Shown here piece by piece: positions 1 to 64,000 of a stretch of DNA of 64,000 nucleotides. Positions within the stretch are counted from its first letter, which is position 1, and each line of letters opens with the position of its first letter. The DNA is from Qipengyuania gelatinilytica (lineage in GTDB: Bacteria; Pseudomonadota; Alphaproteobacteria; Sphingomonadales; Sphingomonadaceae): contig NZ_CP081294.1 of NCBI RefSeq assembly GCF_019711315.1, positions 248,001 to 312,000 of the forward strand. The letters run 5' to 3'. A program made the position numbers and the translations under genes. The notes below the pieces were generated by a model. It did not search any database, was not told the origin of the DNA, and was given only the letters and a program-made list of their open reading frames with translations.

Positions 1-152
1 AGCAGGAAGTCGCCACGACCCTCTTCTATCAGCTGCGCGGCGGTGCCGACCGGGGTCACCATATCTGCAACCAGCCGCCGCCATACGAGGGCGGGGCGCC
101 CGCTAGCGAGTGCCTCTAGCGCCCTTGCGCGGCCTTCGAGTTGGCCAGCCAA
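1..152 (-). CDS. trpE: Anthranilate synthase component I (TrpE), N-terminal part only, cut by the window edge
   Basis: TrpE makes anthranilate from chorismate and glutamine-derived ammonia in tryptophan synthesis. About 50 N-terminal residues are visible; they include RPALVWRRLVAD and a VTPVGTAAQLIEEGRGDFLL segment, which fits the substrate-lobe start of the TrpE/PabB family (TPV and GRGDFLLES type motif). I chose the TTG at 152 because a TGAGG ribosome-binding site, overlapping the ppiD stop codon, lies a few bases upstream and the reading frame matches family N-termini. The gene follows ppiD by 8 nt on the same strand, so the two are probably co-transcribed. The rest of the gene lies outside the window. 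Confidence 0.8.
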   Translation of the reverse strand, partial: MAGQLEGRARALEALASGRPALVWRRLVADMVTPVGTAAQLIEEGRGDFL

Positions 153-160
153 GCGCGGCC

Positions 161-2104
161 TCAGTTGTTTTCGCCGAGGAGCTGGCGGCGAACGGCTGCG
201 ATTGCATCCGGATTGCGTTCGACACCGATCGATTCGCGCATCGCCGTACGAAGCTGGGCGGCATATTCACCGCTCCAGTTCTGGCCAACCTGCGCCCTGG
301 CGATTTCGATAAGCGGATCGTCTTCCACCAGTTCATCGAAGCTGATCGATTCCAGATCGACCACAAACCAACCCTGGTCGTTGGTGCCGTCCAGCTTCTT
401 GGTTGAGCCTTCTGCCATGCCGAACATCAAAGCCACCGGCGTGGGCACGTTCTGTCCCTGCAGGCGTGCCAGCTGCTCGCGCGTGTACTCGACCTGATCG
501 GGAGCAGGGATTGCTGCCTCCTCGGCTGCCACGGCTTGCGCGAGGGTACGTCCTTCTTCGACGCGCTTCACGATGCGAGCTGCTGCTGCTTCTGCCAGTT
601 CGTTGCCGCGGACACGGCGCCATTCCGCCGTCACTTCGTCGCGGATTTCGGAAAGCGGGGCTGCCGCAGACGGGGCGATATCGGCCACCTCGTAAAGGAT
701 GAATGTCTCACCGTCGGGCAGGGCACCGATTTCCGGCTGACCTTCGCCAATCTGGAAGGCGAGGGTCAGGGCTGGCGCGAGGACCGGATCGACGCGCTGC
801 GGCGTCCCGTAGACTACACCGCGAGCCGTGATCGGAGCGGTGGTCTGGAGATCGAGCCCGAACTCTTCCGCGATCGATACCAGCGAGGCACCATCGGCAA
901 GGCGGTCTTCGGTCGAAACGGCCAGCTCGGCGATGCCGCGTTCGCGCTTCTCCTGGCCAAGGGTTTCGGCGATTTCGTCACGGGCTTGCGCCAGGCTGCG
1001 TGCCGGGATCTGGGTAACGTTGTCGACGCGGGCAATATGCCAGCCGAGCGAGCTGCGCGCCGGCGTGGTCAGCGATCCCTGGGGCGCGCTGAAATAGGCT
1101 TCGACCACATTGCCCGAACCGGCAACCTGTTCAAGAAGTGCCTCGCGCGTCACGCCTTCGATTTGCGTGGTGGCGAAGCCGGCGCTTGCGGCGGCCTGTG
1201 CAATGGTCTCGCCAGCATTCACGCGGGCTGCAATCGCTTCGGCACCCTCACGGGTGGCAACGATCAACTGGGTGAATGTGCGATCTTCGCCCGCCGCGTA
1301 CTGGTCCTGATTGCTTTCATAATAGGCAGCGATCTCTTCGTCCGTGGGGAGAATGCTGTCGCCGAGCGCCTCGCTGCCGAAAGTGGCATAGCGCAGCACG
1401 CGGCGTTCGGGCCGCACGAATCGCGACTTCTGGTCATTGTAGAATTCTGCGAGGACTTCGTCGCTCGGTGTCTCGGTCGGGATGAAGAGACCGGCCGGAA
1501 TGGTCGCGATTGCCCCGCTGCGGCGCTCCTTGAATGTGCGCGCATAGGCGAGTGCGAGTTTCTCGGGCAGTTTCGCACCCGAGACCGAAGCGCCGATTGC
1601 CTGCTGTTCGAAAAGGCTGGTGCGGATCTGGCTGCGAACTTCCGCGTCTGTCAGCTGAGCCTGCTGGAGGAGGGCAGCGTAGGCTGCCTGGTCGAATTCG
1701 CCCTCCGGTCCGCGCACGCCCGGGAGATCGCGGATGAGGTAGTTCACCAGGTTGTCACCTGCGCTGAACCCGTTTTCCTCGCCCCAAGCAATCAGGGTGT
1801 AGCGATCGATGAGGTCGTCGAGGATTCGGTCGATGCCGCCGTTCGCGAGGAGCTGCTCCATCGTGATTTCGGGATTTTCGCGGCGTGCTTCTGCAAGCGC
1901 GTCGTTCACCGCCTGCTGGAACTCGGCAGTGCCGATTTTCTTGTCACCGACCACGGCCACACTGTCACCGCCTGCCACACCGCCGAACGCCCCGGTATTG
2001 GAAACGTCCATGCTGGCAAAAGCGAATCCGATCAGGCCGAGAAAAGCCAGAGTGATGGCGAGGCCGATCTTCGATTTGAAGAAATTGCGGAAGAATGTGA
2101 GCAT
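161..2104 (-). CDS. ppiD: Periplasmic folding chaperone / peptidyl-prolyl isomerase, PpiD (SurA N-terminal) family
   Basis: The 647-residue protein starts with a positively charged segment and one membrane helix (about residues 12-31), so it is anchored in the inner membrane and faces the periplasm. Next comes a SurA-like chaperone region (about 35-170) with the LIDRYTLIAWGEENGF stretch, a parvulin-type rotamase region (about 260-370) and a long C-terminal chaperone-like tail. This is the PpiD layout and length (about 620-650 residues). The parvulin region looks degenerate, as is common in PpiD, so chaperone rather than isomerase activity is likely. It is divergent from tpiA across a 216-nt promoter region and sits directly before trpE. 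Confidence 0.88.
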   Translation of the reverse strand: MLTFFRNFFKSKIGLAITLAFLGLIGFAFASMDVSNTGAFGGVAGGDSVAVVGDKKIGTAEFQQAVNDALAEARRENPEITMEQLLANGGIDRILDDLIDRYTLIAWGEENGFSAGDNLVNYLIRDLPGVRGPEGEFDQAAYAALLQQAQLTDAEVRSQIRTSLFEQQAIGASVSGAKLPEKLALAYARTFKERRSGAIATIPAGLFIPTETPSDEVLAEFYNDQKSRFVRPERRVLRYATFGSEALGDSILPTDEEIAAYYESNQDQYAAGEDRTFTQLIVATREGAEAIAARVNAGETIAQAAASAGFATTQIEGVTREALLEQVAGSGNVVEAYFSAPQGSLTTPARSSLGWHIARVDNVTQIPARSLAQARDEIAETLGQEKRERGIAELAVSTEDRLADGASLVSIAEEFGLDLQTTAPITARGVVYGTPQRVDPVLAPALTLAFQIGEGQPEIGALPDGETFILYEVADIAPSAAAPLSEIRDEVTAEWRRVRGNELAEAAAARIVKRVEEGRTLAQAVAAEEAAIPAPDQVEYTREQLARLQGQNVPTPVALMFGMAEGSTKKLDGTNDQGWFVVDLESISFDELVEDDPLIEIARAQVGQNWSGEYAAQLRTAMRESIGVERNPDAIAAVRRQLLGENN

Positions 2105-2320
2105 GGCTTGCGGAGAGGCCTTTTCGGTGCTTAGGGGCGCACGACTTTCCGGATGGAAGGCTGCACGTTTGCGATTGAGCAGCGCGCTTTATCCGCCCTG
2201 CGACCTCCCCGCAACAGGTCCCGTCCGGTTTTGGTGCAGAAACAAACACGACTGGCGGTCGCGCTCTTAGCCCCTATATAGCGCCCTCCGCCGAATTGAG
2301 ATTCACGAACAGGAAGCTTT

Positions 2321-3082
2321 ATGTCCGACCGGCCCTACATCGTAGGCAATTGGAAAATGCACGGAACGCGGGCAATGCTGTCCGAAGCGCGCGCGATCGA
2401 TCGCGCCGCCCAGCGCTACATGAAGGCAGAAGTTGCCGTGGCGCCGCCCTATACGCTTATCCACGCCGTGCACCGCGAGGCGGAGCAGATCGGGGTCGGC
2501 GCGCAGGATTGTCATCCGGGTGCAGACGGACCGCACACCGGCGACATTTCGGCAGCGATGCTGGCCGACGCCGGCGCGAAGTTCGTGATCCTCGGGCATA
2601 GCGAGCGTCGCGGAGACCACCGCGAAACTAACAAGCTGATCAACGAGAAGATCGAAAGCGCCCTCGAAGCCGGCCTGCGCATCATCCTGTGCTGCGGTGA
2701 AAGCCTCGAGACGCGTGATGCAGGCGAGGCCGAGGCCTTCGTTCTCAAGCAGCTCAAGGCAAGCCTGCCGAAGATCGACGATGCCGCAGAGCGCCTCACG
2801 GTTGCGTACGAGCCGATCTGGGCGATCGGTACGGGCCGCACCGCCACGACCAAGGATATCGCGGCGATGCACAAAGCCATCCGCGGCCTGCTCGACGAGA
2901 CCTACGGTGAAGAGGCATCAGCCCAGGTTCGCATCCTTTACGGCGGTTCGGTCAATCCCGAGAACGCCCGCGAAATCCTCTCGACCGAAGAAGTTGGCGG
3001 AGCCCTCGTGGGCGGTGCCAGCCTCAGCGCGGAAAGCTTCCTCGGCATCGTGGTCGCAGCCTCGGAAACCGAAGAGGCCTGA
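2321..3082 (+). CDS. tpiA: Triosephosphate isomerase
   Basis: Interconverts dihydroxyacetone phosphate and glyceraldehyde 3-phosphate in glycolysis and gluconeogenesis. The 253-residue TIM barrel shows the catalytic Lys12 (GNWKMHG), His93 (LGHSERR), Glu164 (YEPIWAIGTG) and the C-terminal phosphate-binding YGGSVNPEN and GALVGGASL segments. Length is normal for the family. An AGGAAG ribosome-binding site precedes the ATG. It heads a plus-strand run with secG and pyrG; secG begins 68 nt downstream. The tpiA-secG order is common in alphaproteobacteria. Confidence 0.97.
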   Translation: MSDRPYIVGNWKMHGTRAMLSEARAIDRAAQRYMKAEVAVAPPYTLIHAVHREAEQIGVGAQDCHPGADGPHTGDISAAMLADAGAKFVILGHSERRGDHRETNKLINEKIESALEAGLRIILCCGESLETRDAGEAEAFVLKQLKASLPKIDDAAERLTVAYEPIWAIGTGRTATTKDIAAMHKAIRGLLDETYGEEASAQVRILYGGSVNPENAREILSTEEVGGALVGGASLSAESFLGIVVAASETEEA

Positions 3083-3150
3083 ACCTTGCCGTTTTGACAC
3101 ATCGCGCCTAGATGCGCGGTGCACACAGTAACACGATTGAGTTTGCACCC

Positions 3151-3516
3151 ATGTTCCTCTTTTTCACCGTCCTCCAGGCGATCGTCGCTGCCGCACTCGT
3201 GGCGGTAATCCTGATGCAGCGTAGCGAAGGCGGTGGCCTTGGCATCGGTGGCAGCCCCAACGGCATGATGAGCGCACGTGGTGCGGCCGATTTCCTGACC
3301 CGTTCGACCAAGTGGCTGGCCGTGGCATTCGTAGTGCTTTCGATCGTACTCGCCGCGATGGCAGTCGAAGGTGCCGGCGGTACGGTCGAGACCACGCTCG
3401 GGGGTGACACGGAAGCTGCTCCGGCTGCGGATTACGATCCGCTTGGCGGCGCGCCTGCTGCACCTGCTGGCGGCGCAGAACCGGCCACTCCGTCGGACGA
3501 TCCGCTGGCCAACTAG
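3151..3516 (+). CDS. secG: Preprotein translocase subunit SecG
   Basis: Small accessory subunit of the SecYEG channel in the inner membrane. The 121-residue protein has two membrane helices (about residues 3-22 and 53-72) separated by the family loop LMQRSEGGGLGIGGSPNG, followed by an Ala/Pro/Gly-rich acidic tail that is typical of alphaproteobacterial SecG. I chose the ATG at 3151, not the longer in-frame start at 3112, because the first helix then begins at residue 3 as in other SecG proteins; no strong ribosome-binding site decides it. It lies between tpiA and pyrG, a frequently seen arrangement. Confidence 0.93.
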   Translation: MFLFFTVLQAIVAAALVAVILMQRSEGGGLGIGGSPNGMMSARGAADFLTRSTKWLAVAFVVLSIVLAAMAVEGAGGTVETTLGGDTEAAPAADYDPLGGAPAAPAGGAEPATPSDDPLAN

Positions 3517-3620
3517 GCCTCCCGGACAGACACATTCGCAAGCGCCCTGTGGATGGCGTGCTTTTTTGCGCGCCTTTTCCCTTGCGCCGACTCAACCCCC
3601 ACGCTTAAGGCCCGACTCCC

Positions 3621-5255
3621 ATGGCGCGGTATATTTTCATCACCGGCGGCGTGGTCTCCTCGCTTGGCAAAGGTCTCATGGCAGCATCGCTTGCTGCCCT
3701 CCTCCAGGCGCGTGGCTACAAGGTCCGCATTCGTAAGTTCGATCCCTACCTCAATGTCGATCCGGGTACGATGTCCCCGTATCAGCATGGCGAGGTCTAT
3801 GTGACTGATGACGGGGCGGAAACCGACCTCGATCTCGGCCACTACGAGCGCTTCACCGGCGTCTCGGCGCATCAGGGCGACAACATCACCAGCGGCCGCG
3901 TCTACCAGCAGATCATCGCCAAGGAGCGCCGCGGCGACTATCTCGGTGCGACTGTGCAGGTCGTTCCGCACGTCACCGACGCGATCAAGGAATTCGCGCT
4001 CGCAGGTCAGGACGATCACGATTTCATCCTGTGCGAGATCGGCGGCACTGTCGGCGACATCGAAAGCCTTCCGTTCATGGAAGCAATCCGCCAGCTGCGT
4101 AACGAGCTCGAGCCGATGCAGTCGCTCAGCGTCCACGTGACGCTGGTGCCTTATATCGCTGCCGCGGGCGAGCTGAAGACGAAGCCGACCCAGCACTCGG
4201 TCCGCGAACTCGCGAGCCTTGGTATCAAGCCCGATGTGCTGCTGTGCCGCGCCGAGCATCCCATTCCCGATGGCGAGCGCCAGAAGATCGCCAACTTCTG
4301 CAACGTGCGCAAGGAAGCCGTCATTCCGGCACTCGATGCGCCTTCGATCTATTCGGTCCCGCTCCAGTATCACGCGGAAGGACTCGATACCGAGGTGCTT
4401 CGCGGTTTCGGCATCACCGATGCACCCGAGCCCGACCTGTCACGCTGGTACGATGTCGTGGATCGCCACTCCAATCCGGAAGGCGAAGTCACGATCGGCG
4501 TGGTGGGCAAGTATGTCGGCCTGCAGGACGCCTACAAGTCGCTCAACGAAGCGCTTGTCCATGGCGGCATGGCGCATCGTGTGAAGGTCAACATCAAGTG
4601 GATCGACGCCGAGGTATTCGAGCAGGACGATAGCGATATCGCCGCCCAGCTCGAACCGATGCATGGTATCCTCGTGCCCGGCGGTTTCGGCGAGCGCGGC
4701 AGCGAAGGCAAGATCGCCAGCGTCCGCTTTGCCCGTGAACGCAAGGTCCCGTTCCTGGGTATCTGTCTCGGTATGCAGATGGCCTGCATCGAGGGTGCCA
4801 GGAATGCCGGTTTCGACAAGGCAAGCTCGACCGAGTTCGGAGCTACAAGCGAGCCGGTCGTCGGCATCATCACCGAATGGATGACCGAAGAAGGCCTGCA
4901 GAAGCGCGAAGCTGGCGGTGACCTTGGCGGTACGATGCGTCTTGGTGCCTATGATGCGAAGCTGGCTGCCAACAGCCATGTTTCGCAGATCTATGGCGGC
5001 GTGACCGAGATCGAGGAGCGCCATCGCCATCGCTACGAGGTGAACGGCAAATACATCGAACCGCTCGAAAAGCAGGGCCTGATCTTCTCCGGCATGTCGC
5101 CGGACGGCCTGCTGCCCGAGATCGTGGAGCGTCCGGATCACCCCTGGTTCGTCGGCGTGCAGTTCCACCCGGAACTGAAGTCCAAACCCTTTGATCCGCA
5201 CCCGCTTTTTGCCGGATTCATCGGTGCTGCACTCGAGCAGGCGCGTCTCGTCTAA
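3621..5255 (+). CDS. pyrG: CTP synthase
   Basis: Converts UTP to CTP using ATP and glutamine. The 544-residue protein has the amidoligase domain at the N-terminus ([14 protein letters not shown]-loop-like, residues 6-18; then the [12 protein letters not shown] region) and a class I glutamine amidotransferase domain at the C-terminus with nucleophile Cys382 (GICLGMQ) and the HPE triad (QFHPEL). Length is standard. Downstream lies a strong hairpin terminator at about 5334-5374, so pyrG probably ends the tpiA-secG-pyrG unit. Confidence 0.97.
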
Positions 5256-5333
5256 AAAAATTTCGACAAAGCGCCGGACCGTAAACGATTGTAATTGTTA
5301 CATCGGTTTTTCGCACTTTGTAATGGTGCGACA

Positions 5334-5374
5334 GGACCGGCGCGCACCCACCCGCGCCGTCCCTTTATCTTTTG
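5334..5374 (+). terminator. Rho-independent terminator of pyrG
   Basis: Stem GGAC plus GGCGCG (one C bulged) pairs with CGCGCC plus GTCC around an 8-nt loop, followed by CTTTATCTTTT. It lies 79 nt downstream of the pyrG stop. Confidence 0.75.
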
Positions 5375-5384
5375 TTATATCTGT

Positions 5385-5533
5385 TGCAGAACGCAACTGG
5401 CTCGGGGACACCGAAGTCCTTGAGTCGCGTAATATTTTTCGCTGCGCACGCCAGCGGTGGGGCTTGTCTCGAACCCGGTTGTCTTCTGCGACCCGGACGA
5501 CCGAATTCGGGGCTTGGCGGCGCTAGTCGTCGC
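5385..5533 (+). ncRNA. Candidate structured non-coding RNA, possibly a divergent 6S-like RNA
   Basis: The segment is bracketed by a terminator upstream and one downstream, with a TATAT-type -10-like element (TTGTTATAT, 5372-5380) at its start. It can form a long bulged stem: CCGAA (5411-5415) with TTCGG (5506-5510), GTCC (5416-5419) with GGAC (5495-5498), and GAGTCGC (5422-5428) with GCGACCC (5488-5494, one mismatch); an inner CGCTG/CAGCG hairpin sits in the loop. The pieces AGTCCTTGAGTCG, AATATTTTTC and CTGCGAC resemble, in order, conserved parts of 6S RNA, but I could not build the usual closing stem. Identity is therefore tentative; it may be another RNA or plain intergenic sequence. Confidence 0.3.
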
Positions 5534-5567
5534 GAGGGCGGATCTCCTTGGAGGTCCGCCCTCTTTA
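5534..5567. terminator. Strong bidirectional hairpin terminator between the pyrG gap and hsp20
   Basis: Nine-bp stem GAGGGCGGA / TCCGCCCTC extended by CTCC/GGAG after one mismatch, with a tiny loop and CTTTACG after it on the plus strand. It sits 32 nt downstream of the hsp20 stop on the minus strand, so it can serve both sides. Confidence 0.75.
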
Positions 5568-5598
5568 CGTTGTCAGCTGTGGTTGGCGTCGGGCCTGC

Positions 5599-6075
5599 TT
5601 AGGCGACGGCGCTTTCCCCATCCTTCTTGTCGCCCTCGATCACTTCGAGCGGCTTCTGGTCGCCGATCATGATCTTCTTGGGCTTCATGGCATCGGGGAC
5701 TTCGCGGACGAGGTCGATCACCAGCATGCCATCGCGCAAGTCTGCGTTCTCGACGCGGACATAATCCGCAAGGTCGAAGCGGCGCTCGAACCCGCGATTG
5801 GCGATGCCGACATGCAGCATCTCGCCATCGGGCTGGTCGTCGCGCTTGCGGCCCTGGATCGTCAGCAGGTTCTGCTGCGCGGTGATATCGAGGTCTTCCG
5901 CACGGAAACCGGCAACCGCAAGCGTGATGCGGTACTGGTCTTCGTCACGACGCTCGATGTTGAAAGGGGGGTAATTGTCGCCGCCGGCGTTGCGCGCCTG
6001 GCGTTCCATCAGGTCGAAAAGGCGATCGAAGCCGACGGTCGAACGACGATAGGGGGTAGTGTCAAAACGGTTCAT
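5599..6075 (-). CDS. Small heat-shock protein, Hsp20/alpha-crystallin (IbpA-like)
   Basis: ATP-independent holdase that binds unfolding proteins during heat stress in the cytoplasm. The 158-residue protein has a short N-terminal arm beginning MNRFDTTPYRRSTVGFDRLF, an alpha-crystallin domain (about 35-135) with NYPPFNIERRDEDQYRI and a GIANRGFERRFDLADYV stretch, and a charged C-terminal tail. I chose the ATG at 6075 because GGAGGA lies 8 nt upstream; a longer in-frame ATG at 6189 would lie inside the promoter and leader. Control is unusually clear: an RpoH-type promoter and a ROSE-type thermometer precede it. It is divergent from grxC. Confidence 0.95.
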   Translation of the reverse strand: MNRFDTTPYRRSTVGFDRLFDLMERQARNAGGDNYPPFNIERRDEDQYRITLAVAGFRAEDLDITAQQNLLTIQGRKRDDQPDGEMLHVGIANRGFERRFDLADYVRVENADLRDGMLVIDLVREVPDAMKPKKIMIGDQKPLEVIEGDKKDGESAVA

Positions 6076-6158
6076 CGAAACAAATCCTCCTGTGAGCAAT
6101 TTGAGTATGTAATGGGAGCCCGTAAGCGGCGCTCCCGCATCACCGCACCATGCGGCGA
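6076..6158 (-). promoter_or_regulatory. ROSE-type RNA thermometer in the hsp20 leader
   Basis: Three hairpins fill the leader. Read on the minus strand they are CCGCA-TGG-TGCGG (6143-6155), a GGGAGC/GCTCCC stem with an inner CCG/CGG step (6114-6136), and a start-proximal hairpin (6083-6101). In the last, AAUU-G-CUC pairs with GAGGAUU around an ACAG loop, leaving one bulged G. The UUGCU opposite the Shine-Dalgarno with a bulged G is the hallmark of ROSE elements, which melt on heating and free the ribosome-binding site. The hairpins are read from sequence; the thermometer role is from family knowledge. Confidence 0.85.
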
Positions 6159-6166
6159 CAGAACCA

Positions 6167-6194
6167 AGATAGGCGCTTGCCATAGGCATTCAAG
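6167..6194 (-). promoter_or_regulatory. RpoH (sigma-32) heat-shock promoter of hsp20
   Basis: On the minus strand CTTG (6191-6194) and CCTATCT (6167-6173) are separated by exactly 17 nt, matching the alphaproteobacterial RpoH consensus CTTG-N17-CYTATNT. The predicted start of transcription, near 6160, falls just before the first leader hairpin. Confidence 0.8.
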
Positions 6195-6228
6195 CGCTCC
6201 AGACACGGTCCAGACCAAAGGGAATTCC

Positions 6229-6492
6229 ATGAGCCAACCGCACATCGACATCTACACCAAGTTCGGCTGCGGATTTTGCTATCGTGCCAAGGCGCTGCTC
6301 GACCAGAAGGGCGCGCTTTACGAAGAACATGACATCACCATGGGCGGCCCCAAGCGTGATGAAATGCTCGAGCGCGCGCCCAATGCCCGCACCGTTCCGC
6401 AGATCTTCATCGGGGACACCTATGTGGGTGGCTCGGATGAGCTTGCCGCACTGGAGCGAGAGGGCAAGCTCGACCCGCTCCTCGAGGGCTGA
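6229..6492 (+). CDS. grxC: Glutaredoxin 3
   Basis: Glutathione-dependent thiol-disulfide oxidoreductase of the cytoplasm. The 87-residue protein has the active site C14-GF-C17 (FGCGFCYRAK; the commonest family form is CPYC, and Gly-Phe in the middle is a known variant), the cis-proline TVPQIFIG segment and the GSDELAALE glutathione-binding end. An AAAGGGA ribosome-binding site precedes the ATG. Its stop codon directly abuts the start of the next gene (TGA then ATG), a nitrilase-family hydrolase, suggesting coupled translation and a shared role in glutathione chemistry. Confidence 0.95.
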   Translation: MSQPHIDIYTKFGCGFCYRAKALLDQKGALYEEHDITMGGPKRDEMLERAPNARTVPQIFIGDTYVGGSDELAALEREGKLDPLLEG

Positions 6493-7311
6493 ATGACCCG
6501 CATTGCCGTTCTGCAAATGACATCGGGCATTGATCCCGAGCAGAATTTCGCGACCATCGAAGATGCCGCAAGGCGGGCGAGCGAGGGCGGGGCGCACATG
6601 CTCTTTACCCCCGAAATGTCCCTCCTCCTCGATCGCGATCGAAAGCGCGCTGCTCCAAAGGTGGAGCATACCGAAGCGGATTTTGCCGGCCGTCTTGCCA
6701 GGCTTGCGATCGACACGCGGTTGCATCTGGCCATCGGTTCAATGGCCGTCGCACTGTCGAACGGGAAATGGGCCAACCGCTCATTCGTCTTTCCACCTCA
6801 AGAGGGTGCAAGGCCGACGACATATGACAAGATCCACATGTTCGATGTCGATCTGGATACGGGCGAAAGCTGGCGTGAATCGAACGCTTACGAGGCTGGC
6901 AATGGCGCCGTGACGCTAGAGGACACCCCTGTCGGCAGACTTGGCCTCGCCATCTGTTACGACATGCGTTTCCCGGCCCTGTTCGAAGAATTGGGCGCGA
7001 GGCGCTGCGATACGATCGCCATCCCTGCCGCTTTCACCGTGCCGACAGGTAAGGCGCATTGGCATACCTTGTTGCGTGCCCGCGCAATTGAGGCGAGCGC
7101 TTTCGTGGTCGCGGCGGCTCAGGTGGGCGAGCATGAAGATGGACGTCGAACCTACGGCCACAGCCTCGTCATCGACCCTTGGGGAGACGTTTTCCTCGAT
7201 ATGGGCGGGGATGAGCCCGGATTGGCATTTGCGGATATAGATCTTTCCCGGATTTCGGAGGTGCGCAGCCAGGTGCCGAGCCTTGCGAACCGCCGGAAAA
7301 TCGCCAAATAG
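6493..7311 (+). CDS. Carbon-nitrogen hydrolase, Nit1-like (probable deaminated-glutathione amidase)
   Basis: The 272-residue protein shows the nitrilase-superfamily triad: Glu41 (TPEMSLLLD), Lys113 (TYDKIHMFDVDL) and Cys155 (LAICYDMRFP). The KIHMFDVD and ICYDMRFP segments are those of the Nit1/NitFhit branch, whose members hydrolyse deaminated glutathione, a transaminase side product. Coupling to grxC supports that metabolite-repair role, but omega-amidase or another amide substrate cannot be excluded from sequence. It begins immediately after the grxC stop and is followed after 6 nt by a DUF1178 gene. Confidence 0.88.
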   Translation: MTRIAVLQMTSGIDPEQNFATIEDAARRASEGGAHMLFTPEMSLLLDRDRKRAAPKVEHTEADFAGRLARLAIDTRLHLAIGSMAVALSNGKWANRSFVFPPQEGARPTTYDKIHMFDVDLDTGESWRESNAYEAGNGAVTLEDTPVGRLGLAICYDMRFPALFEELGARRCDTIAIPAAFTVPTGKAHWHTLLRARAIEASAFVVAAAQVGEHEDGRRTYGHSLVIDPWGDVFLDMGGDEPGLAFADIDLSRISEVRSQVPSLANRRKIAK

Positions 7312-7317
7312 CCCGTC

Positions 7318-7782
7318 ATGATCGTGTTCGACCTCCACTGCGACAATGGCCATCGATTCGAAGGCTGGTTCGGCTCGTCCGCTGACTATGAAAGCCAGCG
7401 CGAACGGGGGCTGGTCGATTGCCCGGAATGCGGCAGCAAGACGGTAGGCAAGGCGCCTATGGCCCCTGCCGTGGGTGCGAAAGGCAATACGCAGGAAACG
7501 CCGAAAGCCGGTAAGGAAGCGCAGCTTTCAAACGCCCCGATGCCGCCGCAGGTCGAAGAGGCATTGAAGCAGCTCGCCAAGGCGCAGGCAAAAGCGCTCG
7601 AGAGCAGCACATGGGTAGGCGAAAAGTTCGCCGACGAAGCCCGCTCGCAACACTATGGCGAGAAGGAAGAGGCTCCGATCCACGGCAAGGCGACCAAGAA
7701 GGAAGCCGAGGAACTGGCCTCCGAGGGAATTTCGGTGGCGCCGATCCTTTTCCCCATTGCAGAGCCTGACAAACTCAACTGA
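7318..7782 (+). CDS. DUF1178 family protein
   Basis: The 154-residue protein starts with MIVFDLHCDNGHRFEGWFGSS and has VDCPECGSKTVGK a little later, so Cys8, His12 and the C-x2-C pair form a small zinc-ribbon-like N-terminus typical of DUF1178. The middle is Lys/Ala-rich and probably helical; the end has PIHGKATKKEAEELASEGI, also a family feature. Function is unknown. It is the third gene of a run with grxC and the Nit1-like amidase, which hints at thiol or metabolite repair. Expected to be cytoplasmic; no signal peptide or membrane segment. Confidence 0.88.
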   Translation: MIVFDLHCDNGHRFEGWFGSSADYESQRERGLVDCPECGSKTVGKAPMAPAVGAKGNTQETPKAGKEAQLSNAPMPPQVEEALKQLAKAQAKALESSTWVGEKFADEARSQHYGEKEEAPIHGKATKKEAEELASEGISVAPILFPIAEPDKLN

Positions 7783-7821
7783 TTGTTTCTGCGGCGCGAG
7801 CCGTTATAGCGTGCGACCGGG

Positions 7822-7898
7822 GCGCCCGTAGCTCAGTCGGATAGAGCACCAGATTCCTAATCTGGGGGCCACAGGTTCGAATCCTGTCGGGCGCACCA
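7822..7898 (+). tRNA. tRNA-Arg (anticodon CCT)
   Basis: Full cloverleaf: acceptor GCGCCCG/CGGGCGC, D arm with AGTCGGATAGAG, anticodon stem CCAGA/TCTGG with loop TTCCTAA (anticodon CCT), T arm ACAGG-TTCGAAT-CCTGT, discriminator A and an encoded CCA end. It reads AGG codons, which are rare in GC-rich genomes. Confidence 0.97.
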
Positions 7899-7904
7899 TT
7901 TTCC

Positions 7905-9080
7905 CTATTTGCCGAGCCTTGTCCCCAGCCAGCAGAGGCTGGAAAGGACCGTTGTGGACATCACGAGCAGGGCACAGACGCCGGCCCATCCGGCCATGTC
8001 GTACACCGCTGTGCCGAGGAAGCTCCCGATGCCCCCGCCGATAAACATGATCACGACGTAGGCGGTCGTCAGACGGGTCCTGAGATCGGGGGCCAGCAAC
8101 AGGAACGTCATCCTGCCGGTAACGTCGACGCCCGGCCCGACGAGATTGACGAGGACCAGCGGGACCACGAGTCCCCAGAGGGAACCCCCGAGCGGATAGA
8201 ACAGTGAAATTCCTGCGAGCTGCACCAAGGCGAGAATGAAGCGAGCCCTTCGCGGCCCGACCTTGTCGGCCCAGCGGCCCAACCTCGGGGTCGAAAGGAT
8301 ACTGACCGCGGCAAGGGCGGCCAGATAGCCCACTACATCGGTCCCATAATTCATCGGCGGCGCAGTCAGGTAGAGGGCGAGGGCGAGCCACAGCGCGATG
8401 AATTGGGCGAAATTCAATGCCTGGATCGCTCCCGAAAGGAGCACCTCCGGGTGCTTCCTTGCGATGCCGAACACGGAAAAGACCAGTGGCCAATAGGGTA
8501 CGCGGGCGGATTCGCGTTCACCGCCTTCCATCAGCCGTGGCAGCGCCAGGGTAACGGCAATCATCAGGCTGGTCGCAATCCAGTAGACGGTTCGCCAGCC
8601 GTAGTGCTCTGCGATCCATCCTGCCCCGACACGGGCAACAAGGATGCCGAGGATGACCCCGGCGGTGAGGAGTGCCGTGACTTGTCCAAGCCTCTCGGGC
8701 GCGACGCGTTTCGACGCGTAAGCAGGCAACAGGTATGGCGCGATGGTGAAGAAGCCGAGCAGGGTCGAGCCGGCGGTAAATCCCGCAAAGCCCGGAGCCA
8801 CCGTCATCAGGGCCAGCGACGCTGTCTGCCCGGTCGCGAAAATTATGGTCAGCCGCTTGTTGGAATAGCGATCGCCCAAGGGCAGGAGCAGCAGGATGCC
8901 CACCGCGAGTGCCAGCTGGTTGAGGGCAGGGACGAGGCCGATCCGGGTGTCGCTCACGCCGAAATGCTCGGCAACATCTCCGATGATCGGATGGATGTAA
9001 TAGGCATTCGCGGTGACGACCGCGGCCGCAACAGCAAGGAGATATTCCTGTGTGCGGCTCAGCCGCCCGTGCTCGATCAC
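7905..9080 (-). CDS. MFS transporter, drug/solute:H+ antiporter type
   Basis: The 391-residue protein is built of about 12 membrane helices, with the family loop between helices 2 and 3 reading PLGDRYSNKRL, as in the YbcL/YnfM-like arabinose-efflux and drug-efflux groups. I chose the GTG at 9080: it overlaps the stop codon of the upstream dehalogenase as GTGA, and the next upstream in-frame start would add about 28 non-hydrophobic residues. The overlap implies coupled translation with the dehalogenase, so the carrier may move the dehalogenase substrate or product. Actual substrate is unknown. Its end is 6 nt from the tRNA-Arg on the opposite strand. Confidence 0.88.
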   Translation of the reverse strand: MIEHGRLSRTQEYLLAVAAAVVTANAYYIHPIIGDVAEHFGVSDTRIGLVPALNQLALAVGILLLLPLGDRYSNKRLTIIFATGQTASLALMTVAPGFAGFTAGSTLLGFFTIAPYLLPAYASKRVAPERLGQVTALLTAGVILGILVARVGAGWIAEHYGWRTVYWIATSLMIAVTLALPRLMEGGERESARVPYWPLVFSVFGIARKHPEVLLSGAIQALNFAQFIALWLALALYLTAPPMNYGTDVVGYLAALAAVSILSTPRLGRWADKVGPRRARFILALVQLAGISLFYPLGGSLWGLVVPLVLVNLVGPGVDVTGRMTFLLLAPDLRTRLTTAYVVIMFIGGGIGSFLGTAVYDMAGWAGVCALLVMSTTVLSSLCWLGTRLGK

Positions 9081-9991
9081 TTCAGGTGACCGGCCTTGCG
9101 GGCCAGGTCGATCACGCCTTGCGAGAGCGTTTGGGCCTGGTCTTCCTGGCAGAAGTGGCCGCACGGGCTCAGCGTCCTGTGATCGAGGCCTGCTGCTCCG
9201 GCAATCCGATCGATCAGGAATTTCTCGCTGCCCCTGGTGATAGGATCCTCGTCGCCGAACAGTGTCAGGAACGGCTTGTCATAGGCTGCCAGCGCGGGCC
9301 AGGCGGCCTTGTTGTCCTCGACACCGGGCATTCCGTCTTCCGCCGGCACAAGAGCCGGAAAGGCCCGTGCGGCGGCTTTGGAAGGCTCATCCGGGAAGGG
9401 GGCGTCATAGGCGGCAATCTCTGCCTCGGTCAGAGGCGTCTGGGTTGCGCGGTCGAGGAGGGGGCCGATCTTGAAGTCGGGAGATGTCTTGGCGAATTCG
9501 CGCCAAGCGAGAAAAGCGGGCGAGGGCGCTCCGCCAGCAGGGAGGAAGGTATTGCTCGCCACCACGCACGCGAAGAGGTCTGGATCATGGGCGACCATGC
9601 GCAAGCCCAGCAAACCGCCCCAGTCCTGGCAAAACAGTGCTGCCGGACGCGGTTCGACCGCTGTTCGCCATTGTTTCAGCCAGTCGACATGGCGGGCATA
9701 GGTAAAGAACTCGATGTCGTCGGGCTTGTCGCTCTTGCCAAAGCCGATGAGGTCCGGGGCGAGGACGCGGAAACCGGCATCGGCAAGGATCGGGATCATC
9801 TTGCGGTAGAGAAACGACCAGCTCGGTTCGCCATGGAAGAGCAAGACCGGCGGCGCGGATTTGTCCCCCTCGTCGACGTAGTGCTGGCGCGCCGTCTGCC
9901 CGTTGCCAAGATCGATCTCGATCCAGTTTTCAGCAAAGGGATAGTCCGGAATGTCCTTGAAGCGTTCCGGTGGTGTCTGCAGAATTTCCAT
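9077..9991 (-). CDS. Haloalkane dehalogenase, HLD-I type (alpha/beta hydrolase)
   Basis: The 304-residue protein matches the HLD-I branch, which hydrolyses carbon-halogen bonds to an alcohol and a halide. Visible features are the oxyanion segment HGEPSW (53-58), nucleophile Asp123 with halide-binding Trp124 (CQDWGG), a cap-domain Trp163 (LAWREFA) placed like the second halide-stabilising Trp, Asp249 (FGDEDP) and His279 (CGHFCQED). Start at 9991 is set by GAGAAGG just upstream. It follows mscS by 72 nt and overlaps the MFS gene by 4 nt. Natural substrate is unknown; epoxide hydrolase is less likely because of the Asp-Trp pair. Confidence 0.86.
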   Translation of the reverse strand: MEILQTPPERFKDIPDYPFAENWIEIDLGNGQTARQHYVDEGDKSAPPVLLFHGEPSWSFLYRKMIPILADAGFRVLAPDLIGFGKSDKPDDIEFFTYARHVDWLKQWRTAVEPRPAALFCQDWGGLLGLRMVAHDPDLFACVVASNTFLPAGGAPSPAFLAWREFAKTSPDFKIGPLLDRATQTPLTEAEIAAYDAPFPDEPSKAAARAFPALVPAEDGMPGVEDNKAAWPALAAYDKPFLTLFGDEDPITRGSEKFLIDRIAGAAGLDHRTLSPCGHFCQEDQAQTLSQGVIDLARKAGHLK

Positions 9992-10063
9992 GCCTTCTCT
10001 CCCTCTGCGCAGATCGGGAAGGGCAGGGGCAAGCCCCTGTGCCTCCGTTTCTGTTTGCAACCT

Positions 10064-10942
10064 TTAGGGCGTAGGCTTGCTGCTGTCACCTAGGGTGCTG
10101 ACAGGCACCGTTTCCTTGAACGTGTGCGTGACATAGGGGAACGGGATTTCGATCCCTGCTTCATCGAGTGCGGCCTTGATTGCACGCACGACCTTGTCGC
10201 GTGTTTCCCACTTGGCGCGAGGCGTTGAACCGGCCCACCAGCGGACCATGAAATCGACCGAGCTGGAATTGAACTCCTGCGCGAAGATATCGATGCCCTT
10301 GGTGGCGAGGACGCCTTCGCAATTTTCGACCGCGCGGCGAATGACGTCGGCGGCATGATCGAGGTTCGTATCGTAGGATACGCCGATCACCACGTCGTGA
10401 CGGCGCTGGTCCACATCGGTCAGGATTTCGACCGGGTTCTTGAAGAGGATCGAGTTGGGCACGACGGTCAATTCGCCGGAAAGCTTGCGGACATGCGTTT
10501 CGCGCAGGGTGATATGCTCCACCTTGCCGGTGATCCCCTCGCATTCGATGATGTCACCAATGCGCATTTTCTCGCGCAGCATGATGAGGATGCCGGCGAA
10601 GAAATTCTCGAAGATATCCTGGAAGGCGAACCCGATCGCGACGGCACCGATACCGAGGCCGGCCAGGAGGCTTGCCAGCGTGAGGTCGGGCATGACCACG
10701 ATGGCTGCAACGAACAGGCCGATGATCCATATCGTCAGCCGTACGAGTGTGTCGACCAAATGCTTCAGGCTGGTCCGGATTTCTGTCCGCCCGACGATCA
10801 TATCCGAAATGCGCACGGCAAAGCGCGCTGCAATCCAGGTGATCAGGACGATGAACAGTGCGATGGCGAGGCTGGGCAGGGTCTCGACAAACCCTTCACC
10901 CATTTCCTGCAGCTGGCCGCGCAGTGTATCGATGTAATTCAC
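10064..10942 (-). CDS. Small-conductance mechanosensitive channel (MscS family)
   Basis: Pressure-relief channel of the inner membrane. The 292-residue protein has three membrane helices, the pore-lining helix rich in Gly and Ala (LLAGLGIGAVAIGFAFQD), the beta-domain segment MRIGDIIECEGITGKVE and a soluble C-terminal vestibule with VDFMVRWW. This is the standard small MscS size. I chose the GTG at 10942, supported by AAAGGGAG 7 nt upstream. It heads a minus-strand run with the haloalkane dehalogenase and MFS gene. Confidence 0.93.
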   Translation of the reverse strand: MNYIDTLRGQLQEMGEGFVETLPSLAIALFIVLITWIAARFAVRISDMIVGRTEIRTSLKHLVDTLVRLTIWIIGLFVAAIVVMPDLTLASLLAGLGIGAVAIGFAFQDIFENFFAGILIMLREKMRIGDIIECEGITGKVEHITLRETHVRKLSGELTVVPNSILFKNPVEILTDVDQRRHDVVIGVSYDTNLDHAADVIRRAVENCEGVLATKGIDIFAQEFNSSSVDFMVRWWAGSTPRAKWETRDKVVRAIKAALDEAGIEIPFPYVTHTFKETVPVSTLGDSSKPTP

Positions 10943-10996
10943 GCAAAACTCCCTTTGCGGGGCAACGTTGTGCACCGCAGCAGGTTCCTTAAGCGC

Positions 10997-11017
10997 TGAA
11001 AAACACCCCTAGCGGGG
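10997..11017 (-). terminator. Possible short terminator after the VOC gene
   Basis: On the minus strand CCCC-GCTA-GGGG is followed by TGTTTTTC, immediately after the stop codon at 11019. The stem is only 4 bp, so this is weak. Confidence 0.4.
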
Positions 11018-11018
11018 A

Positions 11019-11591
11019 TTAACCGAGACCGTGTTCCTTACGGGCGAGTTCGTGCAGCCAATCGGCGTGGCGCGGGGCCGTCTTGGTCTCGCTCCATTCC
11101 TCGAGCATCACCGGTGCAACGCGCTTGAGTTCGGCATACTGTTCGTCAGTGCCGATGTCGGCGGCGAGCTCGACACGGTGGCCGTTCGGGTCGAAGAAAT
11201 AGATCGACTTGAAGATGCCGTGGTGCGTCGGGCCGAGCACATCGATGCCGAGGCTTTCGATATGCTCCTTGGCTGCGACCAGTTCCTCTTCGCTGCCGAC
11301 CTTGAAAGCGAGGTGCTGGACCCATGCGGGCGTGTTCTCGTCGCGGCCCATGTCCTTTTGGTTGGGCAGCTCGAAGAAGGCGAGGATGTTGCCGTTACCC
11401 GCGTCGAGGAAGACGTGCATGTAGGGATCGTACTCCCCGGTCGAAGGCACGTGGTCCTCTGCAAAGGCGGTCGTGTATTCCATGCCAAGGACCTTGCCGT
11501 ACCATTCGACGGTCTCCTTGGCGTCCTTGCAGCGGTAGGCGGCGTGGTGGACGCCGCCCAGTTTCACGGGGTGTTCGGCAACTTTGCTCAT
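11019..11591 (-). CDS. VOC (glyoxalase/dioxygenase) family protein next to HPPD
   Basis: The 190-residue protein has two vicinal-oxygen-chelate modules with candidate metal ligands His15/16 (GVHHAAYR), Glu74 (FFELP), His93 (QHLAF) and Glu141 (HRVELAADI). The sequence resembles lactoylglutathione-lyase-like and extradiol-dioxygenase-like proteins but the true reaction is not clear. Its ATG overlaps the hppD stop by 4 nt (ATGA), so it is translated with HPPD and probably acts in tyrosine or aromatic degradation, perhaps on a side product. No signal peptide. The tail [20 protein letters not shown] is typical of this HPPD-linked group. Confidence 0.85.
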
Positions 11592-12694
11592 TCGGCAGGT
11601 TCCTTCTCTGCGACTTCGAGCACGCCGCGCTTGATCTGGTCGCGTTCCATGCTTTCGAACAGTGCCTTGAAGTTGCCTTCGCCGAAGCCTTCGTCACCCT
11701 TGCGCTGGATGAATTCGAAGAAGACCGGGCCGACCTGCGCTTCTGCGAAGATCTGCAGGAGAAGGCGGGGGTGGCCGCCTTCGGTGGTGCCGTCGAGCAG
11801 GATGCCGCGCATCTTGAGCTCGTCAACAGGTTCGCCGTGGTCGGGCAGGCGCTCGTCGAGCATCTCGTAATAGGTTTCGGGCGGGGCGGTCATGAACGGG
11901 ACGCCCAGCTGCTTGAGGTTGTCCCAGCACTGCACGAGGTCATCACAGATCAGCGCGATATGCTGGATGCCTTCGCCGTTGAATTCGCGCAGGAACTCCT
12001 CGATCTGGCCCTTGCCGCCATCGCCTTCCTCGTTGAGCGGGATGCGGATCTTGCCGTCGGGCGCGGTCAGCGCCTTCGAGGTGAGGCCGGTATATTCGCC
12101 CTTGATGTCGAAGAAGCGGATTTCGCGGAAGTTGAAAAGCGTCTCGTAGTAATCCGCCCAATACTTCATGCGGCCGTTGTAGACGTTGTGGGTCAGGTGA
12201 TCGATCACGTTGAAGCCGGCACCCTTTGGCCATTTTTCGACGCCATCGAGATATTCGAAGTCAATGTCGTAGATCGACAGGTTGTCCTCGCCCTTCTCGG
12301 CATAACGATCGATGAGGTAGACGATTGCGCCGCCGATGCCGCGGATGGCCGGGATGCGCAGTTCCATCGGGCCGGTTTCCACCGACACGGGTTCTGCACC
12401 GCGCCTGAGAAGCTCTTCGTAAGCCTGTTTCGCGTCACGCACCCGGAAGCCCATTCCGCAGGCAGAGGGACCATGCTCGCGGGCGAAGAACCATGCGGCG
12501 CTGCGCGGTTCGTAGTTGAGGATCAGGTTGATGCCGCCCTGGCGCCAGAGGTGGACGTCTTTCGAGCGATGCGTGGCAACATGCGTGAAGCCCATGGCTT
12601 CGAATACCGGTTCGATCTTGCCTTTTTCGGGGGCACAAAATTCGACGAATTCAAAGCCGTCGAGACCGATGGGGTTTTCGAAGAGATCAGGCAT
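11588..12694 (-). CDS. hppD: 4-hydroxyphenylpyruvate dioxygenase
   Basis: Converts 4-hydroxyphenylpyruvate to homogentisate, using Fe(II) and O2, in tyrosine catabolism and pyomelanin or plastoquinone-type pathways. The 368-residue protein has two VOC domains; the C-terminal one holds the iron ligands His166 (VIDHLTHNV), His245 ([10 protein letters not shown]) and Glu327 ([10 protein letters not shown]), at spacings expected for HPPD. Length is normal. A 14-bp palindrome 23 nt upstream of the ATG may be an operator. No homogentisate dioxygenase is present in this window. Confidence 0.96.
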
Positions 12695-12717
12695 TGGGTT
12701 CCTCTGGGTTCAATATA

Positions 12718-12731
12718 GTTTCAATAGAAAC
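12718..12731. promoter_or_regulatory. Perfect palindrome upstream of hppD, candidate operator
   Basis: GTTTC-AATA-GAAAC lies 23 nt before the hppD start in the divergent region shared with the FtsB-like gene. The symmetry and place suit a dimeric repressor site; the regulator is unknown. Confidence 0.4.
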
Positions 12732-12856
12732 CAAATATGGGAAGGGTCGCGCTGTGTCAAGGTTTCAACGGGCGGGAAGGGCAAGCGGTCCCGCACGCAC
12801 GCCAGGCCGGAGTTTTCCCCTTGCGCACGGGAGTTAACTGTGATTCTGTAGGGTTT

Positions 12857-13171
12857 ATGGCGCGCAGGGGCAGACTCGATCTCGGACGGAAAGCGAAGAC
12901 GACGCAGAATGCTGCGCTCGTCGTGCTGCTCTTTCTTGGCGGGTTTGGCATTGCCGGCCCCTCGGGATTGCTCGCATGGAGCGAGAACCTGAGGTTGCTC
13001 GACCAGCGTGAGGCCCAGCTGGCGGCGCTGCAGAAGGAAGAGGCTGCGCTGAAAAACAAGGTTAAGCTGCTGCATCCCGACCATGCCGATCCGGACATGG
13101 TAGGCGAACTGCTTCGCAGCCAGCTCAATGTCGTCCACCCCGACGAAGTCGTCATCAGGCTCGACGACTAA
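12857..13171 (+). CDS. Septum formation initiator, FtsB/DivIC family
   Basis: The 104-residue protein has a basic N-terminus, one membrane helix (about residues 19-38) and a coiled coil (about 42-72, with LLDQREAQLAALQKEEAALKNK read in two parts), followed by the conserved DPDMVGELLRSQLNVVHPDEVVI end. This is the FtsB/DivIC layout: a bitopic divisome protein that links FtsL and FtsQ. I chose the ATG at 12857 because the helix is then correctly placed; a longer frame starting at 12737 lacks support. It precedes pdhA by 129 nt, as in many alphaproteobacteria. Confidence 0.9.
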   Translation: MARRGRLDLGRKAKTTQNAALVVLLFLGGFGIAGPSGLLAWSENLRLLDQREAQLAALQKEEAALKNKVKLLHPDHADPDMVGELLRSQLNVVHPDEVVIRLDD

Positions 13172-13300
13172 TCGGGCGGAACCCCCGCTTTTCCGTAAGG
13201 TTTTCGTATGCAGATGGCACGCCCCGTTGCGCTGCCTGCTAGGCTGTGCCTATAGGCGCGGTCAGAGAGAATTCCCCGTAAGGAAAAGGGACAAGACATC

Positions 13301-14371
13301 TTGGCCAAGGCCCCGAACAAGAAGGCTCCTCGCAGCCCCGCAGAAAACCCCGAATTCGCGCTCCACTCGCTCCAGGAGGAGTTCGAGAAGAACAAGCGGT
13401 TCGACGCCTCTACCGAACAGATGCAGTCGTTCTACGAACAGATGCTGCTCATCCGCCGTTTCGAGGAACGCGCCGGCCAATTGTATGGTCTCGGCCTCAT
13501 CGGCGGCTTTTGCCACCTCTACATTGGCCAGGAAGCAGTTGCCGTCGGTCTGCAGTCTGCCTTGAGCGAAGGTCTCGACAGCGTGATCACCGGCTATCGC
13601 GACCACGGACACATGCTCGCCTATGGTATCGATCCCAAGGTCATCATGGCCGAGCTCACGGGCCGCGAAGCTGGCATCTCCAAGGGCAAGGGCGGGTCGA
13701 TGCACATGTTCTCGACCGAGCATAAGTTCTACGGCGGTCACGGCATCGTCGGCGCGCAGGTCGCGCTTGGCGGCGGTCTGGCGCTCGCGCATCAGTACAA
13801 TGACGATGGTGGGCTTTGCCTTGCTTACTTTGGGGACGGTGCTGCCAACCAGGGCCAGGTCTACGAGACCTTCAACATGGCGTCGCTCTGGAAGCTGCCC
13901 ATCGTTTTCGTGGTCGAGAACAACCAGTACGCAATGGGTACCGCTGTCGGCCGCTCCAGCGCGGAAACCGAATTCTACCGCCGCGGCACCGCCTTCCGCA
14001 TTCCGGGAATGAAGGTCAACGGCATGGACGTACTCGAAGTGCGCCAGGCCGCTGAAATCGCGTTCAAGCATGTGCGCGAGGGCAGGGGACCGGTGCTGAT
14101 GGAATGCGAGACCTACCGCTACCGCGGCCACTCGATGTCCGACCCCGCCAAATACCGCACGCGCGAGGAAGTGCAGGACGTCAAGGAACACAAGGATCCC
14201 ATCGAGGGCCTGAAGAAGGCCCTCATCGAACAGGGCAGCAGCGAGGAAGACTTGAAAGCCATCGACAAGGACATCCGCAAGGTGGTGAGCGAAGCGGCGG
14301 ACTTCGCCGAAAACTCGCCCGAGCCGGATCCGCGCGAACTCTACACCGATGTTCTGGTGGAGGAGTATTGA
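13301..14371 (+). CDS. pdhA: Pyruvate dehydrogenase E1 component, alpha subunit
   Basis: With PdhB it decarboxylates pyruvate on thiamine diphosphate and passes the acetyl group to lipoyl-E2. The 356-residue protein shows the TPP motif from Gly178-Asp179-Gly180 to Asn207-Asn208 (YFGDGAANQGQ ... VVENNQYAMGT) and the phosphorylation-loop-like YRYRGHSMSDPAKYR. Start is a TTG at 13301 with AAGGAAAAGGGA upstream; no better start is in frame. A possible promoter (TTGCGC, 17 nt, CTATAG) lies around 13227-13255. The stop is 3 nt before pdhB. Confidence 0.96.
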   Translation: MAKAPNKKAPRSPAENPEFALHSLQEEFEKNKRFDASTEQMQSFYEQMLLIRRFEERAGQLYGLGLIGGFCHLYIGQEAVAVGLQSALSEGLDSVITGYRDHGHMLAYGIDPKVIMAELTGREAGISKGKGGSMHMFSTEHKFYGGHGIVGAQVALGGGLALAHQYNDDGGLCLAYFGDGAANQGQVYETFNMASLWKLPIVFVVENNQYAMGTAVGRSSAETEFYRRGTAFRIPGMKVNGMDVLEVRQAAEIAFKHVREGRGPVLMECETYRYRGHSMSDPAKYRTREEVQDVKEHKDPIEGLKKALIEQGSSEEDLKAIDKDIRKVVSEAADFAENSPEPDPRELYTDVLVEEY

Positions 14372-14374
14372 GCC

Positions 14375-15766
14375 ATGGCTATCGAACTCAAGATGCCCGC
14401 GCTGTCCCCCACCATGGAAGAGGGCACGCTCGCCAAGTGGCTGAAGCAGGAAGGTGACGCTATCGAGATCGGCGACATCATCGCCGAGATCGAGACCGAC
14501 AAGGCGACGATGGAATTCGAGGCGGTCGATGAAGGCACGCTCGGAAAAATCCTTGTCGCAGAAGGCACCGAGAACGTTGCAGTCGGCACGGTTATCGCCA
14601 TGCTGGCGGGCGAGGGTGAAGACGTTGCCAACATGGCCGACGCCGCTCCTGCAGACCCCGTTCCGGGAGAAGGCAAGGATGTTGGCCGTCCCGACACTTC
14701 GGGCGAGGGCAGCGAGGCGGAAATCGCCAAGCCGGCCAAGAAGTCGGGCGTGAAAGACCCCGAAATCCCGCACGGCACCAACATGGCCACCGTCACCGTC
14801 CGCGAAGCTCTTCGCGACGGCATGGCCGAGGAAATGCGCCGCGACGAACGCGTCTTCGTGATGGGCGAGGAAGTCGCCCAATACCAGGGCGCCTACAAGG
14901 TCACGCAGGGCCTGCTAGACGAATTCGGTCCCAAGCGCGTGATCGACACGCCGATCACCGAATACGGTTTTGCCGGCATCGGTACGGGCGCGGCGATGGG
15001 CGGTCTTCGCCCGATCGTCGAGTTCATGACCTTCAACTTCGCCATGCAGGCGATCGACCACATCATCAACTCGGCTGCCAAGACGAACTACATGTCGGGC
15101 GGCCAGATGCGCTGCCCGGTCGTGTTCCGCGGCCCCAATGCTGCAGCAAGCCGCGTCGGCGCGCAGCACAGCCAGAACTACGGTCCATGGTACGCCAGCG
15201 TCCCCGGCCTGATCGTGATCGCGCCGTACGACGCTTCGGATGCCAAGGGTCTTATGAAGGCCGCTATCCGGTGCGAGGACCCCGTCGTCTTCCTCGAGAA
15301 CGAACTGGTCTACGGTCGCAGCTTCGAACTACCCGAACTCGACGACCATGTCCTGCCGATCGGCAAGGCGCGGATCATGCGCGAAGGCTCGGACGTGACC
15401 ATCGTTGCCTATTCGATCGCGGTGGGCCTTGCGCTCGAAGCGGCGGAGCAGCTTGCCGAAGAAGGCATCGATGCAGAAGTCATCGACCTGCGCACCTTGC
15501 GTCCGCTCGACAAAGAAGCGGTGCTCGAAAGCCTCAAGAAGACCAACCGCATGGTTATCGCCGAAGAAGGCTGGCCGACTTGCTCGATCGCGTCGGAAAT
15601 CGTCGCGATCTGCATGGAGGAAGGTTTCGACCACCTCGATGCGCCGGTCACCCGCGTGTGTGACGAGGACGTGCCCCTGCCTTATGCAGCGAACCTCGAG
15701 AAGCTCGCGCTGATCGATACGCCGAAGATCGTGAAGGCGGTCAAGAAGGTGTGCTACCGCGACTGA
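14375..15766 (+). CDS. pdhB: Pyruvate dehydrogenase E1 component, beta subunit, with N-terminal lipoyl domain
   Basis: The 463-residue protein begins with a complete lipoyl domain (about residues 1-80; lipoyl-Lys43 in ETDKATMEF), then a linker, then the transketolase-like E1-beta domain from about residue 135 ([20 protein letters not shown]). A lipoyl domain fused to E1-beta is characteristic of alphaproteobacteria such as sphingomonads and rhizobia. The lipoyl part is nearly the same as that of E2 (pdhC) at 58 kb. Terminator follows within 20 nt. Confidence 0.97.
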
Positions 15767-15782
15767 GACGCGGGCATACGCT

Positions 15783-15825
15783 AAAAAAAGGGCCGGAGTT
15801 GCAATCGCAGCCCCGGCCCTTTTTC
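15783..15825. terminator. Terminator after pdhB (convergent with the TadE-type gene)
   Basis: AAAAAAGGGCCGG-G pairs with CCCGGCCCTTTTT around a 13-nt loop. The A-run before and T-run after make it usable on both strands, between pdhB and the minus-strand TadE-type gene. Confidence 0.85.
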
Positions 15826-15843
15826 TATTCCTGCTTCCCGATC

Positions 15844-16275
15844 CTATTCGTCGATAACGAAGATCGGCCGCGAGAAGGTCAATTGCTTGCTGGCGAAATC
15901 CACCAGCGGAAGGATGTCGGGCGGCGTGTAGGTGATCGTGATCGTCTTCTCGAAAGTGCCGTGTACGCGAGGCGTAGCAACGGGGACGACGGTCACCTGG
16001 ACGGTATCCTGCAGGCTGTATGGCGCCGATTTAGCGATATCGAGAGCCTTGGTCTTGATCGCGTCATCGGTCACGGTTCGCTCGTTCATATATTCAACGA
16101 CCGCATAGCGCGCAGTGTCCGATGCGATGCCTCGCATGGAGTTGTAGGCCTGCATGCTGATCCCGACCTGGATCACGCCGATGAACATGCCGATGATGAC
16201 AGGTGCGAGCAGGGCGAATTCGATGATCGTCGAACCCTGGTCGTCACGGCGGAGCTGTTTCAGCAGGGCGCTCAT
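15844..16275 (-). CDS. TadE-like pilus-assembly/secretion protein
   Basis: The 143-residue protein has the TadE signature: a short basic start, then GSTIIEFALLAPVIIGMFIGVIQ, split here as DDQGSTIIEFALLAP followed by a hydrophobic helix to about residue 41. This is a type IV prepilin-like segment with Glu at position 5 of the processed form. Downstream the protein is beta-rich and ends with a VDFASKQLTFSRPIFV stretch, as seen in minor pseudopilins. It overlaps the previous TadE-like gene by 4 nt (ATGA). No flp, tadA, tadB or tadC gene is in this window. Confidence 0.88.
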   Translation of the reverse strand: MSALLKQLRRDDQGSTIIEFALLAPVIIGMFIGVIQVGISMQAYNSMRGIASDTARYAVVEYMNERTVTDDAIKTKALDIAKSAPYSLQDTVQVTVVPVATPRVHGTFEKTITITYTPPDILPLVDFASKQLTFSRPIFVIDE

Positions 16276-16733
16276 GAGATCTGGACCCTTCGACGAATAT
16301 CGTAGGAAACCGTGTCTCCGATCCCGAAATCCTTCCAGATCGGATCGTAGGTATCCCAGATATTGATATGAATAAACTCGGAAATAACGGCGCCGGTCGG
16401 GCACAGCGTGATATCGGTCACGAGCGAAGCGTCGGAATTGCAGCGGTAGCGAAGTTCGAGGCGCACCTTACCCGCAGGCAGGCCGGTCGAGGTTTCGATG
16501 ACCTGTTCGACGGTATCGATTTCGCTCTGCTCGTCGGGCGTGCTTGCAAGCACGATTGCAGCTGCTTCTGCCACGGCGACCTGCAATTCATTATGGCGCG
16601 AGACGATACGGCTCGCTTCGAAACTGCCGAAAGCCATGACCGCGAGCACCGGCACCACGATCGCGGTCTCGATGACGACCGAGCCAGCCTCGTTCTCGCG
16701 GAACGATCCGAGTTTGCGAAGGAGACCGCTCAC
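16272..16733 (-). CDS. TadE-like pilus-assembly protein, second copy
   Basis: The 153-residue protein has a basic N-terminus and then AGSVVIETAIVVPVLAVMAFG, the TadE/pseudopilin-like segment (Glu in the hydrophobic stretch), followed by a coiled segment SRIVSRHNELQVAVAEAAAIV and a Cys-containing periplasmic domain (YRCNSDA ... TLCPTGA; probably a disulfide). It lies between a TadG-like and a TadE-like gene, with 4-nt overlaps at both ends, so the three proteins are probably made together and assembled at the inner membrane. Confidence 0.87.
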   Translation of the reverse strand: MSGLLRKLGSFRENEAGSVVIETAIVVPVLAVMAFGSFEASRIVSRHNELQVAVAEAAAIVLASTPDEQSEIDTVEQVIETSTGLPAGKVRLELRYRCNSDASLVTDITLCPTGAVISEFIHINIWDTYDPIWKDFGIGDTVSYDIRRRVQIS

Positions 16734-18325
16734 AGGACGAGCCTCACGCGGGTCCGGCCTTCACCGACGACGATGTCATGGGTCTTGCCGGCAGGGCACA
16801 GGGTCGTGAGATCGGCGGTACCGCTGATCTGCAGCGTCTTTGATGCGACCATCAGGCATTCTGCCGATGCACTCATGGTGCCGGCCATCGTCAAATCGCT
16901 GTTCGGCATGTAGACGACGCCGTTGAGGTCGAAGTTAGCGTTTCCGGTGATCTTGCTTCCCGTGGAACCCGGAGAATTGGGATCTTCGAAGATCAGCATA
17001 TTCTCCATTTTGTCGGCATCATCGGCAGACACGCCAACCGCGATCAGTTCGGTCTTGGTCATCGGGGTGAGGTAAACTCCGCCACCGCCATTGATATCCA
17101 CGGATGCGCCGTTCTTCAGGACGAACATAACACCGGTGCCGGTGATGTTCACGCCGCCGTTGATCTTGAGGGTGCCGCCATCGATCACATAGACACCACC
17201 AGCCAGGTTGACGTCGCAAGCGATGTCGAAGCTGGTGTAGGTGCCCGGCTGCAGATCGTTATTCCCGGAAAGCTGGACCTTATTGCTGTAACTGAAACGA
17301 GACGTCGTGATGCGCTCGATATAGATCTTGTCAGGGCCACTACCTGCAATCTGGGTCAGATTGTCCTTAACTGGCGACTGCGTGTAGTCCACCGGCTCGG
17401 CGGTGAACAGCGCACCTTGGTTGATGGCGAATTCGATGTCGAAGGGCGACTCCGACCCCGCGCCGTTATACGCGATTTCGCCCGCAGCTTCTGCTTCGTT
17501 CCTGTTCTTCCCGCGATAGTATTTGAAAGTGATGGCGTCGATCTGCCGTTCGTCGGCCTGCCAGTTCGCCGTCGCATCGCCGCAGCTTACGGTCCGCGGG
17601 GTGGGGTTATCAGGCGGGGTCAGTCCTTCCCAGGGATCGATCATATCCTCGTAGTTTTCGACCATCAGGGCATTGTCGAAGGCGTCCATGCCGTCGGTGA
17701 TGCCGCCACCCGCTACGACCCAGTTAATGTTCTGGGGGCCACTGCTGCCGTTCGTGACAATCGCTTCGGAATGGGTCGACCGTGCTCCGACGCCGCATGC
17801 AGCGTCAACCGTCGGACCACCGTTGAACCACATCGTGCGATAGGAGCTCGGATCGAGCGAGTAGAGGCAGGCGGTGAACTGCTGGGTCGTTTCCCAGGTC
17901 GCCTGTGCTTCGACGGCGATGGTCATGCCCTCGTCGATGACGATCTTGGTAAAAGGAAGCTGGGCCGAGACGGTCGCTTCCATGTAGACGCTGTTGTTGT
18001 TCGTGCCGTCCCAATCCTCAAGTTCGATGTTGTGGGTCAGGAGGTAGTCCTTGGTGGCCGACAGGTTGATGTAGAATTCCTGCCGGGCGCGCGTCTTGTA
18101 TGCGGTACCAGTGTCACCGTTTCCGCGTGCCCATGCGCCGGCGAGGGCGCCCTGGTCGACCGCGTACTGCGCTTCACGCTTCCAAAGGTAGTACTGCGCC
18201 ATATCGACACCAAGCCCTGCCGATCCGAACAGGACGGGCGTGCCCAATGCTACCAGCAGCATTGCATTGCCGCTGGTATCGGCCTTGAGCCGACGCATCA
18301 TCTTGGAAAACTGCTTCAGTGCCAT
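16730..18325 (-). CDS. TadG-like pilus-assembly protein with large periplasmic domain
   Basis: The 531-residue protein starts with a Tad-type N-terminus: KADTSGNAMLLVALGTPVLF then GSAGLGVDMAQYYLWK, one membrane helix followed by the conserved GVDxAxxYxxKxxxQxAxDxAALAGA pattern (here AQYAVDQGALAGAWA). The rest is a long periplasmic region with repeated Gly-rich beta-like stretches (about 370-430, GGVYVIDGGTLKINGGVNITGTG in parts) and several Cys. First of three overlapping genes. Its role is presumably Flp/Tad pilus assembly or a related surface structure. Confidence 0.87.
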   Translation of the reverse strand: MALKQFSKMMRRLKADTSGNAMLLVALGTPVLFGSAGLGVDMAQYYLWKREAQYAVDQGALAGAWARGNGDTGTAYKTRARQEFYINLSATKDYLLTHNIELEDWDGTNNNSVYMEATVSAQLPFTKIVIDEGMTIAVEAQATWETTQQFTACLYSLDPSSYRTMWFNGGPTVDAACGVGARSTHSEAIVTNGSSGPQNINWVVAGGGITDGMDAFDNALMVENYEDMIDPWEGLTPPDNPTPRTVSCGDATANWQADERQIDAITFKYYRGKNRNEAEAAGEIAYNGAGSESPFDIEFAINQGALFTAEPVDYTQSPVKDNLTQIAGSGPDKIYIERITTSRFSYSNKVQLSGNNDLQPGTYTSFDIACDVNLAGGVYVIDGGTLKINGGVNITGTGVMFVLKNGASVDINGGGGVYLTPMTKTELIAVGVSADDADKMENMLIFEDPNSPGSTGSKITGNANFDLNGVVYMPNSDLTMAGTMSASAECLMVASKTLQISGTADLTTLCPAGKTHDIVVGEGRTRVRLVL

Positions 18326-18354
18326 ATTGCCCCCGAGGTAAACTCAGTCGTATC

Positions 18355-18373
18355 CTCCGCAATTAATACGGAG
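18355..18373. promoter_or_regulatory. Inverted repeat upstream of the Tad-type genes
   Basis: CTCCG-N9-CGGAG with an AT-rich spacer (AATTAATA) lies 30 nt before the TadG-like start. It may be an operator or a short leader hairpin. Confidence 0.3.
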
Positions 18374-18477
18374 AACCTTCCACAACATGGCGGTGAAGAG
18401 TTAACTTCGGGTTTCCATCCACCCTTAAAGCGTCCACCGCTTGAGGAACGCCAAGGCCAGCAGAAAACAGGGATACC

Positions 18478-19140
18478 ATGGATAACGGCAATCAGGAGAG
18501 GCTGGCCGATTGGCAGGACCTGGCACTCAGCCATGCCGGCGAAAAGTTGCGTGCTCCGCTGCGCGATGCGCTGTTGCTCGACCGCCGGCTATCGAGAATT
18601 GTCCTTACCGCGACCGAACCCGCGCTGGGGCAGCTCAAATTGGCCTGGTGGCGCGAAGAGCTCGCAAAGGTTGCCAGCGGTAATCAGAACAATCCGCCCG
18701 ACCCGCTGTTGGCCGCACTTGCGCAGACATGGGGCGAGGATGGCGAACAGCTGAATCTCCTGATCGATGGCTGGGAAGCACAGCTGCCGTCGGACGAGGA
18801 TCCGTCAGGCGCTCCCGGCGCTCTGGCCAAGGGTCGCGGCGAGGTGTTCTCGAAACTGGCGACGCTGGCTGGCCAAGGGAAATCAGCAGCGCCGGCTGCA
18901 ACGCACGGCGCTGCATGGGCCTATGCGGAGCTCGCACAATTGTCAGGTGGGCAAGGACCGCAAGCGCTTGAGCAAGGGCTTGAGACAACATCTTCGCTAC
19001 CGTCCTTGCCGCGCGATTTGCGTGCGCTCGCCGTCATCGGGGGGCTGTCCAGACGGGCCCTTTTAAGAGGCGGAAAGCCGCTGTTCGGCGATCGCTTCAG
19101 TCCCTTCGCTGCGCTAAGGCTTGGAATAATAGGAAGTTAG
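18478..19140 (+). CDS. Squalene/phytoene synthase-like protein, short and probably non-catalytic
   Basis: The 220-residue protein matches the family around EPALGQLKLAWWREEL (residues 43-58), the counterpart of the phytoene-synthase QLRLAWWRE segment, and the DRRLSRIVLTATEPAL region before it. Active squalene/phytoene synthases are about 280-350 residues and carry two Asp-rich motifs; I see no clear DxxxD motif, and the C-terminal third looks shortened (GGLSRRALLRGG end). It resembles the NDUFAF6-like, assembly-factor branch more than the carotenoid enzymes. No crt genes are nearby. Function unknown; possibly respiratory complex I related. Confidence 0.7.
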   Translation: MDNGNQERLADWQDLALSHAGEKLRAPLRDALLLDRRLSRIVLTATEPALGQLKLAWWREELAKVASGNQNNPPDPLLAALAQTWGEDGEQLNLLIDGWEAQLPSDEDPSGAPGALAKGRGEVFSKLATLAGQGKSAAPAATHGAAWAYAELAQLSGGQGPQALEQGLETTSSLPSLPRDLRALAVIGGLSRRALLRGGKPLFGDRFSPFAALRLGIIGS

Positions 19141-19177
19141 TTCTACTGCTTGCGTCCAGCAAGAGGGGAACTTGCCG

Positions 19178-19645
19178 ATGAGCCGTATCGTTCTGGGTGC
19201 CGTTATCGCGCTGCTTTTTGCCGGGGTCGGCATGTTCTGGTGGCAGGGGCCGGCCGAGGTGGAAGCGGCAGCGCCGCCACCCTCGGTCCTTGCTCTTGCG
19301 GCGGACGCACCAGATCCGGCATCGCTGCCGATTACGGATCCCGGCGACATGGAAGGCCCGGCACCACCCGAAGCAAGCGAGCTAACCAAGGAGCAGCGTC
19401 GTTTCTTCCGCTATGATCGCAATCGCGACTGGCGCATTACACGCAGCGAGATGCTGTCCACACGTAGCGACGCTTTCCGCAAGCTCGACAAGGACGGTAA
19501 CAACCTGCTCACCTTCGAAGAGTGGGCTGTCACTACGGTCGAAAAGTTCGAAGGCGCGGATGCGAATGGCGACCGTGAGCTTTCGCCCGGCGAATTTGCC
19601 ACCACGAAACCCAAGCCATCCAAGTCCCGGCGCTGCGCCTGCTGA
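19178..19645 (+). CDS. EF-hand calcium-binding protein, membrane-anchored or exported
   Basis: The 155-residue protein starts with MSRIVLGAVIALLFAGVGMFWW, a signal or anchor helix, then a Pro/Ala-rich linker. At least two EF-hand-like loops follow: DRNRDWRITRSEM (about 82-94), DKDGNNLLTFEEW (about 105-117), and a third candidate, DANGDRELSPGEF (about 128-140). Each has acidic residues at loop positions 1, 3 and 12. I chose the ATG at 19178 because AGAGGGGAA lies about 8 nt upstream; a TTG at 19172 is the only longer option. Ends in a Cys pair (RRCAC). Role unknown. Its stop abuts the trmFO stop on the other strand. Confidence 0.85.
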   Translation: MSRIVLGAVIALLFAGVGMFWWQGPAEVEAAAPPPSVLALAADAPDPASLPITDPGDMEGPAPPEASELTKEQRRFFRYDRNRDWRITRSEMLSTRSDAFRKLDKDGNNLLTFEEWAVTTVEKFEGADANGDRELSPGEFATTKPKPSKSRRCAC

Positions 19646-21013
19646 TCAGGCAGGCACCGGTTCGAGCTGCTCCAGCCAGTCGCCGAATTCCTGCTTGGCG
19701 CGCGAGGTATAGGCTTCCTTGCGCTGCTTCTTCTTCACGTCGTGAAGCGGCGGGAACAGGCCGAAATTGACGTTCATGGGCTGGAACGTGTCGGCTTCGG
19801 CATCGCCAGTGATGTGTGAGAGGAGGGCGCCGAAAGCGGTGGTGCGCGGCGGAGCTGTCCAGTCGCGACCTGCCAGTTCGCTGGCTGCCATCATGCCGGC
19901 CATCAGCCCGACAGCCGAGCTCTCCACATAGCCTTCGCACCCGGTGATCTGACCGGCAAAGCGGATATGCTCGCCGCCGCGCAAACGCAGCTGGCGATCG
20001 AGGACGAGCGGCGAGTTAATGAATGTATTCCGGTGCAGGCCGCCCAGTCGCGCGAATTCGGCATTCTCCAAGCCCGGGATGGTCCGGAAAAGCTCGATCT
20101 GCGCGGCGTATTTCAGCTTCGTCTGGAAGCCGACCATGTTCCACAGCGTGCCGAGCTTGTTGTCCTGCCGCAGCTGGACGACGGCATAGGGCCAGCGGCC
20201 CTGTGGATGTTCCTCGGTCGTGTCGTAGGGATTGTCGAGACCGACCCCCTTCATCGGGCCGTATCGAAGCGTTTCGACACCACGCGATGCCATCACCTCG
20301 ATCGGCATGCAGCCGTCGAAATAGGGGGTGTCGGCTTCCCATTCGCGGAACTCGGTTTTCTCTCCGTCCATCAATCCCTGGTGGAAGGCGAGGTACTGTT
20401 CCTTCGTCATGGGGCAATTGATGTAGTCGCCGTCTTCGTTGGATGCCTCGGTACGCTTGTTCCAGCGGCTCTGGATCCAGCACTTCGACATGTCGATGCT
20501 GTCGCGGTGCACGATGGGCGCAATGGCGTCGAAAAACGCAAGGCGGTCCTGCCCGGTCGCGCTCACGATGCTTTCCGCAAGCGATTGGGCAGTCAGCGGA
20601 CCGGTGGCGACGATGGTGGGCCCGGAGGCGGGAAGGGCATCCACCTTCTCGCGAACCACGGTAACGTTCGGATGCTCTTCTAGCATTCGCTGAACTTCGG
20701 CCGAGAAGACATCGCGGTCGACGGCCATTGCGCTTCCGGCCGGAACCCTCGCGACTTCGCCCGCCCGCATAACGATGCTGTCCAGCCGCCGCATTTCATC
20801 GTGCAGCAAGCCCACGGCGTTCTTGTCGCTATCGTCCGAACGGAAACTGTTCGAGCAGACGAGTTCGGCCAAGCCGTCGGTCTGGTGGGCAGGGGTGGTT
20901 TCGCCGCTGCCACGCATTTCGGACAGGCGGACCTTGAAGCCGCGCCGCGCAAGCTGCCAAGCAGCCTCGCTTCCGGCAAGGCCGCCACCGATGATCTGGA
21001 TGTCATGTGTCAT
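19646..21013 (-). CDS. trmFO: Methylenetetrahydrofolate--tRNA-(uracil-5-)-methyltransferase
   Basis: FAD- and folate-dependent enzyme that makes m5U54 in the T loop of tRNA. The 455-residue protein begins with [20 protein letters not shown], a Rossmann FAD site, and has the family segments [44 protein letters not shown] and the Cys in [11 protein letters not shown]. It resembles the GidA family but lacks the long C-terminal helical domain. I chose the ATG at 21013 on family N-termini; an ATG four codons upstream (21025) is also possible, without clear ribosome-binding site for either. Confidence 0.96.
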
Positions 21014-21099
21014 TAGGGGCGCCATCTAGTCCCGAGGCAGGCAGCTTGCAACGCTGGCGCAATTGCGCAATGCGAAGCGGATCAGGAGGGAAATCCGAA

Positions 21100-21774
21100 A
21101 TGCCCAAGCGCGCTCTTGTCGAGCACCGACCTTATCTGCTGCTCAGCCTGCTTTTCGCGGTGACCTATTTCTTCGCGATGGACGGAAAAGTCGGCGGTGC
21201 CTTCCTGTCGATCTGGAAGGGGGCGGGGGTCGGGTTTCTCGCAATCTATGCAGCCCATCGCGGGGTCGGGCGTGACGGCCTGCTGATCGCGGTTTTCCTG
21301 CTTCTCTGCGCGCTAGCCGATGTTGTGCTGGAATTCAGCTTCCTGTTGGGAGGCGCCCTGTTTGCCGTCGCCCATCTCGTGGCCATAGCACTCTACCTGG
21401 GTAACCGCCGGGAAAGGACAACGGGAAGCCAGAAGGCGGCGGGTTTCGCCCTCCTGGTGGGAACGCCATTGATTGCCGCGATGCTCACCTATCCGCTGGA
21501 CAACTGGCATCTTGTGGCAATCTACGCGCTGGTCGTGGGGGCGATGGGGGCATCGGCCTGGACCAGCAGCTTCCCGAGGTATCGCGTCGGGATCGGCGCC
21601 ATCCTTTTCGTGGTGAGCGACCTTGTCATCTTCGCGCGCGAGGCAGGTCACCTGTCCCGCGACATAGCCGAATGGCTGGTCTGGCCGATGTATTATGGCG
21701 GACAATTCCTGATCGCGACGGGTGTCGTGCAGACAATCCGTCACAGGGCACATTTGTCGAACTCGGCTGACTAG
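21100..21774 (+). CDS. YhhN/TMEM86 family membrane protein (lysoplasmalogenase-like)
   Basis: The 224-residue protein is almost entirely hydrophobic, with about 8 membrane helices and the YhhN family pattern: LLCALADVVLEFSFLLGGALF (helix 3 with Asp), AVAHLVAIALYL (His), and RVGIGAILFVVSDLVIFARE with FLIATGVVQ at the end. Eukaryotic TMEM86 members hydrolyse the vinyl-ether bond of lysoplasmalogen; in bacteria the substrate is uncertain. Start at 21100 is set by AGGAGGG 9 nt upstream. It sits divergent from trmFO. Confidence 0.88.
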   Translation: MPKRALVEHRPYLLLSLLFAVTYFFAMDGKVGGAFLSIWKGAGVGFLAIYAAHRGVGRDGLLIAVFLLLCALADVVLEFSFLLGGALFAVAHLVAIALYLGNRRERTTGSQKAAGFALLVGTPLIAAMLTYPLDNWHLVAIYALVVGAMGASAWTSSFPRYRVGIGAILFVVSDLVIFAREAGHLSRDIAEWLVWPMYYGGQFLIATGVVQTIRHRAHLSNSAD

Positions 21775-21838
21775 TGTAATTACGCTGCCACCAGCCATCC
21801 TTCGGGCCGCGTTCTTTGAACACACGAAGGAGATGATC

Positions 21839-22087
21839 ATGAAAAAGGTAGCAATCGCTCTCGCCGGTGCAGCAGTACTGGCCGCTTCCCCGCTTTCGGC
21901 AGGCGAAGTCGGCGGTAATGGCAATTATGTCCCGGGCGGCGCGAACGGAGCGTCCGAATGCTCCTATTCCGGATTGAACGAGGATTACAGCGATGGTCTC
22001 GGCTTTACGCAGACCTTCGCTGCGGTCTTCCGCCTGTTCGGTCTGCAACCCAGGTGGTTCAACCCCGGCGAATTCTGCCGCGGCTAG
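21839..22087 (+). CDS. Small secreted protein, function unknown
   Basis: The 82-residue product has a clear signal peptide, MKKVAIALAGAAVLAASPLSA, with cleavage before GEVGG, then a Gly/Asn-rich stretch (GNGNYVPGGANGASE), CSYSGLNEDY and a second Cys near the C-terminus (EFCRG). A disulfide between the two Cys is likely in the periplasm. GAAGGAG lies 6 nt before the ATG at 21839. I do not recognise the family. The stop overlaps the end of the convergent tauD gene by 4 nt. Confidence 0.75.
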   Translation: MKKVAIALAGAAVLAASPLSAGEVGGNGNYVPGGANGASECSYSGLNEDYSDGLGFTQTFAAVFRLFGLQPRWFNPGEFCRG

Positions 22088-22926
22088 CCATTCCAGGCAG
22101 CAATCGTGGTCCTGTGCAACTCGCGCCTGTGGCCTTCGTAGCCGCCGGTCGCCTTGTGCAGGACCGCACGATTGTCCCACATGACCAGCATGCCGTCTGC
22201 CCACTGGTGGCGATAGACGAACTCGTCACGCGACTGCCATTGAGCCAGTTCCGATAGGAGGGCGATAGCCTCTGCCTGCTCCATGCCCTCGATCCCGATG
22301 ATATAACCGAGCGTCGAAAAGAAGCCTTCGATCCCGGTTTCGGGGTGCTTGCTAATCAAGGGGTGGGTGCGGCAATCTCGGGCGGCTTCGCTCGGGCGGA
22401 TCGCCATTGAGCGTCCCTCGTCCTTCTCGCCATAGGTCCCTTCGGGGGCGTAAGCGAGTTGCGCGCTGTGGATGGCCGTGAGTTGGCGAAGCTCTTCCTT
22501 GCGGTGATCGGGAAGGGCCGCAAAGGCCGCTTGCTGATCTGCAAACAGCGTGTCCCCGCCGTGCGGAGGGATATCGATCGCTATCAGGCAGGTGCCTGCA
22601 GGCGGGCGCTCGAGGAAACTCCAGTCGCTGTGCCAGTTCTCTGCAAAGAGCGGGCTGGTCTCCTCCGCCTCCCGCAGGATTGCAGCAATGTGCCGACGAC
22701 CTGCGATGGGGGCGAAAAACGGATCTTCACCGAACCCGCCCATGGACAGGGTGAAGCGCTCGAGCGCATCATCATCCAGGTGCTGGTCGGGAAAGGCCAG
22801 AACCTTGTTCTCCAGCCAGGCCTTGCGGATTTCTGCCGCCAGTCCTGCCGAGATAGCTTGCGAAAGGTCGAGCCCGGTCACGCGTGCGCCGCACGCCTGA
22901 TCGCTAGGCTCGACCCTCAGCGTCAT
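22084..22926 (-). CDS. TauD/TfdA family Fe(II)/2-oxoglutarate dioxygenase
   Basis: The 280-residue protein has the iron-binding facial triad His99-x-Asp101 (NWHSDWSF) and His257 (DNRAVLHKA), and a 2-oxoglutarate-binding Arg (about 272, ELHRTT); spacing matches taurine dioxygenase. Substrates in this family include taurine, 2,4-D, alkyl sulfates and carnitine precursors, and sequence alone does not decide. The gene overlaps the gyrA stop by 4 nt (ATGA), so it is translated behind DNA gyrase, an odd partner. No sulfonate transporter is nearby. Confidence 0.93.
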   Translation of the reverse strand: MTLRVEPSDQACGARVTGLDLSQAISAGLAAEIRKAWLENKVLAFPDQHLDDDALERFTLSMGGFGEDPFFAPIAGRRHIAAILREAEETSPLFAENWHSDWSFLERPPAGTCLIAIDIPPHGGDTLFADQQAAFAALPDHRKEELRQLTAIHSAQLAYAPEGTYGEKDEGRSMAIRPSEAARDCRTHPLISKHPETGIEGFFSTLGYIIGIEGMEQAEAIALLSELAQWQSRDEFVYRHQWADGMLVMWDNRAVLHKATGGYEGHRRELHRTTIAAWNG

Positions 22927-25763
22927 CCGCCGGGCTCGCCGTCGATGTTCTTGTCCGAATGAGCCGTGGTGTGCGGAGTGGTCTGATTGAGACCACCGCG
23001 CGCGGCGATTTCGTCCTGAACAAGCTCTTCGGCTTCGTTCTCCGGTTCTTCGGTCTCGTCGATCAATGCGGCGCCGACGATCTGTTCGCCCTTCGCCACA
23101 TTGAAGATACGAACACCGGAAGAACCGCGACCGGAGATCGAATAGCCCTCGTGGTTTTCGAACCCACCTTCGACCATATGGCGGAAGTGGATCGGCAAGC
23201 GAATGAGCTTTGCCTGGTCCGTCACGAGCATGAGCTGCGAACCATGCTTCACGGGGAAGCTGGCAACGACGGGACCGTTGCGGTCGGGATTGCTCGACGG
23301 CTCACCGATGTTGGTGAGACCCATGCCGCCACGCCCGATGGTCCGGTATTCATAGGCCGAGGAAATCTTGCCGTAGCCGTTCGCGGTGAGGGTCAGGATG
23401 AACTCCTCGCCTTCCTCCATTTCGGCGACCTTCTCGGCATCGAGAGTGTGCTCGTTTTCGTTGTTCTTCCAATCAGCGGCACGCAGGTATGCGTCGCGGA
23501 CTTCGGTATCGCGCTCGCCCGCATCGAGGACCGCCATCGAAACGACCTTCTGGCCATCTTTCAGCTTCATGCCGCGAACACCGATGCCGGTACGGCTCTT
23601 GGTCTCACGCGCATCGGTTGCCGAGAAGCGGATGGCCTTGCCGGAATCCGACGCGAGGAAGATTTCCTGCTGTTCGTTCAGCAATTCGACGCCGATCAGA
23701 CGGTCGCCGCTGCCTTCCACGAAACCCATGGCGTATTTGCCGTTGCTGGGCACATTCGTGAATGCGTCCATCGAGTTGCGGCGCACCATGCCCTGTTCGG
23801 TCGCGAAAACGATGTTGAGGTTGGCCCACTCGTTCTCGTCCTCGGGGAGGGCAAGGACATTGGTGACCCGCTCATCGTCGCCGAGCGGCAGGAGGTTGAC
23901 CATCGGGCGGCCCTTGGTCTGCGGGCCACCTTCGGGCAGCTTCCATACCTTCATGCGATACACGCGACCCGTATTGGTGAAGAACAACACCGGGTTATGG
24001 GTCGAAGTTACGAACATTTCGACGACGGCATCTTCGTCCTTCGTCGCCATGCCGCTGCGGCCCTTGCCGCCGCGCGCCTGGGCGCGGAAAGTGTCGAGCG
24101 GAGTGCGCTTGATGTAACCGCCATGGGTGACAGTCACGACCATTTCCTCGCGCTCGATCAGGTCCTCGTCTTCGATACCGTCCCATGCGGGCGCAATTTC
24201 GGAGACACGAGGGGTGGCATAGGCCGCGCGGATTTCTTCCAGCTCGCCGCGCATCACGCCATAGAGCTTTACCCGGTCCGCGAGGATCGAGAGATATTCC
24301 TCGATCGAGAGCGACAGCTCCTTCAGCTCGTCACCGATCTCGTCGCGGCCGAGCGCCGTGAGGCGGTGCAGGCGCAGGTCGAGAATGGCTTTCACCTGCC
24401 GTTCCGACAGGCGGTAGGTGCCGCCTTCCTGTTCCGCGTTCGGCTCGATCGCTTCGACGAGCGCGATATATTTCGCGATATCGCCGATCGGCCATTCCTT
24501 GGCGAGCAGGCGCGCGCGTGCTTCTGAAGGCGTCGGAGCGCTGCGGATCATGGCGACCACTTCGTCGAGGTTGGAAACAGCTACGACGAGGCCGAGCAAG
24601 ATATGCGCACGGTCGCGGGCCTTGTTGAGCTCGTACTTGGTGCGCCGGGTGATCACTTCCTCGCGGAAGGTGATGAAGGCCTGGATGAATTCGCGCAGGG
24701 TCAGGACTTCGGGGCGCCCGCCGCTGATTGCCAGCATGTTGGCCGGGAAGCTCGACTGGGCGGGGGTGTAACGCCAGATCTGGTTGAGAACGACTTCTGG
24801 CGAGGCATCGCGCTTGAGATCGACGACGACACGGACACCCTGACGACTGGATTCGTCGCGGATATCGGAAATTCCCTCGATCCGCTTGTCCTTGGCCGCT
24901 TCGGCAATCTTTTCGACGAGACCGCTCTTGCCGACCTGGAACGGGATCGAGGTCAGGACGATCGACTTGCGATCACCGCGCCTCTCTTCGATCTCGTGGC
25001 GGGCGCGCATCAGGATCGAGCCGCGACCTGTGGTATAGGCGGCGCGTGCACCCGATTTGCCCAGGATCAGCGGCGCAGTGGGGAAGTCGGGCCCCGGGAT
25101 GATCTCGAACAATTCCTCGCTCGTGATCGCCGGGTTATCCATATAAGCGAAGCAACCGTCGATCACTTCGCCCAGGTTATGCGGCGGGATGTTTGTTGCC
25201 ATACCCACCGCGATGCCGCCGGCACCATTGACCAGCAGGTTAGGGAAGCGGGCAGGCAGGACCGTCGGTTCACGACGCGAACCGTCATAGTTGTCGGCGA
25301 AATCGACAGTATCCTTGTCGAGGTCGTCGAGCAGCGAGTTCGCAACGCGGGCAAGACGCGCTTCGGTGTAACGCATCGATGCCGGCGGATCGGGATCCAT
25401 CGAACCGAAGTTACCCTGACCATCGATGAGCGGAACACGGAGCGACCAGTCCTGCGTCATGCGGGCAAGTGCATCGTAAATCGCGGCGTCGCCGTGGGGA
25501 TGGTAGTTACCCATCACGTCACCGACGATCTTGGCGCTCTTGCGGAACGGACGTCCGGCGACGAAGCCGCCCTCGTTACTCGCGAAAAGAATACGCCGGT
25601 GAACGGGCTTGAGGCCGTCACGTACATCGGGCAGCGCGCGGCTGACGATCACGCTCATCGCGTAATCGAGATAGCTCGTTTTCATCTCGTCGACGATGTC
25701 GATGCGAGTATGTTCTTCGCCGCCGGGGGGAGGGGTGTCGATCAGGTCGGTTTCGTCAGCCAA
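22923..25763 (-). CDS. gyrA: DNA gyrase subunit A
   Basis: Breaks and rejoins DNA to introduce negative supercoils. The 946-residue protein has the winged-helix and tower domains with catalytic Tyr132 ([10 protein letters not shown]) and a C-terminal beta-pinwheel with a GyrA box of the form QARGGKG in [12 protein letters not shown], which separates gyrase from ParC. In the quinolone region (residues 85-102) the Ser83 counterpart of E. coli is Ala93 (HGDAAIYD), while Asp97 (Asp87 in E. coli) is kept. A pinwheel insertion and an acidic tail make it longer than E. coli GyrA (875). Confidence 0.97.
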
Positions 25764-26067
25764 AACGCGGTATTCCCGTCTGTTGGTGTTTTCTGGTTTT
25801 CAAGGGATGCACCCTAGGCGAAAGGCAGGTGTCGCGCCACTCGAAGCGGGAACCACAGGCCCCTTTCATGCGCTTTTTCCACATGTCGATGGCTCTTTTC
25901 CGGCTACCAAGCCTGAACCGCGGGAAAGACCCGCATTCAATCGCCATTCAGCGGCTTTCGGCTACAAGAATTTGCAATGAGAACGCAGACACGGCAATGG
26001 CGCCGTTTATGCCGTTTTCGAACGTCTCATGCGTTTTTTACCCCATCCACTCTTGGGAGCTTCATAA
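25764..26067. other. Divergent intergenic region (304 nt) between gyrA and the secreted TPR gene
   Basis: I see no gene or clear repeat here. It must hold the gyrA promoter on the minus strand and that of the TPR gene on the plus strand; GGGAG lies about 9 nt before the TPR start. Short open frames crossing it have no ribosome-binding site. Confidence 0.6.
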
Positions 26068-27408
26068 ATGATTTTCACCCGTCTCAACAGGGCTTCGCGC
26101 CCCACGTCCGCCCTCGCAATGGCCATCGCGCTTGCCGCAGGTGGCATGCTGACCGCGACCGCAATCGAAGCGCCTGCCCATGCACAGCGCGACAAGAAAA
26201 AGAAGAAGGAAAAGGAACAGAAGGCCGAGTACTCGAAGGAGTTTCTCGCTGCCTACACGCCGATCAGCGAAATCCAGAAGGCAGAGGCGCCGGACTACGC
26301 CCAGGCGAAGTCGCTCATTCCCGCTATGCTCGCGACCGTCAAGTCTGATGATGAGAAGAATGCTGCCGGCGGCCTGATGTTCAACCTCGCCAACGACATG
26401 GGCGATGACGAACTGCAGCTGCAGGGCATCGCGATGATGATCGAGAGCGGCAAGCTGGATGCGGCAACGCAGGGCCAGCTGTCCTTCGCGGCTTACCAGA
26501 CCTATCGGGACATGAACGATGTCGCCAACGCGCGCGCATCGCTCGAGAACGCGATCGCTGCGAACTACAGCTTCACCGCGACTATGACCGATGGCAGCAC
26601 CCAGCAGTTCGGCCCCGACCGCATGCGCTGGCTGATCTCGGACCTGTATTTCGATCAGGGCAACTATGCCGAAGGCCTCAACTACCTTTCGGACCTGATC
26701 GAGGCCCGCAAGGCTGAAGGCGGCGTGGTTCCCGAGATGTGGGTGCGCCAGGGACTGGGACAGGCGTATGAAAACAACCTGACCAGGGACGCCATCAAGT
26801 ACGCGGCTTTCCTCGTTGAATCATACCCGACCGATGTCGCCTGGGGTGATGCCGTTATCATCACGCTCAACGGCAACAACTACCAGAACCCCGAGGTGCT
26901 CGACCTGCTGCGCCTTTCGCGCCGTACCGGTGTCTACAACGACCAGCGCGTGCTTTCGGAATATGTCGAGGTCCTCGACCCTCGCCGTTATCCGGGTGAA
27001 GTCGTTGCCGTCATCGACGAAGGTTTCGCCAGTGGCGTTGCCGACAAGACCGATCCTTACCTGATCGAGACGCGTAGCGAAGCTGCTGGCCGTATCGCGG
27101 GTGACAAGGCCGACCTGCCCAACCTTGCACGCGAAGCGCGTTCGCCGAGCGCGGACGTCAAGACCCTCGTGGTCGCCGGTGACACCTTCCTCAGCTACGA
27201 CCAGCCGGCCGAAGCGGAAGAGTTCTACACCAAGGCGCTGACCATGACGGGTGTCGAAACTCCGATGGTTCTGACCCGTCTCGGCATCGCCCAGTATGAT
27301 CAGGGCAAGTACGCCGAAGCTGTCGAAACCTTCGGCAAGGTCGAAGGTGCGCGTCGTGACCTCGCCAACCTCTGGGCGATCCACGCAGCTCAGAAGGGCG
27401 CGATGTAA
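26068..27408 (+). CDS. Exported tetratricopeptide-repeat protein
   Basis: The 446-residue protein has a long signal peptide ending near APAHAQ (about residue 40), then a striking lysine run DKKKKKEKEQK. The remainder is helical, with TPR-like units, clearest at DLYFDQGNYAEGLNYLSDLI (about 195-214), DTFLSYDQPAEAEEFYTKAL (about 372-391) and LTRLGIAQYDQGKYAEAVETF. Probably a periplasmic scaffold protein; partner unknown. Strong hairpin terminator follows 25 nt after the stop. Confidence 0.85.
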   Translation: MIFTRLNRASRPTSALAMAIALAAGGMLTATAIEAPAHAQRDKKKKKEKEQKAEYSKEFLAAYTPISEIQKAEAPDYAQAKSLIPAMLATVKSDDEKNAAGGLMFNLANDMGDDELQLQGIAMMIESGKLDAATQGQLSFAAYQTYRDMNDVANARASLENAIAANYSFTATMTDGSTQQFGPDRMRWLISDLYFDQGNYAEGLNYLSDLIEARKAEGGVVPEMWVRQGLGQAYENNLTRDAIKYAAFLVESYPTDVAWGDAVIITLNGNNYQNPEVLDLLRLSRRTGVYNDQRVLSEYVEVLDPRRYPGEVVAVIDEGFASGVADKTDPYLIETRSEAAGRIAGDKADLPNLAREARSPSADVKTLVVAGDTFLSYDQPAEAEEFYTKALTMTGVETPMVLTRLGIAQYDQGKYAEAVETFGKVEGARRDLANLWAIHAAQKGAM

Positions 27409-27432
27409 GCTCTGAGGATTTCGGACAACAAG

Positions 27433-27470
27433 ACGGCGCGGCTCCTTCGGGAACCGCGCCGTTCTTGTCT
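27433..27470. terminator. Terminator between the TPR gene and the NYN gene
   Basis: Nine-bp stem ACGGCGCGG / CCGCGCCGT with an inner TCC-TTCG-GGA cap, followed by TCTTGTCTTT. It lies between convergent genes. Confidence 0.85.
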
Positions 27471-28196
27471 TTAGCGCAGGCGCTTCACGTAAAGCGTGTT
27501 GTCGCGGCGCTCGACCTTGAATTGGTCCATGGCCTGAAAGAGGTCCGAAAGGCGCTTGTAGCCGTAATTTCGGACATCGAAGCTTGACCGGTTGCCGGCC
27601 AGGCTGCCGACTTCACCCAGCTGGGCGTACCCATCTTCATCACGGTTGGCAGCCTTCCAGGCTGTACCCAGAAGTTCGACGAGTTCTTCGTCGACCTGGC
27701 CGTTGCCCTTGGATTTCTTATCCTTGGAAGGCGTGGAATCATCGGATGCTCCTGCGATCAGGGCATCGATGTCGATGAACCGCGTGCAGGCGCTCTTGAA
27801 GGCCTCCGGTGTCTTGCTTTTGCTTCCGAAGCCATAAACGATCAGGCCATCCTGCCTCAGCCGCGTAGCGAGGGGGGTGAAATCGCTGTCGGAGCTCATG
27901 ATGCCGAAGCCGTCCACCTTACCTTGATAGAGCAGGTCGATCGCATCGATCGTCATCGCCATGTCGGTGGCGTTCTTGCCCGTCGTCATGTCGAATTGCT
28001 GATAGGGCAGGATACCGAACTTGTGGCTATACTGGTCCCAACCGGACAGGTTCTTCTTGGTGAAGTTTCCGTAGGCCCGCTTGATATTGACCTGACCCAG
28101 CTCGGCCATGACGGTCAGCACGGGATCAATGCCGCGCGGCGTGGTGTTGTCCGCGTCGATCAGCAGGGCGATGTTTTTCAGTTCTTTATCAGACAT
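27471..28196 (-). CDS. NYN-domain ribonuclease with C-terminal LOTUS/OST-HTH domain
   Basis: The 241-residue protein has an N-terminal NYN (PIN-like) nuclease domain with acidic metal-binding residues at LLIDADNTTP (about 12-21) and SSDSDFTPLATRLRQ (about 101-115), then a Ser/Lys-rich linker and an OST-HTH/LOTUS winged helix (about 170-240: LGEVGSLAGNRSSFDVRNYGYKRLSDLF region). NYN-LOTUS proteins (YacP/LabA-like, also MARF1-like in eukaryotes) are thought to cleave or bind RNA. The target is unknown. Stand-alone gene; convergent with the TPR gene. Confidence 0.88.
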   Translation of the reverse strand: MSDKELKNIALLIDADNTTPRGIDPVLTVMAELGQVNIKRAYGNFTKKNLSGWDQYSHKFGILPYQQFDMTTGKNATDMAMTIDAIDLLYQGKVDGFGIMSSDSDFTPLATRLRQDGLIVYGFGSKSKTPEAFKSACTRFIDIDALIAGASDDSTPSKDKKSKGNGQVDEELVELLGTAWKAANRDEDGYAQLGEVGSLAGNRSSFDVRNYGYKRLSDLFQAMDQFKVERRDNTLYVKRLR

Positions 28197-28233
28197 GCGC
28201 GCTCACATGGGCTGCGCGCGTCAGGAGCGCAAG

Positions 28234-28872
28234 TCAGTCTGCCGGTTTGAACTCGCCGCTTGTCTCGTCAAGCACCCGCAAAATTCCGTCGGCGATGGCG
28301 AAATGCCCTCCGTGCAGCGATAGCTCGCCGCTTTCGACCTTATCCGCCACGTAGGGGAAGGTCATCAGATTCGCGAGGCTGACCTTCACTGCCTCGAGTT
28401 CCATCGCCAATTCCGCCTCGCGGCCATCGGTACCAAGCTGGGCAGCAATCGGCTCGCGCGCTTCGTCGAGCATGTCGACCCAATGCGCAACGAAGCCACC
28501 TTCGCCGATCTCGTTGCCATGGAGGTCTTGCGTTAGCGCAGCCTTGCAACCGCCGCACAGGCCGTGACCCATGACCAGGATTTCCTTCACCTTGAGGAAT
28601 TGGACGGCGAACTCCACCGCGGCCGACACACCGTGGCGACCGGGCGTGGTCTCGAAGGGCGGAACCAGAGCGGCGACATTGCGCACGACGAAAATCTCGC
28701 CCGGGGCAACATCGAGAATTTGTGCCGGATCGACTCGGCTGTCCGAACAGGAAATCACCATGACCTGTGGCGATTGGCCCTCGGCAAGCTCTGCCCAGCG
28801 CTCGCGCTCCTCGTGCCAGTCGCCTGCACGGAAGTTGCGGTAGCCGTCGATCATCTGTTCGAATGTCTTCAT
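28234..28872 (-). CDS. Beta-class carbonic anhydrase
   Basis: Catalyses CO2 hydration to bicarbonate. The 212-residue protein has zinc ligands Cys42, His103 and Cys106 and the catalytic Asp44/Arg46 pair (SCSDSRVDP; MGHGLCGGC), the normal beta-class pattern. The ATG at 28872 gives the family N-terminus MKTFEQMIDGYRNFR; a further in-frame start at 28908 has no better support. It is followed by the NYN gene on the same strand and divergent from lipA. Confidence 0.94.
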   Translation of the reverse strand: MKTFEQMIDGYRNFRAGDWHEERERWAELAEGQSPQVMVISCSDSRVDPAQILDVAPGEIFVVRNVAALVPPFETTPGRHGVSAAVEFAVQFLKVKEILVMGHGLCGGCKAALTQDLHGNEIGEGGFVAHWVDMLDEAREPIAAQLGTDGREAELAMELEAVKVSLANLMTFPYVADKVESGELSLHGGHFAIADGILRVLDETSGEFKPAD

Positions 28873-28984
28873 GGCGCCGCTGCTGCCCCGAAAAGGACAA
28901 GGACGCAAGCCCTCGAATCGCCGACGCGCGTCATCGCGATGCGAGGTTGCGACTTGCGTCCTTCGCGCCTAGATGGGCCGCGCG

Positions 28985-29938
28985 ATGAACGACCTTTCCT
29001 CCCCTCCGAAGCCCGAAGGCGAACAGCCCAAGCGGCAGCGCAAGCCCGACTGGATTCGCGTCAAGGCGCCGGTCAGCAAGGGCTATCACGAGACACGCAA
29101 GCTGATGCGCGATCTCTCGCTCAACACGGTGTGCGAGGAAGCGGCTTGCCCCAATATCGGCGAATGCTGGGACAAGAAGCACGCGACGGTGATGATCCTC
29201 GGCGATGTCTGCACCCGCGCTTGTGCATTCTGCAACGTGAAGACCGGCATGCCGCGCATGGTCGATCCGATGGAGCCGGAAAACGTCGCCATTGCGGCAG
29301 GACAGATGGGCCTCAACCACATCGTCATCACCAGCGTCGACCGTGACGATCTTCCCGATGGCGGTGCCGACCAGTTCGTGAAAGTCATCAAGGCCCTCCG
29401 CCGCGAGACGCCCGAGACCACCATCGAAATCCTCACGCCCGATTTTCGCGGCAAGATGCGCGCCGCGGTCGAGAAGATCTGCGAAGCGGGTCCCGACGTC
29501 TACAACCACAACCTCGAGACCGTGCCGCGTCTCTATCCCACGATCCGTCCGGGCGCGCGCTATTACGCCTCGCTGCGCCTGCTCGAGGAAGTGAAGGCAC
29601 ACGATCCGCTGATCTTCACCAAGTCGGGCATCATGCTCGGCCTCGGTGAACAGCGGCTCGAAGTGCACCAGGTCATGGACGACATGCGCAGCGCCGATGT
29701 CGATTTCATCACCATGGGTCAGTATCTCCAGCCGACGCCGAAGCACGCCAAGGTCGAGGATTTCGTGACGCCCAAGGCCTTCGCGGCCTATGGTTCGATC
29801 GCGCGCGCCAAGGGCTTCCTGCAGGTCGCCTCAAGTCCGCTCACGCGGTCAAGCTATCACGCAGGTGACGATTTCGCGGTGATGAAAGCTGCCCGCGAAG
29901 AAAAGCTGGCGAAGGAGCAGGCGAGGCGTAACGCCTGA
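28985..29938 (+). CDS. lipA: Lipoyl synthase
   Basis: Radical SAM enzyme that inserts two sulfurs into octanoyl-lipoyl domains of PDH and related complexes. The 317-residue protein has the auxiliary cluster ligands Cys50, Cys55, Cys61 ([12 protein letters not shown]) and the radical SAM ligands Cys76, Cys80, Cys83 (CTRACAFC). I chose the ATG at 28985 from family N-termini; an ATG four codons upstream (28973) is the alternative. The stop overlaps the next start by 1 nt (TGATG). Its products are needed by the lipoyl domains of PdhB and PdhC in this window. Confidence 0.96.
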
Positions 29939-30393
29939 TGCCCGGCATCCGCGAAACACGGCGGCTTCCCTATAGCTGCGAGCAGATGTTTGACCTCGTT
30001 GCGGACGTGGACAGCTATCCCAAGTTCCTTCCCTGGGTCGTCGCAACCCGGGTCCGCAGTGACAGCGAGACCGAAATGACCGCAGACATGCTGGTCGGTT
30101 TTAAAGCGATCCGCGAAAAATTCACCTCCAAGGTCATCAAACGCAAGCCCGAGCGCATCGAGGTCTCCTATATCGACGGACCATTGAAGGACCTCGACAA
30201 CAACTGGAACTTTACCTGCCTTCCCGACGGCGGGTGCGAGATCGACTTCTGCGTCGAATTCAGTTTCCGCAACGCTGTCTTCGAAGCGCTTGCCGGCCAG
30301 TATTTCGACCGGGCCTTCAGGAAAATGGTCGAGGCTTTCGAAAAGCGCGCCGACGAACTCTACGGCCGCGAGAACGCCGCCGCCAACCTCTAG
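29938..30393 (+). CDS. COQ10/RatA family START-domain protein (coenzyme Q-binding)
   Basis: The 151-residue protein carries the family signature: TRRLPYSCEQMFDLVADVDSYPKFLPWV at the start (about 7-34), then VGFKAIREKFTSKV, ISY/VSYIDGPLKDLDNNWNF and FDRAFRKMVEAFEKRADELYG. It belongs to the polyketide-cyclase/START fold that binds ubiquinone (COQ10) in mitochondria; E. coli RatA is a homologue described as a ribosome-associated toxin. The quinone-carrier role is more likely here. It overlaps lipA by 1 nt, a pairing often seen in alphaproteobacteria, and converges on pncC with a 4-nt overlap. Confidence 0.92.
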   Translation: MPGIRETRRLPYSCEQMFDLVADVDSYPKFLPWVVATRVRSDSETEMTADMLVGFKAIREKFTSKVIKRKPERIEVSYIDGPLKDLDNNWNFTCLPDGGCEIDFCVEFSFRNAVFEALAGQYFDRAFRKMVEAFEKRADELYGRENAAANL

Positions 30394-30896
30394 GGCAGCA
30401 ACAGCTCGAGTGCGCAGACAGTCGCCTGCCGCCGGATATCGGCGCGCGACGTCGGCTCGAACTTCTTAAGTTCGCCTTCCGGTTCGCCCTCCTGTCCGCG
30501 TACGACGCGCGCGAAGACCACCGTGCCTACGGGTTTGAGCTTGGTGCCGCCATCCGGACCTGCGACACCGCTGATCGCCACGGCCACATCCGCCTTACTC
30601 TTGGCGAGGGCACCTTTTGCCATGGCCCAGGCGCAGGCAATCGACACCGCGCCGAAGGTTTCGATGATGTCGAGCGGCACATCGAGTGCTTCCATCTTGG
30701 CCTCGTTCGAATAGGTCACGTAACCACGGTCGAACACGGCAGAGGAACCGGGAATTTCGGTAAGGGCAGCCGAGACGAGACCGCCGGTGCAGCTTTCGGC
30801 GAGCACCACCTTGCGTCCCGCAGATCTGTTGGCCTCGATGACCTTGGCCGCGAGGTCATCGATTTCATGCGGAAGAAGCTCGCCTGGAGTGGTCAT
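30390..30896 (-). CDS. pncC: CinA C-terminal family, nicotinamide-nucleotide amidohydrolase
   Basis: Deamidates nicotinamide mononucleotide in NAD salvage. The 168-residue protein is the stand-alone C-terminal domain of CinA with the signature LAESCTGGLVSAALTEIPGSSAVFDRGYVTYSN (about 33-65, read in two parts), then AISGVAGPDGGTKLKPVGTVVFA. The N-terminal molybdopterin-like domain of full CinA is absent, which is normal for PncC. It overlaps the upstream periplasmic-protein gene by 4 nt and the convergent COQ10-like gene by 4 nt. Confidence 0.92.
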   Translation of the reverse strand: MTTPGELLPHEIDDLAAKVIEANRSAGRKVVLAESCTGGLVSAALTEIPGSSAVFDRGYVTYSNEAKMEALDVPLDIIETFGAVSIACAWAMAKGALAKSKADVAVAISGVAGPDGGTKLKPVGTVVFARVVRGQEGEPEGELKKFEPTSRADIRRQATVCALELLLP

Positions 30897-31429
30897 CCCT
30901 CGGTATTCTCGCGTTTACGGCCCTTGTCGTCCCAAGCCAGCTTGATAACCGTCCCGACGAAGGTCGCAAAGTTATCTGCGGGCAAGGGGTCGAGCGATTC
31001 CATGACCTCTTCGATGGGGGCGCAGTGCTTTTCCTCGATATCCTCAGCGAGCTTTTCGGGAAGCATGATCTCGATCATCGGCTTGATAACCTCATCGGGC
31101 AGGTCGTCGAACTCGTTGCTGCCTCTCGGACCGTTCTTTCCATCGTTCACGATCGCGGCAACCAAGGCCCGCGCATGCGGCCAATTTGCTTCTGCCCCTT
31201 CGGCGAACTTGGCCGTCAGTGCGTTCATGTTGGTCGCGAGATAGCCGTCGGGAGCAAGCGAGCCGGCGCATTTTTTCGAAATTGTTTCGACGAAAATCGG
31301 CATAAAGTAGCGAACACCGCCAACGATGACTTCCTGGTCAGGCTTCGGCGAAGGTGCCGTTTCCTGCGCGATCGCCATTGCGCTGCTGCCCAAGGCCAAA
31401 GCACCCAGAAATACCGCGAATTTCTTCAT
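30893..31429 (-). CDS. Exported protein of unknown function
   Basis: The 178-residue protein has a signal peptide (MKKFAVFLGALALGSSAMAIAQ) and a mature domain with two Cys (KKCAGSL and KHCAPIEE), probably disulfide-linked, in an otherwise helical, acidic chain. The stretch YFMPIFVETISKKCAGSLAP and LPEKLAEDIEEKHCAP may form a small helical bundle. I do not recognise the family. It lies between ispDF (12 nt upstream) and pncC (4-nt overlap), so it is part of one operon. Confidence 0.82.
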   Translation of the reverse strand: MKKFAVFLGALALGSSAMAIAQETAPSPKPDQEVIVGGVRYFMPIFVETISKKCAGSLAPDGYLATNMNALTAKFAEGAEANWPHARALVAAIVNDGKNGPRGSNEFDDLPDEVIKPMIEIMLPEKLAEDIEEKHCAPIEEVMESLDPLPADNFATFVGTVIKLAWDDKGRKRENTEG

Positions 31430-31441
31430 TGCGATTCCCCT

Positions 31442-32587
31442 TCAATCGTTGCGAATGACAGTCGCTGCGGCCTGTGCGGCTATACCTTCGCCTCGGCCGG
31501 TAAAGCCAAGCCTTTCAGTGGTCGTCGCCTTCACCGATATCGCGCCCGAGTCAACGCCGAGCAGTTCGGCAACCCGCTGCCTCATGGCCTCGCGGTGAGG
31601 GCCGATCTTGGGCGCTTCACAGATGATCGTGAGGTCGACATTGCCCGTGCGATACCCGGCCTCGCCGACCAGTTTCGCAGCATGCACCAAGAACCGGTCG
31701 CTGCTCGCTCCCTTCCATTGCGGGTCCGACGGCGGGAAGTGGCTGCCAATGTCTCCATTGCCGATCGCACCTAGCAGCGCATCGACAATGGCGTGCAGGG
31801 CGACGTCGGCATCGCTGTGGCCCGAGAGCCCCTTGTCATGCTCGATCCTGATACCACCCAGCCAAAGCTCCTCGCCAGCGACCAGCTTGTGAACGTCATA
31901 GCCGGACCCGATCCGGACAGGGGGCAGTTCCGACACGAAGTCCTCCGCATAAGTGAGTTTCTTGAGGCGCTCGTCACCTTCGACAAGGGCGATGCTTCCG
32001 CCTGCGGCGGCCAGCACCTGTGCATCGTCCCCGGCGAGCGCATCACCTTGCCATGCGCGATGGGCGGTCGTGATATCCGCGAAGCGAAACGCTTGTGGGG
32101 TCTGCACGCGCCGGAGCGCGTCCCGCTGCGCGCTGCCGGCCATTATTCCTCCCTCGTCGAGCGCGAGGCTATCGACGACAGGCAGGACCGGAATTGCGCC
32201 GGGGTGATCGTCCAGCGCATGCAAAAGCCGGGAAACTACGGCGCGCGGCAATATGGGGCGCGCCGCGTCGTGGATCAGGACACGATCGGAAGAGCCGAGC
32301 GCTTCAAGACCGTTGGCAACCGATTGCTGCCGTGCCTCGCCACCGACGACGCTTGTCCACCCGTGGAGGCCGGACAGCGCCTCGGCAGTGGCTTCCTCGC
32401 CGTTTTTGGGAATAACGACGACTAATGGAGCAGCACCGGCATCCAGCAGTGCCTCGACCGAATGGCGCAGGACTGGCTTGCCGCGCCAGGTCGCGAATTG
32501 CTTGGGAAGTGGCTGGCCTGCCCGCATACCCTTGCCGGCAGCGACTACGACCGCAGAAAACGGGGGGAGGGGGGAGGAGTCCTGCAT
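31442..32587 (-). CDS. ispDF: Bifunctional IspD/IspF (MEP pathway of isoprenoid synthesis)
   Basis: Fused enzyme: IspD (CDP-ME synthase, residues about 8-225; AVVVAAGKGMRAGQPLPKQF) and IspF (MECDP synthase, about 226-381; RIGSGYDVHKL, GLSGHSDADVALHAI, GDIGSHFPPSDPQW). Metal ligands Asp and His of IspF are visible in SGYDVH and the AHS/GHSD segments. Fusion is widespread in alphaproteobacteria. I chose the ATG at 32587, which gives MQDSSPLPPFSAVVVAAG; a longer frame from 32647 is not supported. It is divergent from dusB. Confidence 0.96.
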   Translation of the reverse strand: MQDSSPLPPFSAVVVAAGKGMRAGQPLPKQFATWRGKPVLRHSVEALLDAGAAPLVVVIPKNGEEATAEALSGLHGWTSVVGGEARQQSVANGLEALGSSDRVLIHDAARPILPRAVVSRLLHALDDHPGAIPVLPVVDSLALDEGGIMAGSAQRDALRRVQTPQAFRFADITTAHRAWQGDALAGDDAQVLAAAGGSIALVEGDERLKKLTYAEDFVSELPPVRIGSGYDVHKLVAGEELWLGGIRIEHDKGLSGHSDADVALHAIVDALLGAIGNGDIGSHFPPSDPQWKGASSDRFLVHAAKLVGEAGYRTGNVDLTIICEAPKIGPHREAMRQRVAELLGVDSGAISVKATTTERLGFTGRGEGIAAQAAATVIRND

Positions 32588-32668
32588 AGCTATGCCGCCC
32601 GCTAGCCGCTTGCCGTTTGCGCTGCAACGCACTATGTGCCTGCCCAATATTTAGGCACACCTCAAGTC

Positions 32669-33688
32669 ATGATCGAGCAAGCATCCCCTCCGGCCCCGCC
32701 GCAGCCCATCCACATCGGCAATGTGGCCATCGACACGCCGGTCATCCTGGCGCCGATGACGGGCGTGACCGATCTGCCCTTCCGCAAGCTGGTGCGCAAA
32801 TACGGCTCGGGCCTCAATGTCACCGAGATGATCGCCAGCGAAGCGGCCATTCGCGAGACGCGCCAATCGGTGCAGAAGGCCGCGTGGGACCCGATCGAAG
32901 AACCGGTCTCGATGCAGTTGGTCGGCTGCGACCCGCACAGCATGGCCGAAGCCGCCAAACTCCAGCAGGGTAATGGTGCCGACATCATCGACATCAACTT
33001 CGGCTGCCCGGTGCGCAAGGTCGTCGGCCAGCTTGCCGGGTCGGCGCTTATGAAGGAAGTCGGTCTCGCCACCAAACTGATGGAAGCGACGGTCAAGGCC
33101 GTCGACGTGCCCGTGACGGTCAAGATGCGCATGGGCTGGGATCACGCCGATCTCAACGCGCCCGAACTCGCCCGGATTGCCGAGGACCTTGGCGTCAAGA
33201 TGGTCACCGTGCACGGCCGCACGCGCAACCAGATGTACAAGGGCAGCGCGGATTGGGAATTCATCCGCAAGGTGAAGGACGCAGTCTCCATACCCGTCAT
33301 CGTCAATGGCGATATCTGCACGATCGAGGATGCCGGCAAGGCGCTGGAGCAATCGGGTGCGGACGGCCTGATGATCGGACGCGGTGCCTATGGCAAGCCC
33401 TGGCTGCTCGCGCAGGTAATGCACTGGTGGCGCACGGGCGAAAAGCTTGAGAGCCCGAGCTTCGATGAACAGTACGAGGTTGTTGTCGAACACTACCGCG
33501 ACATGCTCGAACTTTATGGCGAGCAGGTCGGCGTCAAGATCGCTCGCAAGCACCTTGGCTGGTATACGAAGGGCATGCACGGCTCGGCCGAGTTTCGGAA
33601 CCGGGTGAACTTCGTCGACAATGCTCCTGAAGTTCTTGAGGAACTTGAGCGTTTCTACGAGCCCTTCCTCCATCGGCGTGCGGCGTGA
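32669..33688 (+). CDS. dusB: tRNA-dihydrouridine synthase B (NifR3 family)
   Basis: FMN enzyme that reduces uridines in the tRNA D loop. The 339-residue protein shows [14 protein letters not shown], the catalytic Cys in [19 protein letters not shown], the [15 protein letters not shown] segment and [11 protein letters not shown] with [13 protein letters not shown]. In alphaproteobacteria this gene (nifR3) precedes the ntr genes, as here. Start at 32669 by family N-termini; no strong ribosome-binding site. Its stop overlaps the ntrB GTG start (GTGA). Confidence 0.95.
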
Positions 33689-34755
33689 ATGAGCCGTCTG
33701 CCGCGCCTGATGCGGCGGCCCAGATATCCGGGCTGATTTTTGCCGTGCTCCTGCTCGACCAGGAAGACCGGATTGTCGAAGCCAATGCCGCTGCGGAGGA
33801 ATTGCTGGGTCGCAGTGCCCGCCGATTGCTCGGCAAGGCACTGGGCGAGATTATCGATTTCGAAAATGATCGGCTGCGCGACAGCATCCAGCAATGCGAA
33901 GTGCAGGTCATCGCTCGTGGGATTGCCGTCGATACGGGACATGGCGTGAGGCGGGTGAACATCACCAGTTCTCCGATGCACAGCCATCCGGGATGGCGCG
34001 TGGTCACTCTTTCGGAAGTCGGGCAGGACGACAACCACTCCGATGACGAGGAGCGCGTCGAACTGCGCGCGCCCGCCGTTCTCGCCCACGAAATAAAGAA
34101 CCCTTTGTCTGCCATCCGCGGGGCCAGCCAGCTTCTCGCCCGCCGAGCCTCGGAAAAGGATCGTCCGCTAGCGACGATGATCGAGGGCGAAGTCGATCGC
34201 ATCGCGCAGCTGATCGACCGGATGCAGCAACTCGGCAGCCGGAAGGAAGTGGTCACCGGTCCATGCAACCTGCACGAGGCGATCCGTAATGCCATGGCAA
34301 CCGTTCGCGCTGGCCGCGAGGATGGGTGCGAACTCGCGGAGGAATTCGATCCCTCGCTCCCACCGGTAGAAGCGGATCAGGGCGCGCTCGAGCAGGTGCT
34401 CATCAACTTGCTCGCCAATGCTTGCGATGCCTGTAGCGGGCAGGAAGGCGCCAAGGTCGTCGTTCGGACACGCTTCGTCAGCGGCCTGAGTTTTACGGCG
34501 ATCCGGCTCGGCAAGGCCACGCGCCTCCCGATCGAGATCACCGTGATCGATCCCGGACCTGGCCTGCCTCCCGAATTGAGCGACCACGTCTTCGAACCTT
34601 TCGTATCCGGCAAGCCGCACGGCCAGGGCCTCGGCCTTGCGCTGGTCCGCAAACTGCTGCGCGACATGGGCGGCCGTATCGCGCACGAACGCAATCAGGC
34701 GGCACGACTGACCCATTTCCGCATCAACCTTCCCGTCGCACAAGGGGCGAACTGA
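33685..34755 (+). CDS. ntrB: Nitrogen-regulation histidine kinase NtrB (GlnL)
   Basis: Soluble sensor kinase/phosphatase that controls NtrC under PII influence. The 356-residue protein has an N-terminal PAS domain (about 12-110), the phospho-accepting His135 ([15 protein letters not shown]), and an ATPase domain with N box (LLANACDAC), D box (IDPGPGLP) and GQGLGLALV. No membrane helix. Start is a GTG overlapping the dusB stop, and the stop is 3 nt before ntrC; the genes are clearly one transcript. Confidence 0.95.
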
Positions 34756-34758
34756 GCC

Positions 34759-36177
<1,419 letters not shown>

Positions 36178-36238
36178 CAGGCGGCTCGTCGATTTTATGC
36201 TTGCAAAAATGCAACAGTAACGATGTAAGGCCGCCACG

Positions 36239-38479
36239 ATGGCGACGCAGGCAGCTCCTCAGGCAAGACGCACACCACGTTGGTGGCGCAAGTTCATTGT
36301 CGCCTCGCGCCGGGCGAACTTCTTCACTGTCGTGGAGATCATGGCGGCGGTCGCCTTCCTGACGATGGTCGGGGCCACTTGGGCTGCATTCACGACGGCG
36401 CCGCCTACCGGCCAATTGCTGCCGAGCAGGCAGGTTGCGGTCCTGCTGATCGGCACGCTGATCCCGGCGATGGCGCTGCTCGTCCTTGCTGGTCGTCGCC
36501 TGGCATTGAGGAGGGCAGCTGGCAGCACGGCGCGTTTGCACGTCCGACTGGTTTTCTTCTTTTCGATGATTGCCGCAGTGCCGACGCTGCTCGTATCGGC
36601 TTTCGCTGCCGTGCTCTTCCAGTCTGGTGTAGATTTCTGGTTCTCCGACAATTCGCGTGGACTGATGGAGAACGCAAACCAGCTTGCGGAAAGGTATTAC
36701 GAGGAGAACCAGCTGGACCTCGCCCAAGAGACCATCTCGATGGCAATGGACATGCGGCTTCTGCTGCAGCAGGTGTCGGTCACCGATCCGGACTTCCCTT
36801 TGGTTTACGAGTACCAGGCGCAGCCAAGAGACGTTTTCGAGAGTGCGATCATTCAGGTGCTTCCAGATGGTAGCGCCCGCACCGCGGTTGTTTACGGGAT
36901 TACGGAGGAAAGCGATCCGGTCGGGTTCACCGAAGAGAGCCTCAATGGCCTTCGCCGCGGAGAGCAGGTTGCCGTGCGTGGCAGCCCTGAACGGATCGAG
37001 GCAATTGCTCCTATCGACCGGACGGCCGGGATCTATCTGTATACGGCCCGAAATGCGGAGGCGGTGAGTTTCCGAAGCTGGGAAAGTGCGCGTTCGATCT
37101 CGACCGCTTATGATGAACTGACCAAGCGTGCGCGCGCACTGCAGCTGCGCTTCAATCTGGCCTTGTTCTTTGTCAGCCTCGCGCTCGTGGGGATAGCGGT
37201 CTGGTTTGCCCTGCGTTTTGCAGACAGGCAGGTGGAACCGCTTACCGATCTGGTTGCGGCGGCGCGCAAGGTAGGCGCGGGCAATTTCGCACTCCGGGTT
37301 GAGGGACGTACCGGCGCCGATGAGATCGGCCTTCTCAACCGCGCGTTCAACCGGATGACGGCGCAGATCGAGAAGCAGACCGACGCTCTTGTCTCTGCCA
37401 ACAGCGAACTCGAAGACCGCCGCAGCTTTATCGAAGCCGTGCTGGAATCGGTCAGTGCCGGTGTCATCACCATCGATGGGCAGCGCCGCGTGCTGTTGAT
37501 GAATGCGCCTGCGCAATCGACTCTTCTTGAAGGAGGGGAGGGGGCGAAGCACCCCGAAACACTCGACGAGATGGCGCCTCAGATCGCGGTCATGGTCGAG
37601 GCCGGACTCGAGCGCGGGGTGGTCAGCCATTCGCGCCGCGGGGAATTGATGACTCTCGCAGTGAAGCTGGTGCCCGAAGGCGACGGGTACGTGATCACTT
37701 TCGAGGACATCACCCGGCAGCTGCTCGACCAGCGACAGGCCGCGTGGTCGGACGTGGCGCGGCGGATCGCGCATGAAATCAAGAACCCGCTGACCCCGAT
37801 CCAGCTTGCGACCGAAAGGCTCAAGCGGCGCTATCGCAAGCAGATCGAGCAGGATGGCGAGTTGTTCGACGAATTGACCAATACCATCGTGCGGCAGGTC
37901 GGCGACCTGAGAAAGATGGTGGATGAATTCTCCAGCTTCGCAAGATTACCCAAGCCCGTGTTCCGGCCGGAAGACGCGCTAGACCTGATCCGGCAGTCGC
38001 TCTTCCTGCAGGAAGTTGCCAATCCCGAGATCAACTACGGCCTGACCACCGAGATCGAAGGTCCGCTCAAAATTCAGGCCGACCGCCACCAGCTCGGTCA
38101 GGCAGTCACGAACATTCTCAAGAACGCCGCCGAAGCTATCGAAGCGCGCGCCGCACAGGCGGAAGCCGATTACCGCGGGGGGATCGCCGTCGAGGTAACG
38201 GAAGACGAACATGCCATAATGGTCGCCGTCACGGATAACGGCATTGGCCTGCCGCAGGATCGTGAGCGGATCATGGAACCCTATGTTACGACCCGCGAGA
38301 AAGGCACCGGGCTTGGCCTCGCAATCGTGAACAAGATCGTTGAAGAACACGGCGGGGAAATGAGCTTTTCCGCCGTCGAGGGTGGCGGAACCCGGGTGAT
38401 CCTGCGCTTTGCCAGGGACCCTCATGGCAAGTCGCCTGAAAATACCGAACAGAACGCCGCAGAAAGAACGGGAAGCTGA
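36239..38479 (+). CDS. ntrY: Membrane-bound nitrogen/redox sensor kinase NtrY
   Basis: The 746-residue protein has three or more membrane helices at the N-terminus (about 30-130), a periplasmic segment, another helix near 305-325, a HAMP linker (RFADRQVEPLTDLVAAARKVG), a PAS domain (about 395-490), then the phospho-accepting His512 ([16 protein letters not shown]) and the ATPase domain (ITDNGIGLP; GTGLGLAIVNKIVEEHGG). This is the NtrY layout and size. It starts 61 nt after ntrC and ends 2 nt before ntrX. Confidence 0.95.
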   Translation: MATQAAPQARRTPRWWRKFIVASRRANFFTVVEIMAAVAFLTMVGATWAAFTTAPPTGQLLPSRQVAVLLIGTLIPAMALLVLAGRRLALRRAAGSTARLHVRLVFFFSMIAAVPTLLVSAFAAVLFQSGVDFWFSDNSRGLMENANQLAERYYEENQLDLAQETISMAMDMRLLLQQVSVTDPDFPLVYEYQAQPRDVFESAIIQVLPDGSARTAVVYGITEESDPVGFTEESLNGLRRGEQVAVRGSPERIEAIAPIDRTAGIYLYTARNAEAVSFRSWESARSISTAYDELTKRARALQLRFNLALFFVSLALVGIAVWFALRFADRQVEPLTDLVAAARKVGAGNFALRVEGRTGADEIGLLNRAFNRMTAQIEKQTDALVSANSELEDRRSFIEAVLESVSAGVITIDGQRRVLLMNAPAQSTLLEGGEGAKHPETLDEMAPQIAVMVEAGLERGVVSHSRRGELMTLAVKLVPEGDGYVITFEDITRQLLDQRQAAWSDVARRIAHEIKNPLTPIQLATERLKRRYRKQIEQDGELFDELTNTIVRQVGDLRKMVDEFSSFARLPKPVFRPEDALDLIRQSLFLQEVANPEINYGLTTEIEGPLKIQADRHQLGQAVTNILKNAAEAIEARAAQAEADYRGGIAVEVTEDEHAIMVAVTDNGIGLPQDRERIMEPYVTTREKGTGLGLAIVNKIVEEHGGEMSFSAVEGGGTRVILRFARDPHGKSPENTEQNAAERTGS

Positions 38480-38481
38480 AC

Positions 38482-39864
38482 ATGGCTCTGGATATCCTCA
38501 TCGTCGACGACGAACGCGACATTCGCGAACTGGTAGCCGGGGTCTTGAGCGACGAGGGCTACGAATGCCGGACGGCAGCCGACAGTGTGTCCGCGCTCGA
38601 TGCAGTGGACGAGAAGCGGCCGAGCCTCGTACTGCTCGACGTCTGGCTGCACGGCAGCCCGATGGATGGGCTCGAAGTCCTCGATGCGATCAAATTGCGC
38701 GAGCCGGAACTGCCCGTCATCATCTTCTCGGGTCACGGCAATATCGACACGGCCGTCTCCGCCGTCAGCCGCGGTGCAATGGATTTCATCGAGAAGCCGT
38801 TCGAGGCGGAGCGCTTGCTGCACCTGGTGGAACGCGCGACCGAAACGGAAAGCCTGCGCCGCGAGAACTCGCGCTTGCGCGAGAGAACCAATGAGAGCGG
38901 CGAGTTCACCGGCAATTCGGCTGCCATCAACAATGTCCGCGCGACGTTGAAGCGCGTGGCATCGACCGGTAGCCGCGTCTTGATCTCCGGCCCTGCGGGG
39001 TCCGGCAAGGAAGTCGCCGCACGCCTGCTGCACAGCTGGTCGACACGCGGCGACAAGCCCTTCGTCACCGTCAATTCGGCCCGGATCACCCCGGAACGCT
39101 TCGAAGAAGAGCTCTTCGGTGAAGAGGCGGATGGCAAGTTGGTCCGGCCGGGCCTCCTGGAAACCGCCGACGGCGGCACGCTCTATCTCGACGAAGTAGC
39201 CGACATGCCGATGTCGACGCAGGCTCGTATCCTGCGTGTCCTCACCGAACAAAGCTTCGTGAGGGTAGGGGGCAATCGTCAGGTTGGGGTCGATGTCCGC
39301 GTGATCTCTTCAACGGCCCGCGACCTTGCCAAGGAGATGGAGGAGAAGAATTTCCGCGAGGACTTGTTCTACCGCCTCAACGTCGTGCCGGTCGAGATCC
39401 CGTCGCTTGCCGAGAGGCGCGACGACATACCGGCCCTGGCCGAATATTTCTTTGCTCGCTATGCAACGGAGCAGGGCTTGCGACCGCCGAAGATCAGCGA
39501 AGAAGCCATGGCTGCACTCCAGGCCTATGACTGGCCCGGCAATGTGCGCCAGCTCAGGAATGTCGTCGAGCGGACGATCATCCTGACCCCGCGCGACCAG
39601 CTGGACACGGTCGAAGCCGAGATGCTTTCCGAAGAGGTTACTGGCGGCAAGGTGTCCGGTACCGGGGGCATGGCGGCATTGATGGGGGCCCCCTTGCGGG
39701 AAGCGCGCGAGAGCTTCGAACGCGAATACCTCGCGATCCAGATCCGCCGCTTTTCCGGCAATATCTCCAAGACGGCGAGCTTCATCGGAATGGAGCGTTC
39801 GGCGCTGCACCGGAAGCTCAAACTACTCGGAATGGCCGAACGAAAAGGCAGCGAGCGCAAGTAA
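38482..39864 (+). CDS. ntrX: Response regulator NtrX
   Basis: Partner of NtrY. The 460-residue protein has a receiver with Asp53 ([14 protein letters not shown]), a AAA+ domain with Walker A GPAGSGKE and Walker [11 protein letters not shown], and a Fis-like HTH ([20 protein letters not shown]). The loop where NtrC has GAFTGA instead reads [15 protein letters not shown], so direct sigma-54 activation is doubtful; this is known for NtrX proteins. It lies 2 nt after ntrY and 166 nt before hfq. Confidence 0.95.
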
Positions 39865-40030
39865 CGCGACAAGCATAGGCCACAGGCCTGTCAGATTTAT
39901 TTTATTGCTAACAAGTGTCTTACACGGCACATTGCGTTTCAAATCCGGATGGAAATCTGGTGCCCGGACGCGGTGGTGGCGTCCAGATCGTCGTCCTCGA
40001 ACGGGGCGGCCAACAACAGGAGACACAACG

Positions 40031-40567
40031 ATGTCTGGCGAACGCACTCTCTCGGCACGCCCGCGTCCAGCGAAAGAAGCAGCCCCCAAGGGCAAGGCGC
40101 CCAGCCTGCAGGACGCATTCCTCAACTTGCTGCGCAAGGAGAAGGCGCCGGTAACGGTGTTTCTTGTGAAGGGCGTAAAGCTCCAGGGTATCGTCACCTG
40201 GTTCGATAATTTCTCGATCCTGCTGCGCCGCGATGGACAGTCGCAGCTGGTCTACAAGCATGCCGTCAGTACGATAATGCCCGGTCAGCCGATCGATGCC
40301 GGCCAATTTGAAAGCCAGGGCTCGAACGCGAAGCAACGGCTGCTGCAGGATGTTTTCCTTGGCCGGGTCCGTCAGGCAGAGGCGCAGGTCACGATGTTCC
40401 TGGTCAATGGCGTCATGCTGCAAGGCAAGATTGCTGCCTATGATCTCTTCTGCATGCTGCTCGAACGCGATGGTTACGTGCAGCTCGCTTACAAGCACGC
40501 TGTATCGACGATCCAGCCTGCAACGCCGGTCGACCTGAGCGAAGACTGGGACGAGGACGACAACTGA
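40031..40567 (+). CDS. hfq: Hfq RNA chaperone with two tandem Sm domains
   Basis: Hfq binds small RNAs and mRNAs. Normal Hfq is about 70-100 residues with one Sm domain; this 178-residue protein has two. Domain 1 (about 25-84) has [21 protein letters not shown], and YKHAVST; domain 2 (about 103-162) has LLQDVFL, VMLQG and YKHAVST. Residues equivalent to the proximal-face Gln8, Asp9 and Tyr55-Lys56-His57 of E. coli are kept in both, but the Lys31 counterpart (K50) is Met129 in domain 2. Start at 40031 is fixed by AGGAGA. The C-terminus is acidic (EDWDEDDN). Stop overlaps the presumed hflX start. Confidence 0.95.
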
Positions 40568-41886
40568 GTTTCGACGACGACCTTCTGGGCGAAGTCTCGC
40601 GCGGTGCGCGGGCCCTCGTCATTTGCCCCGACATCCGCGGGCAAACCTATGATCTCGATGCAGACAGCCGTCTGAGCGAGGCCGAGGGGCTTGCGCTCGC
40701 CATCGGTATCGAGATCGAGGACAGCTTCGTGCTGCCGGTTCGCGATGTGAAACCGAACCTCTTGTTCGGCGCCGGCCAGGTCGAGAATATCCGGATTGCG
40801 TGCGAACAGCACGAGGCTGAGCTCGTAGTTGTCGACGGTGCGCTCAGTCCGATCCAGCAACGCAATCTGGAAGAGAAACTTTCACGTAAGGTCATCGACC
40901 GGACGGGCCTGATTCTGGAAATCTTCGGGGAACGTGCGGCGACCGCAGAAGGTCGCCTGCAGGTCGAACTCGCCCATCTGGATTATCAGCAGAGCCGGCT
41001 TGTCCGTAGCTGGACCCACCTCGAGCGTCAGCGCGGCGGCTTCGGCTTCCTTGGCGGGCCGGGTGAGACGCAGATCGAGGCCGACCGCCGGATGATCCGG
41101 CAGCGCATGGGCAGGCTGCGCAAGGAACTCGAACAAGTACGCAAGACGCGCGGGCTGCATCGTGAACGGCGCGAGCGGGCACCGTGGCCGGTTGTCGCCT
41201 TGGTCGGTTATACGAATGCCGGCAAGTCGACCCTGTTCAACCGGCTGACCGGCGCCGAAGTCATGGCCGAGGACCTGCTGTTCGCAACGCTCGATCCGAC
41301 GATGCGGGCCATTTCGCTGCCCGGCGTCGAGAAAGCCATCTTGTCGGATACAGTCGGCTTTATCTCGGATTTGCCGACCCAGCTCGTCGCTGCTTTTCGC
41401 GCTACGCTTGAAGAGGTGACGGCTGCCGACGTCATCTGCCACGTCAGGGATATTTCCAATCCCTCGGCAGAGGCACAAAAGCTTCAGGTCCTGCGGGTGC
41501 TGAAAGACCTGGACGTCATCGACGGCGAAGATGGCGCATCAAGCATTCCGATCCTCGAAGTCTGGAACAAGTGGGACTTGCTGGACGAAGAACGAGCAGC
41601 GGACCTGCAACCACAGGTCGAGACCAGCGAGGATATCGTTCTTACCTCGGCGTTGACCGGGGAAGGCGTTCCGGACTTGCTCGAACGCCTGGGTGATATG
41701 CTGACTGCCAAGGCTTCGGTTCAGGAATTCAAGCTGCCGGTCAGTGACGGCCGACGGATTGCATGGCTTCATGCCCACGGCGAAATTCTGTCGGAAGAAG
41801 ATGCCGGCGAGGGCGAAGGCGGGCCGATGCGGAGGTTCCTGGTGAGGTTGAATCCCAAGGAACTCGGCCAGTTCGAAACGCTATGA
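40564..41886 (+). CDS. hflX: Ribosome-associated GTPase HflX, apparent CTG start
   Basis: HflX rescues or splits stalled ribosomes. The family N-terminal domain begins in frame right after hfq ([18 protein letters not shown], then VICPDIRG), followed by a glycine-rich FGAGQVENI segment, the coiled [13 protein letters not shown] region and the G domain ([12 protein letters not shown], about 213-224; DTVGFI; NKWD). Between 40567 and 40729 the frame has no ATG, GTG or TTG, yet that stretch encodes conserved residues. The CTG at 40564 overlaps the hfq stop as CTGA and has GAGGA 6 nt upstream, so I take it as the start (440 residues). A GTG at 40729 would remove 55 residues. Confidence 0.85.
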
Positions 41887-42648
41887 GGGGATGTCGGCCT
41901 TCTCGCGGCGCTTGACCTCCTGCCAAAGAGCCTCTTGCTCTGTCAGGTTTCTCTCCGCGAAGTCGCCGCCCGCGATTTCTTCCATCGCCCGAAAGCGTCT
42001 TTCGAACTTCTTGTTCGCAGCTCGTAATGCACCTTCTGCATCGATCCCATAAGCGCGGACGAGATTGACAGCCGCGAATAGGAAGTCCCCGGCTTCTTCC
42101 TCGATTTCAGATCCAGAAGCGGATTTAATTTCTTCGATTTCCTCGAAAACCTTTTCGCGCGGTCCTTCTGTGTCGGGCCAATCAAAACCATGACGTGCAG
42201 CGCGCTTCTGCAGCTTCTGAGCCCGCATGAGGGCCGGCAATGCCAGCGCGACACCTTCAAGAGCGCTGGTCGCACCGGCCGCTGAGCGTTCAGCTGCCTT
42301 GATGTCCTCCCAGCGCTTGTCTTCCATCACGCCGCCTTCATCGCCGAAGATATGCGGATGCCTTGCTTCCATCTTGTCCGCAATGGACTTCGCGACGTCG
42401 TTGAATGCAAACTGTCCCGCTTCTTCAGCCATCCGAGCGTGAAACACGACCTGAAACAAGAGATCGCCGAGCTCTCCGCGCAGGTCCGACATGTCCGATC
42501 GTTCGATGGCGTCAGCGACTTCATACGCTTCCTCGATCGTATAGGGAGCGATGGTTTCGAAACTTTGGGCAGTGTCCCATTCACATCCCGAGACCGGATC
42601 ACGAAGGCGCGCCATGATGCGGAGCAAGCGGTCTAGCTGTTCGGACAT
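41881..42648 (-). CDS. mazG: Nucleoside triphosphate pyrophosphohydrolase MazG
   Basis: Hydrolyses NTPs and dNTPs to monophosphates, house-cleaning and stringent-response related. The 255-residue protein has two MazG repeats; the first carries the acidic metal-binding motif EEAYEVADAIE ... LRGELGDLLFQVVFHARMAEE (about 34-77), the second is EIEEEAGDFLFAAVNLVRAYG (about 189-209). By eye it is less GC-rich than hflX, with which it converges and overlaps by 6 nt. Upstream is an AT-rich palindrome. Confidence 0.93.
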   Translation of the reverse strand: MSEQLDRLLRIMARLRDPVSGCEWDTAQSFETIAPYTIEEAYEVADAIERSDMSDLRGELGDLLFQVVFHARMAEEAGQFAFNDVAKSIADKMEARHPHIFGDEGGVMEDKRWEDIKAAERSAAGATSALEGVALALPALMRAQKLQKRAARHGFDWPDTEGPREKVFEEIEEIKSASGSEIEEEAGDFLFAAVNLVRAYGIDAEGALRAANKKFERRFRAMEEIAGGDFAERNLTEQEALWQEVKRREKADIPS

Positions 42649-42714
42649 TCGTGTCTGCCGTTTTCGTCTGTCGGGAGTAGGGAACCTGCTTCGCTAAACC
42701 CTAATGTGGGAATG

Positions 42715-42728
42715 ATAATATATATTAT
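42715..42728. promoter_or_regulatory. AT-rich palindrome upstream of mazG
   Basis: ATAATATATATTAT, a perfect 14-bp palindrome in an otherwise GC-rich window, lies about 67 nt before the mazG start. It may be the mazG promoter -10 region or an operator. Confidence 0.35.
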
Positions 42729-42754
42729 GTTAAATAGGGGCCGGAATCGATCCG

Positions 42755-42940
42755 TCAATTCATGCCGGTCAAAGCCCTCACCAGCAGGAAACCTCCGCCG
42801 ATGATCAGCACCCAGATCAAGGCGATCTTGAGCATCCGGTTGCCGGAGAGACTGGGATCTCGTCGCATCCCCATAAGGTAAGCGACCACCAGAGCGCTTG
42901 CCATCGCAGCCCAGGCAATCGTTCCGCCGTCCATGTTCAT
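42755..42940 (-). CDS. Small two-helix membrane protein, function unknown
   Basis: The 61-residue protein has two membrane helices (about 8-24 and 37-57: WAAMASALVVAYLMGM and LKIALIWVLIIGGGFLLV) joined by a short basic loop RRDPSLSGNR. GGAGGT lies 6 nt upstream of the ATG, which overlaps the stop of the metallo-hydrolase as ATGA. It is the last gene of a chain of seven closely packed genes, so it is probably real and co-expressed. No known domain recognised; it may be a small membrane-anchoring or quality-control factor. Confidence 0.78.
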   Translation of the reverse strand: MNMDGGTIAWAAMASALVVAYLMGMRRDPSLSGNRMLKIALIWVLIIGGGFLLVRALTGMN

Positions 42941-43704
42941 ACCTTCACCTCCATCCCGTCGAACCCGACGCTAACACCTGCTGGCACCTTCGCGCTGAGA
43001 GTCTTGTAGTCCATCGACTTGTCCAGATGCGTCAATACGGTGCGTTTGGCCTTGATCTTGCGCGCCAGATCCAACGACATTTCGAGATGAGCATGCGTGG
43101 GATGCGGACGTTCCCTAAGGCAATCCACGACCAGGAGATCGCAACCCTTGAAACATTTGACCATCGCCGGTGTAATCTCACTGAAATCAGTCGCATAGAC
43201 CAGACACTTGCCGTCGGCCTCGAACCGGAATCCCGTGCTCTTCGCGGGTCCGTGCGGCATTCTCACATGGTCGAAGGAAAATCCTGCAACAAGGTGCGCT
43301 TGTTCCAGCTCCTTGAGCTCGACGATCGTCGGGTAACCGAACTGGCCTTCGAAAACATAGTCGAACCTGCGGCGCAAGCGTTCGCACGTCACGCGTCCGG
43401 CATAACCGGGCAAGGGATTGCTCCGGTCGTAGCGCATGACCCGCAGGTCATCGATGCCGTGGCAATGATCCGCATGGTCATGCGTCCAGAAGACGGCATC
43501 TACCTTGTCGATCCCATTGGCGAGGAGCTGGGCCCGCAAGTCCGTCGACGTATCCACCAGGATGCGCTGACCCGCGTCGTTTTCGACGATGATCGAGACG
43601 CGCGTGCGACGGTTCTTCGGCTCGTTCGGATCGCAGCTGCCCCAGTCATTGCCCACGCGCGGGACGCCCGTCGACGTGCCAGAGCCGAGCATGATCAGCT
43701 TCAC
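42937..43704 (-). CDS. MBL-fold metallo-hydrolase (PhnP-like)
   Basis: The 255-residue protein has the metallo-beta-lactamase signature THDHADHCHGIDD (residues about 77-89) and further ligands near MPHGPAKS and ATDFSEI, HLDKSMD. It resembles PhnP-type phosphodiesterases and RNase Z-like hydrolases, but no phosphonate genes are present; many alphaproteobacteria keep this gene after tatD. Start is a GTG at 43704 overlapping the tatD stop (GTGA). Substrate unknown. Confidence 0.9.
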   Translation of the reverse strand: MKLIMLGSGTSTGVPRVGNDWGSCDPNEPKNRRTRVSIIVENDAGQRILVDTSTDLRAQLLANGIDKVDAVFWTHDHADHCHGIDDLRVMRYDRSNPLPGYAGRVTCERLRRRFDYVFEGQFGYPTIVELKELEQAHLVAGFSFDHVRMPHGPAKSTGFRFEADGKCLVYATDFSEITPAMVKCFKGCDLLVVDCLRERPHPTHAHLEMSLDLARKIKAKRTVLTHLDKSMDYKTLSAKVPAGVSVGFDGMEVKV

Positions 43705-44477
43705 GAAGCCGCCTTGCTGAAGAGCGTGTAGAAATTGCGTGTGGTGTATTCGGCCAGCTCTGCGAGCGTTTCGCCGCGCAATTCGGCGATGAAGCTGGCG
43801 GTGTCGCGCACGAACCCCGGCTCGCACGGTTTGCCCCGATGCGGGACCGGCGCAAGAAAGGGGCTGTCGGTTTCGACCAGCAGGCGCTCCTGAGGCACGC
43901 TTTTGGCGACCTCCTGCAAGTCCTTGGCGTTCTTGAAAGTCACGATGCCCGAAATGGAGATCGAGAGGCCCAGATCGAGCACTTTGTCGCCGAACTGTGC
44001 CGAGGCCGTGAAGCAATGGATGAGCGCGGGGAAGGCCCCCTTCCCCATTTCGTCGGCGAGGATAGCGATCGTGTCGTCCTCGGCATCGCGCGTGTGGATG
44101 ATGACCGGAAGGCCGGTCTCGCGCGCGACATCGATGTGGATGCGGAACAGCCGCTGCTGCTCGGCGCGGTCCGACTTGTCGTAATAGTAATCGAGGCCCG
44201 TTTCGCCGATGCCGATGACGCGCGGGTCCCGGGTCGCCTCGAGCAGTTCTTCACGCGTGAGGTCGGGATGCGCGTCGGCGTTGTGTGGATGGATGCCGAC
44301 GCTGGCCCAGACATCGGGCCTGGCATTGGCCGTGCCGACGACCCGGGCCCACTCGGCTCGCTTGGTCGAGATATTGAGGAAGGCCCCCACCCCTGCCCCG
44401 CGTGCGCGGTCGAGCACGTCGGACTGGTTTTCGACCAGCCCTTCGTATTCAAGGTGGCAGTGACTATCGACCAGCAT
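43701..44477 (-). CDS. tatD: TatD family metal-dependent hydrolase (DNase-like)
   Basis: The 258-residue TIM-barrel protein has metal ligands His6-x-His8 (DSHCHLE), then GIGETGLDYYYD, the HTRDAEDDTI and HCFTAS segments (His ligands) and the C-terminal ETDSPFLAPVPHRGK (Asp ligand). TatD enzymes are 3'-5' nucleases linked to DNA repair. It overlaps metG by 1 nt (TGATG) and the metallo-hydrolase by 4 nt. The metG-tatD order is common in bacteria. Confidence 0.94.
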   Translation of the reverse strand: MLVDSHCHLEYEGLVENQSDVLDRARGAGVGAFLNISTKRAEWARVVGTANARPDVWASVGIHPHNADAHPDLTREELLEATRDPRVIGIGETGLDYYYDKSDRAEQQRLFRIHIDVARETGLPVIIHTRDAEDDTIAILADEMGKGAFPALIHCFTASAQFGDKVLDLGLSISISGIVTFKNAKDLQEVAKSVPQERLLVETDSPFLAPVPHRGKPCEPGFVRDTASFIAELRGETLAELAEYTTRNFYTLFSKAAS

Positions 44478-46036
44478 CAGGCAGCCTCTCCTTCCGGCAT
44501 TTCGAGGCGCGGAAATGCCGGCGTGGGTTTGTCGACGATATGACCCGCGGCAACCAGCTCGTTGAACCAGCCTTCGTCAGACAGATCCGCATAGGTTCGC
44601 CGATCAGCCTTGACGCCAAGCTGGTCGAGAACCGCGGCCGACTTGGTCGGCACGACGGGCTGGATGGCGATCGCGAGGTCGCGAATGGCGATGAAGAGCG
44701 TCTGGAGCACGGCCTTCATGCGCTCGGGATCGGTCTTCTTGAGTCCCCACGGCGCCTGCTCGTCGACATAGGCGTTGCAGGCGAAGACCGCCTTGAGCCA
44801 GGCCTCGATGCCCACGCTGAAATTGAGCGCCTCGAACTCGCGCGGCAGGACATCGCGGCAGGCGTCCTGCACGGTCGTGAGCAGGGTCTTGTCATCGCCG
44901 TTCGGCGTGAAGTCTTCCAGCCTGCCGTCCATGTTCTTGTGAATCATCGACAGGGTGCGCTGCGCAAGGTTGCCGAAGCTGTTCGCTAGTTCGGCATTTA
45001 CCTTGTTTACAAGCGCTTCGGCGGAATAGCTGCCATCCTTCCCGAACACGACTTCGGCCATCAGGAAGTAGCGCAACGAGTCCACACCGAAGAGGTCGAC
45101 CAGCTCGTTCGGATCGGTGACATTGCCTGCCGACTTCGATTCCTTGACGCCGCGATTGAGCAGGAAACCGTGGCCGAAGACCTGCTGCGGCACCGGAATA
45201 TCCGCGCTCATCAGGAAGGCCGGCCAGTAGATCGTGTGGAAGCGGACAATGTCCTTGCCGATCAGGTGTAGGCTGGCGGGCCAGTACTTGTCCCACATCT
45301 CGCCGCCATCGGGAAAGCCGACACCGGTGATGTAGTTGGTCAGCGCATCGACCCAGACATACATGACGTGGTTGTCGTGGCCGGGAACCTTCACGCCCCA
45401 GTCGAAACTCGTGCGGCTGACCGAAAGGTCCTTCAAGCCACCCTCGACGAAGGCGATCATCTCGTTGCGGCGGCTCGCCGGCTCGAGGAAGCCCGGCTTG
45501 TTCAGCAGCTCGAGCAGCGGCTCGGCATAGTTCGAAAGGCGGAAGAACCAGGTCTCTTCCTCGGTCCATTCCACCGGGGTATCCTGGGGCGAGAGTTTCT
45601 CGCCATTCGGTCCCTCTTTGAGTTCCTTTTCGTCGTAATAGGCCTCGTCGCGGACCGAATACCAACCTTCATAACGATCGAGATAGAGGTCGCCCTTGGC
45701 TTCCATCGCTTCCCAGATCGCGCGGCTCGCCTTGTGGTGATCCTCGTCGGTCGTGCGGATGAACCGGTCGTATGTGATGTCGAGGCGGTCGAAGAGGTCC
45801 TTGAAGGCACCCGACATCTCGTCAGCCAGCTCACGCGGGGTCTTGCCCAGATCGCGCGCTTTCTGCGCCATCTTGAGACCATGCTCGTCCGTGCCGGTCT
45901 GGAACCGGACGTCACGCCCCATCAGGCGCTGGAAGCGCGCAATGACGTCGGCAGCGATCGTTTCATAGGCGTGGCCGATATGCGGCTTGCCGTTGGGATA
46001 GTGGATCGCGGTGGTAATGTAGAAAGGATCAGCCAT
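44477..46036 (-). CDS. metG: Methionyl-tRNA synthetase
   Basis: Charges tRNA-Met. The 519-residue class I synthetase has HIGH at 19-22 (KPHIGHAY) and the KMSKS counterpart starting at Lys298, which reads KESKS rather than KMSKS, as in several sphingomonads. No C-x2-C zinc knuckle is seen in the CP region, so this is the zinc-free type. The anticodon domain is present (NFSVGIEAWL; VDEQAPW) but there is no C-terminal EMAP-like dimerisation domain. Its start overlaps holB by 8 nt. Confidence 0.95.
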   Translation of the reverse strand: MADPFYITTAIHYPNGKPHIGHAYETIAADVIARFQRLMGRDVRFQTGTDEHGLKMAQKARDLGKTPRELADEMSGAFKDLFDRLDITYDRFIRTTDEDHHKASRAIWEAMEAKGDLYLDRYEGWYSVRDEAYYDEKELKEGPNGEKLSPQDTPVEWTEEETWFFRLSNYAEPLLELLNKPGFLEPASRRNEMIAFVEGGLKDLSVSRTSFDWGVKVPGHDNHVMYVWVDALTNYITGVGFPDGGEMWDKYWPASLHLIGKDIVRFHTIYWPAFLMSADIPVPQQVFGHGFLLNRGVKESKSAGNVTDPNELVDLFGVDSLRYFLMAEVVFGKDGSYSAEALVNKVNAELANSFGNLAQRTLSMIHKNMDGRLEDFTPNGDDKTLLTTVQDACRDVLPREFEALNFSVGIEAWLKAVFACNAYVDEQAPWGLKKTDPERMKAVLQTLFIAIRDLAIAIQPVVPTKSAAVLDQLGVKADRRTYADLSDEGWFNELVAAGHIVDKPTPAFPRLEMPEGEAA

Positions 46037-46979
46037 TGCCGCGCTCGCTAGCCTCGCCTGCCTGCGCGAGCAAGGTTCCGATTTCCATTCCGAGCAATCC
46101 CGGGTCGAAATTATAGGTCGGCTGTTCGCCGGTCAGCCGGACAAGCTGGGCATGTGTGCTGACAAGTTTGCGAGGATCCGGGCCTGCGTCCTCGATCCTT
46201 TCGGCCAGGATTGCGCGGGCAAGGTCGAGAACCGCCTGCAGGCGCGGAATGTCCTGCTTGGACCCGATTGCACCTGCAAGCTGGCCTCGGAGCGAGAAAT
46301 CCCGGTCGCCCTCCTCGACTATGCGGCGCATGAGTTGAGCGACCTTTCCGAGATCGAGGTTAACGAAGGAAAGGGCGGCACCCGGCGATCCTGAAGCGGC
46401 CGCAATGGCTGCATCGCGCGTGGCGATGTCTGCTTCCGGAGCCAGATCGCGCAGCAGCTCGTCCATCCGCTCCCTGCCCACGGTGGGAAAGCGAACGGTC
46501 CGGCAGCGCGAGCGGATCGTCGGCAGCAACCGGGCCGGGCTATGTGCAACGAGCATGAAGAAGGTACCGGCAGGCGGCTCCTCCAGGCTCTTGAGAAGGG
46601 CGTTCGAGGCGGACACTTCCATATCATCGGCGGGATCGATGATGACGACGCGATGGGCACCCATTGTCGGGCGCGTGTTCAGGCGGCGTTGTATCTCGCG
46701 AACCTGCTCCACCTTGATGCCGCGCGCGAGTTCGAAGGGCTTGCCCTCATCGCGCTTCTTTGCCTCGTCCTTGTTCTTCGGGCCGTAGGTAAGCGTGATG
46801 ATATCGGGATGGGCGCCATCTTGTGGACCCACACCGAGGAATTCTCGTGCCGCAGCCTGAGCAAAGCTGGCCTTGCCCACCCCCTTCTTGCCTGCAAGCA
46901 GCCAGCCGTGATGCATCCGCTCTCCGGTAAGAGCGGAGCGCCATTCAGCCCATGCCTCATCATGTCCGACGAGGTTCAT
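46029..46979 (-). CDS. holB: DNA polymerase III delta-prime subunit
   Basis: Clamp-loader subunit. The 316-residue protein has a AAA+ fold with a P-loop GKKGVGKAS (about 30-38) and the SRC motif in TIRSRCRTVRF; the zinc-binding Cys cluster of E. coli HolB is not seen. An unusual Lys-rich insert (GPKNKDEAKKRDEGK) follows the P-loop domain. Its start overlaps the tmk stop by 4 nt and its end overlaps metG by 8 nt. The tmk-holB-metG-tatD string is widespread. Confidence 0.92.
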   Translation of the reverse strand: MNLVGHDEAWAEWRSALTGERMHHGWLLAGKKGVGKASFAQAAAREFLGVGPQDGAHPDIITLTYGPKNKDEAKKRDEGKPFELARGIKVEQVREIQRRLNTRPTMGAHRVVIIDPADDMEVSASNALLKSLEEPPAGTFFMLVAHSPARLLPTIRSRCRTVRFPTVGRERMDELLRDLAPEADIATRDAAIAAASGSPGAALSFVNLDLGKVAQLMRRIVEEGDRDFSLRGQLAGAIGSKQDIPRLQAVLDLARAILAERIEDAGPDPRKLVSTHAQLVRLTGEQPTYNFDPGLLGMEIGTLLAQAGEASERGNG

Positions 46980-47617
46980 CCGGGTTGCCTGCCAAGCAGT
47001 GGTTCGATAGCCGCCATGACCCGCGAGTGGACCTCTTCGACCGTTCCGCTGCCGTCGACGACGGCAAAGCGGCCGGGTTCATCGCTGGCGAAGTCGAGGA
47101 AGGCCCGGTTGACCGCCGCATGATAGTCATCGCTCCTGCCGCCGATCGCGTCGGAAGTCTCCCCGTCACGCTGGCGAAGGCGCTGCCCTACTTCTTCGGG
47201 ATGCGCATCGATCACAAGGGTGAGGTCGGGCAGGAGGCCGCCGCTACCAACCGTGTGGAGCTGGCGGATCTGATCATCGCCCAATTCCCCCGCTGCGCCC
47301 TGATAAGCCCTGCTCGAGTCCAGGAAACGATCGCACACGACCCATGCCCCGCGCTCGATTGCAGGAACGATCAGCCGGGCGACATGGTCCGATCGTGCCG
47401 CCGCGAACAACAGGGCTTCGGCTTGCGGCCCCCAGCCCTCGCCCGGCGGATTGAGCAAGAGCGACCGTATCGCTTCGGCTCCGGACGTACCGCCCGGTTC
47501 GCGCGTCAGCTCGACTTCGAGGCCCTTCTCCCGGAGAGCTTCGGCGAGGAGCCGACCCTGCGTGGATTTGCCCATGCCCTCGCCGCCTTCAAGGGCGATG
47601 AATTTGCCCTTCGTCAC
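46976..47617 (-). CDS. tmk: Thymidylate kinase
   Basis: Phosphorylates dTMP to dTDP. The 213-residue protein has a P-loop GGEGMGKST (about 11-19), the DRF motif (VVCDRFLDSSRAYQG), and the TREPGGTSGAEAIRSLL segment; no lid Arg row of the E. coli kind stands out. Length is normal. It overlaps the upstream D,D-carboxypeptidase gene and holB by 4 nt each. Confidence 0.95.
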   Translation of the reverse strand: MTKGKFIALEGGEGMGKSTQGRLLAEALREKGLEVELTREPGGTSGAEAIRSLLLNPPGEGWGPQAEALLFAAARSDHVARLIVPAIERGAWVVCDRFLDSSRAYQGAAGELGDDQIRQLHTVGSGGLLPDLTLVIDAHPEEVGQRLRQRDGETSDAIGGRSDDYHAAVNRAFLDFASDEPGRFAVVDGSGTVEEVHSRVMAAIEPLLGRQPG

Positions 47618-48873
47618 GACACCCAGCTCCTCAGGCCATTTATGGCGCGCTCGAAGGCATTGGCGGTGTCGACATCCTCTTCGGCAACCAGGGGCACTTC
47701 ATAGTCCGGCATGCCTTCGATCGACACGAGGAACCGCGCGACCAGTTCGCCCTTCGTGATCGGCGCTCTCAAGGGGCCCTCGTATTGCAGGCGAACTTCC
47801 ACCTTGCGCGGATCGCCTTTCGGCAAGTCGATAAAAACGCCGTCTGGAGCGACAAGGCCGACTGAGCCTTGCGAACCGCCCTGAACCCTTGCTTTTGCTA
47901 CCTGGGCTCCTGCTCCGAACAGGGCCGTCTGATCGAACTCCGCGAAACCCCATTCGAGCAGGTCACGCGCGGCCTGGTCGCGAACGCGAGAACGCGGGCT
48001 GCCTGCGACCACCAGGACGAGACGGCGTCCATCGCGGTAAGCCGATCCGAGAAAACCGTAACCGGCCTGGTTGGTGAAACCGGTCTTGATACCGTCAGCC
48101 CCGCGAACCACCCCGCTGATCGGATCATGATTGGGCTGGCTGATACCATTGTAGCTGAAAGACGGTTTGCCGACGAAATGCCGGTATTTGGCAGGATGGC
48201 GCCGCAGCATCGCGGTGGCGAGCGTGCCGAGATCCCGCGCCGTGACGAAGGTCCGGCCCTCGTCCATCCAGCCATTGGGGGTTCCGAAATGACTGTCGCG
48301 CATGCCGATTTCCGCTGCCTTGGCGTTCATCGCAGCGACCCATTCCTCCACCGAACCGGCTGAACCATGGGCAAGGAGGGCCGCGCCGTCGTTTGCGGAT
48401 ACCGTGGTCACACCATGGATGAGCTCGTCGACAGTCACCGGCTCGTTTGCCGCAAGGAACATCGTCGATCCGACATTTTTCCATTTACGCCAGAGGTCGT
48501 CGGGTGGCGTGAAGCTTTGTTGCGGAGCAATCCTGCCCTCTTCCAGCCATTCGAAGGCAAGGAAACTGGTCATCACCTTGGTGATCGAGGCAGGCATGAA
48601 GCGCCGCCCCGCTTCGCGTTCGAAGAGAACCTGCCCGCTGGTCACGTCGTAGAGGTAGGCAATGGGCGCTGCATCCGCACCTGGAGGAGCCGGATCGCCC
48701 GACTGCTCCTTCAGCGGGGTTGCGCCCATCACGGCAAAGGCGGCGGTGGAAGCAAGGGCAGTTCGGAAAAATCTTCGCAAGCCGGTCAATGCGCCGGAGT
48801 TTTCCGGCGTCTCCCTGTGTGGAATGGATTGGTCCAAGCTATAACCATCCGCCACGGCATTTGCGAGCGTCAC
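47614..48873 (-). CDS. D-alanyl-D-alanine carboxypeptidase (PBP5/DacA family)
   Basis: Periplasmic penicillin-binding protein that trims peptidoglycan stem peptides. The frame has the three active-site motifs: SxxK at Ser96-Lys99 (PASITKVM), SxN at Ser159-Asn161 (VSANDG), and KTG at 263-265 (GIKTGFTNQAG), plus a C-terminal beta domain. Numbering uses the GTG at 48873; the signal-like stretch (RRFFRTALASTAAFAVMGATP) begins about 30 residues in, so the real start may be the TTG at 48789. The gene overlaps tmk and is 21 nt from the lytic transglycosylase. Confidence 0.92.
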   Translation of the reverse strand: MTLANAVADGYSLDQSIPHRETPENSGALTGLRRFFRTALASTAAFAVMGATPLKEQSGDPAPPGADAAPIAYLYDVTSGQVLFEREAGRRFMPASITKVMTSFLAFEWLEEGRIAPQQSFTPPDDLWRKWKNVGSTMFLAANEPVTVDELIHGVTTVSANDGAALLAHGSAGSVEEWVAAMNAKAAEIGMRDSHFGTPNGWMDEGRTFVTARDLGTLATAMLRRHPAKYRHFVGKPSFSYNGISQPNHDPISGVVRGADGIKTGFTNQAGYGFLGSAYRDGRRLVLVVAGSPRSRVRDQAARDLLEWGFAEFDQTALFGAGAQVAKARVQGGSQGSVGLVAPDGVFIDLPKGDPRKVEVRLQYEGPLRAPITKGELVARFLVSIEGMPDYEVPLVAEEDVDTANAFERAINGLRSWVS

Positions 48874-48894
48874 CCCGCCCTATCCACCGAAGGA

Positions 48895-49914
48895 TTAGCG
48901 GGCAATCTCGTCAGCCAGCAAGCCGACACTCATCGCGTAATAGTTCGAGCAGTTATATTCGAGGATAACACGGTAATTGCTGGTAAGGAGGTAGGCCGGA
49001 GTACCCGGACCGTCAGGCTGGAACAATGTCACGAGGGTTTCCTGCGCAAGCGGGATCTGCGGTTGGATACCCAACGCCCTCCACTCGGCAACCGTCTTGT
49101 AGACACTGTGGCGTTCGTGAACCCGCGAACAGGTCGGTGCGACGATCTTGGTACGGTATGCATCGACGTCGAAGCCGCCCGGGACATAGGCGCGCACACC
49201 CCAGGGCAGTCCCTCACGCCATCCGGCATCGCGGAAATAGTTCGCAATCGACGCGAGCGCGTCCACCGGCGAATTCATGATGTCCGCACGGCCATCGCCG
49301 TTGCCGTCAGCTGCCAGGCGCAGGTAGACGCTGGGCAGGAACTGCGGATTGCCGAAAGCGCCGGCCCAGCTGCCCTTCAGCTCGCTGCGGCTGTATCCCT
49401 TGTCTGCCACTTGCATCAGAGCAACGAATTCGGACGAGAACAGCTCACGCCTGCGTCCTTCCCAGGCAAGGGTTGCCAGCGACTGCGAAAGATCGAAACC
49501 GCCCTTCACGCGGCCATAGGCCGTTTCGTGTCCCCAGATCGCTACGACGATTTCCGCTGGCACCCCATATTCACGCTCGATACGGGACAGCGCGCCGCGG
49601 TAGTTTGCGAATTCCCGCTGCCCACCGCTGATCCGGGCCCGGTCTACGTGGCGCGCGATATAGGGAGCGAGTGGCGGGTAGCCGGACGTCGTCGGCGTTC
49701 CGGGCTGGTCACGGTCCAGTTCGATAACGCGCATGTTCGGGGAGAGATCGGCGGTCATGCGCTGCAACGTTGCCTCACTCACGCCCTCTGCACGAGCCCG
49801 GGCGATCAACAGCTGCAGATAGGCATCGAACGACATGTCCTGCGCTGAGGCCGGTGCGACCGGCATGGCAAGGAGAAGAGCTGCGGCGGTGGCTGCAATG
49901 CGAGTAAACTTCAT
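48895..49914 (-). CDS. Lytic murein transglycosylase, MltB/SLT_2 family
   Basis: Cleaves peptidoglycan glycan strands to 1,6-anhydro products. The 339-residue protein has a signal peptide (MKFTRIAATAAALLLAMPVA, cut near SAQ) without a lipobox, catalytic Glu130 (AIWGHETAYGR) and the family segments GSWAGAFGNPQFLPS and DADGNGDGRADIMNSP-type repeat (here LAADGNGDGRADIMNSPVDALAS). It begins a chain with the D,D-carboxypeptidase and tmk; a palindrome lies just upstream of the start. Confidence 0.94.
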   Translation of the reverse strand: MKFTRIAATAAALLLAMPVAPASAQDMSFDAYLQLLIARARAEGVSEATLQRMTADLSPNMRVIELDRDQPGTPTTSGYPPLAPYIARHVDRARISGGQREFANYRGALSRIEREYGVPAEIVVAIWGHETAYGRVKGGFDLSQSLATLAWEGRRRELFSSEFVALMQVADKGYSRSELKGSWAGAFGNPQFLPSVYLRLAADGNGDGRADIMNSPVDALASIANYFRDAGWREGLPWGVRAYVPGGFDVDAYRTKIVAPTCSRVHERHSVYKTVAEWRALGIQPQIPLAQETLVTLFQPDGPGTPAYLLTSNYRVILEYNCSNYYAMSVGLLADEIAR

Positions 49915-49948
49915 GCGACGACACTCGCACGGGAAAGCTGAACGGTAA

Positions 49949-49964
49949 ATGGCATGTTTGCCAT
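49949..49964. promoter_or_regulatory. Inverted repeat upstream of the lytic transglycosylase gene
   Basis: ATGGCA-TGTT-TGCCAT, perfect 6-bp arms, 35-50 nt before the start at 49914 and about 90 nt before tRNA-Ser. It could be an operator or by chance. Confidence 0.3.
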
Positions 49965-50056
49965 ACGCGCCGGATTCGAAAGCGTTTCCTTGCGTCTCGA
50001 TAAGAGTTTGCGGCGTGACAAGTCAGCGAGAGCGCGCTAGCGGGCCAATTGCTCGC

Positions 50057-50146
50057 GGACAGGTGGCAGAGCGGTTGAATGCACCGGTCTTGAAAACCGG
50101 CAAGGGTGCAAGCCCTTCGTGGGTTCGAATCCCACCCTGTCCGCCA
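50057..50146 (+). tRNA. tRNA-Ser (anticodon TGA)
   Basis: Acceptor GGACAGG/CCTGTCC, anticodon stem CCGGT/ACCGG with loop CTTGAAA (anticodon TGA), a long variable arm (AAGGG..CCCTT) typical of tRNA-Ser, T arm GTGGG-TTCGAAT-CCCAC, and an encoded CCA. Confidence 0.97.
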
Positions 50147-50162
50147 GCACCTTCGCCCCAAT

Positions 50163-50342
50163 TCAGGATAGCTGGGTCGGGTTCACCAGCGATGTCTCGC
50201 GCCGGTAAGACGCCGGATAATCCTCGGGCGTCACACTCGACTGGTTCTTGAGCGCGATATGGTCCTCGACAATACCGCCGTCACGGGCAGCTTCGTCGGT
50301 TTCCTCGAGACCTTGCGGATCGTCGTCGATTTCATATTCCAT
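50163..50342 (-). CDS. Small acidic protein, function unknown
   Basis: The 59-residue product begins MEYEIDDDPQGLEETDEAARDGG and is strongly acidic in its first half; the second half is Ser/Pro-containing (QSSVTPEDYPASYRRETS). The ATG at 50342 has GAGGAG 8 nt upstream; a GTG at 50357 would overlap that ribosome-binding site, so I prefer the shorter form. Nothing known is recognisable, and no membrane or signal segment is present. It stands alone next to tRNA-Ser. Confidence 0.6.
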   Translation of the reverse strand: MEYEIDDDPQGLEETDEAARDGGIVEDHIALKNQSSVTPEDYPASYRRETSLVNPTQLS

Positions 50343-50427
50343 GTCTTCGCTCCTCACCCGTCAAACGCCGGAATGAGGAAAAAGCGTCGCTAGTTGCGGC
50401 CAGACGCCTTGAAACTGCGCCGGAATG

Positions 50428-51156
50428 TCAGGCCTTTATGCGATAGCGGGCGAGTTCCTCGTAATCGTCCCGGCAGGCATCCGCGGTCTCGCGATACTCG
50501 CCATCGAGCACCGGCAATTCACCTGGCGCCTTGCCAAAGCCGGTGGAGCTATTGACCTTGTCGTACCAATGCTCTCCCCAGATACCGTCTTCGGGGTGCG
50601 GGCCTTTCTCCCAGTGCAGCATGGCCGTGTCCCACTCGATCCCGAGAGCTATGCAAAGCTTGCCGAGAACCCCGGCGGGATCGGTCAGAATGTCATCTGA
50701 ATCCACGACCGGCGGGACGGTCCCCGTCCGTTCTGCCTCGAACTCGAAATACCGCCTCATCTGCCCAAATCCGAGCATCTCAGGACGGCGGAGCTCGTTC
50801 TTCTTGCGATAGCTTGCGACGACCCGATCGGGATCACGGATGAGGAAGGCGTGCCGATGGCTCGTGAATGCAGCCAGGGCGACCGGGCCGGTCATGTGAT
50901 GCGGCATGTGCTTCTGATACCAGATCGGTTCTCCGCCCGGTGCCTCGCCCGACAGGCTTTCGAGCACGGAATGCCAGTTGCAATCCATGCTCTCGATCGT
51001 TTCGCGGGCCATCGGGTGCGGTTCGCCGCTCGCCTTGAGGAATGCGCCGTAAAAGGGTTCGTCGGATACTGCGCAGTCCGGACGCGCACCGAAGCTGCGC
51101 ATCATGGCGGTCGAGATGTTTCGGGGCCCGGACCACATCGCGATCCTGATCGTCAC
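50428..51156 (-). CDS. Sulfotransferase-like P-loop protein
   Basis: The 242-residue protein starts MTIRIAMWSGPRNISTAMMRSFG, a P-loop-like 5'-phosphosulfate-binding segment, and has FLIRDPDRVVASY (the typical RDPxxxxxSY, 3'-phosphate-binding motif of sulfotransferases). So PAPS- or nucleotide-dependent transfer is plausible. It overlaps the class IV aminotransferase gene by 4 nt (ATGA), a link that suggests the two act together. Substrate unknown. It is the last gene of the pdhC-lpdA operon. Confidence 0.82.
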   Translation of the reverse strand: MTIRIAMWSGPRNISTAMMRSFGARPDCAVSDEPFYGAFLKASGEPHPMARETIESMDCNWHSVLESLSGEAPGGEPIWYQKHMPHHMTGPVALAAFTSHRHAFLIRDPDRVVASYRKKNELRRPEMLGFGQMRRYFEFEAERTGTVPPVVDSDDILTDPAGVLGKLCIALGIEWDTAMLHWEKGPHPEDGIWGEHWYDKVNSSTGFGKAPGELPVLDGEYRETADACRDDYEELARYRIKA

Positions 51157-52079
51157 GAGTGGTCTCCACCAGCCGTGTCGCGGGCCAGGCGGTCGAGATA
51201 GAGCCCCTGGAGGCGTTCGACCATTGGTCCCCTGCTCTCGCCCAGTATCCGTCCGTCGACCGAACCCACCGGAGCCACGCCCGCAAACGTCCCCGTGGTG
51301 AAGGCTTCATCCGCACCGTAGACATGAGTGAGGGAAAAATTGCGCTCGCGGACGGTGATACCCGCCTCGCGCGCGATCTCGATCACGATGGCCCGCGTAA
51401 TTCCATCGAGGCAGTAGTCCCCGCTCGACGTCCAGATTTCACCGTCCTTCGCGATGAAGAAGTGGGTGGAATTGCAGGTTGCGACAAAGCCGTGCGGGTC
51501 GAGCATCAGGCCCTCGTCCGCGCTGGCTTGCGCAGCCTGGATACAGGCGGTGATGCAGTTGAGCTTGCTGTGCGAATTCAACATCGGGTCCTGCACGTCG
51601 GGGTAGCCCCGTCGCACGTGGACCGTCGCCAGTTTCAGCATCCGGGTGGCGGTTTCAGGAGCAGGTTCCTTCCACTCCGGAATGATCACGATGGTTGCGG
51701 GCGTCACGACGACGCGCGGATCCTGATAGGGTGTAGAGCGAATGCCGCGGGTCACCATGAGCCGGATATGCACCCCGTCTCCATCCATCCCGTTCGCTTC
51801 GAGGACCGCATACATGCGCCGCACGGTCTCCGCGCGCGAGATACCGAGGTCCATGTGGATCGCCTTGGCCCCGCGCCACAACCTGTCGAGGTGACGGTCG
51901 AGGAAGGCGAGCTTGCCGGCGTGCAGGCGGATCCCTTCCCATACGCCATCACCGAGCATGAAGCCGCTGTCGAAGACGCTGATTTTTGCATCGGGCCGCG
52001 CGAAGTGTTCGCCATTGATGTCGATCAGGACATTCTCGTTACGCTCGTCGGCAACGTAGTGGTGGGTTCCCTGCGTCAT
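51153..52079 (-). CDS. Class IV aminotransferase (BCAT/D-amino-acid transaminase fold)
   Basis: The 308-residue protein has PLP-Lys172 (LNSHSKLNCI) and the class IV layout: FDSGFMLGDGVWEGIR near the start and a C-terminal SLTHVYGADEAFTTGTFAGVAPVGSVDGR (cofactor-phosphate segments). In the usual AExxxxNxF motif, whose Glu binds the PLP ring nitrogen, this protein reads VATCNSTHFF, so the Glu is Thr and the Asn is His. The exact transaminase activity is therefore open. It overlaps the antiporter and sulfotransferase-like genes by 4 nt each; start set by AGAGGATC. Confidence 0.88.
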   Translation of the reverse strand: MTQGTHHYVADERNENVLIDINGEHFARPDAKISVFDSGFMLGDGVWEGIRLHAGKLAFLDRHLDRLWRGAKAIHMDLGISRAETVRRMYAVLEANGMDGDGVHIRLMVTRGIRSTPYQDPRVVVTPATIVIIPEWKEPAPETATRMLKLATVHVRRGYPDVQDPMLNSHSKLNCITACIQAAQASADEGLMLDPHGFVATCNSTHFFIAKDGEIWTSSGDYCLDGITRAIVIEIAREAGITVRERNFSLTHVYGADEAFTTGTFAGVAPVGSVDGRILGESRGPMVERLQGLYLDRLARDTAGGDHS

Positions 52080-53935
52080 GATCCTCTCTTCAGGATTTCG
52101 TCCATCTGTTCGCGGAGGACCGGGTCCCACTCGGCGCGGAGCTCCTTCACACGCCTCATCAGGGGTTCGTTCTCGTGATAGGGAATGTCGAGCCGGTAGA
52201 GGCTGGCGACTTCCGGCATGGACTTGCGGTCCATTTCCTCCCACGCGTCCATGGCCGCCGTCGCCTGCTGGCGATCCATGCCCAGCGCCTCGTAAGCCGA
52301 ACGGCCCATGCGCAGGCTGCTGTCATAGGTCTCGCGGATGACGTCTCGGCAGCCATAGGCCCACAGTTCGTAGACATGGTTCCGGTCGATGGCGCGCGCG
52401 GTGACGTGCACCTGCGGATAGTTCTTCACGACATGCTGCACGATCCGGTCGATTTGCTCGCGCTCGTCCAGCGCGACCACCAGCAGTTTCGCCTTTTCGA
52501 TACCCGCCGAATGGAGGAGGTCGGGCCGTGTCGCGTCTCCGAAATAGGTGCGGTATCCGAACTTGCGAACGATTTCGAGTTGCTTGCTGTCGTAATCGAT
52601 GACCGTGGTCGAGTAGCCTGCCGATTGCAGCATACGGTCGATAATCCCGCCCATCCGGCCTCGCCCGGCGATGATGATTTCGTTCTCCTCCTCGATCGCA
52701 TCCGCCTCGCGCGCTTCGCCATCGGTGCAGTAGGCGTGCGCGATGACCTTGTCGTAGAGGATGAACAACAGCGGGGTGACCAGCATGGTTAGCGCAACGA
52801 TCAGGAGGAGAAGGTCCGCCAAGGCCTCCGGCAACACTGAGTTGGCAACTGCGAAAGCAATCAGGACAAAGGCGAATTCGCCTGCCTGCGGCAGGCTGAG
52901 GCAGAACAGCCAGAGCGCTTGCTTGCGAAGACCATAGAGCCAGCCGACCACCAGCAGCACGAGGAACTTCGCAGCGATGGTTACCGCGGCCCAGAAGACG
53001 ACGTCCTGCCACATCTCGCTTGCCAGCACGAAGTCTACACCCGCCCCGACGGTGATGAAGAACAGGCCGAGCAGCAGTCCCTTGAAGGGATTGATGTCGC
53101 TTTCGAGTTCGTGTCGGTATTCGCTGGTTGCCAACACCACGCCTGCGACGAATGCGCCCAGCGCCGGCGAAAGACCGACCAGGGACATGAGCAGGGCAAT
53201 ACCGATCACCACGCCCAGCGCGGCCGCAGTGAACAGTTCGCGCAGATTGGCAGCGGCGATATAGCGGAACAGCGGCCGGATCGCATAAATGCCGATAGCG
53301 ATAACGCCAGCGACTGCTGCGACACGCGATAGCGCGGCAAGCCAGACCGGCATGTTTGCCGTGAGGTCGATACCGCCGTGGCCGTGGCTTGCCGCTTCGC
53401 CACCTGCACCGGCATAGAGTTCGGGCATCGCGAGTAGCGGCAGCAGTGCGAGGATCGGGATGACCGCGACATCCTGCACGAGGAGGACCGAGAAGCTCGC
53501 CTCCCCGCCCTCGCTTTTCATCAGGTTCTTTTCGGTCAGGGTCTGGACGATGATGGCGGTCGAGGAGAGCGCCAGCACCATGCCGATGGCGAGCGCCGTG
53601 TGCCACGGATTGCTATCGAGCAGCGCTATTCCGGTGATCGCCAGCGTGGTGAGGAGGACCTGCCCTCCCCCAAGGCCCAGCAGCTTGCCGCGCATGGCCC
53701 AGAGGCGCTTGGGTTCCATCTCGAGGCCGATGATGAAGAGCATCATCACCACACCGAATTCGGCGAAAACCTGAAGCGCGTCGACATCGACATTAAGCCC
53801 GGCGAGTACCGGGCTAATCGCCATGCCGGCGAGCAGGTAACCGAGCACCGAACCGAGCCCGAACCGGCTTGCCAGCGGGACCGCGACTACTCCAGCGACA
53901 AGGATCAGGAAAGCGAGGATGAGGAAACCGGTCAT
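52076..53935 (-). CDS. Monovalent cation:proton antiporter, CPA2/Kef type with TrkA-N domain
   Basis: The 619-residue protein has about 12-13 membrane helices (residues 1-390, including GYLLAGMAISPV, LGLEMEPKRLWAM and LSPALGAFVAGVVLA) and a cytosolic TrkA-N (NAD-binding) domain (about 410-530: IIAGRGRMGGIIDRML) plus a short tail. This is the KefB/C layout, K+/H+ antiport gated by glutathione adducts or NADH in E. coli. Glutathione control is not shown here. It is the sixth gene of the pdhC run. Confidence 0.93.
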   Translation of the reverse strand: MTGFLILAFLILVAGVVAVPLASRFGLGSVLGYLLAGMAISPVLAGLNVDVDALQVFAEFGVVMMLFIIGLEMEPKRLWAMRGKLLGLGGGQVLLTTLAITGIALLDSNPWHTALAIGMVLALSSTAIIVQTLTEKNLMKSEGGEASFSVLLVQDVAVIPILALLPLLAMPELYAGAGGEAASHGHGGIDLTANMPVWLAALSRVAAVAGVIAIGIYAIRPLFRYIAAANLRELFTAAALGVVIGIALLMSLVGLSPALGAFVAGVVLATSEYRHELESDINPFKGLLLGLFFITVGAGVDFVLASEMWQDVVFWAAVTIAAKFLVLLVVGWLYGLRKQALWLFCLSLPQAGEFAFVLIAFAVANSVLPEALADLLLLIVALTMLVTPLLFILYDKVIAHAYCTDGEAREADAIEEENEIIIAGRGRMGGIIDRMLQSAGYSTTVIDYDSKQLEIVRKFGYRTYFGDATRPDLLHSAGIEKAKLLVVALDEREQIDRIVQHVVKNYPQVHVTARAIDRNHVYELWAYGCRDVIRETYDSSLRMGRSAYEALGMDRQQATAAMDAWEEMDRKSMPEVASLYRLDIPYHENEPLMRRVKELRAEWDPVLREQMDEILKRGS

Positions 53936-53938
53936 CGC

Positions 53939-54544
53939 TTAGCCGTTGTTTCCGGAAGACCTCATTGGAACCATTAATCCGACATAAATCACGGGGCACT
54001 TGTCCCGAAGCTCGTCCAGATCTCCCAGATGACCGTCATCGGGACCTAACGCGATGCCTTCGACCCGATTCTCCGGATCATCCGAACATCCATTGTATGT
54101 GCGCAGCGTGTAAGTGCCCGCATGCAGGTTGTCGAAACGGAATTCACCACCATAGCTTGCCTTCGTCGACTTCACGACGCCCCGATGATCGAGCAAATCT
54201 ACTCTTGTGCCGTACGAGACCGCACCAGTGATTTCATAGAGCGGAGTGACCGACGTCGTCTGGCAAGCCGCGACCGCAAGGGCCAGCGAACCGCCCACGA
54301 CAGCTTTTATGCGCCGGGTGGATTGACCGTGCTTAACGGCTACCGTGCCATCTGGCGCGATGCGGGCGCGCACGCATGCGTTTTCGGATGCCGAAATCAG
54401 TCGCTCGGCCTCTTCCAACGTCATTTCCGACAGGTCGTGGATCACCGTGTCGCATGCGGCGCAATGACGATTGCATCCCCTCGGGCTCATCAAATCCCAA
54501 TTCTCGCCGCAGGGGCCCGGCAACGACACTTCCAGTTCCTTCAT
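53939..54544 (-). CDS. Cys-motif protein with a Bacteroidetes-like N-terminus, function unknown
   Basis: The 201-residue protein starts MKELEVSLPGPCGENWDLMS, followed by CNRHCAACDTVIHDLSEMT: Cys12, Cys24, Cys28 and Cys31, then acidic ERLISASENA. This pattern (PCxExWxxM ... C-x2-C, VIDFTKM-like) is one I recognise from Bacteroidetes exported/TonB-linked proteins. A hydrophobic stretch GGSLALAVAAC (residues 84-94) resembles a lipobox although it is internal, and the C-terminal half (EFRFDNLHAGTYTLR) looks like a carboxypeptidase-regulatory beta-sandwich. Start set by GGAGGGAG. Position between lpdA and the antiporter implies co-expression, but no function follows. Confidence 0.72.
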   Translation of the reverse strand: MKELEVSLPGPCGENWDLMSPRGCNRHCAACDTVIHDLSEMTLEEAERLISASENACVRARIAPDGTVAVKHGQSTRRIKAVVGGSLALAVAACQTTSVTPLYEITGAVSYGTRVDLLDHRGVVKSTKASYGGEFRFDNLHAGTYTLRTYNGCSDDPENRVEGIALGPDDGHLGDLDELRDKCPVIYVGLMVPMRSSGNNG

Positions 54545-54570
54545 CGCCGTTCTCCCTCCGCTGCAATTTT

Positions 54571-55986
54571 TCAGATATGCAGTGCCCTGCCGTAGCTCGC
54601 AAGTACGCTCTCGTGCATGCTTTCGCTGATCGTCGGGTGCGGGAAGACGGTGTTCATCAGCTCCGCCTCGGTGGTCTCCAGCGTCTTGCCGACGACGAAG
54701 CCTTGGATCATCTCGGTGACTTCCGCCCCGACCATGTGCGCGCCCAGCAATTCGCCGGTCTTCGCATCGAACACGGTCTTCACGAAGCCTTCGGCCTCGC
54801 CCAGCGCGATGGCTTTGCCGTTGCCGATGAAGGGGAAGGTGCCCGCCTTCACTTCGTAGCCCGCTTCCTTCGCCTTGGCTTCGGTCATGCCGACGCTGGC
54901 GATCTGCGGGTGGCAATAGGTGCAGCCCGGGATGTTGTCCCGGTCGAGCGGGTGCGGATGGACGTCCTTGTTGCCCAGTTCCTTGGCAATTGCCTCGGCG
55001 GTGGTGACACCTTCATGGCTCGCCTTGTGGGCCAGCCACGGTCCGGGCGTGCAGTCGCCGATGGCCCAAAGGCCCTTCGACTTGGTGCGGCCATAATCGT
55101 CGATCTGGATGAAGCCACGATCCATTTCGGCCAGCTTTTCGAGACCCACATTCTCGGTGTTCGGGACGATGCCGATAGCAGTGATGCAGTGGGTGAACTC
55201 GGTTTCCGAGACCTTGCCGTCCTTGGCCTTGATCTTGGCCTTCACGCCCTTGTCCGAGACGTCGAGCGCCTCGACGCCCGCGCCGGTCATGATCGTCATG
55301 CCCTGCTTGGTCAGGCTCTTCTCGAGGAAGGCGGAGACGTCCTTGTCCTCCACCGGCACGATGCGGTCGAGCATTTCGACCACGGTCACGTCGCAGCCCA
55401 TGTCGTTGTAGAAGCTGGCAAACTCGATCCCGATCGCGCCCGATCCGATCACCAGCAGCTTCTTCGGCATTTCGGGCGGCGTCATCGCATGGCGATAGGT
55501 CCACACGCGCTTGCCGTCAGCCGGAGCGAACGGAAGGTCGCGGGCGCGCGCGCCAGTCGCGACGATCACGTGCTTGGCGGTGAGCTTCTCTTCGCCCTTC
55601 TCGCCCTTCACGGTGAGGCTGGTCGGGCCGGTCAGCGTGCCCGTGCCCATATGCACCGTGATCTTGTTCTTCTTCATCAGGTGCGTGACGCCCTGGTTGA
55701 GCTGCTTGGCGACGCCGCGGCTGCGCTTCACGACTGCTTCGAGGTCCGCCTCGATCTTGCCTGCGATCTTCAGGCCATAGTCGCTCGCATGCTGGGCATA
55801 GTGCAGGATCTCGGCCGAACGCAGCAGAGCCTTGGTCGGGATGCAGCCCCAGTTTAAACAGATTCCGCCGAGCAGTTCGCGCTCGACGATGGCGGTCTTC
55901 AGGCCCAGCTGCGCGCAGCGGATCGCCGCGACATAGCCGCCGGGTCCGGAGCCGAGAACGATGACGTCGTAATTGGTGTCAGCCAT
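54571..55986 (-). CDS. lpdA: Dihydrolipoyl dehydrogenase (E3)
   Basis: Reoxidises dihydrolipoamide of PDH and related complexes, reducing NAD+. The 471-residue flavoprotein has FAD motif GSGPGGYVAA, the redox pair CLNWGC (about 41-46), the NAD motif GSGAIGIEFA and the C-terminal HPTISE active His-Glu. Normal length. It is 26 nt before the Cys-motif gene and 8 nt after the thioesterase gene, in the same operon as pdhC. Confidence 0.96.
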   Translation of the reverse strand: MADTNYDVIVLGSGPGGYVAAIRCAQLGLKTAIVERELLGGICLNWGCIPTKALLRSAEILHYAQHASDYGLKIAGKIEADLEAVVKRSRGVAKQLNQGVTHLMKKNKITVHMGTGTLTGPTSLTVKGEKGEEKLTAKHVIVATGARARDLPFAPADGKRVWTYRHAMTPPEMPKKLLVIGSGAIGIEFASFYNDMGCDVTVVEMLDRIVPVEDKDVSAFLEKSLTKQGMTIMTGAGVEALDVSDKGVKAKIKAKDGKVSETEFTHCITAIGIVPNTENVGLEKLAEMDRGFIQIDDYGRTKSKGLWAIGDCTPGPWLAHKASHEGVTTAEAIAKELGNKDVHPHPLDRDNIPGCTYCHPQIASVGMTEAKAKEAGYEVKAGTFPFIGNGKAIALGEAEGFVKTVFDAKTGELLGAHMVGAEVTEMIQGFVVGKTLETTEAELMNTVFPHPTISESMHESVLASYGRALHI

Positions 55987-55994
55987 AAGTCCCT

Positions 55995-56384
55995 TTAATC
56001 GTTTGCCGAAAGCGCGGCAGCGTTCACCGCGCGCGGCCTGTTATCCTCATCCAGCAGGACGAATTTGAAGGTTCCTTGCGCCACCCTGGTCTCCGCCTCG
56101 CCATTGCGCTCGCGCGCGATGGCTTCGGCGGTGATGGTGAAGGAGGTGTTGCCGGTGGCGGCGATGTCGCAATAGACGGACAACTCGTCCCCCACCTGCA
56201 TCGCGCCGGGAAAGGCGAAATCCGTGGCCGAGACGACCACCGCCTTGCCCTTGCCATGCCGACTGGCGAGCGAGCCTGCGCCCAGCGCCATCTGGCTCAT
56301 CAGCCACCCGCCGAACACTCCGCCATAGGGGTTGAGGTCGGTCGGCATGGCCGTCGCGCGGATTTGTGGGGAGCGGTCAGCCAT
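55995..56384 (-). CDS. Acyl-CoA thioesterase, hotdog fold (YciA-like)
   Basis: The 129-residue hotdog protein shows the family segments PTDLNPYGGVFGGWLMSQM (about 14-32) and VVVSATDFAFPGAMQVGDELSVYC, as in YciA/acyl-CoA hydrolases. The substrate is probably an acyl-CoA; placement beside PDH genes suggests acetyl- or short-chain acyl-CoA balance, but this is inference. It starts 3 nt after the membrane-protein gene and ends 8 nt before lpdA. Confidence 0.88.
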   Translation of the reverse strand: MADRSPQIRATAMPTDLNPYGGVFGGWLMSQMALGAGSLASRHGKGKAVVVSATDFAFPGAMQVGDELSVYCDIAATGNTSFTITAEAIARERNGEAETRVAQGTFKFVLLDEDNRPRAVNAAALSAND

Positions 56385-56387
56385 CGG

Positions 56388-56837
56388 TTAAATTCGCTGC
56401 GTCCGAAGGGGTGTGATTACGAACATCCACCAAACCAGTGCCGAGACGGCACCGCCCACTGAGAAAATCGCGATCGCGCCCAACAAGTCAGCTCGTTCTT
56501 TGCCGTCCCATCCTCCGGACATTACGGACATCGCAGCGAGAACAATCAAAGCAGCCAAAACACTAAGGGCCATTGAAATGGCGAAGCTTTTCTCGCTCCG
56601 ACGGGCCAACCAAATACTCTTCGGCCACTCTACGACAATGCCAAGTATGAGCGCGGGGAGCAGAGCTAGGAACGAGCCAAAGAACCATGTGAAAGTCACG
56701 ACCCCGACGTTTCCAGACATCGTCCTGTCGACAGGGGCCAGGAAAGCGAGCCCTGCAAGTGCCACGAAACCTGAAGACAGAACTGCCGTGATTGCGATCG
56801 CAAGGGCACCCCGCATCAGCAAAGCTATCGCACTCAA
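56388..56837 (-). CDS. Four-helix membrane protein of unknown function
   Basis: The 149-residue protein has four membrane helices (about 5-32, 45-68, 85-104, 120-141). No known domain is recognised. By eye its codons are less GC-rich than those of pdhC and the thioesterase beside it, which suggests acquisition. It is nevertheless tightly coupled: its ATG overlaps the pdhC stop by 4 nt (ATGA) and its stop lies 3 nt before the thioesterase start. Confidence 0.72.
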
Positions 56838-58132
56838 ACCACCAGCCCCATCGGGTTCTCGACCAGCTGCTGGAAGGCCTGCATGAACTGTGCGCCGTCT
56901 GCGCCGTCGATGGCGCGGTGGTCGAAGCTGCCGGTGGCGCTCATCACGGTGGCGACGCCGAGTGCGCCGTCGATGACGTGAGGGCGCTGCTCGCCTGCGC
57001 CGACCGCGAGGATCATCGCCTGCGGCGGGTTGATCACCGCGTCGAACTGCTTGGTGCCGAACATGCCGAGGTTGGAGAGCGAGGCGGTACCGCCCTGGAA
57101 TTCATGCGGCTGCAGCTTGCCGTCGCGCGCCTTGCCCGCAAGCTCCTTCATCTCGGCGGATATCTGCGCGAGGCCCTTGCGGCCCGCATCGCGGATGATC
57201 GGCGTGATCAGGCCAGAAGGCGCGGCCACGGCAACCGAGATATCCTCGCGCGTGTACTGGTACAGCTCGTCGCCCTGGAAGCTGACATTGCACAGCGGCA
57301 CACGCTGCAGCGCGCGGGCCTGCGCCTTGATGAGGAGGTCGTTGACCGACAGCTTGATGCCGTCCGCCTCGAGGCTCTTGTTGAGTTCGCTGCGCAGCTT
57401 GAGCAGCGCATCGAGGCGCACGTCCACGGTGAGGTAGATGTGCGGAATGGTCTGCTTCGCTTCGGTCAGGCGGCGCGCGATGACCTTGCGGACATTGTTG
57501 AGCTTCTGCGCTTCGTAGGGCGCGTCGAGATCGCCGCCCTGCGTCGCGGGCTTGGCCGGAGCGGGTGCGGGAGCCGCGGCTTCCTTGGCCGGAGCAGCAC
57601 CCGGCTTCGCATCCTCGACATCGGCCTTCACGATCCGGCCATTCGGACCCGAACCGGTGATGGCCGAAAGATCGAGACCCTTCTGCTCTGCAATGCGGCG
57701 GGCAAGCGGGCTGGCCTTGATACGGTTGCCGTCGTCACTTTTCGGGGCAGCAGGTGCGGAAGCCGGAGCGGGAGGTTCGGTGCGCTTCTCTTCCTGTTCG
57801 ACCTTTTCTTCGCGCGCTTCCTCGGCAGGTTTTTCTGCAGGAGCGGCATCGCCCGACGGAGCGGCAGCAGCAGCCTCCTCCAGATCCTCGCCCTCTTCGG
57901 CGAGCATGGCGATAACCGTGCCGACCTTCACACCCTCGGTGCCTTCTTCCACCGCGATCGATGCAATCGTGCCCTCGTCGACGGCTTCGAATTCCATCGT
58001 CGCCTTGTCGGTTTCGATCTCGGCCATGATGTCACCGGCGGAAACCGTGTCACCCGGCTTCACCAGCCATTTGGCGAGTGTGCCCTCTTCCATGGTGGGT
58101 GACAGGGCGGGCATCTTGATCGGCGTGGGCAT
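56834..58132 (-). CDS. pdhC: Pyruvate dehydrogenase E2, dihydrolipoamide acetyltransferase
   Basis: Core of the PDH complex. The 432-residue protein has one lipoyl domain (about 1-80, lipoyl-Lys43 in ETDKATMEF), an Ala/Pro/Glu-rich linker, a peripheral-subunit-binding domain (about 140-180, [19 protein letters not shown]) and the catalytic domain with His405 and Asp409 ([11 protein letters not shown]). Start at 58132 gives [11 protein letters not shown], matching the lipoyl-domain N-terminus. Head of a run with a membrane protein, thioesterase and lpdA; the E1 genes are at 13-16 kb. Confidence 0.97.
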
Positions 58133-58261
58133 TGTTGACGTTACGTCCTCGCTGGGAATTGGTTTCGAGTGTCCTCTGGCCAATTTGCGCGTGGCCCGCA
58201 AGGTCCTTGCGCAGAATACGAATAAACGGGTACCGCAGCCACAAACACGGGAGCGGGACCT

Positions 58262-58711
58262 TTGCGAATATACCTTGTCGTCATGGATGAAACCGAAGAG
58301 GCGAAACAGGCCCTGCGCTTCGCCTCGCTACGCGCCAGCAAGACGGGCGGATCGGTGCATATTCTCGCGCTCGTCCCGCAACAAACCTTCAACGCCTTTG
58401 GCGGGGTGCAGGCCACGATCGAACAGGAGGCGCGCGAGCGTGCCGAGGTCATGGCCAACAGCGCGGCCGGCAATATCTTCGGCGAGATGGGCAAGATGCC
58501 GGTGATTACCGTGCGCCCGGGCTCTCCGGCCGACGTCATCAGCAAATATCTGGAAGAGCACGGTTCGATTGCCGCGCTGGTGCTGGGCACTGCGAAGGAA
58601 GGCAAGAACCCGCTGGCTGCGCATTTTGCCGCGCATGCTGCGAATCTGCCCTGCCCGCTTTATCTGGTGCCCGGCAATCTCTCGCGCGAACAGCTGGACG
58701 AACTGGCCTGA
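58262..58711 (+). CDS. Universal stress protein (UspA) family
   Basis: The 149-residue protein begins [34 protein letters not shown], the Usp beta-strand/helix start, and ends with [35 protein letters not shown]. The ATP-binding G-x2-G-x9-G(S/T) motif of the UspFG group is not clear, so it may not bind ATP. Start is a TTG at 58262 with GGGAGCGGGA upstream. It faces pdhC divergently and the peroxiredoxin convergently. Confidence 0.88.
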
Positions 58712-58715
58712 GGCG

Positions 58716-59231
58716 TCAGGTCAGGGTCCCTCGTGTGGGATAATCGTTTTCCAGCGTGTAAGTCAGGCCCTTCAGCAGCTCATCGAGGTCGGGACGAGTG
58801 AAGGGTGCGTTCTGCACTACCGCAAAATGCAAGGTGCCATCCGGCTTCACGAGGAAGAGGCCGGGCTCGCTGAAAACATCGGGCTCTTCGCTGCCCTCGC
58901 GTTTTTCGGAGACATAGAGCCCCCATTCGCGGGCCTTATCCTCGCTCATCGAATGGGCGAGCGGGAGGTCACCGGTAGCCCATTCCTCATGGCTCACCTG
59001 GGCGCGCTCGGGACTGTCCATCGACACGGCGAAAACATTGATGCCCTTGTCGGTAAAGTCGGACAGCCTGCTGCCCAGTTCCTCGGTGTATTTCTTGCAG
59101 ATCGGGCAATGCTTGCCGCGATAGAAAACCAGCATGGTGAAGGCATCGGGCGACTGCTTCGACAGTTCGAAGCGCGCATCGATGGTCAGCGGCAGGTCGA
59201 GGTCGGGGACTTTCTGTCCGGGGATGAGCAT
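58716..59231 (-). CDS. Peroxiredoxin-like (AhpC/TSA) protein with CxxC
   Basis: The 171-residue thioredoxin-fold protein has MLIPGQKVPDLDLPL at the start and a C42-PI-C45 motif in VFYRGKHCPICKKY, where peroxiredoxins have one peroxidatic Cys. So it is a peroxiredoxin-like or thiol-oxidoreductase variant; activity could be peroxidase or disulfide exchange. GGAGAA lies 11 nt before the ATG at 59231. Last gene of a minus-strand run after rnr; no signal peptide. Confidence 0.86.
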   Translation of the reverse strand: MLIPGQKVPDLDLPLTIDARFELSKQSPDAFTMLVFYRGKHCPICKKYTEELGSRLSDFTDKGINVFAVSMDSPERAQVSHEEWATGDLPLAHSMSEDKAREWGLYVSEKREGSEEPDVFSEPGLFLVKPDGTLHFAVVQNAPFTRPDLDELLKGLTYTLENDYPTRGTLT

Positions 59232-59284
59232 AGGTTGATTTCTCCTTTGCCAATTCAATGGAAAGCCCCCGCCTCGCGTTCCGC

Positions 59285-61588
59285 CTACTTCTTCTTCCGG
59301 CCCTGGTGGCGGATATTGCCCGGCCTTCCGCGCTGGCCCTGCTGGTGCTTCTGCCGCGGTGCGCCCTGCCCCTTTTTGAAGTGTTTCTTCTTCGGGGGCG
59401 GACGATTTCCGCGCTTCTCTATAGGAGCGCCCTCGCTGTCGGGCAGCTCGAACTTGAGCGCGCCTGTCAGAGCATTGGATTCGGCCAGCCTCAGCTTGAG
59501 CCTGTCACCCACCGCAAAGGTCGTGCCGGTGTTTTCTCCCACCAGTTCGCGCGCACCTTCATCGTAGCGGAAATATTCGCGGCCCAGCGTCGTGACCGGG
59601 ACCAGCCCGTCACCACCAAGCTTCTCGATCGTGGCAAAGAAGCCGAAGCCCTGCACGCCGGTGATGCGCGTGTCGAAGACTTCGCCCACACGGCCTGAAA
59701 GCCATGCCGCGACATAGCGGTCGATCGTATCGCGCTCCGCCTCCATCGCGCGGCGTTCGGTCTGGCTGATCGCATCGGTGATCTGGCTCAGGGCAGTGCG
59801 GTCACGGTCCGAAAGTCCCGAGCCGTCGGGGATCTTGCCCTTCGGTGCAGGCTGCTCGAGCTTGTAGGAATCCACCAGCGCGCGGTGGACCAGAAGGTCG
59901 GCATAGCGGCGGATGGGAGAGGTGAAGTGCGCATAGCTGCCCAGCGCCAGGCCGAAATGACCCGAGTTCGCAGGGCCGTAATAGGCCTGCGTCTGGCTGC
60001 GCAAGACGGCCTCCATGATCAGCGCCTTTTCGGCCGGATCGGAGATGTCCTTCAGCATGCGGTTGAACAGGCCCGGCGTGATGACCTGACCCATGGCAAA
60101 GCTGCGGCCTTGGCTGGCAAGGTATTCCTTGAACGCCATCAGCTTTTCGCGGCTCGGCGTCTCATGGATTCGATAGACTACCGGTGCAGACTTCTCTTCC
60201 AGCGCCTTGGCCGCCGCCACATTGGCCGCGATCATGAAATCTTCGACCACGCGGTGCGCATCGAGGCGTTCGCGCACGGCGATCTCCTCGATCATGCCTT
60301 CATCGTTCAGGCGAACCTGCCGCTCGGGCAGTTCGAGATCGAGCGGATCGCGGGCCTCGCGCGCCTTGAACAGCAGCTTCCAGGCGCCCCACAGGTTCTT
60401 GAGAACCTCGTCGGCGCTGCCATCGTCGATGGCCTTCTGCGCGTCTTCATAGGCGATATTGGCTGCCAGCCGCACGATAGCGCGGGTGAAGCGCCACTTG
60501 GTGACCTTCCCCTCCGGCGAAATGCGGATGTGGCAGGCCATCGCCGCGCGGTCTTCGTTCTCGACCAGCGAGCACACGTCTGCCGAAAGGATCTCCGGCA
60601 GCATCGGCACGACGCGGTCGGGGAAATAGACCGAGTTGCCGCGCTTGCGGGCTTCCTTGTCGAGGGCACCGCCCGGGCGGACGTAAAAGGAGACGTCGGC
60701 AATCGCGATGATCGCCTTGTATCCGCCCTCGCCATCGGGTTCGGTCCAGATCGCATCGTCATGGTCGCGCGCATCGGCGGGATCGATCGCGACGATGGGG
60801 ACATCGCGCAAATCCTCGCGCTTCTCCTCGCTGAGCGGGAGTTCTGCCACGCGCTGCGCTTCTTCCAGCGCCTCGTCGGGGAAGATGTGCGGGATCCCGT
60901 GCTTGGCAATGGCGATGAGGCTGAAGCTCTTGGGGGCGAGCGGATCGCCGATCACCTCGACCACCTTGACCTTGGCACGCGGAGATTTTCCCATCGGCTC
61001 GGCGAGGACGAGCTCGCCTTCCTTCGCTTCGCCCAGATCGCCGATCGGCGAGGAATTGCGCACGCGCTTGTCCACCGGGGCGAGCCAGGGCTTGCCGCCT
61101 CCGTCGAACTCGACAACGCCCATCAGACCTTCCGTCCGCGCGGGCAGTTTCTTCATCGGATGGGCGATCCAGCCCTTCCCGCGCTCCTCGGTACGACCAA
61201 GGAAACGGTCGCCACGCTTGAGAGCGGCAACCTTCTTGCTCTCCTTGACGACGACACGCGGCGGCTTGTCGGGGGCATCCGGAGACCATGCCTCGGGCAC
61301 GGCGATCGGTTCGCCCTCCTCGATCTCTACGACCTTGAGCACGGTCACTTTCGGCAGGCCGCCCATCTTGTGGAAGGCGGTCTTCCTGCCGTCGATCAGG
61401 CCTTCTTCGGCCATGTCCTTGAGGCGCTTCTTCAGCGCGATCTTTTCCTGCCCCTTGATCCCGAAGGCCTTGGCGATTTCGCGCTTGCCTGCGGGACGGT
61501 CGGAGCTCTGGATGAATTCAAGTATCTGTTCTTTGCTGGGCAGCCCCTGCGGCCGCCCCGTCCTGTTATGTTTTTTCATGCGCGCCAT
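59285..61588 (-). CDS. rnr: Ribonuclease R
   Basis: Processive 3'-5' exonuclease for structured RNA. The 767-residue protein has an HTH-like N-terminal domain, cold-shock domains (about 80-230), the catalytic RNB domain with metal-binding Asp residues in AIDPADARDHDDAIW (about 268-282), and a C-terminal S1 domain followed by a basic tail (KKKHFKKGQGAPRQKHQQ, typical). Start at 61588 is used; MKKHN at 61579 is possible. M28 peptidase lies 27 nt upstream. Confidence 0.95.
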   Translation of the reverse strand: MARMKKHNRTGRPQGLPSKEQILEFIQSSDRPAGKREIAKAFGIKGQEKIALKKRLKDMAEEGLIDGRKTAFHKMGGLPKVTVLKVVEIEEGEPIAVPEAWSPDAPDKPPRVVVKESKKVAALKRGDRFLGRTEERGKGWIAHPMKKLPARTEGLMGVVEFDGGGKPWLAPVDKRVRNSSPIGDLGEAKEGELVLAEPMGKSPRAKVKVVEVIGDPLAPKSFSLIAIAKHGIPHIFPDEALEEAQRVAELPLSEEKREDLRDVPIVAIDPADARDHDDAIWTEPDGEGGYKAIIAIADVSFYVRPGGALDKEARKRGNSVYFPDRVVPMLPEILSADVCSLVENEDRAAMACHIRISPEGKVTKWRFTRAIVRLAANIAYEDAQKAIDDGSADEVLKNLWGAWKLLFKAREARDPLDLELPERQVRLNDEGMIEEIAVRERLDAHRVVEDFMIAANVAAAKALEEKSAPVVYRIHETPSREKLMAFKEYLASQGRSFAMGQVITPGLFNRMLKDISDPAEKALIMEAVLRSQTQAYYGPANSGHFGLALGSYAHFTSPIRRYADLLVHRALVDSYKLEQPAPKGKIPDGSGLSDRDRTALSQITDAISQTERRAMEAERDTIDRYVAAWLSGRVGEVFDTRITGVQGFGFFATIEKLGGDGLVPVTTLGREYFRYDEGARELVGENTGTTFAVGDRLKLRLAESNALTGALKFELPDSEGAPIEKRGNRPPPKKKHFKKGQGAPRQKHQQGQRGRPGNIRHQGRKKK

Positions 61589-61615
61589 ATGGGGACGCGC
61601 TTACTCGCTGTCATC

Positions 61616-62947
61616 CTATTCCACAGGAATGGGCGCGAATTGTCCGGCGGGCACGGCGCTGGACACCGGGCTGCGCGAGCCGTCTGGAGCGGTCGCGCTG
61701 ACGCCGAAAATCCAATCGTCACCGCGAACCCCTTCGAGGCGGGCATTTGTGGCGACCACGTTCTCGATGACGGGCTCATCGCGCCAATAAGGCTCGTCGG
61801 TGCGGCGCTGCCAGACGGTGTAGCCGATTGCGCCAGGCACTTCCTCCCACGCAATGTCGGTGAACGTCTGGACGGCTGCACGGGCCGTCGATGCTGGCGG
61901 TGCAGGAGTGCTTGCCAGCCTGTCGAGCGCGCGGATGTTGAACTGCGTCACCTTGGCGAGATAGGCGAAATCCATCTCGTCAGCCGTATCGCCATAGGTA
62001 ACCCCATCCTCGACCCGCAGGTCTTGGTGCTGGTGCTCGTAATCCTCGACCGCAACCGCGATACGGATCGCGGGATAGCCTTTCTCCATAAAGGGGATCT
62101 GGTCGCCGCCACGGCCCATGCGGTCGACGCGCCAGATCTGGCGTACGTCGAGGCCGCCTTCGGTTTCGTCGGCAAGGTTGTCGAGCCAACGCGAGAGGTT
62201 GCGGCTCGGACTGTCGTTCTCGCCGCCCTCGCGCCGCTGCGATGCGCGGATGGCGTCGGTCAGGTCGGCGCGCGGGCCTTCGGAAAAGACGCGGACGTGA
62301 TCGGGATCGCAATAGCCGTCGCTGCCGCAGCTGTTGCCCACGACATCGTTGTTGAGGACGGCTTTCACCTGCCAGTCCTGCTCTGCCGCATAATCGGCCA
62401 TCAGGCGGCCACCGTAGAGGCCTTGCTCCTCACCTGAGAGCAAGGCGTAAACGATGGTGACAGGGTATTCGCGCTTGGTCAGCGCGCGGGCCGCTTCGAG
62501 CACCAGCACCGTGCCCGATCCATCGTCATTCGCACCGGGAGCATCGCTTTCCCAGTCCATCGCATCGGTTACACGGCTGTCGATATGGGCTTGCACGATC
62601 ACGACCTCATTGGGGCGCTCGGTCCCGCGCTGGATGGCGACGGCATTGCGAATGCGCGTGGGACGCGGAAGTCGCCTGCCCTCCTCGATCCGCTCGGGTG
62701 CAACGATTTCGAGGCAATTGTCGCACGCTTCTGAAATGCGACCAAACTCGGCCAGCCCCCAGTCGACGGCAGCGCCGATCCCGCGGGTGGGATTGTCCTG
62801 CTCGGACAGCGTATGGCGCGTGCCGAAGCCTACCAGCGTGCCGATATCGGCACGCAAGCGCTCTTCGGAGACATCCGCAGCCGGATCGGCCTCCTGCGCG
62901 ACGAGCGGTGTTGCAAGGAGGGCGGCGAACAGGGCGAGCTTTTTCAT
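61616..62947 (-). CDS. M28 family metallopeptidase, exported
   Basis: The 443-residue protein has a signal peptide (MKKLALFAALLATPLVAQ) and the M28 domain with metal ligands in VQAHIDSRV, PGANDDGSGT and LLSGEEQGLYG, plus a distal His/Asp near the end. It resembles bacterial leucyl aminopeptidase-like M28 proteins. An added C-terminal stretch (EVPGAIGYTVWQRRTDEPYWRD) looks like a fibronectin-III-type domain. Periplasmic peptide or amino-acid scavenging is likely. It is between proS and rnr on the same strand. Confidence 0.92.
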   Translation of the reverse strand: MKKLALFAALLATPLVAQEADPAADVSEERLRADIGTLVGFGTRHTLSEQDNPTRGIGAAVDWGLAEFGRISEACDNCLEIVAPERIEEGRRLPRPTRIRNAVAIQRGTERPNEVVIVQAHIDSRVTDAMDWESDAPGANDDGSGTVLVLEAARALTKREYPVTIVYALLSGEEQGLYGGRLMADYAAEQDWQVKAVLNNDVVGNSCGSDGYCDPDHVRVFSEGPRADLTDAIRASQRREGGENDSPSRNLSRWLDNLADETEGGLDVRQIWRVDRMGRGGDQIPFMEKGYPAIRIAVAVEDYEHQHQDLRVEDGVTYGDTADEMDFAYLAKVTQFNIRALDRLASTPAPPASTARAAVQTFTDIAWEEVPGAIGYTVWQRRTDEPYWRDEPVIENVVATNARLEGVRGDDWIFGVSATAPDGSRSPVSSAVPAGQFAPIPVE

Positions 62948-62984
62948 ACCCGCCTGTCTGTTGCAGAACCGCCCTCAGATCAAG

Positions 62985-64000
62985 TCAGTAGGCTTTCGCC
63001 AGCAGGACCCGTTCGACCGCCTTGTCGCCGGTGAAGATGCAGGTCCCATCGACCGGCGCGGCATCCATCGGCACGTTGCGGATCGTGAGCTTGTGCTCCT
63101 TCAGACGCTCGACGACCTTTTCGAGTGCTTCGCCGGTGGGCTTCGACCACTGGACTTCCACCCAGCCCGGATAACGTGAGGCTGCGAAGAACTTCTCGAC
63201 TTCATCGAAACTCGTCACGCCGCGCGTGATATTGGCTTCGCGGCGCTCGGCGGCCTCGGTCAGCAGCGAAGCCTGCATGTCGGCGAGGATATCGGGCACG
63301 GTCTGTCCAGCGACTTCGCGCGTCGGCGTCTGGAAGGCGGGCTTGCCGGTTTCCTCATCCCACAAGCGGTCGCGGCGCAGCAGGCTGACGACGCCGTTAT
63401 CCATGTCCCGGCCGCCGACTTCGATGATGATCGGGGCACCTTTACGGACATAATCCCAACGCTTGGCAGCAGCCTTGCCCGGACGCGTGTCGAGCAGGAC
63501 GCGGAGCGGTTCGCCGAGCACATTCTGGCTGGCGAGCGTCGCGCGCAGCGCCTCGCAATATTCGATCAGCGGTTCGTCTTCGGGCTTGTCGCGCAGCATC
63601 GGCAGGATCACCACCTGCTGAGGCGCGATCTTGGGCGGAAGGCGCAGTCCGTCGTCATCACCGTGGGTCATGATCACACCACCGACCATGCGGGTCGAAA
63701 CGCCCCAGCTGGTCGTGTGGCACAGGCTCTCGCCGCCATCCTTGTTCTGGTACTTGATGCCCGAAGCCTTGGAGAAATTGGTGCCGAGATAATGGCTGGT
63801 ACCGGCCTGCAAGGCCTTGCCGTCCTGCATCATCGCCTCGATCGACCAGGTCTCCACCGCGCCGGGGAAGCGTTCGTTCTCGGGCTTCTCACCAGCGACA
63901 ACGCCCAGGGCGAGGTCTTCGTCCGCGAAGGCGCGGTAGACTTCGAGCATGGTGAGCGTGTGGTCCTGCGCCTCGGCTTCGTCGGCATGGGCCGTGTGGC
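62985..64000 (-). CDS. proS: Prolyl-tRNA synthetase, archaeal/eukaryote-like short form, partial
   Basis: Charges tRNA-Pro. About 338 C-terminal residues are visible and the gene runs off the right edge; the frame continues upstream of the internal ATG at 63950 to 64000, reading HTAHADEAEAQDHTLTMLEVYR. Features are GTSHYLGTNFSKA, the class II TSWGVSTRMVGGVIMTHGDDDGLRLPP motif 3 segment and the anticodon-binding domain; the protein ends in the EHKLTIRNVP and VERVLLAKAY stretch. The editing domain of bacterial-type ProS is absent from the visible part. Confidence 0.94.
   Translation of the reverse strand, partial: HTAHADEAEAQDHTLTMLEVYRAFADEDLALGVVAGEKPENERFPGAVETWSIEAMMQDGKALQAGTSHYLGTNFSKASGIKYQNKDGGESLCHTTSWGVSTRMVGGVIMTHGDDDGLRLPPKIAPQQVVILPMLRDKPEDEPLIEYCEALRATLASQNVLGEPLRVLLDTRPGKAAAKRWDYVRKGAPIIIEVGGRDMDNGVVSLLRRDRLWDEETGKPAFQTPTREVAGQTVPDILADMQASLLTEAAERREANITRGVTSFDEVEKFFAASRYPGWVEVQWSKPTGEALEKVVERLKEHKLTIRNVPMDAAPVDGTCIFTGDKAVERVLLAKAY

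What the first reader, a model, noticed from the sequence alone, without database searches (positions are those of the whole stretch)
40031..40567. Hfq with two fused Sm domains
The 178-residue protein carries two complete Hfq-like Sm domains joined by a 20-residue linker, both with LQD and YKHAVST motifs. Because Hfq works as a hexamer of single domains, a tandem form would give a trimer of dimers or a differentiated ring. Domain 2 has Met129 where domain 1 has Lys50 (Lys31 of E. coli, distal/side face), so the two halves look specialised. I recall tandem Hfq being mentioned for a few sphingomonads, so it may not be new, but its mechanism is little described.
Basis: partly seen in the sequence, partly recalled or inferred. 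Interest (0 to 1): 0.7.

Follow-up and report, generated by a model that had tools for sequence, protein, structure and literature searches.

The report
Sphingomonad Hfq with two unequal halves
This bacterium's RNA-matchmaker protein Hfq is two ring subunits fused into one chain, a form already reported in its relatives; the two halves differ in consistent, complementary ways, which suggests a ring of three chains with two kinds of positions.

Summary
Window 40031-40567(+) encodes 178 aa with two complete Hfq Sm domains, the only Hfq found in this genome, between ntrX and hflX. It is not an artefact: 300 of 313 own-family genomes have two Hfq matches and 134 of 159 have one match spanning both domains.

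Double-Sm Hfq is not new: Yang et al. 2010 (PMC2877685, passages) reported it in Zymomonas and six other Sphingomonadales, and NCBIfam has a model for it.

Not found in print in nine searches:
(1) On a tree of neighbouring genes the fused state changes once; its sister is a single-domain lineage whose tail resembles the tandem tails.
(2) The halves are reciprocally differentiated. At E. coli position 28 domain 1 has Lys (119 of 119 unique sequences); at 31 domain 2 has Met (118 of 118); singles are Asn28/Lys31 (49 of 49). Domain 2 also has Leu41 and Gln63 and, in later branches, lost the basic rim. One fast-evolving genus, counted apart, departs from this.

Most likely three chains form one six-domain ring with alternating positions; that assembly is inferred, not shown.

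The parts
40031..40567 (+). hfq, tandem form, 178 aa
40018..40022 (+). AGGAG, likely ribosome-binding site of hfq
   Evidence: read from the sequence
40031..40102 (+). N-terminal extension, residues 1-24, mostly low-confidence in the model
   Evidence: pLDDT under 50 for residues 1-20
40103..40282 (+). Sm domain 1, residues 25-84
40169..40180 (+). Lys47 and Lys50 of domain 1 = E. coli positions 28 and 31 (Lys28 only in domain 1)
40277..40342 (+). linker M83-L104, 22 residues, near-neutral
40343..40519 (+). Sm domain 2, residues 105-163
40406..40417 (+). Asn126 and Met129 of domain 2 = E. coli positions 28 and 31
40445..40447 (+). Leu139 of domain 2 = E. coli position 41
40514..40564 (+). acidic C-tail, residues 162-178 (net charge -7)
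38482..39864 (+). ntrX-like response regulator ORF upstream, conserved neighbour (name by homology as I know it, not searched)
40564..41886 (+). hflX-like GTPase ORF downstream, conserved neighbour; probable CTG start overlapping the hfq stop (name as I know it, not searched)

Best explanation
This is the only Hfq found in a Qipengyuania-like bacterium. An in-frame duplication of a single-domain hfq, domain plus tail, within the sphingomonad family gave one chain that supplies two neighbouring positions of the Hfq ring. Three chains most likely close one ring of six Sm domains with three-fold symmetry. Domain-1 positions keep the known chaperone surfaces: uridine pocket, adenine-binding distal side, basic rim. 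Domain-2 positions keep the base-stacking pockets but lack Lys31 and the amide at 41 and, in the later branches, the basic rim. The charge lost at 31 in domain 2 is matched by a gain at 28 in domain 1. The former acidic tail of domain 1 became a near-neutral linker, so a ring would have three free acidic tails and, in later branches, three basic rim patches. Shown: the fusion, one change on the tree, consistent reciprocal substitutions, purifying selection on both halves. Inferred: the ring, the alternation, the pairing of tails with rims, and the effect on RNA.
For: Two Hfq domains in one ORF. Tree of NtrY+NtrX+HflX, hfq left out: 60 tandem and 31 single loci, one change, SH-aLRT 100 for the tandem branch and for joining single-domain L177 to it. 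Position 28: Lys in 119 of 119 unique domain 1; position 31: Met in 118 of 118 unique domain 2; singles Asn28 and Lys31 in 49 of 49. Charge at 28+31 per protein +2 in 151 of 151 tandem loci. 227 of 236 database proteins show the same pattern. Rim charge +4 in 49 of 49 singles and 119 of 119 domain 1, mean -0.47 in 118 domain 2. The distal purine site is built by two neighbouring subunits in published structures (PMC6422490, passages), so changes at 28 and 31 could act across a domain 1-domain 2 interface. Model: both domains fold, pLDDT 84.9, pTM 0.77.
Against: No oligomer was modelled and no coordinates or PAE were seen. The charge sum per protein is the same in a double ring, so it does not by itself show alternation. 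Genus g12 (18 unique sequences) keeps Lys28 in domain 1 but Met31 in only 56% of domain 2. Early tandem branches still have a basic domain-2 rim, and 11 of 118 unique domain 2 have the full +4, so rim asymmetry is not part of the original state.
Confidence: 0.7

Rival explanations
1. Neutral ratchet: the ring alternates as above, but the asymmetry brings no benefit. After fusion each function was needed at only three of six positions, so domain 2 lost residues by drift and the fusion became hard to reverse. This is a rival about cause and can be true of the same ring.
For: One change on the tree and no return to a single domain among 60 tandem loci. Domain 2 varies more than domain 1 (mean identity 0.784 against 0.888). 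Rim loss came in steps. Genus g12 eroded further.
Against: The changes at 28, 31 and 63 are invariant or nearly so, and one is a gain in domain 1. Among close relatives dN/dS of domain 2 is as low as that of domain 1 (0.060 and 0.064 on 34 paired comparisons).
Confidence: 0.3
2. Double ring: six chains form a ring of domain 1 stacked on a ring of domain 2, joined by the linkers.
For: A 22-residue linker would probably reach (inference). Each domain resembles a complete Hfq protomer.
Against: A ring of domain 2 alone would have no Lys at 31 or 28 and in most lineages a non-basic rim, so it would look poorly equipped for RNA. pTM 0.77 suggests a definite domain 1-domain 2 contact (inference).
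Confidence: 0.12
3. Sequencing error or assembly join of two hfq copies.
For: None found.
Against: 300 of 313 own-family genomes have two matches; 134 of 159 have one spanning match; all 80 named loci have two domains.
Confidence: 0.005

Closest known systems
Zymomonas mobilis Hfq ZMO0347 and the two-Sm Hfq of six other Sphingomonadales (Yang et al. 2010, PMC2877685; passages seen)
   Same: Two Sm-like domains in one Hfq; same order of bacteria; the paper already asks whether three proteins would form the ring
   Different: No account of domain asymmetry, origin or a single-domain sister lineage in the passages seen
NCBIfam NF010691 / PRK14091.1, RNA chaperone Hfq, 176 positions
   Same: The window protein passes it over residues 14-177 (292.8 bits, cut-off 270)
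   Different: An annotation model; carries no mechanism
Single-domain alphaproteobacterial Hfq, Caulobacter crescentus 6gwk (PMC6561178; passages and section 5 seen)
   Different: Six equal one-domain subunits
Eukaryotic Sm/Lsm mixed rings (described in PMC2877685 passages; the rest recalled)
   Same: Sm rings with different subunits at different positions
   Different: Separate genes, seven positions, much older
Engineered linked dimers of Msp1 (PMC12793716; search listing with start of abstract only)
   Same: Covalently linked pairs that assemble as trimers of dimers
   Different: Artificial, and an unrelated AAA+ protein

Membership tests
Hfq (PF17209 / TIGR02383) | Profile score of each domain above the curated cut-off | tested here: met
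   PF17209 107.0 and 83.6 bits (cut-off 27); TIGR02383 101.6 and 75.2 (cut-off 61.7)
Hfq (PF17209 / TIGR02383) | Sm fold: N-terminal helix and five strands | tested here: met
   Predicted for both domains; matches to 6gwk and 5szd
Hfq (PF17209 / TIGR02383) | Proximal pocket Gln8, Phe42, Lys56, His57 | tested here: met
   Present in both domains of the window protein; in the 118 unique domain 2, 99-100% at these positions. Position 41, also part of the pocket, is Leu in domain 2
Hfq (PF17209 / TIGR02383) | Lateral rim pocket Asn13, Arg16, Arg17, Phe39 | tested here: inconclusive
   Met by domain 1 (Asn13 and Arg16 100%, Lys or Arg at 17); not met by domain 2 of the window, which has Gly, Arg, Gln, Tyr
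Hfq (PF17209 / TIGR02383) | Six-domain ring that binds RNA | not testable with these tools
   Only a single-chain model was possible
Tandem Hfq (NF010691 / PRK14091.1) | Full-length score above the cut-off | tested here: met
   292.8 bits, cut-off 270, residues 14-177
Tandem Hfq (NF010691 / PRK14091.1) | Found in Sphingomonadales | tested here: met
   Nearest named proteins are Qipengyuania; 4 of 289 class and 17 of 398 phylum genomes pass the cut-off, all in the own family
Hfq-related, PF21979 (Hfq_1) | Matches this profile better than PF17209 | tested here: not met
   28.3 and 14.1 bits against 107.0 and 83.6

The most novel reading that the evidence does not exclude
Most of a bacterial family has replaced the uniform Hfq hexamer by a three-chain ring with two specialised kinds of position: distal charge moved from domain 2 (Lys31 lost) to domain 1 (Lys28 gained), the uridine-pocket amide kept at three positions only, and later the basic annealing rim kept at three positions, each served by one acidic tail. 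It would be a traceable bacterial parallel to the step from uniform to mixed Sm/Lsm rings, with an unfused sister lineage for comparison.
Probability: 0.55. Interest if true: 0.7.

Novelty: new member of a known kind. Interest (0 to 1): 0.5.

Why it matters
Hfq is mostly studied as a ring of six equal subunits, which makes it hard to ask how many sites of each kind are needed. A natural ring with two kinds of position would allow that. With one change on the tree, a single-domain sister lineage, and an order of events (distal and proximal changes early, rim loss later), it makes the question of how uniform Sm rings become mixed rings testable in culturable bacteria. The fusion itself has been in print since 2010; the reciprocal changes are what a specialist may find new.

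Tried and rejected
Artefact or separate second hfq: rejected. The one other-family genome with two matches (G001) has a full single-domain hfq plus a match of 38 positions on another contig.

Tandem outside the own family: none of 285 class genomes and none of 379 phylum genomes outside the own family passed the tandem cut-off. The two samples overlap, and match extents below the cut-off were printed for part of the genomes only, so a very divergent tandem is not excluded. G454 has two separate single hfq genes.

Three-domain Hfq: 5 of 236 database proteins (P0025, P0041, P0042, P0044, P0062) have three domains, but each is a lone sequence on a contig of 791-1621 bases, and no genome row has three matches. 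Repeat-induced assembly error is likely; not counted as real, not followed further.

Dropped hypothesis: that turning the domain-1 tail into a linker directly caused the rim loss in domain 2. Early tandem branches keep a basic rim.

A tail-like motif [ILVM][NDE][LM] was found near the start of only 27 of 129 unique linkers, against a closely similar motif in 124 of 128 C-tails, so the tail ancestry of the linker rests on the early branches.

A domain tree on 60 columns resolved little (4 of 126 inner branches starred); domain 1 (support 83) and domain 2 (99) each fall on one side of a branch. Not used for the order of events.

Fold libraries: only pdb_via was answered; no listed chain covers both domains, which says nothing about such folds elsewhere.

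Literature: 9 searches. Among the listings and passages seen, only PMC2877685 describes two Sm domains in Hfq. PMC9797736, PMC5770649 and PMC10992037 were seen in passages and those add nothing on the domains. Listings were capped at 12-20 papers per search and most subscription journals are not held, so 'not in print' goes no further than this. Sun et al. 2002 (PMC137430) is not held.

Dropped before counts: 4 of 95 loci left the tree for over 50% gaps (L130, L168, L186, L191). Genus g12 (18 unique sequences) is kept apart from the domain-1 and domain-2 percentages, rim charges, linker and tail figures; L128 is left out of the single-tail figures (its reading frame runs on). In one search the motif scan failed on one domain in 3 of 236 proteins, and 1 of 236 has Asn28 in domain 1; that set is the best hits of two searches, so it leans to close relatives.

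Full report
What is there. The ORF at 40031-40567(+) encodes 178 residues without internal stop, preceded by AGGAG at 40018-40022. Both halves are Hfq: PF17209 107.0 and 83.6 bits (cut-off 27), TIGR02383 101.6 and 75.2 (cut-off 61.7). The whole protein passes NCBIfam NF010691/PRK14091.1, a model of 176 positions for this double form (292.8 bits, cut-off 270). The genome, one contig of 2.83 Mb, shows no other Hfq match. The nearest named proteins are from Qipengyuania (94% identity to Q. aquimaris).

Is it real, and how wide is it? In a sample of 396 genomes of the order, 313 belong to the window's own family (83 rows of other families subtracted from 396). Of the 313, 300 have two Hfq matches and 13 have one. 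Of the other 83, 76 have one, 1 has two (G001; the second is a match of 38 positions on another contig) and 6 have none (counted by me from its rows). In 159 own-family genomes, 134 show one match spanning both domains (128 above the cut-off, 6 below), 22 have a score of the single-domain size, and 3 (67, 66 and 87% complete) have no match. For 7 of the 22 the match range fell beyond the printed list; 4 of those were shown to be single-domain from fetched DNA, while G723, G709 and G744 rest on the score alone. All 80 named loci returned carry two domains; they include Qipengyuania, Erythrobacter, Novosphingobium, Sphingobium, Blastomonas, Sphingorhabdus, Rhizorhapis and Hephaestia. One search was capped at its best 80. 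Outside the family no genome passed the tandem cut-off among 285 of the class and 379 of the phylum (overlapping samples).

Place and origin. In the fetched own-family loci single and fused genes lie at the same place, ntrY-ntrX-hfq-hflX: ntrX is found beside hfq in 22 of 22 and hflX in 21 of 22 single-domain loci, and nearly all tandem loci have both. A tree of NtrY+NtrX+HflX, with hfq left out, over 91 loci (60 tandem; 22 own-family and 9 other-family single) needs one change of state. The tandem branch has SH-aLRT 100. The tandems are nested among single-domain members of the same family, and single-domain L177 (genome G690) joins them with support 100 (quick method, no bootstrap). L177's tail, MPASPINLAEIDSKADD, differs from most single tails (such as MPASPVQLFEPEKDGDDD) and resembles tandem C-tails (L187: QPAHPINLAEIDNDDED) and the start of early linkers (L187: MPAHPIDMAEID). 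My reading: the gene including its tail was duplicated in frame, the first tail became the linker and the second stayed a tail. L025, a single from another family, also has PINL, so the resemblance is suggestive only.

The halves are not equal. Aligned to E. coli numbering (49 unique singles, 119 unique domain 1, 118 unique domain 2; genus g12 kept apart): position 28 is Asn in singles and domain 2 and Lys in domain 1, each 100%. Position 31 is Lys in singles and domain 1 and Met in domain 2, each 100%. Position 41 is Asn in 98% of singles and 100% of domain 1 and Leu in 97% of domain 2. Position 63 is Met in singles and domain 1 (100% and 98%) and Gln in 100% of domain 2. Among 236 database proteins, which lean to close relatives, 227 show K28/K31/N41 then N28/M31/L41; 5 have three domains, 3 failed the motif on one domain, and 1 has Asn28 in domain 1. 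Summed over both domains the charge at 28+31 is +2 in 151 of 151 tandem loci, the value of two single domains. Rim charge (16, 17, 19, 47) is +4 in 49 of 49 singles and 119 of 119 domain 1. In 118 domain 2 it averages -0.47, and 11 of the 118 still have +4.

Order of events. In the tree the 8 tandem rows outside the large 52-row clade (L148, L155, L187, L188, L189, L194, L212, L213) have a domain-2 rim of +3 or +4 and already carry the changes at 28, 31 and 41. None of the 44 rows inside that clade that are not of genus g12 is in the list of rims of +3 or more. So the distal and proximal changes came with or soon after the fusion and the rim reversal later. Among 16 close relatives both halves are under similar purifying selection: dN/dS 0.064 for domain 1 and 0.060 for domain 2 on the 34 of 120 pairs in which both had dS between 0.1 and 1.5. 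Over the whole set domain 2 is less conserved (mean identity 0.784 against 0.888). Genus g12 is an exception: both domains have drifted, Lys28 of domain 1 is kept in 18 of 18 and Met31 of domain 2 in 56%.

What the positions do. The uridine pocket has Gln8, Phe42, Lys56 and His57 (PMC5379935, passages), with an amine at position 41 making a base contact and Asn28 touching the second adenine site through water (PMC10628458, passages). The purine site is made by two neighbouring subunits, and the backbone of residue 31 touches a phosphate (PMC6422490, passages). The role of the Lys31 side chain is recalled, from no call. The rim pocket is Asn13, Arg16, Arg17, Ser38 and Phe39, and annealing speeds up with the number of rim arginines. 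In Caulobacter Hfq the acidic tail packs on the rim residues that correspond to 16 and 17 here, and a tail glutamate bonds to the neighbouring protomer (PMC6561178, passages and section 5). On this basis domain 1 keeps the known surfaces. Domain 2 keeps base stacking but lacks the amide at 41, Lys31 and, in later branches, the basic rim.

Function in the cell. In the sphingomonad Sphingopyxis granuli the sRNA SuhB represses thnR mRNA in an Hfq-dependent way (PMC6563040, passages), and a Zymomonas hfq mutant tolerates inhibitors less well (PMC2877685, passages). Whether the Sphingopyxis protein is of the tandem form was not checked.

Known or new. The double-Sm Hfq, its occurrence in Sphingomonadales and the question of a three-protein ring are in Yang et al. 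2010 (passages). Nine searches of an open-licence library showed no account of the reciprocal changes, the single change on the tree or the sister lineage. So this is a member of a known kind with an internal logic that I did not find described; interest is moderate.

Noticed in passing
window 40564-40567 and hfq ends of other loci: The hflX frame runs up to a CTG that overlaps the hfq stop (CTGA) and reads [20 protein letters not shown] from there; the first ATG/GTG/TTG in frame is far inside (40729). CTGA stands at the hfq stop in 119 of 244 loci looked at, repeats included. It may be a CTG start coupled to hfq translation.
   Followed up: partly
L196, L197, L217-L246 (genus code g12): A genus with small genomes has a fast-drifting tandem Hfq, down to 143-148 aa open frames in some members, with both domains eroded and very short tails.
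   Followed up: partly
database proteins P0025, P0041, P0042, P0044, P0062: Five metagenome proteins with three Sm domains in the orders 1-2-2 or 1-1-2, each on one short contig; probably assembly errors at the internal repeat.
   Followed up: partly
window 40031-40102: The N-terminal extension has an [13 protein letters not shown] stretch shared with many Erythrobacter- and Novosphingobium-type proteins but not with other tandem branches, which start near MADKVNN. Purpose unknown.
   Followed up: no
G454 (loci L247, L252): An alphaproteobacterium of another family has two separate single-domain hfq genes, one much diverged (113.1 and 71.4 bits).
   Followed up: no
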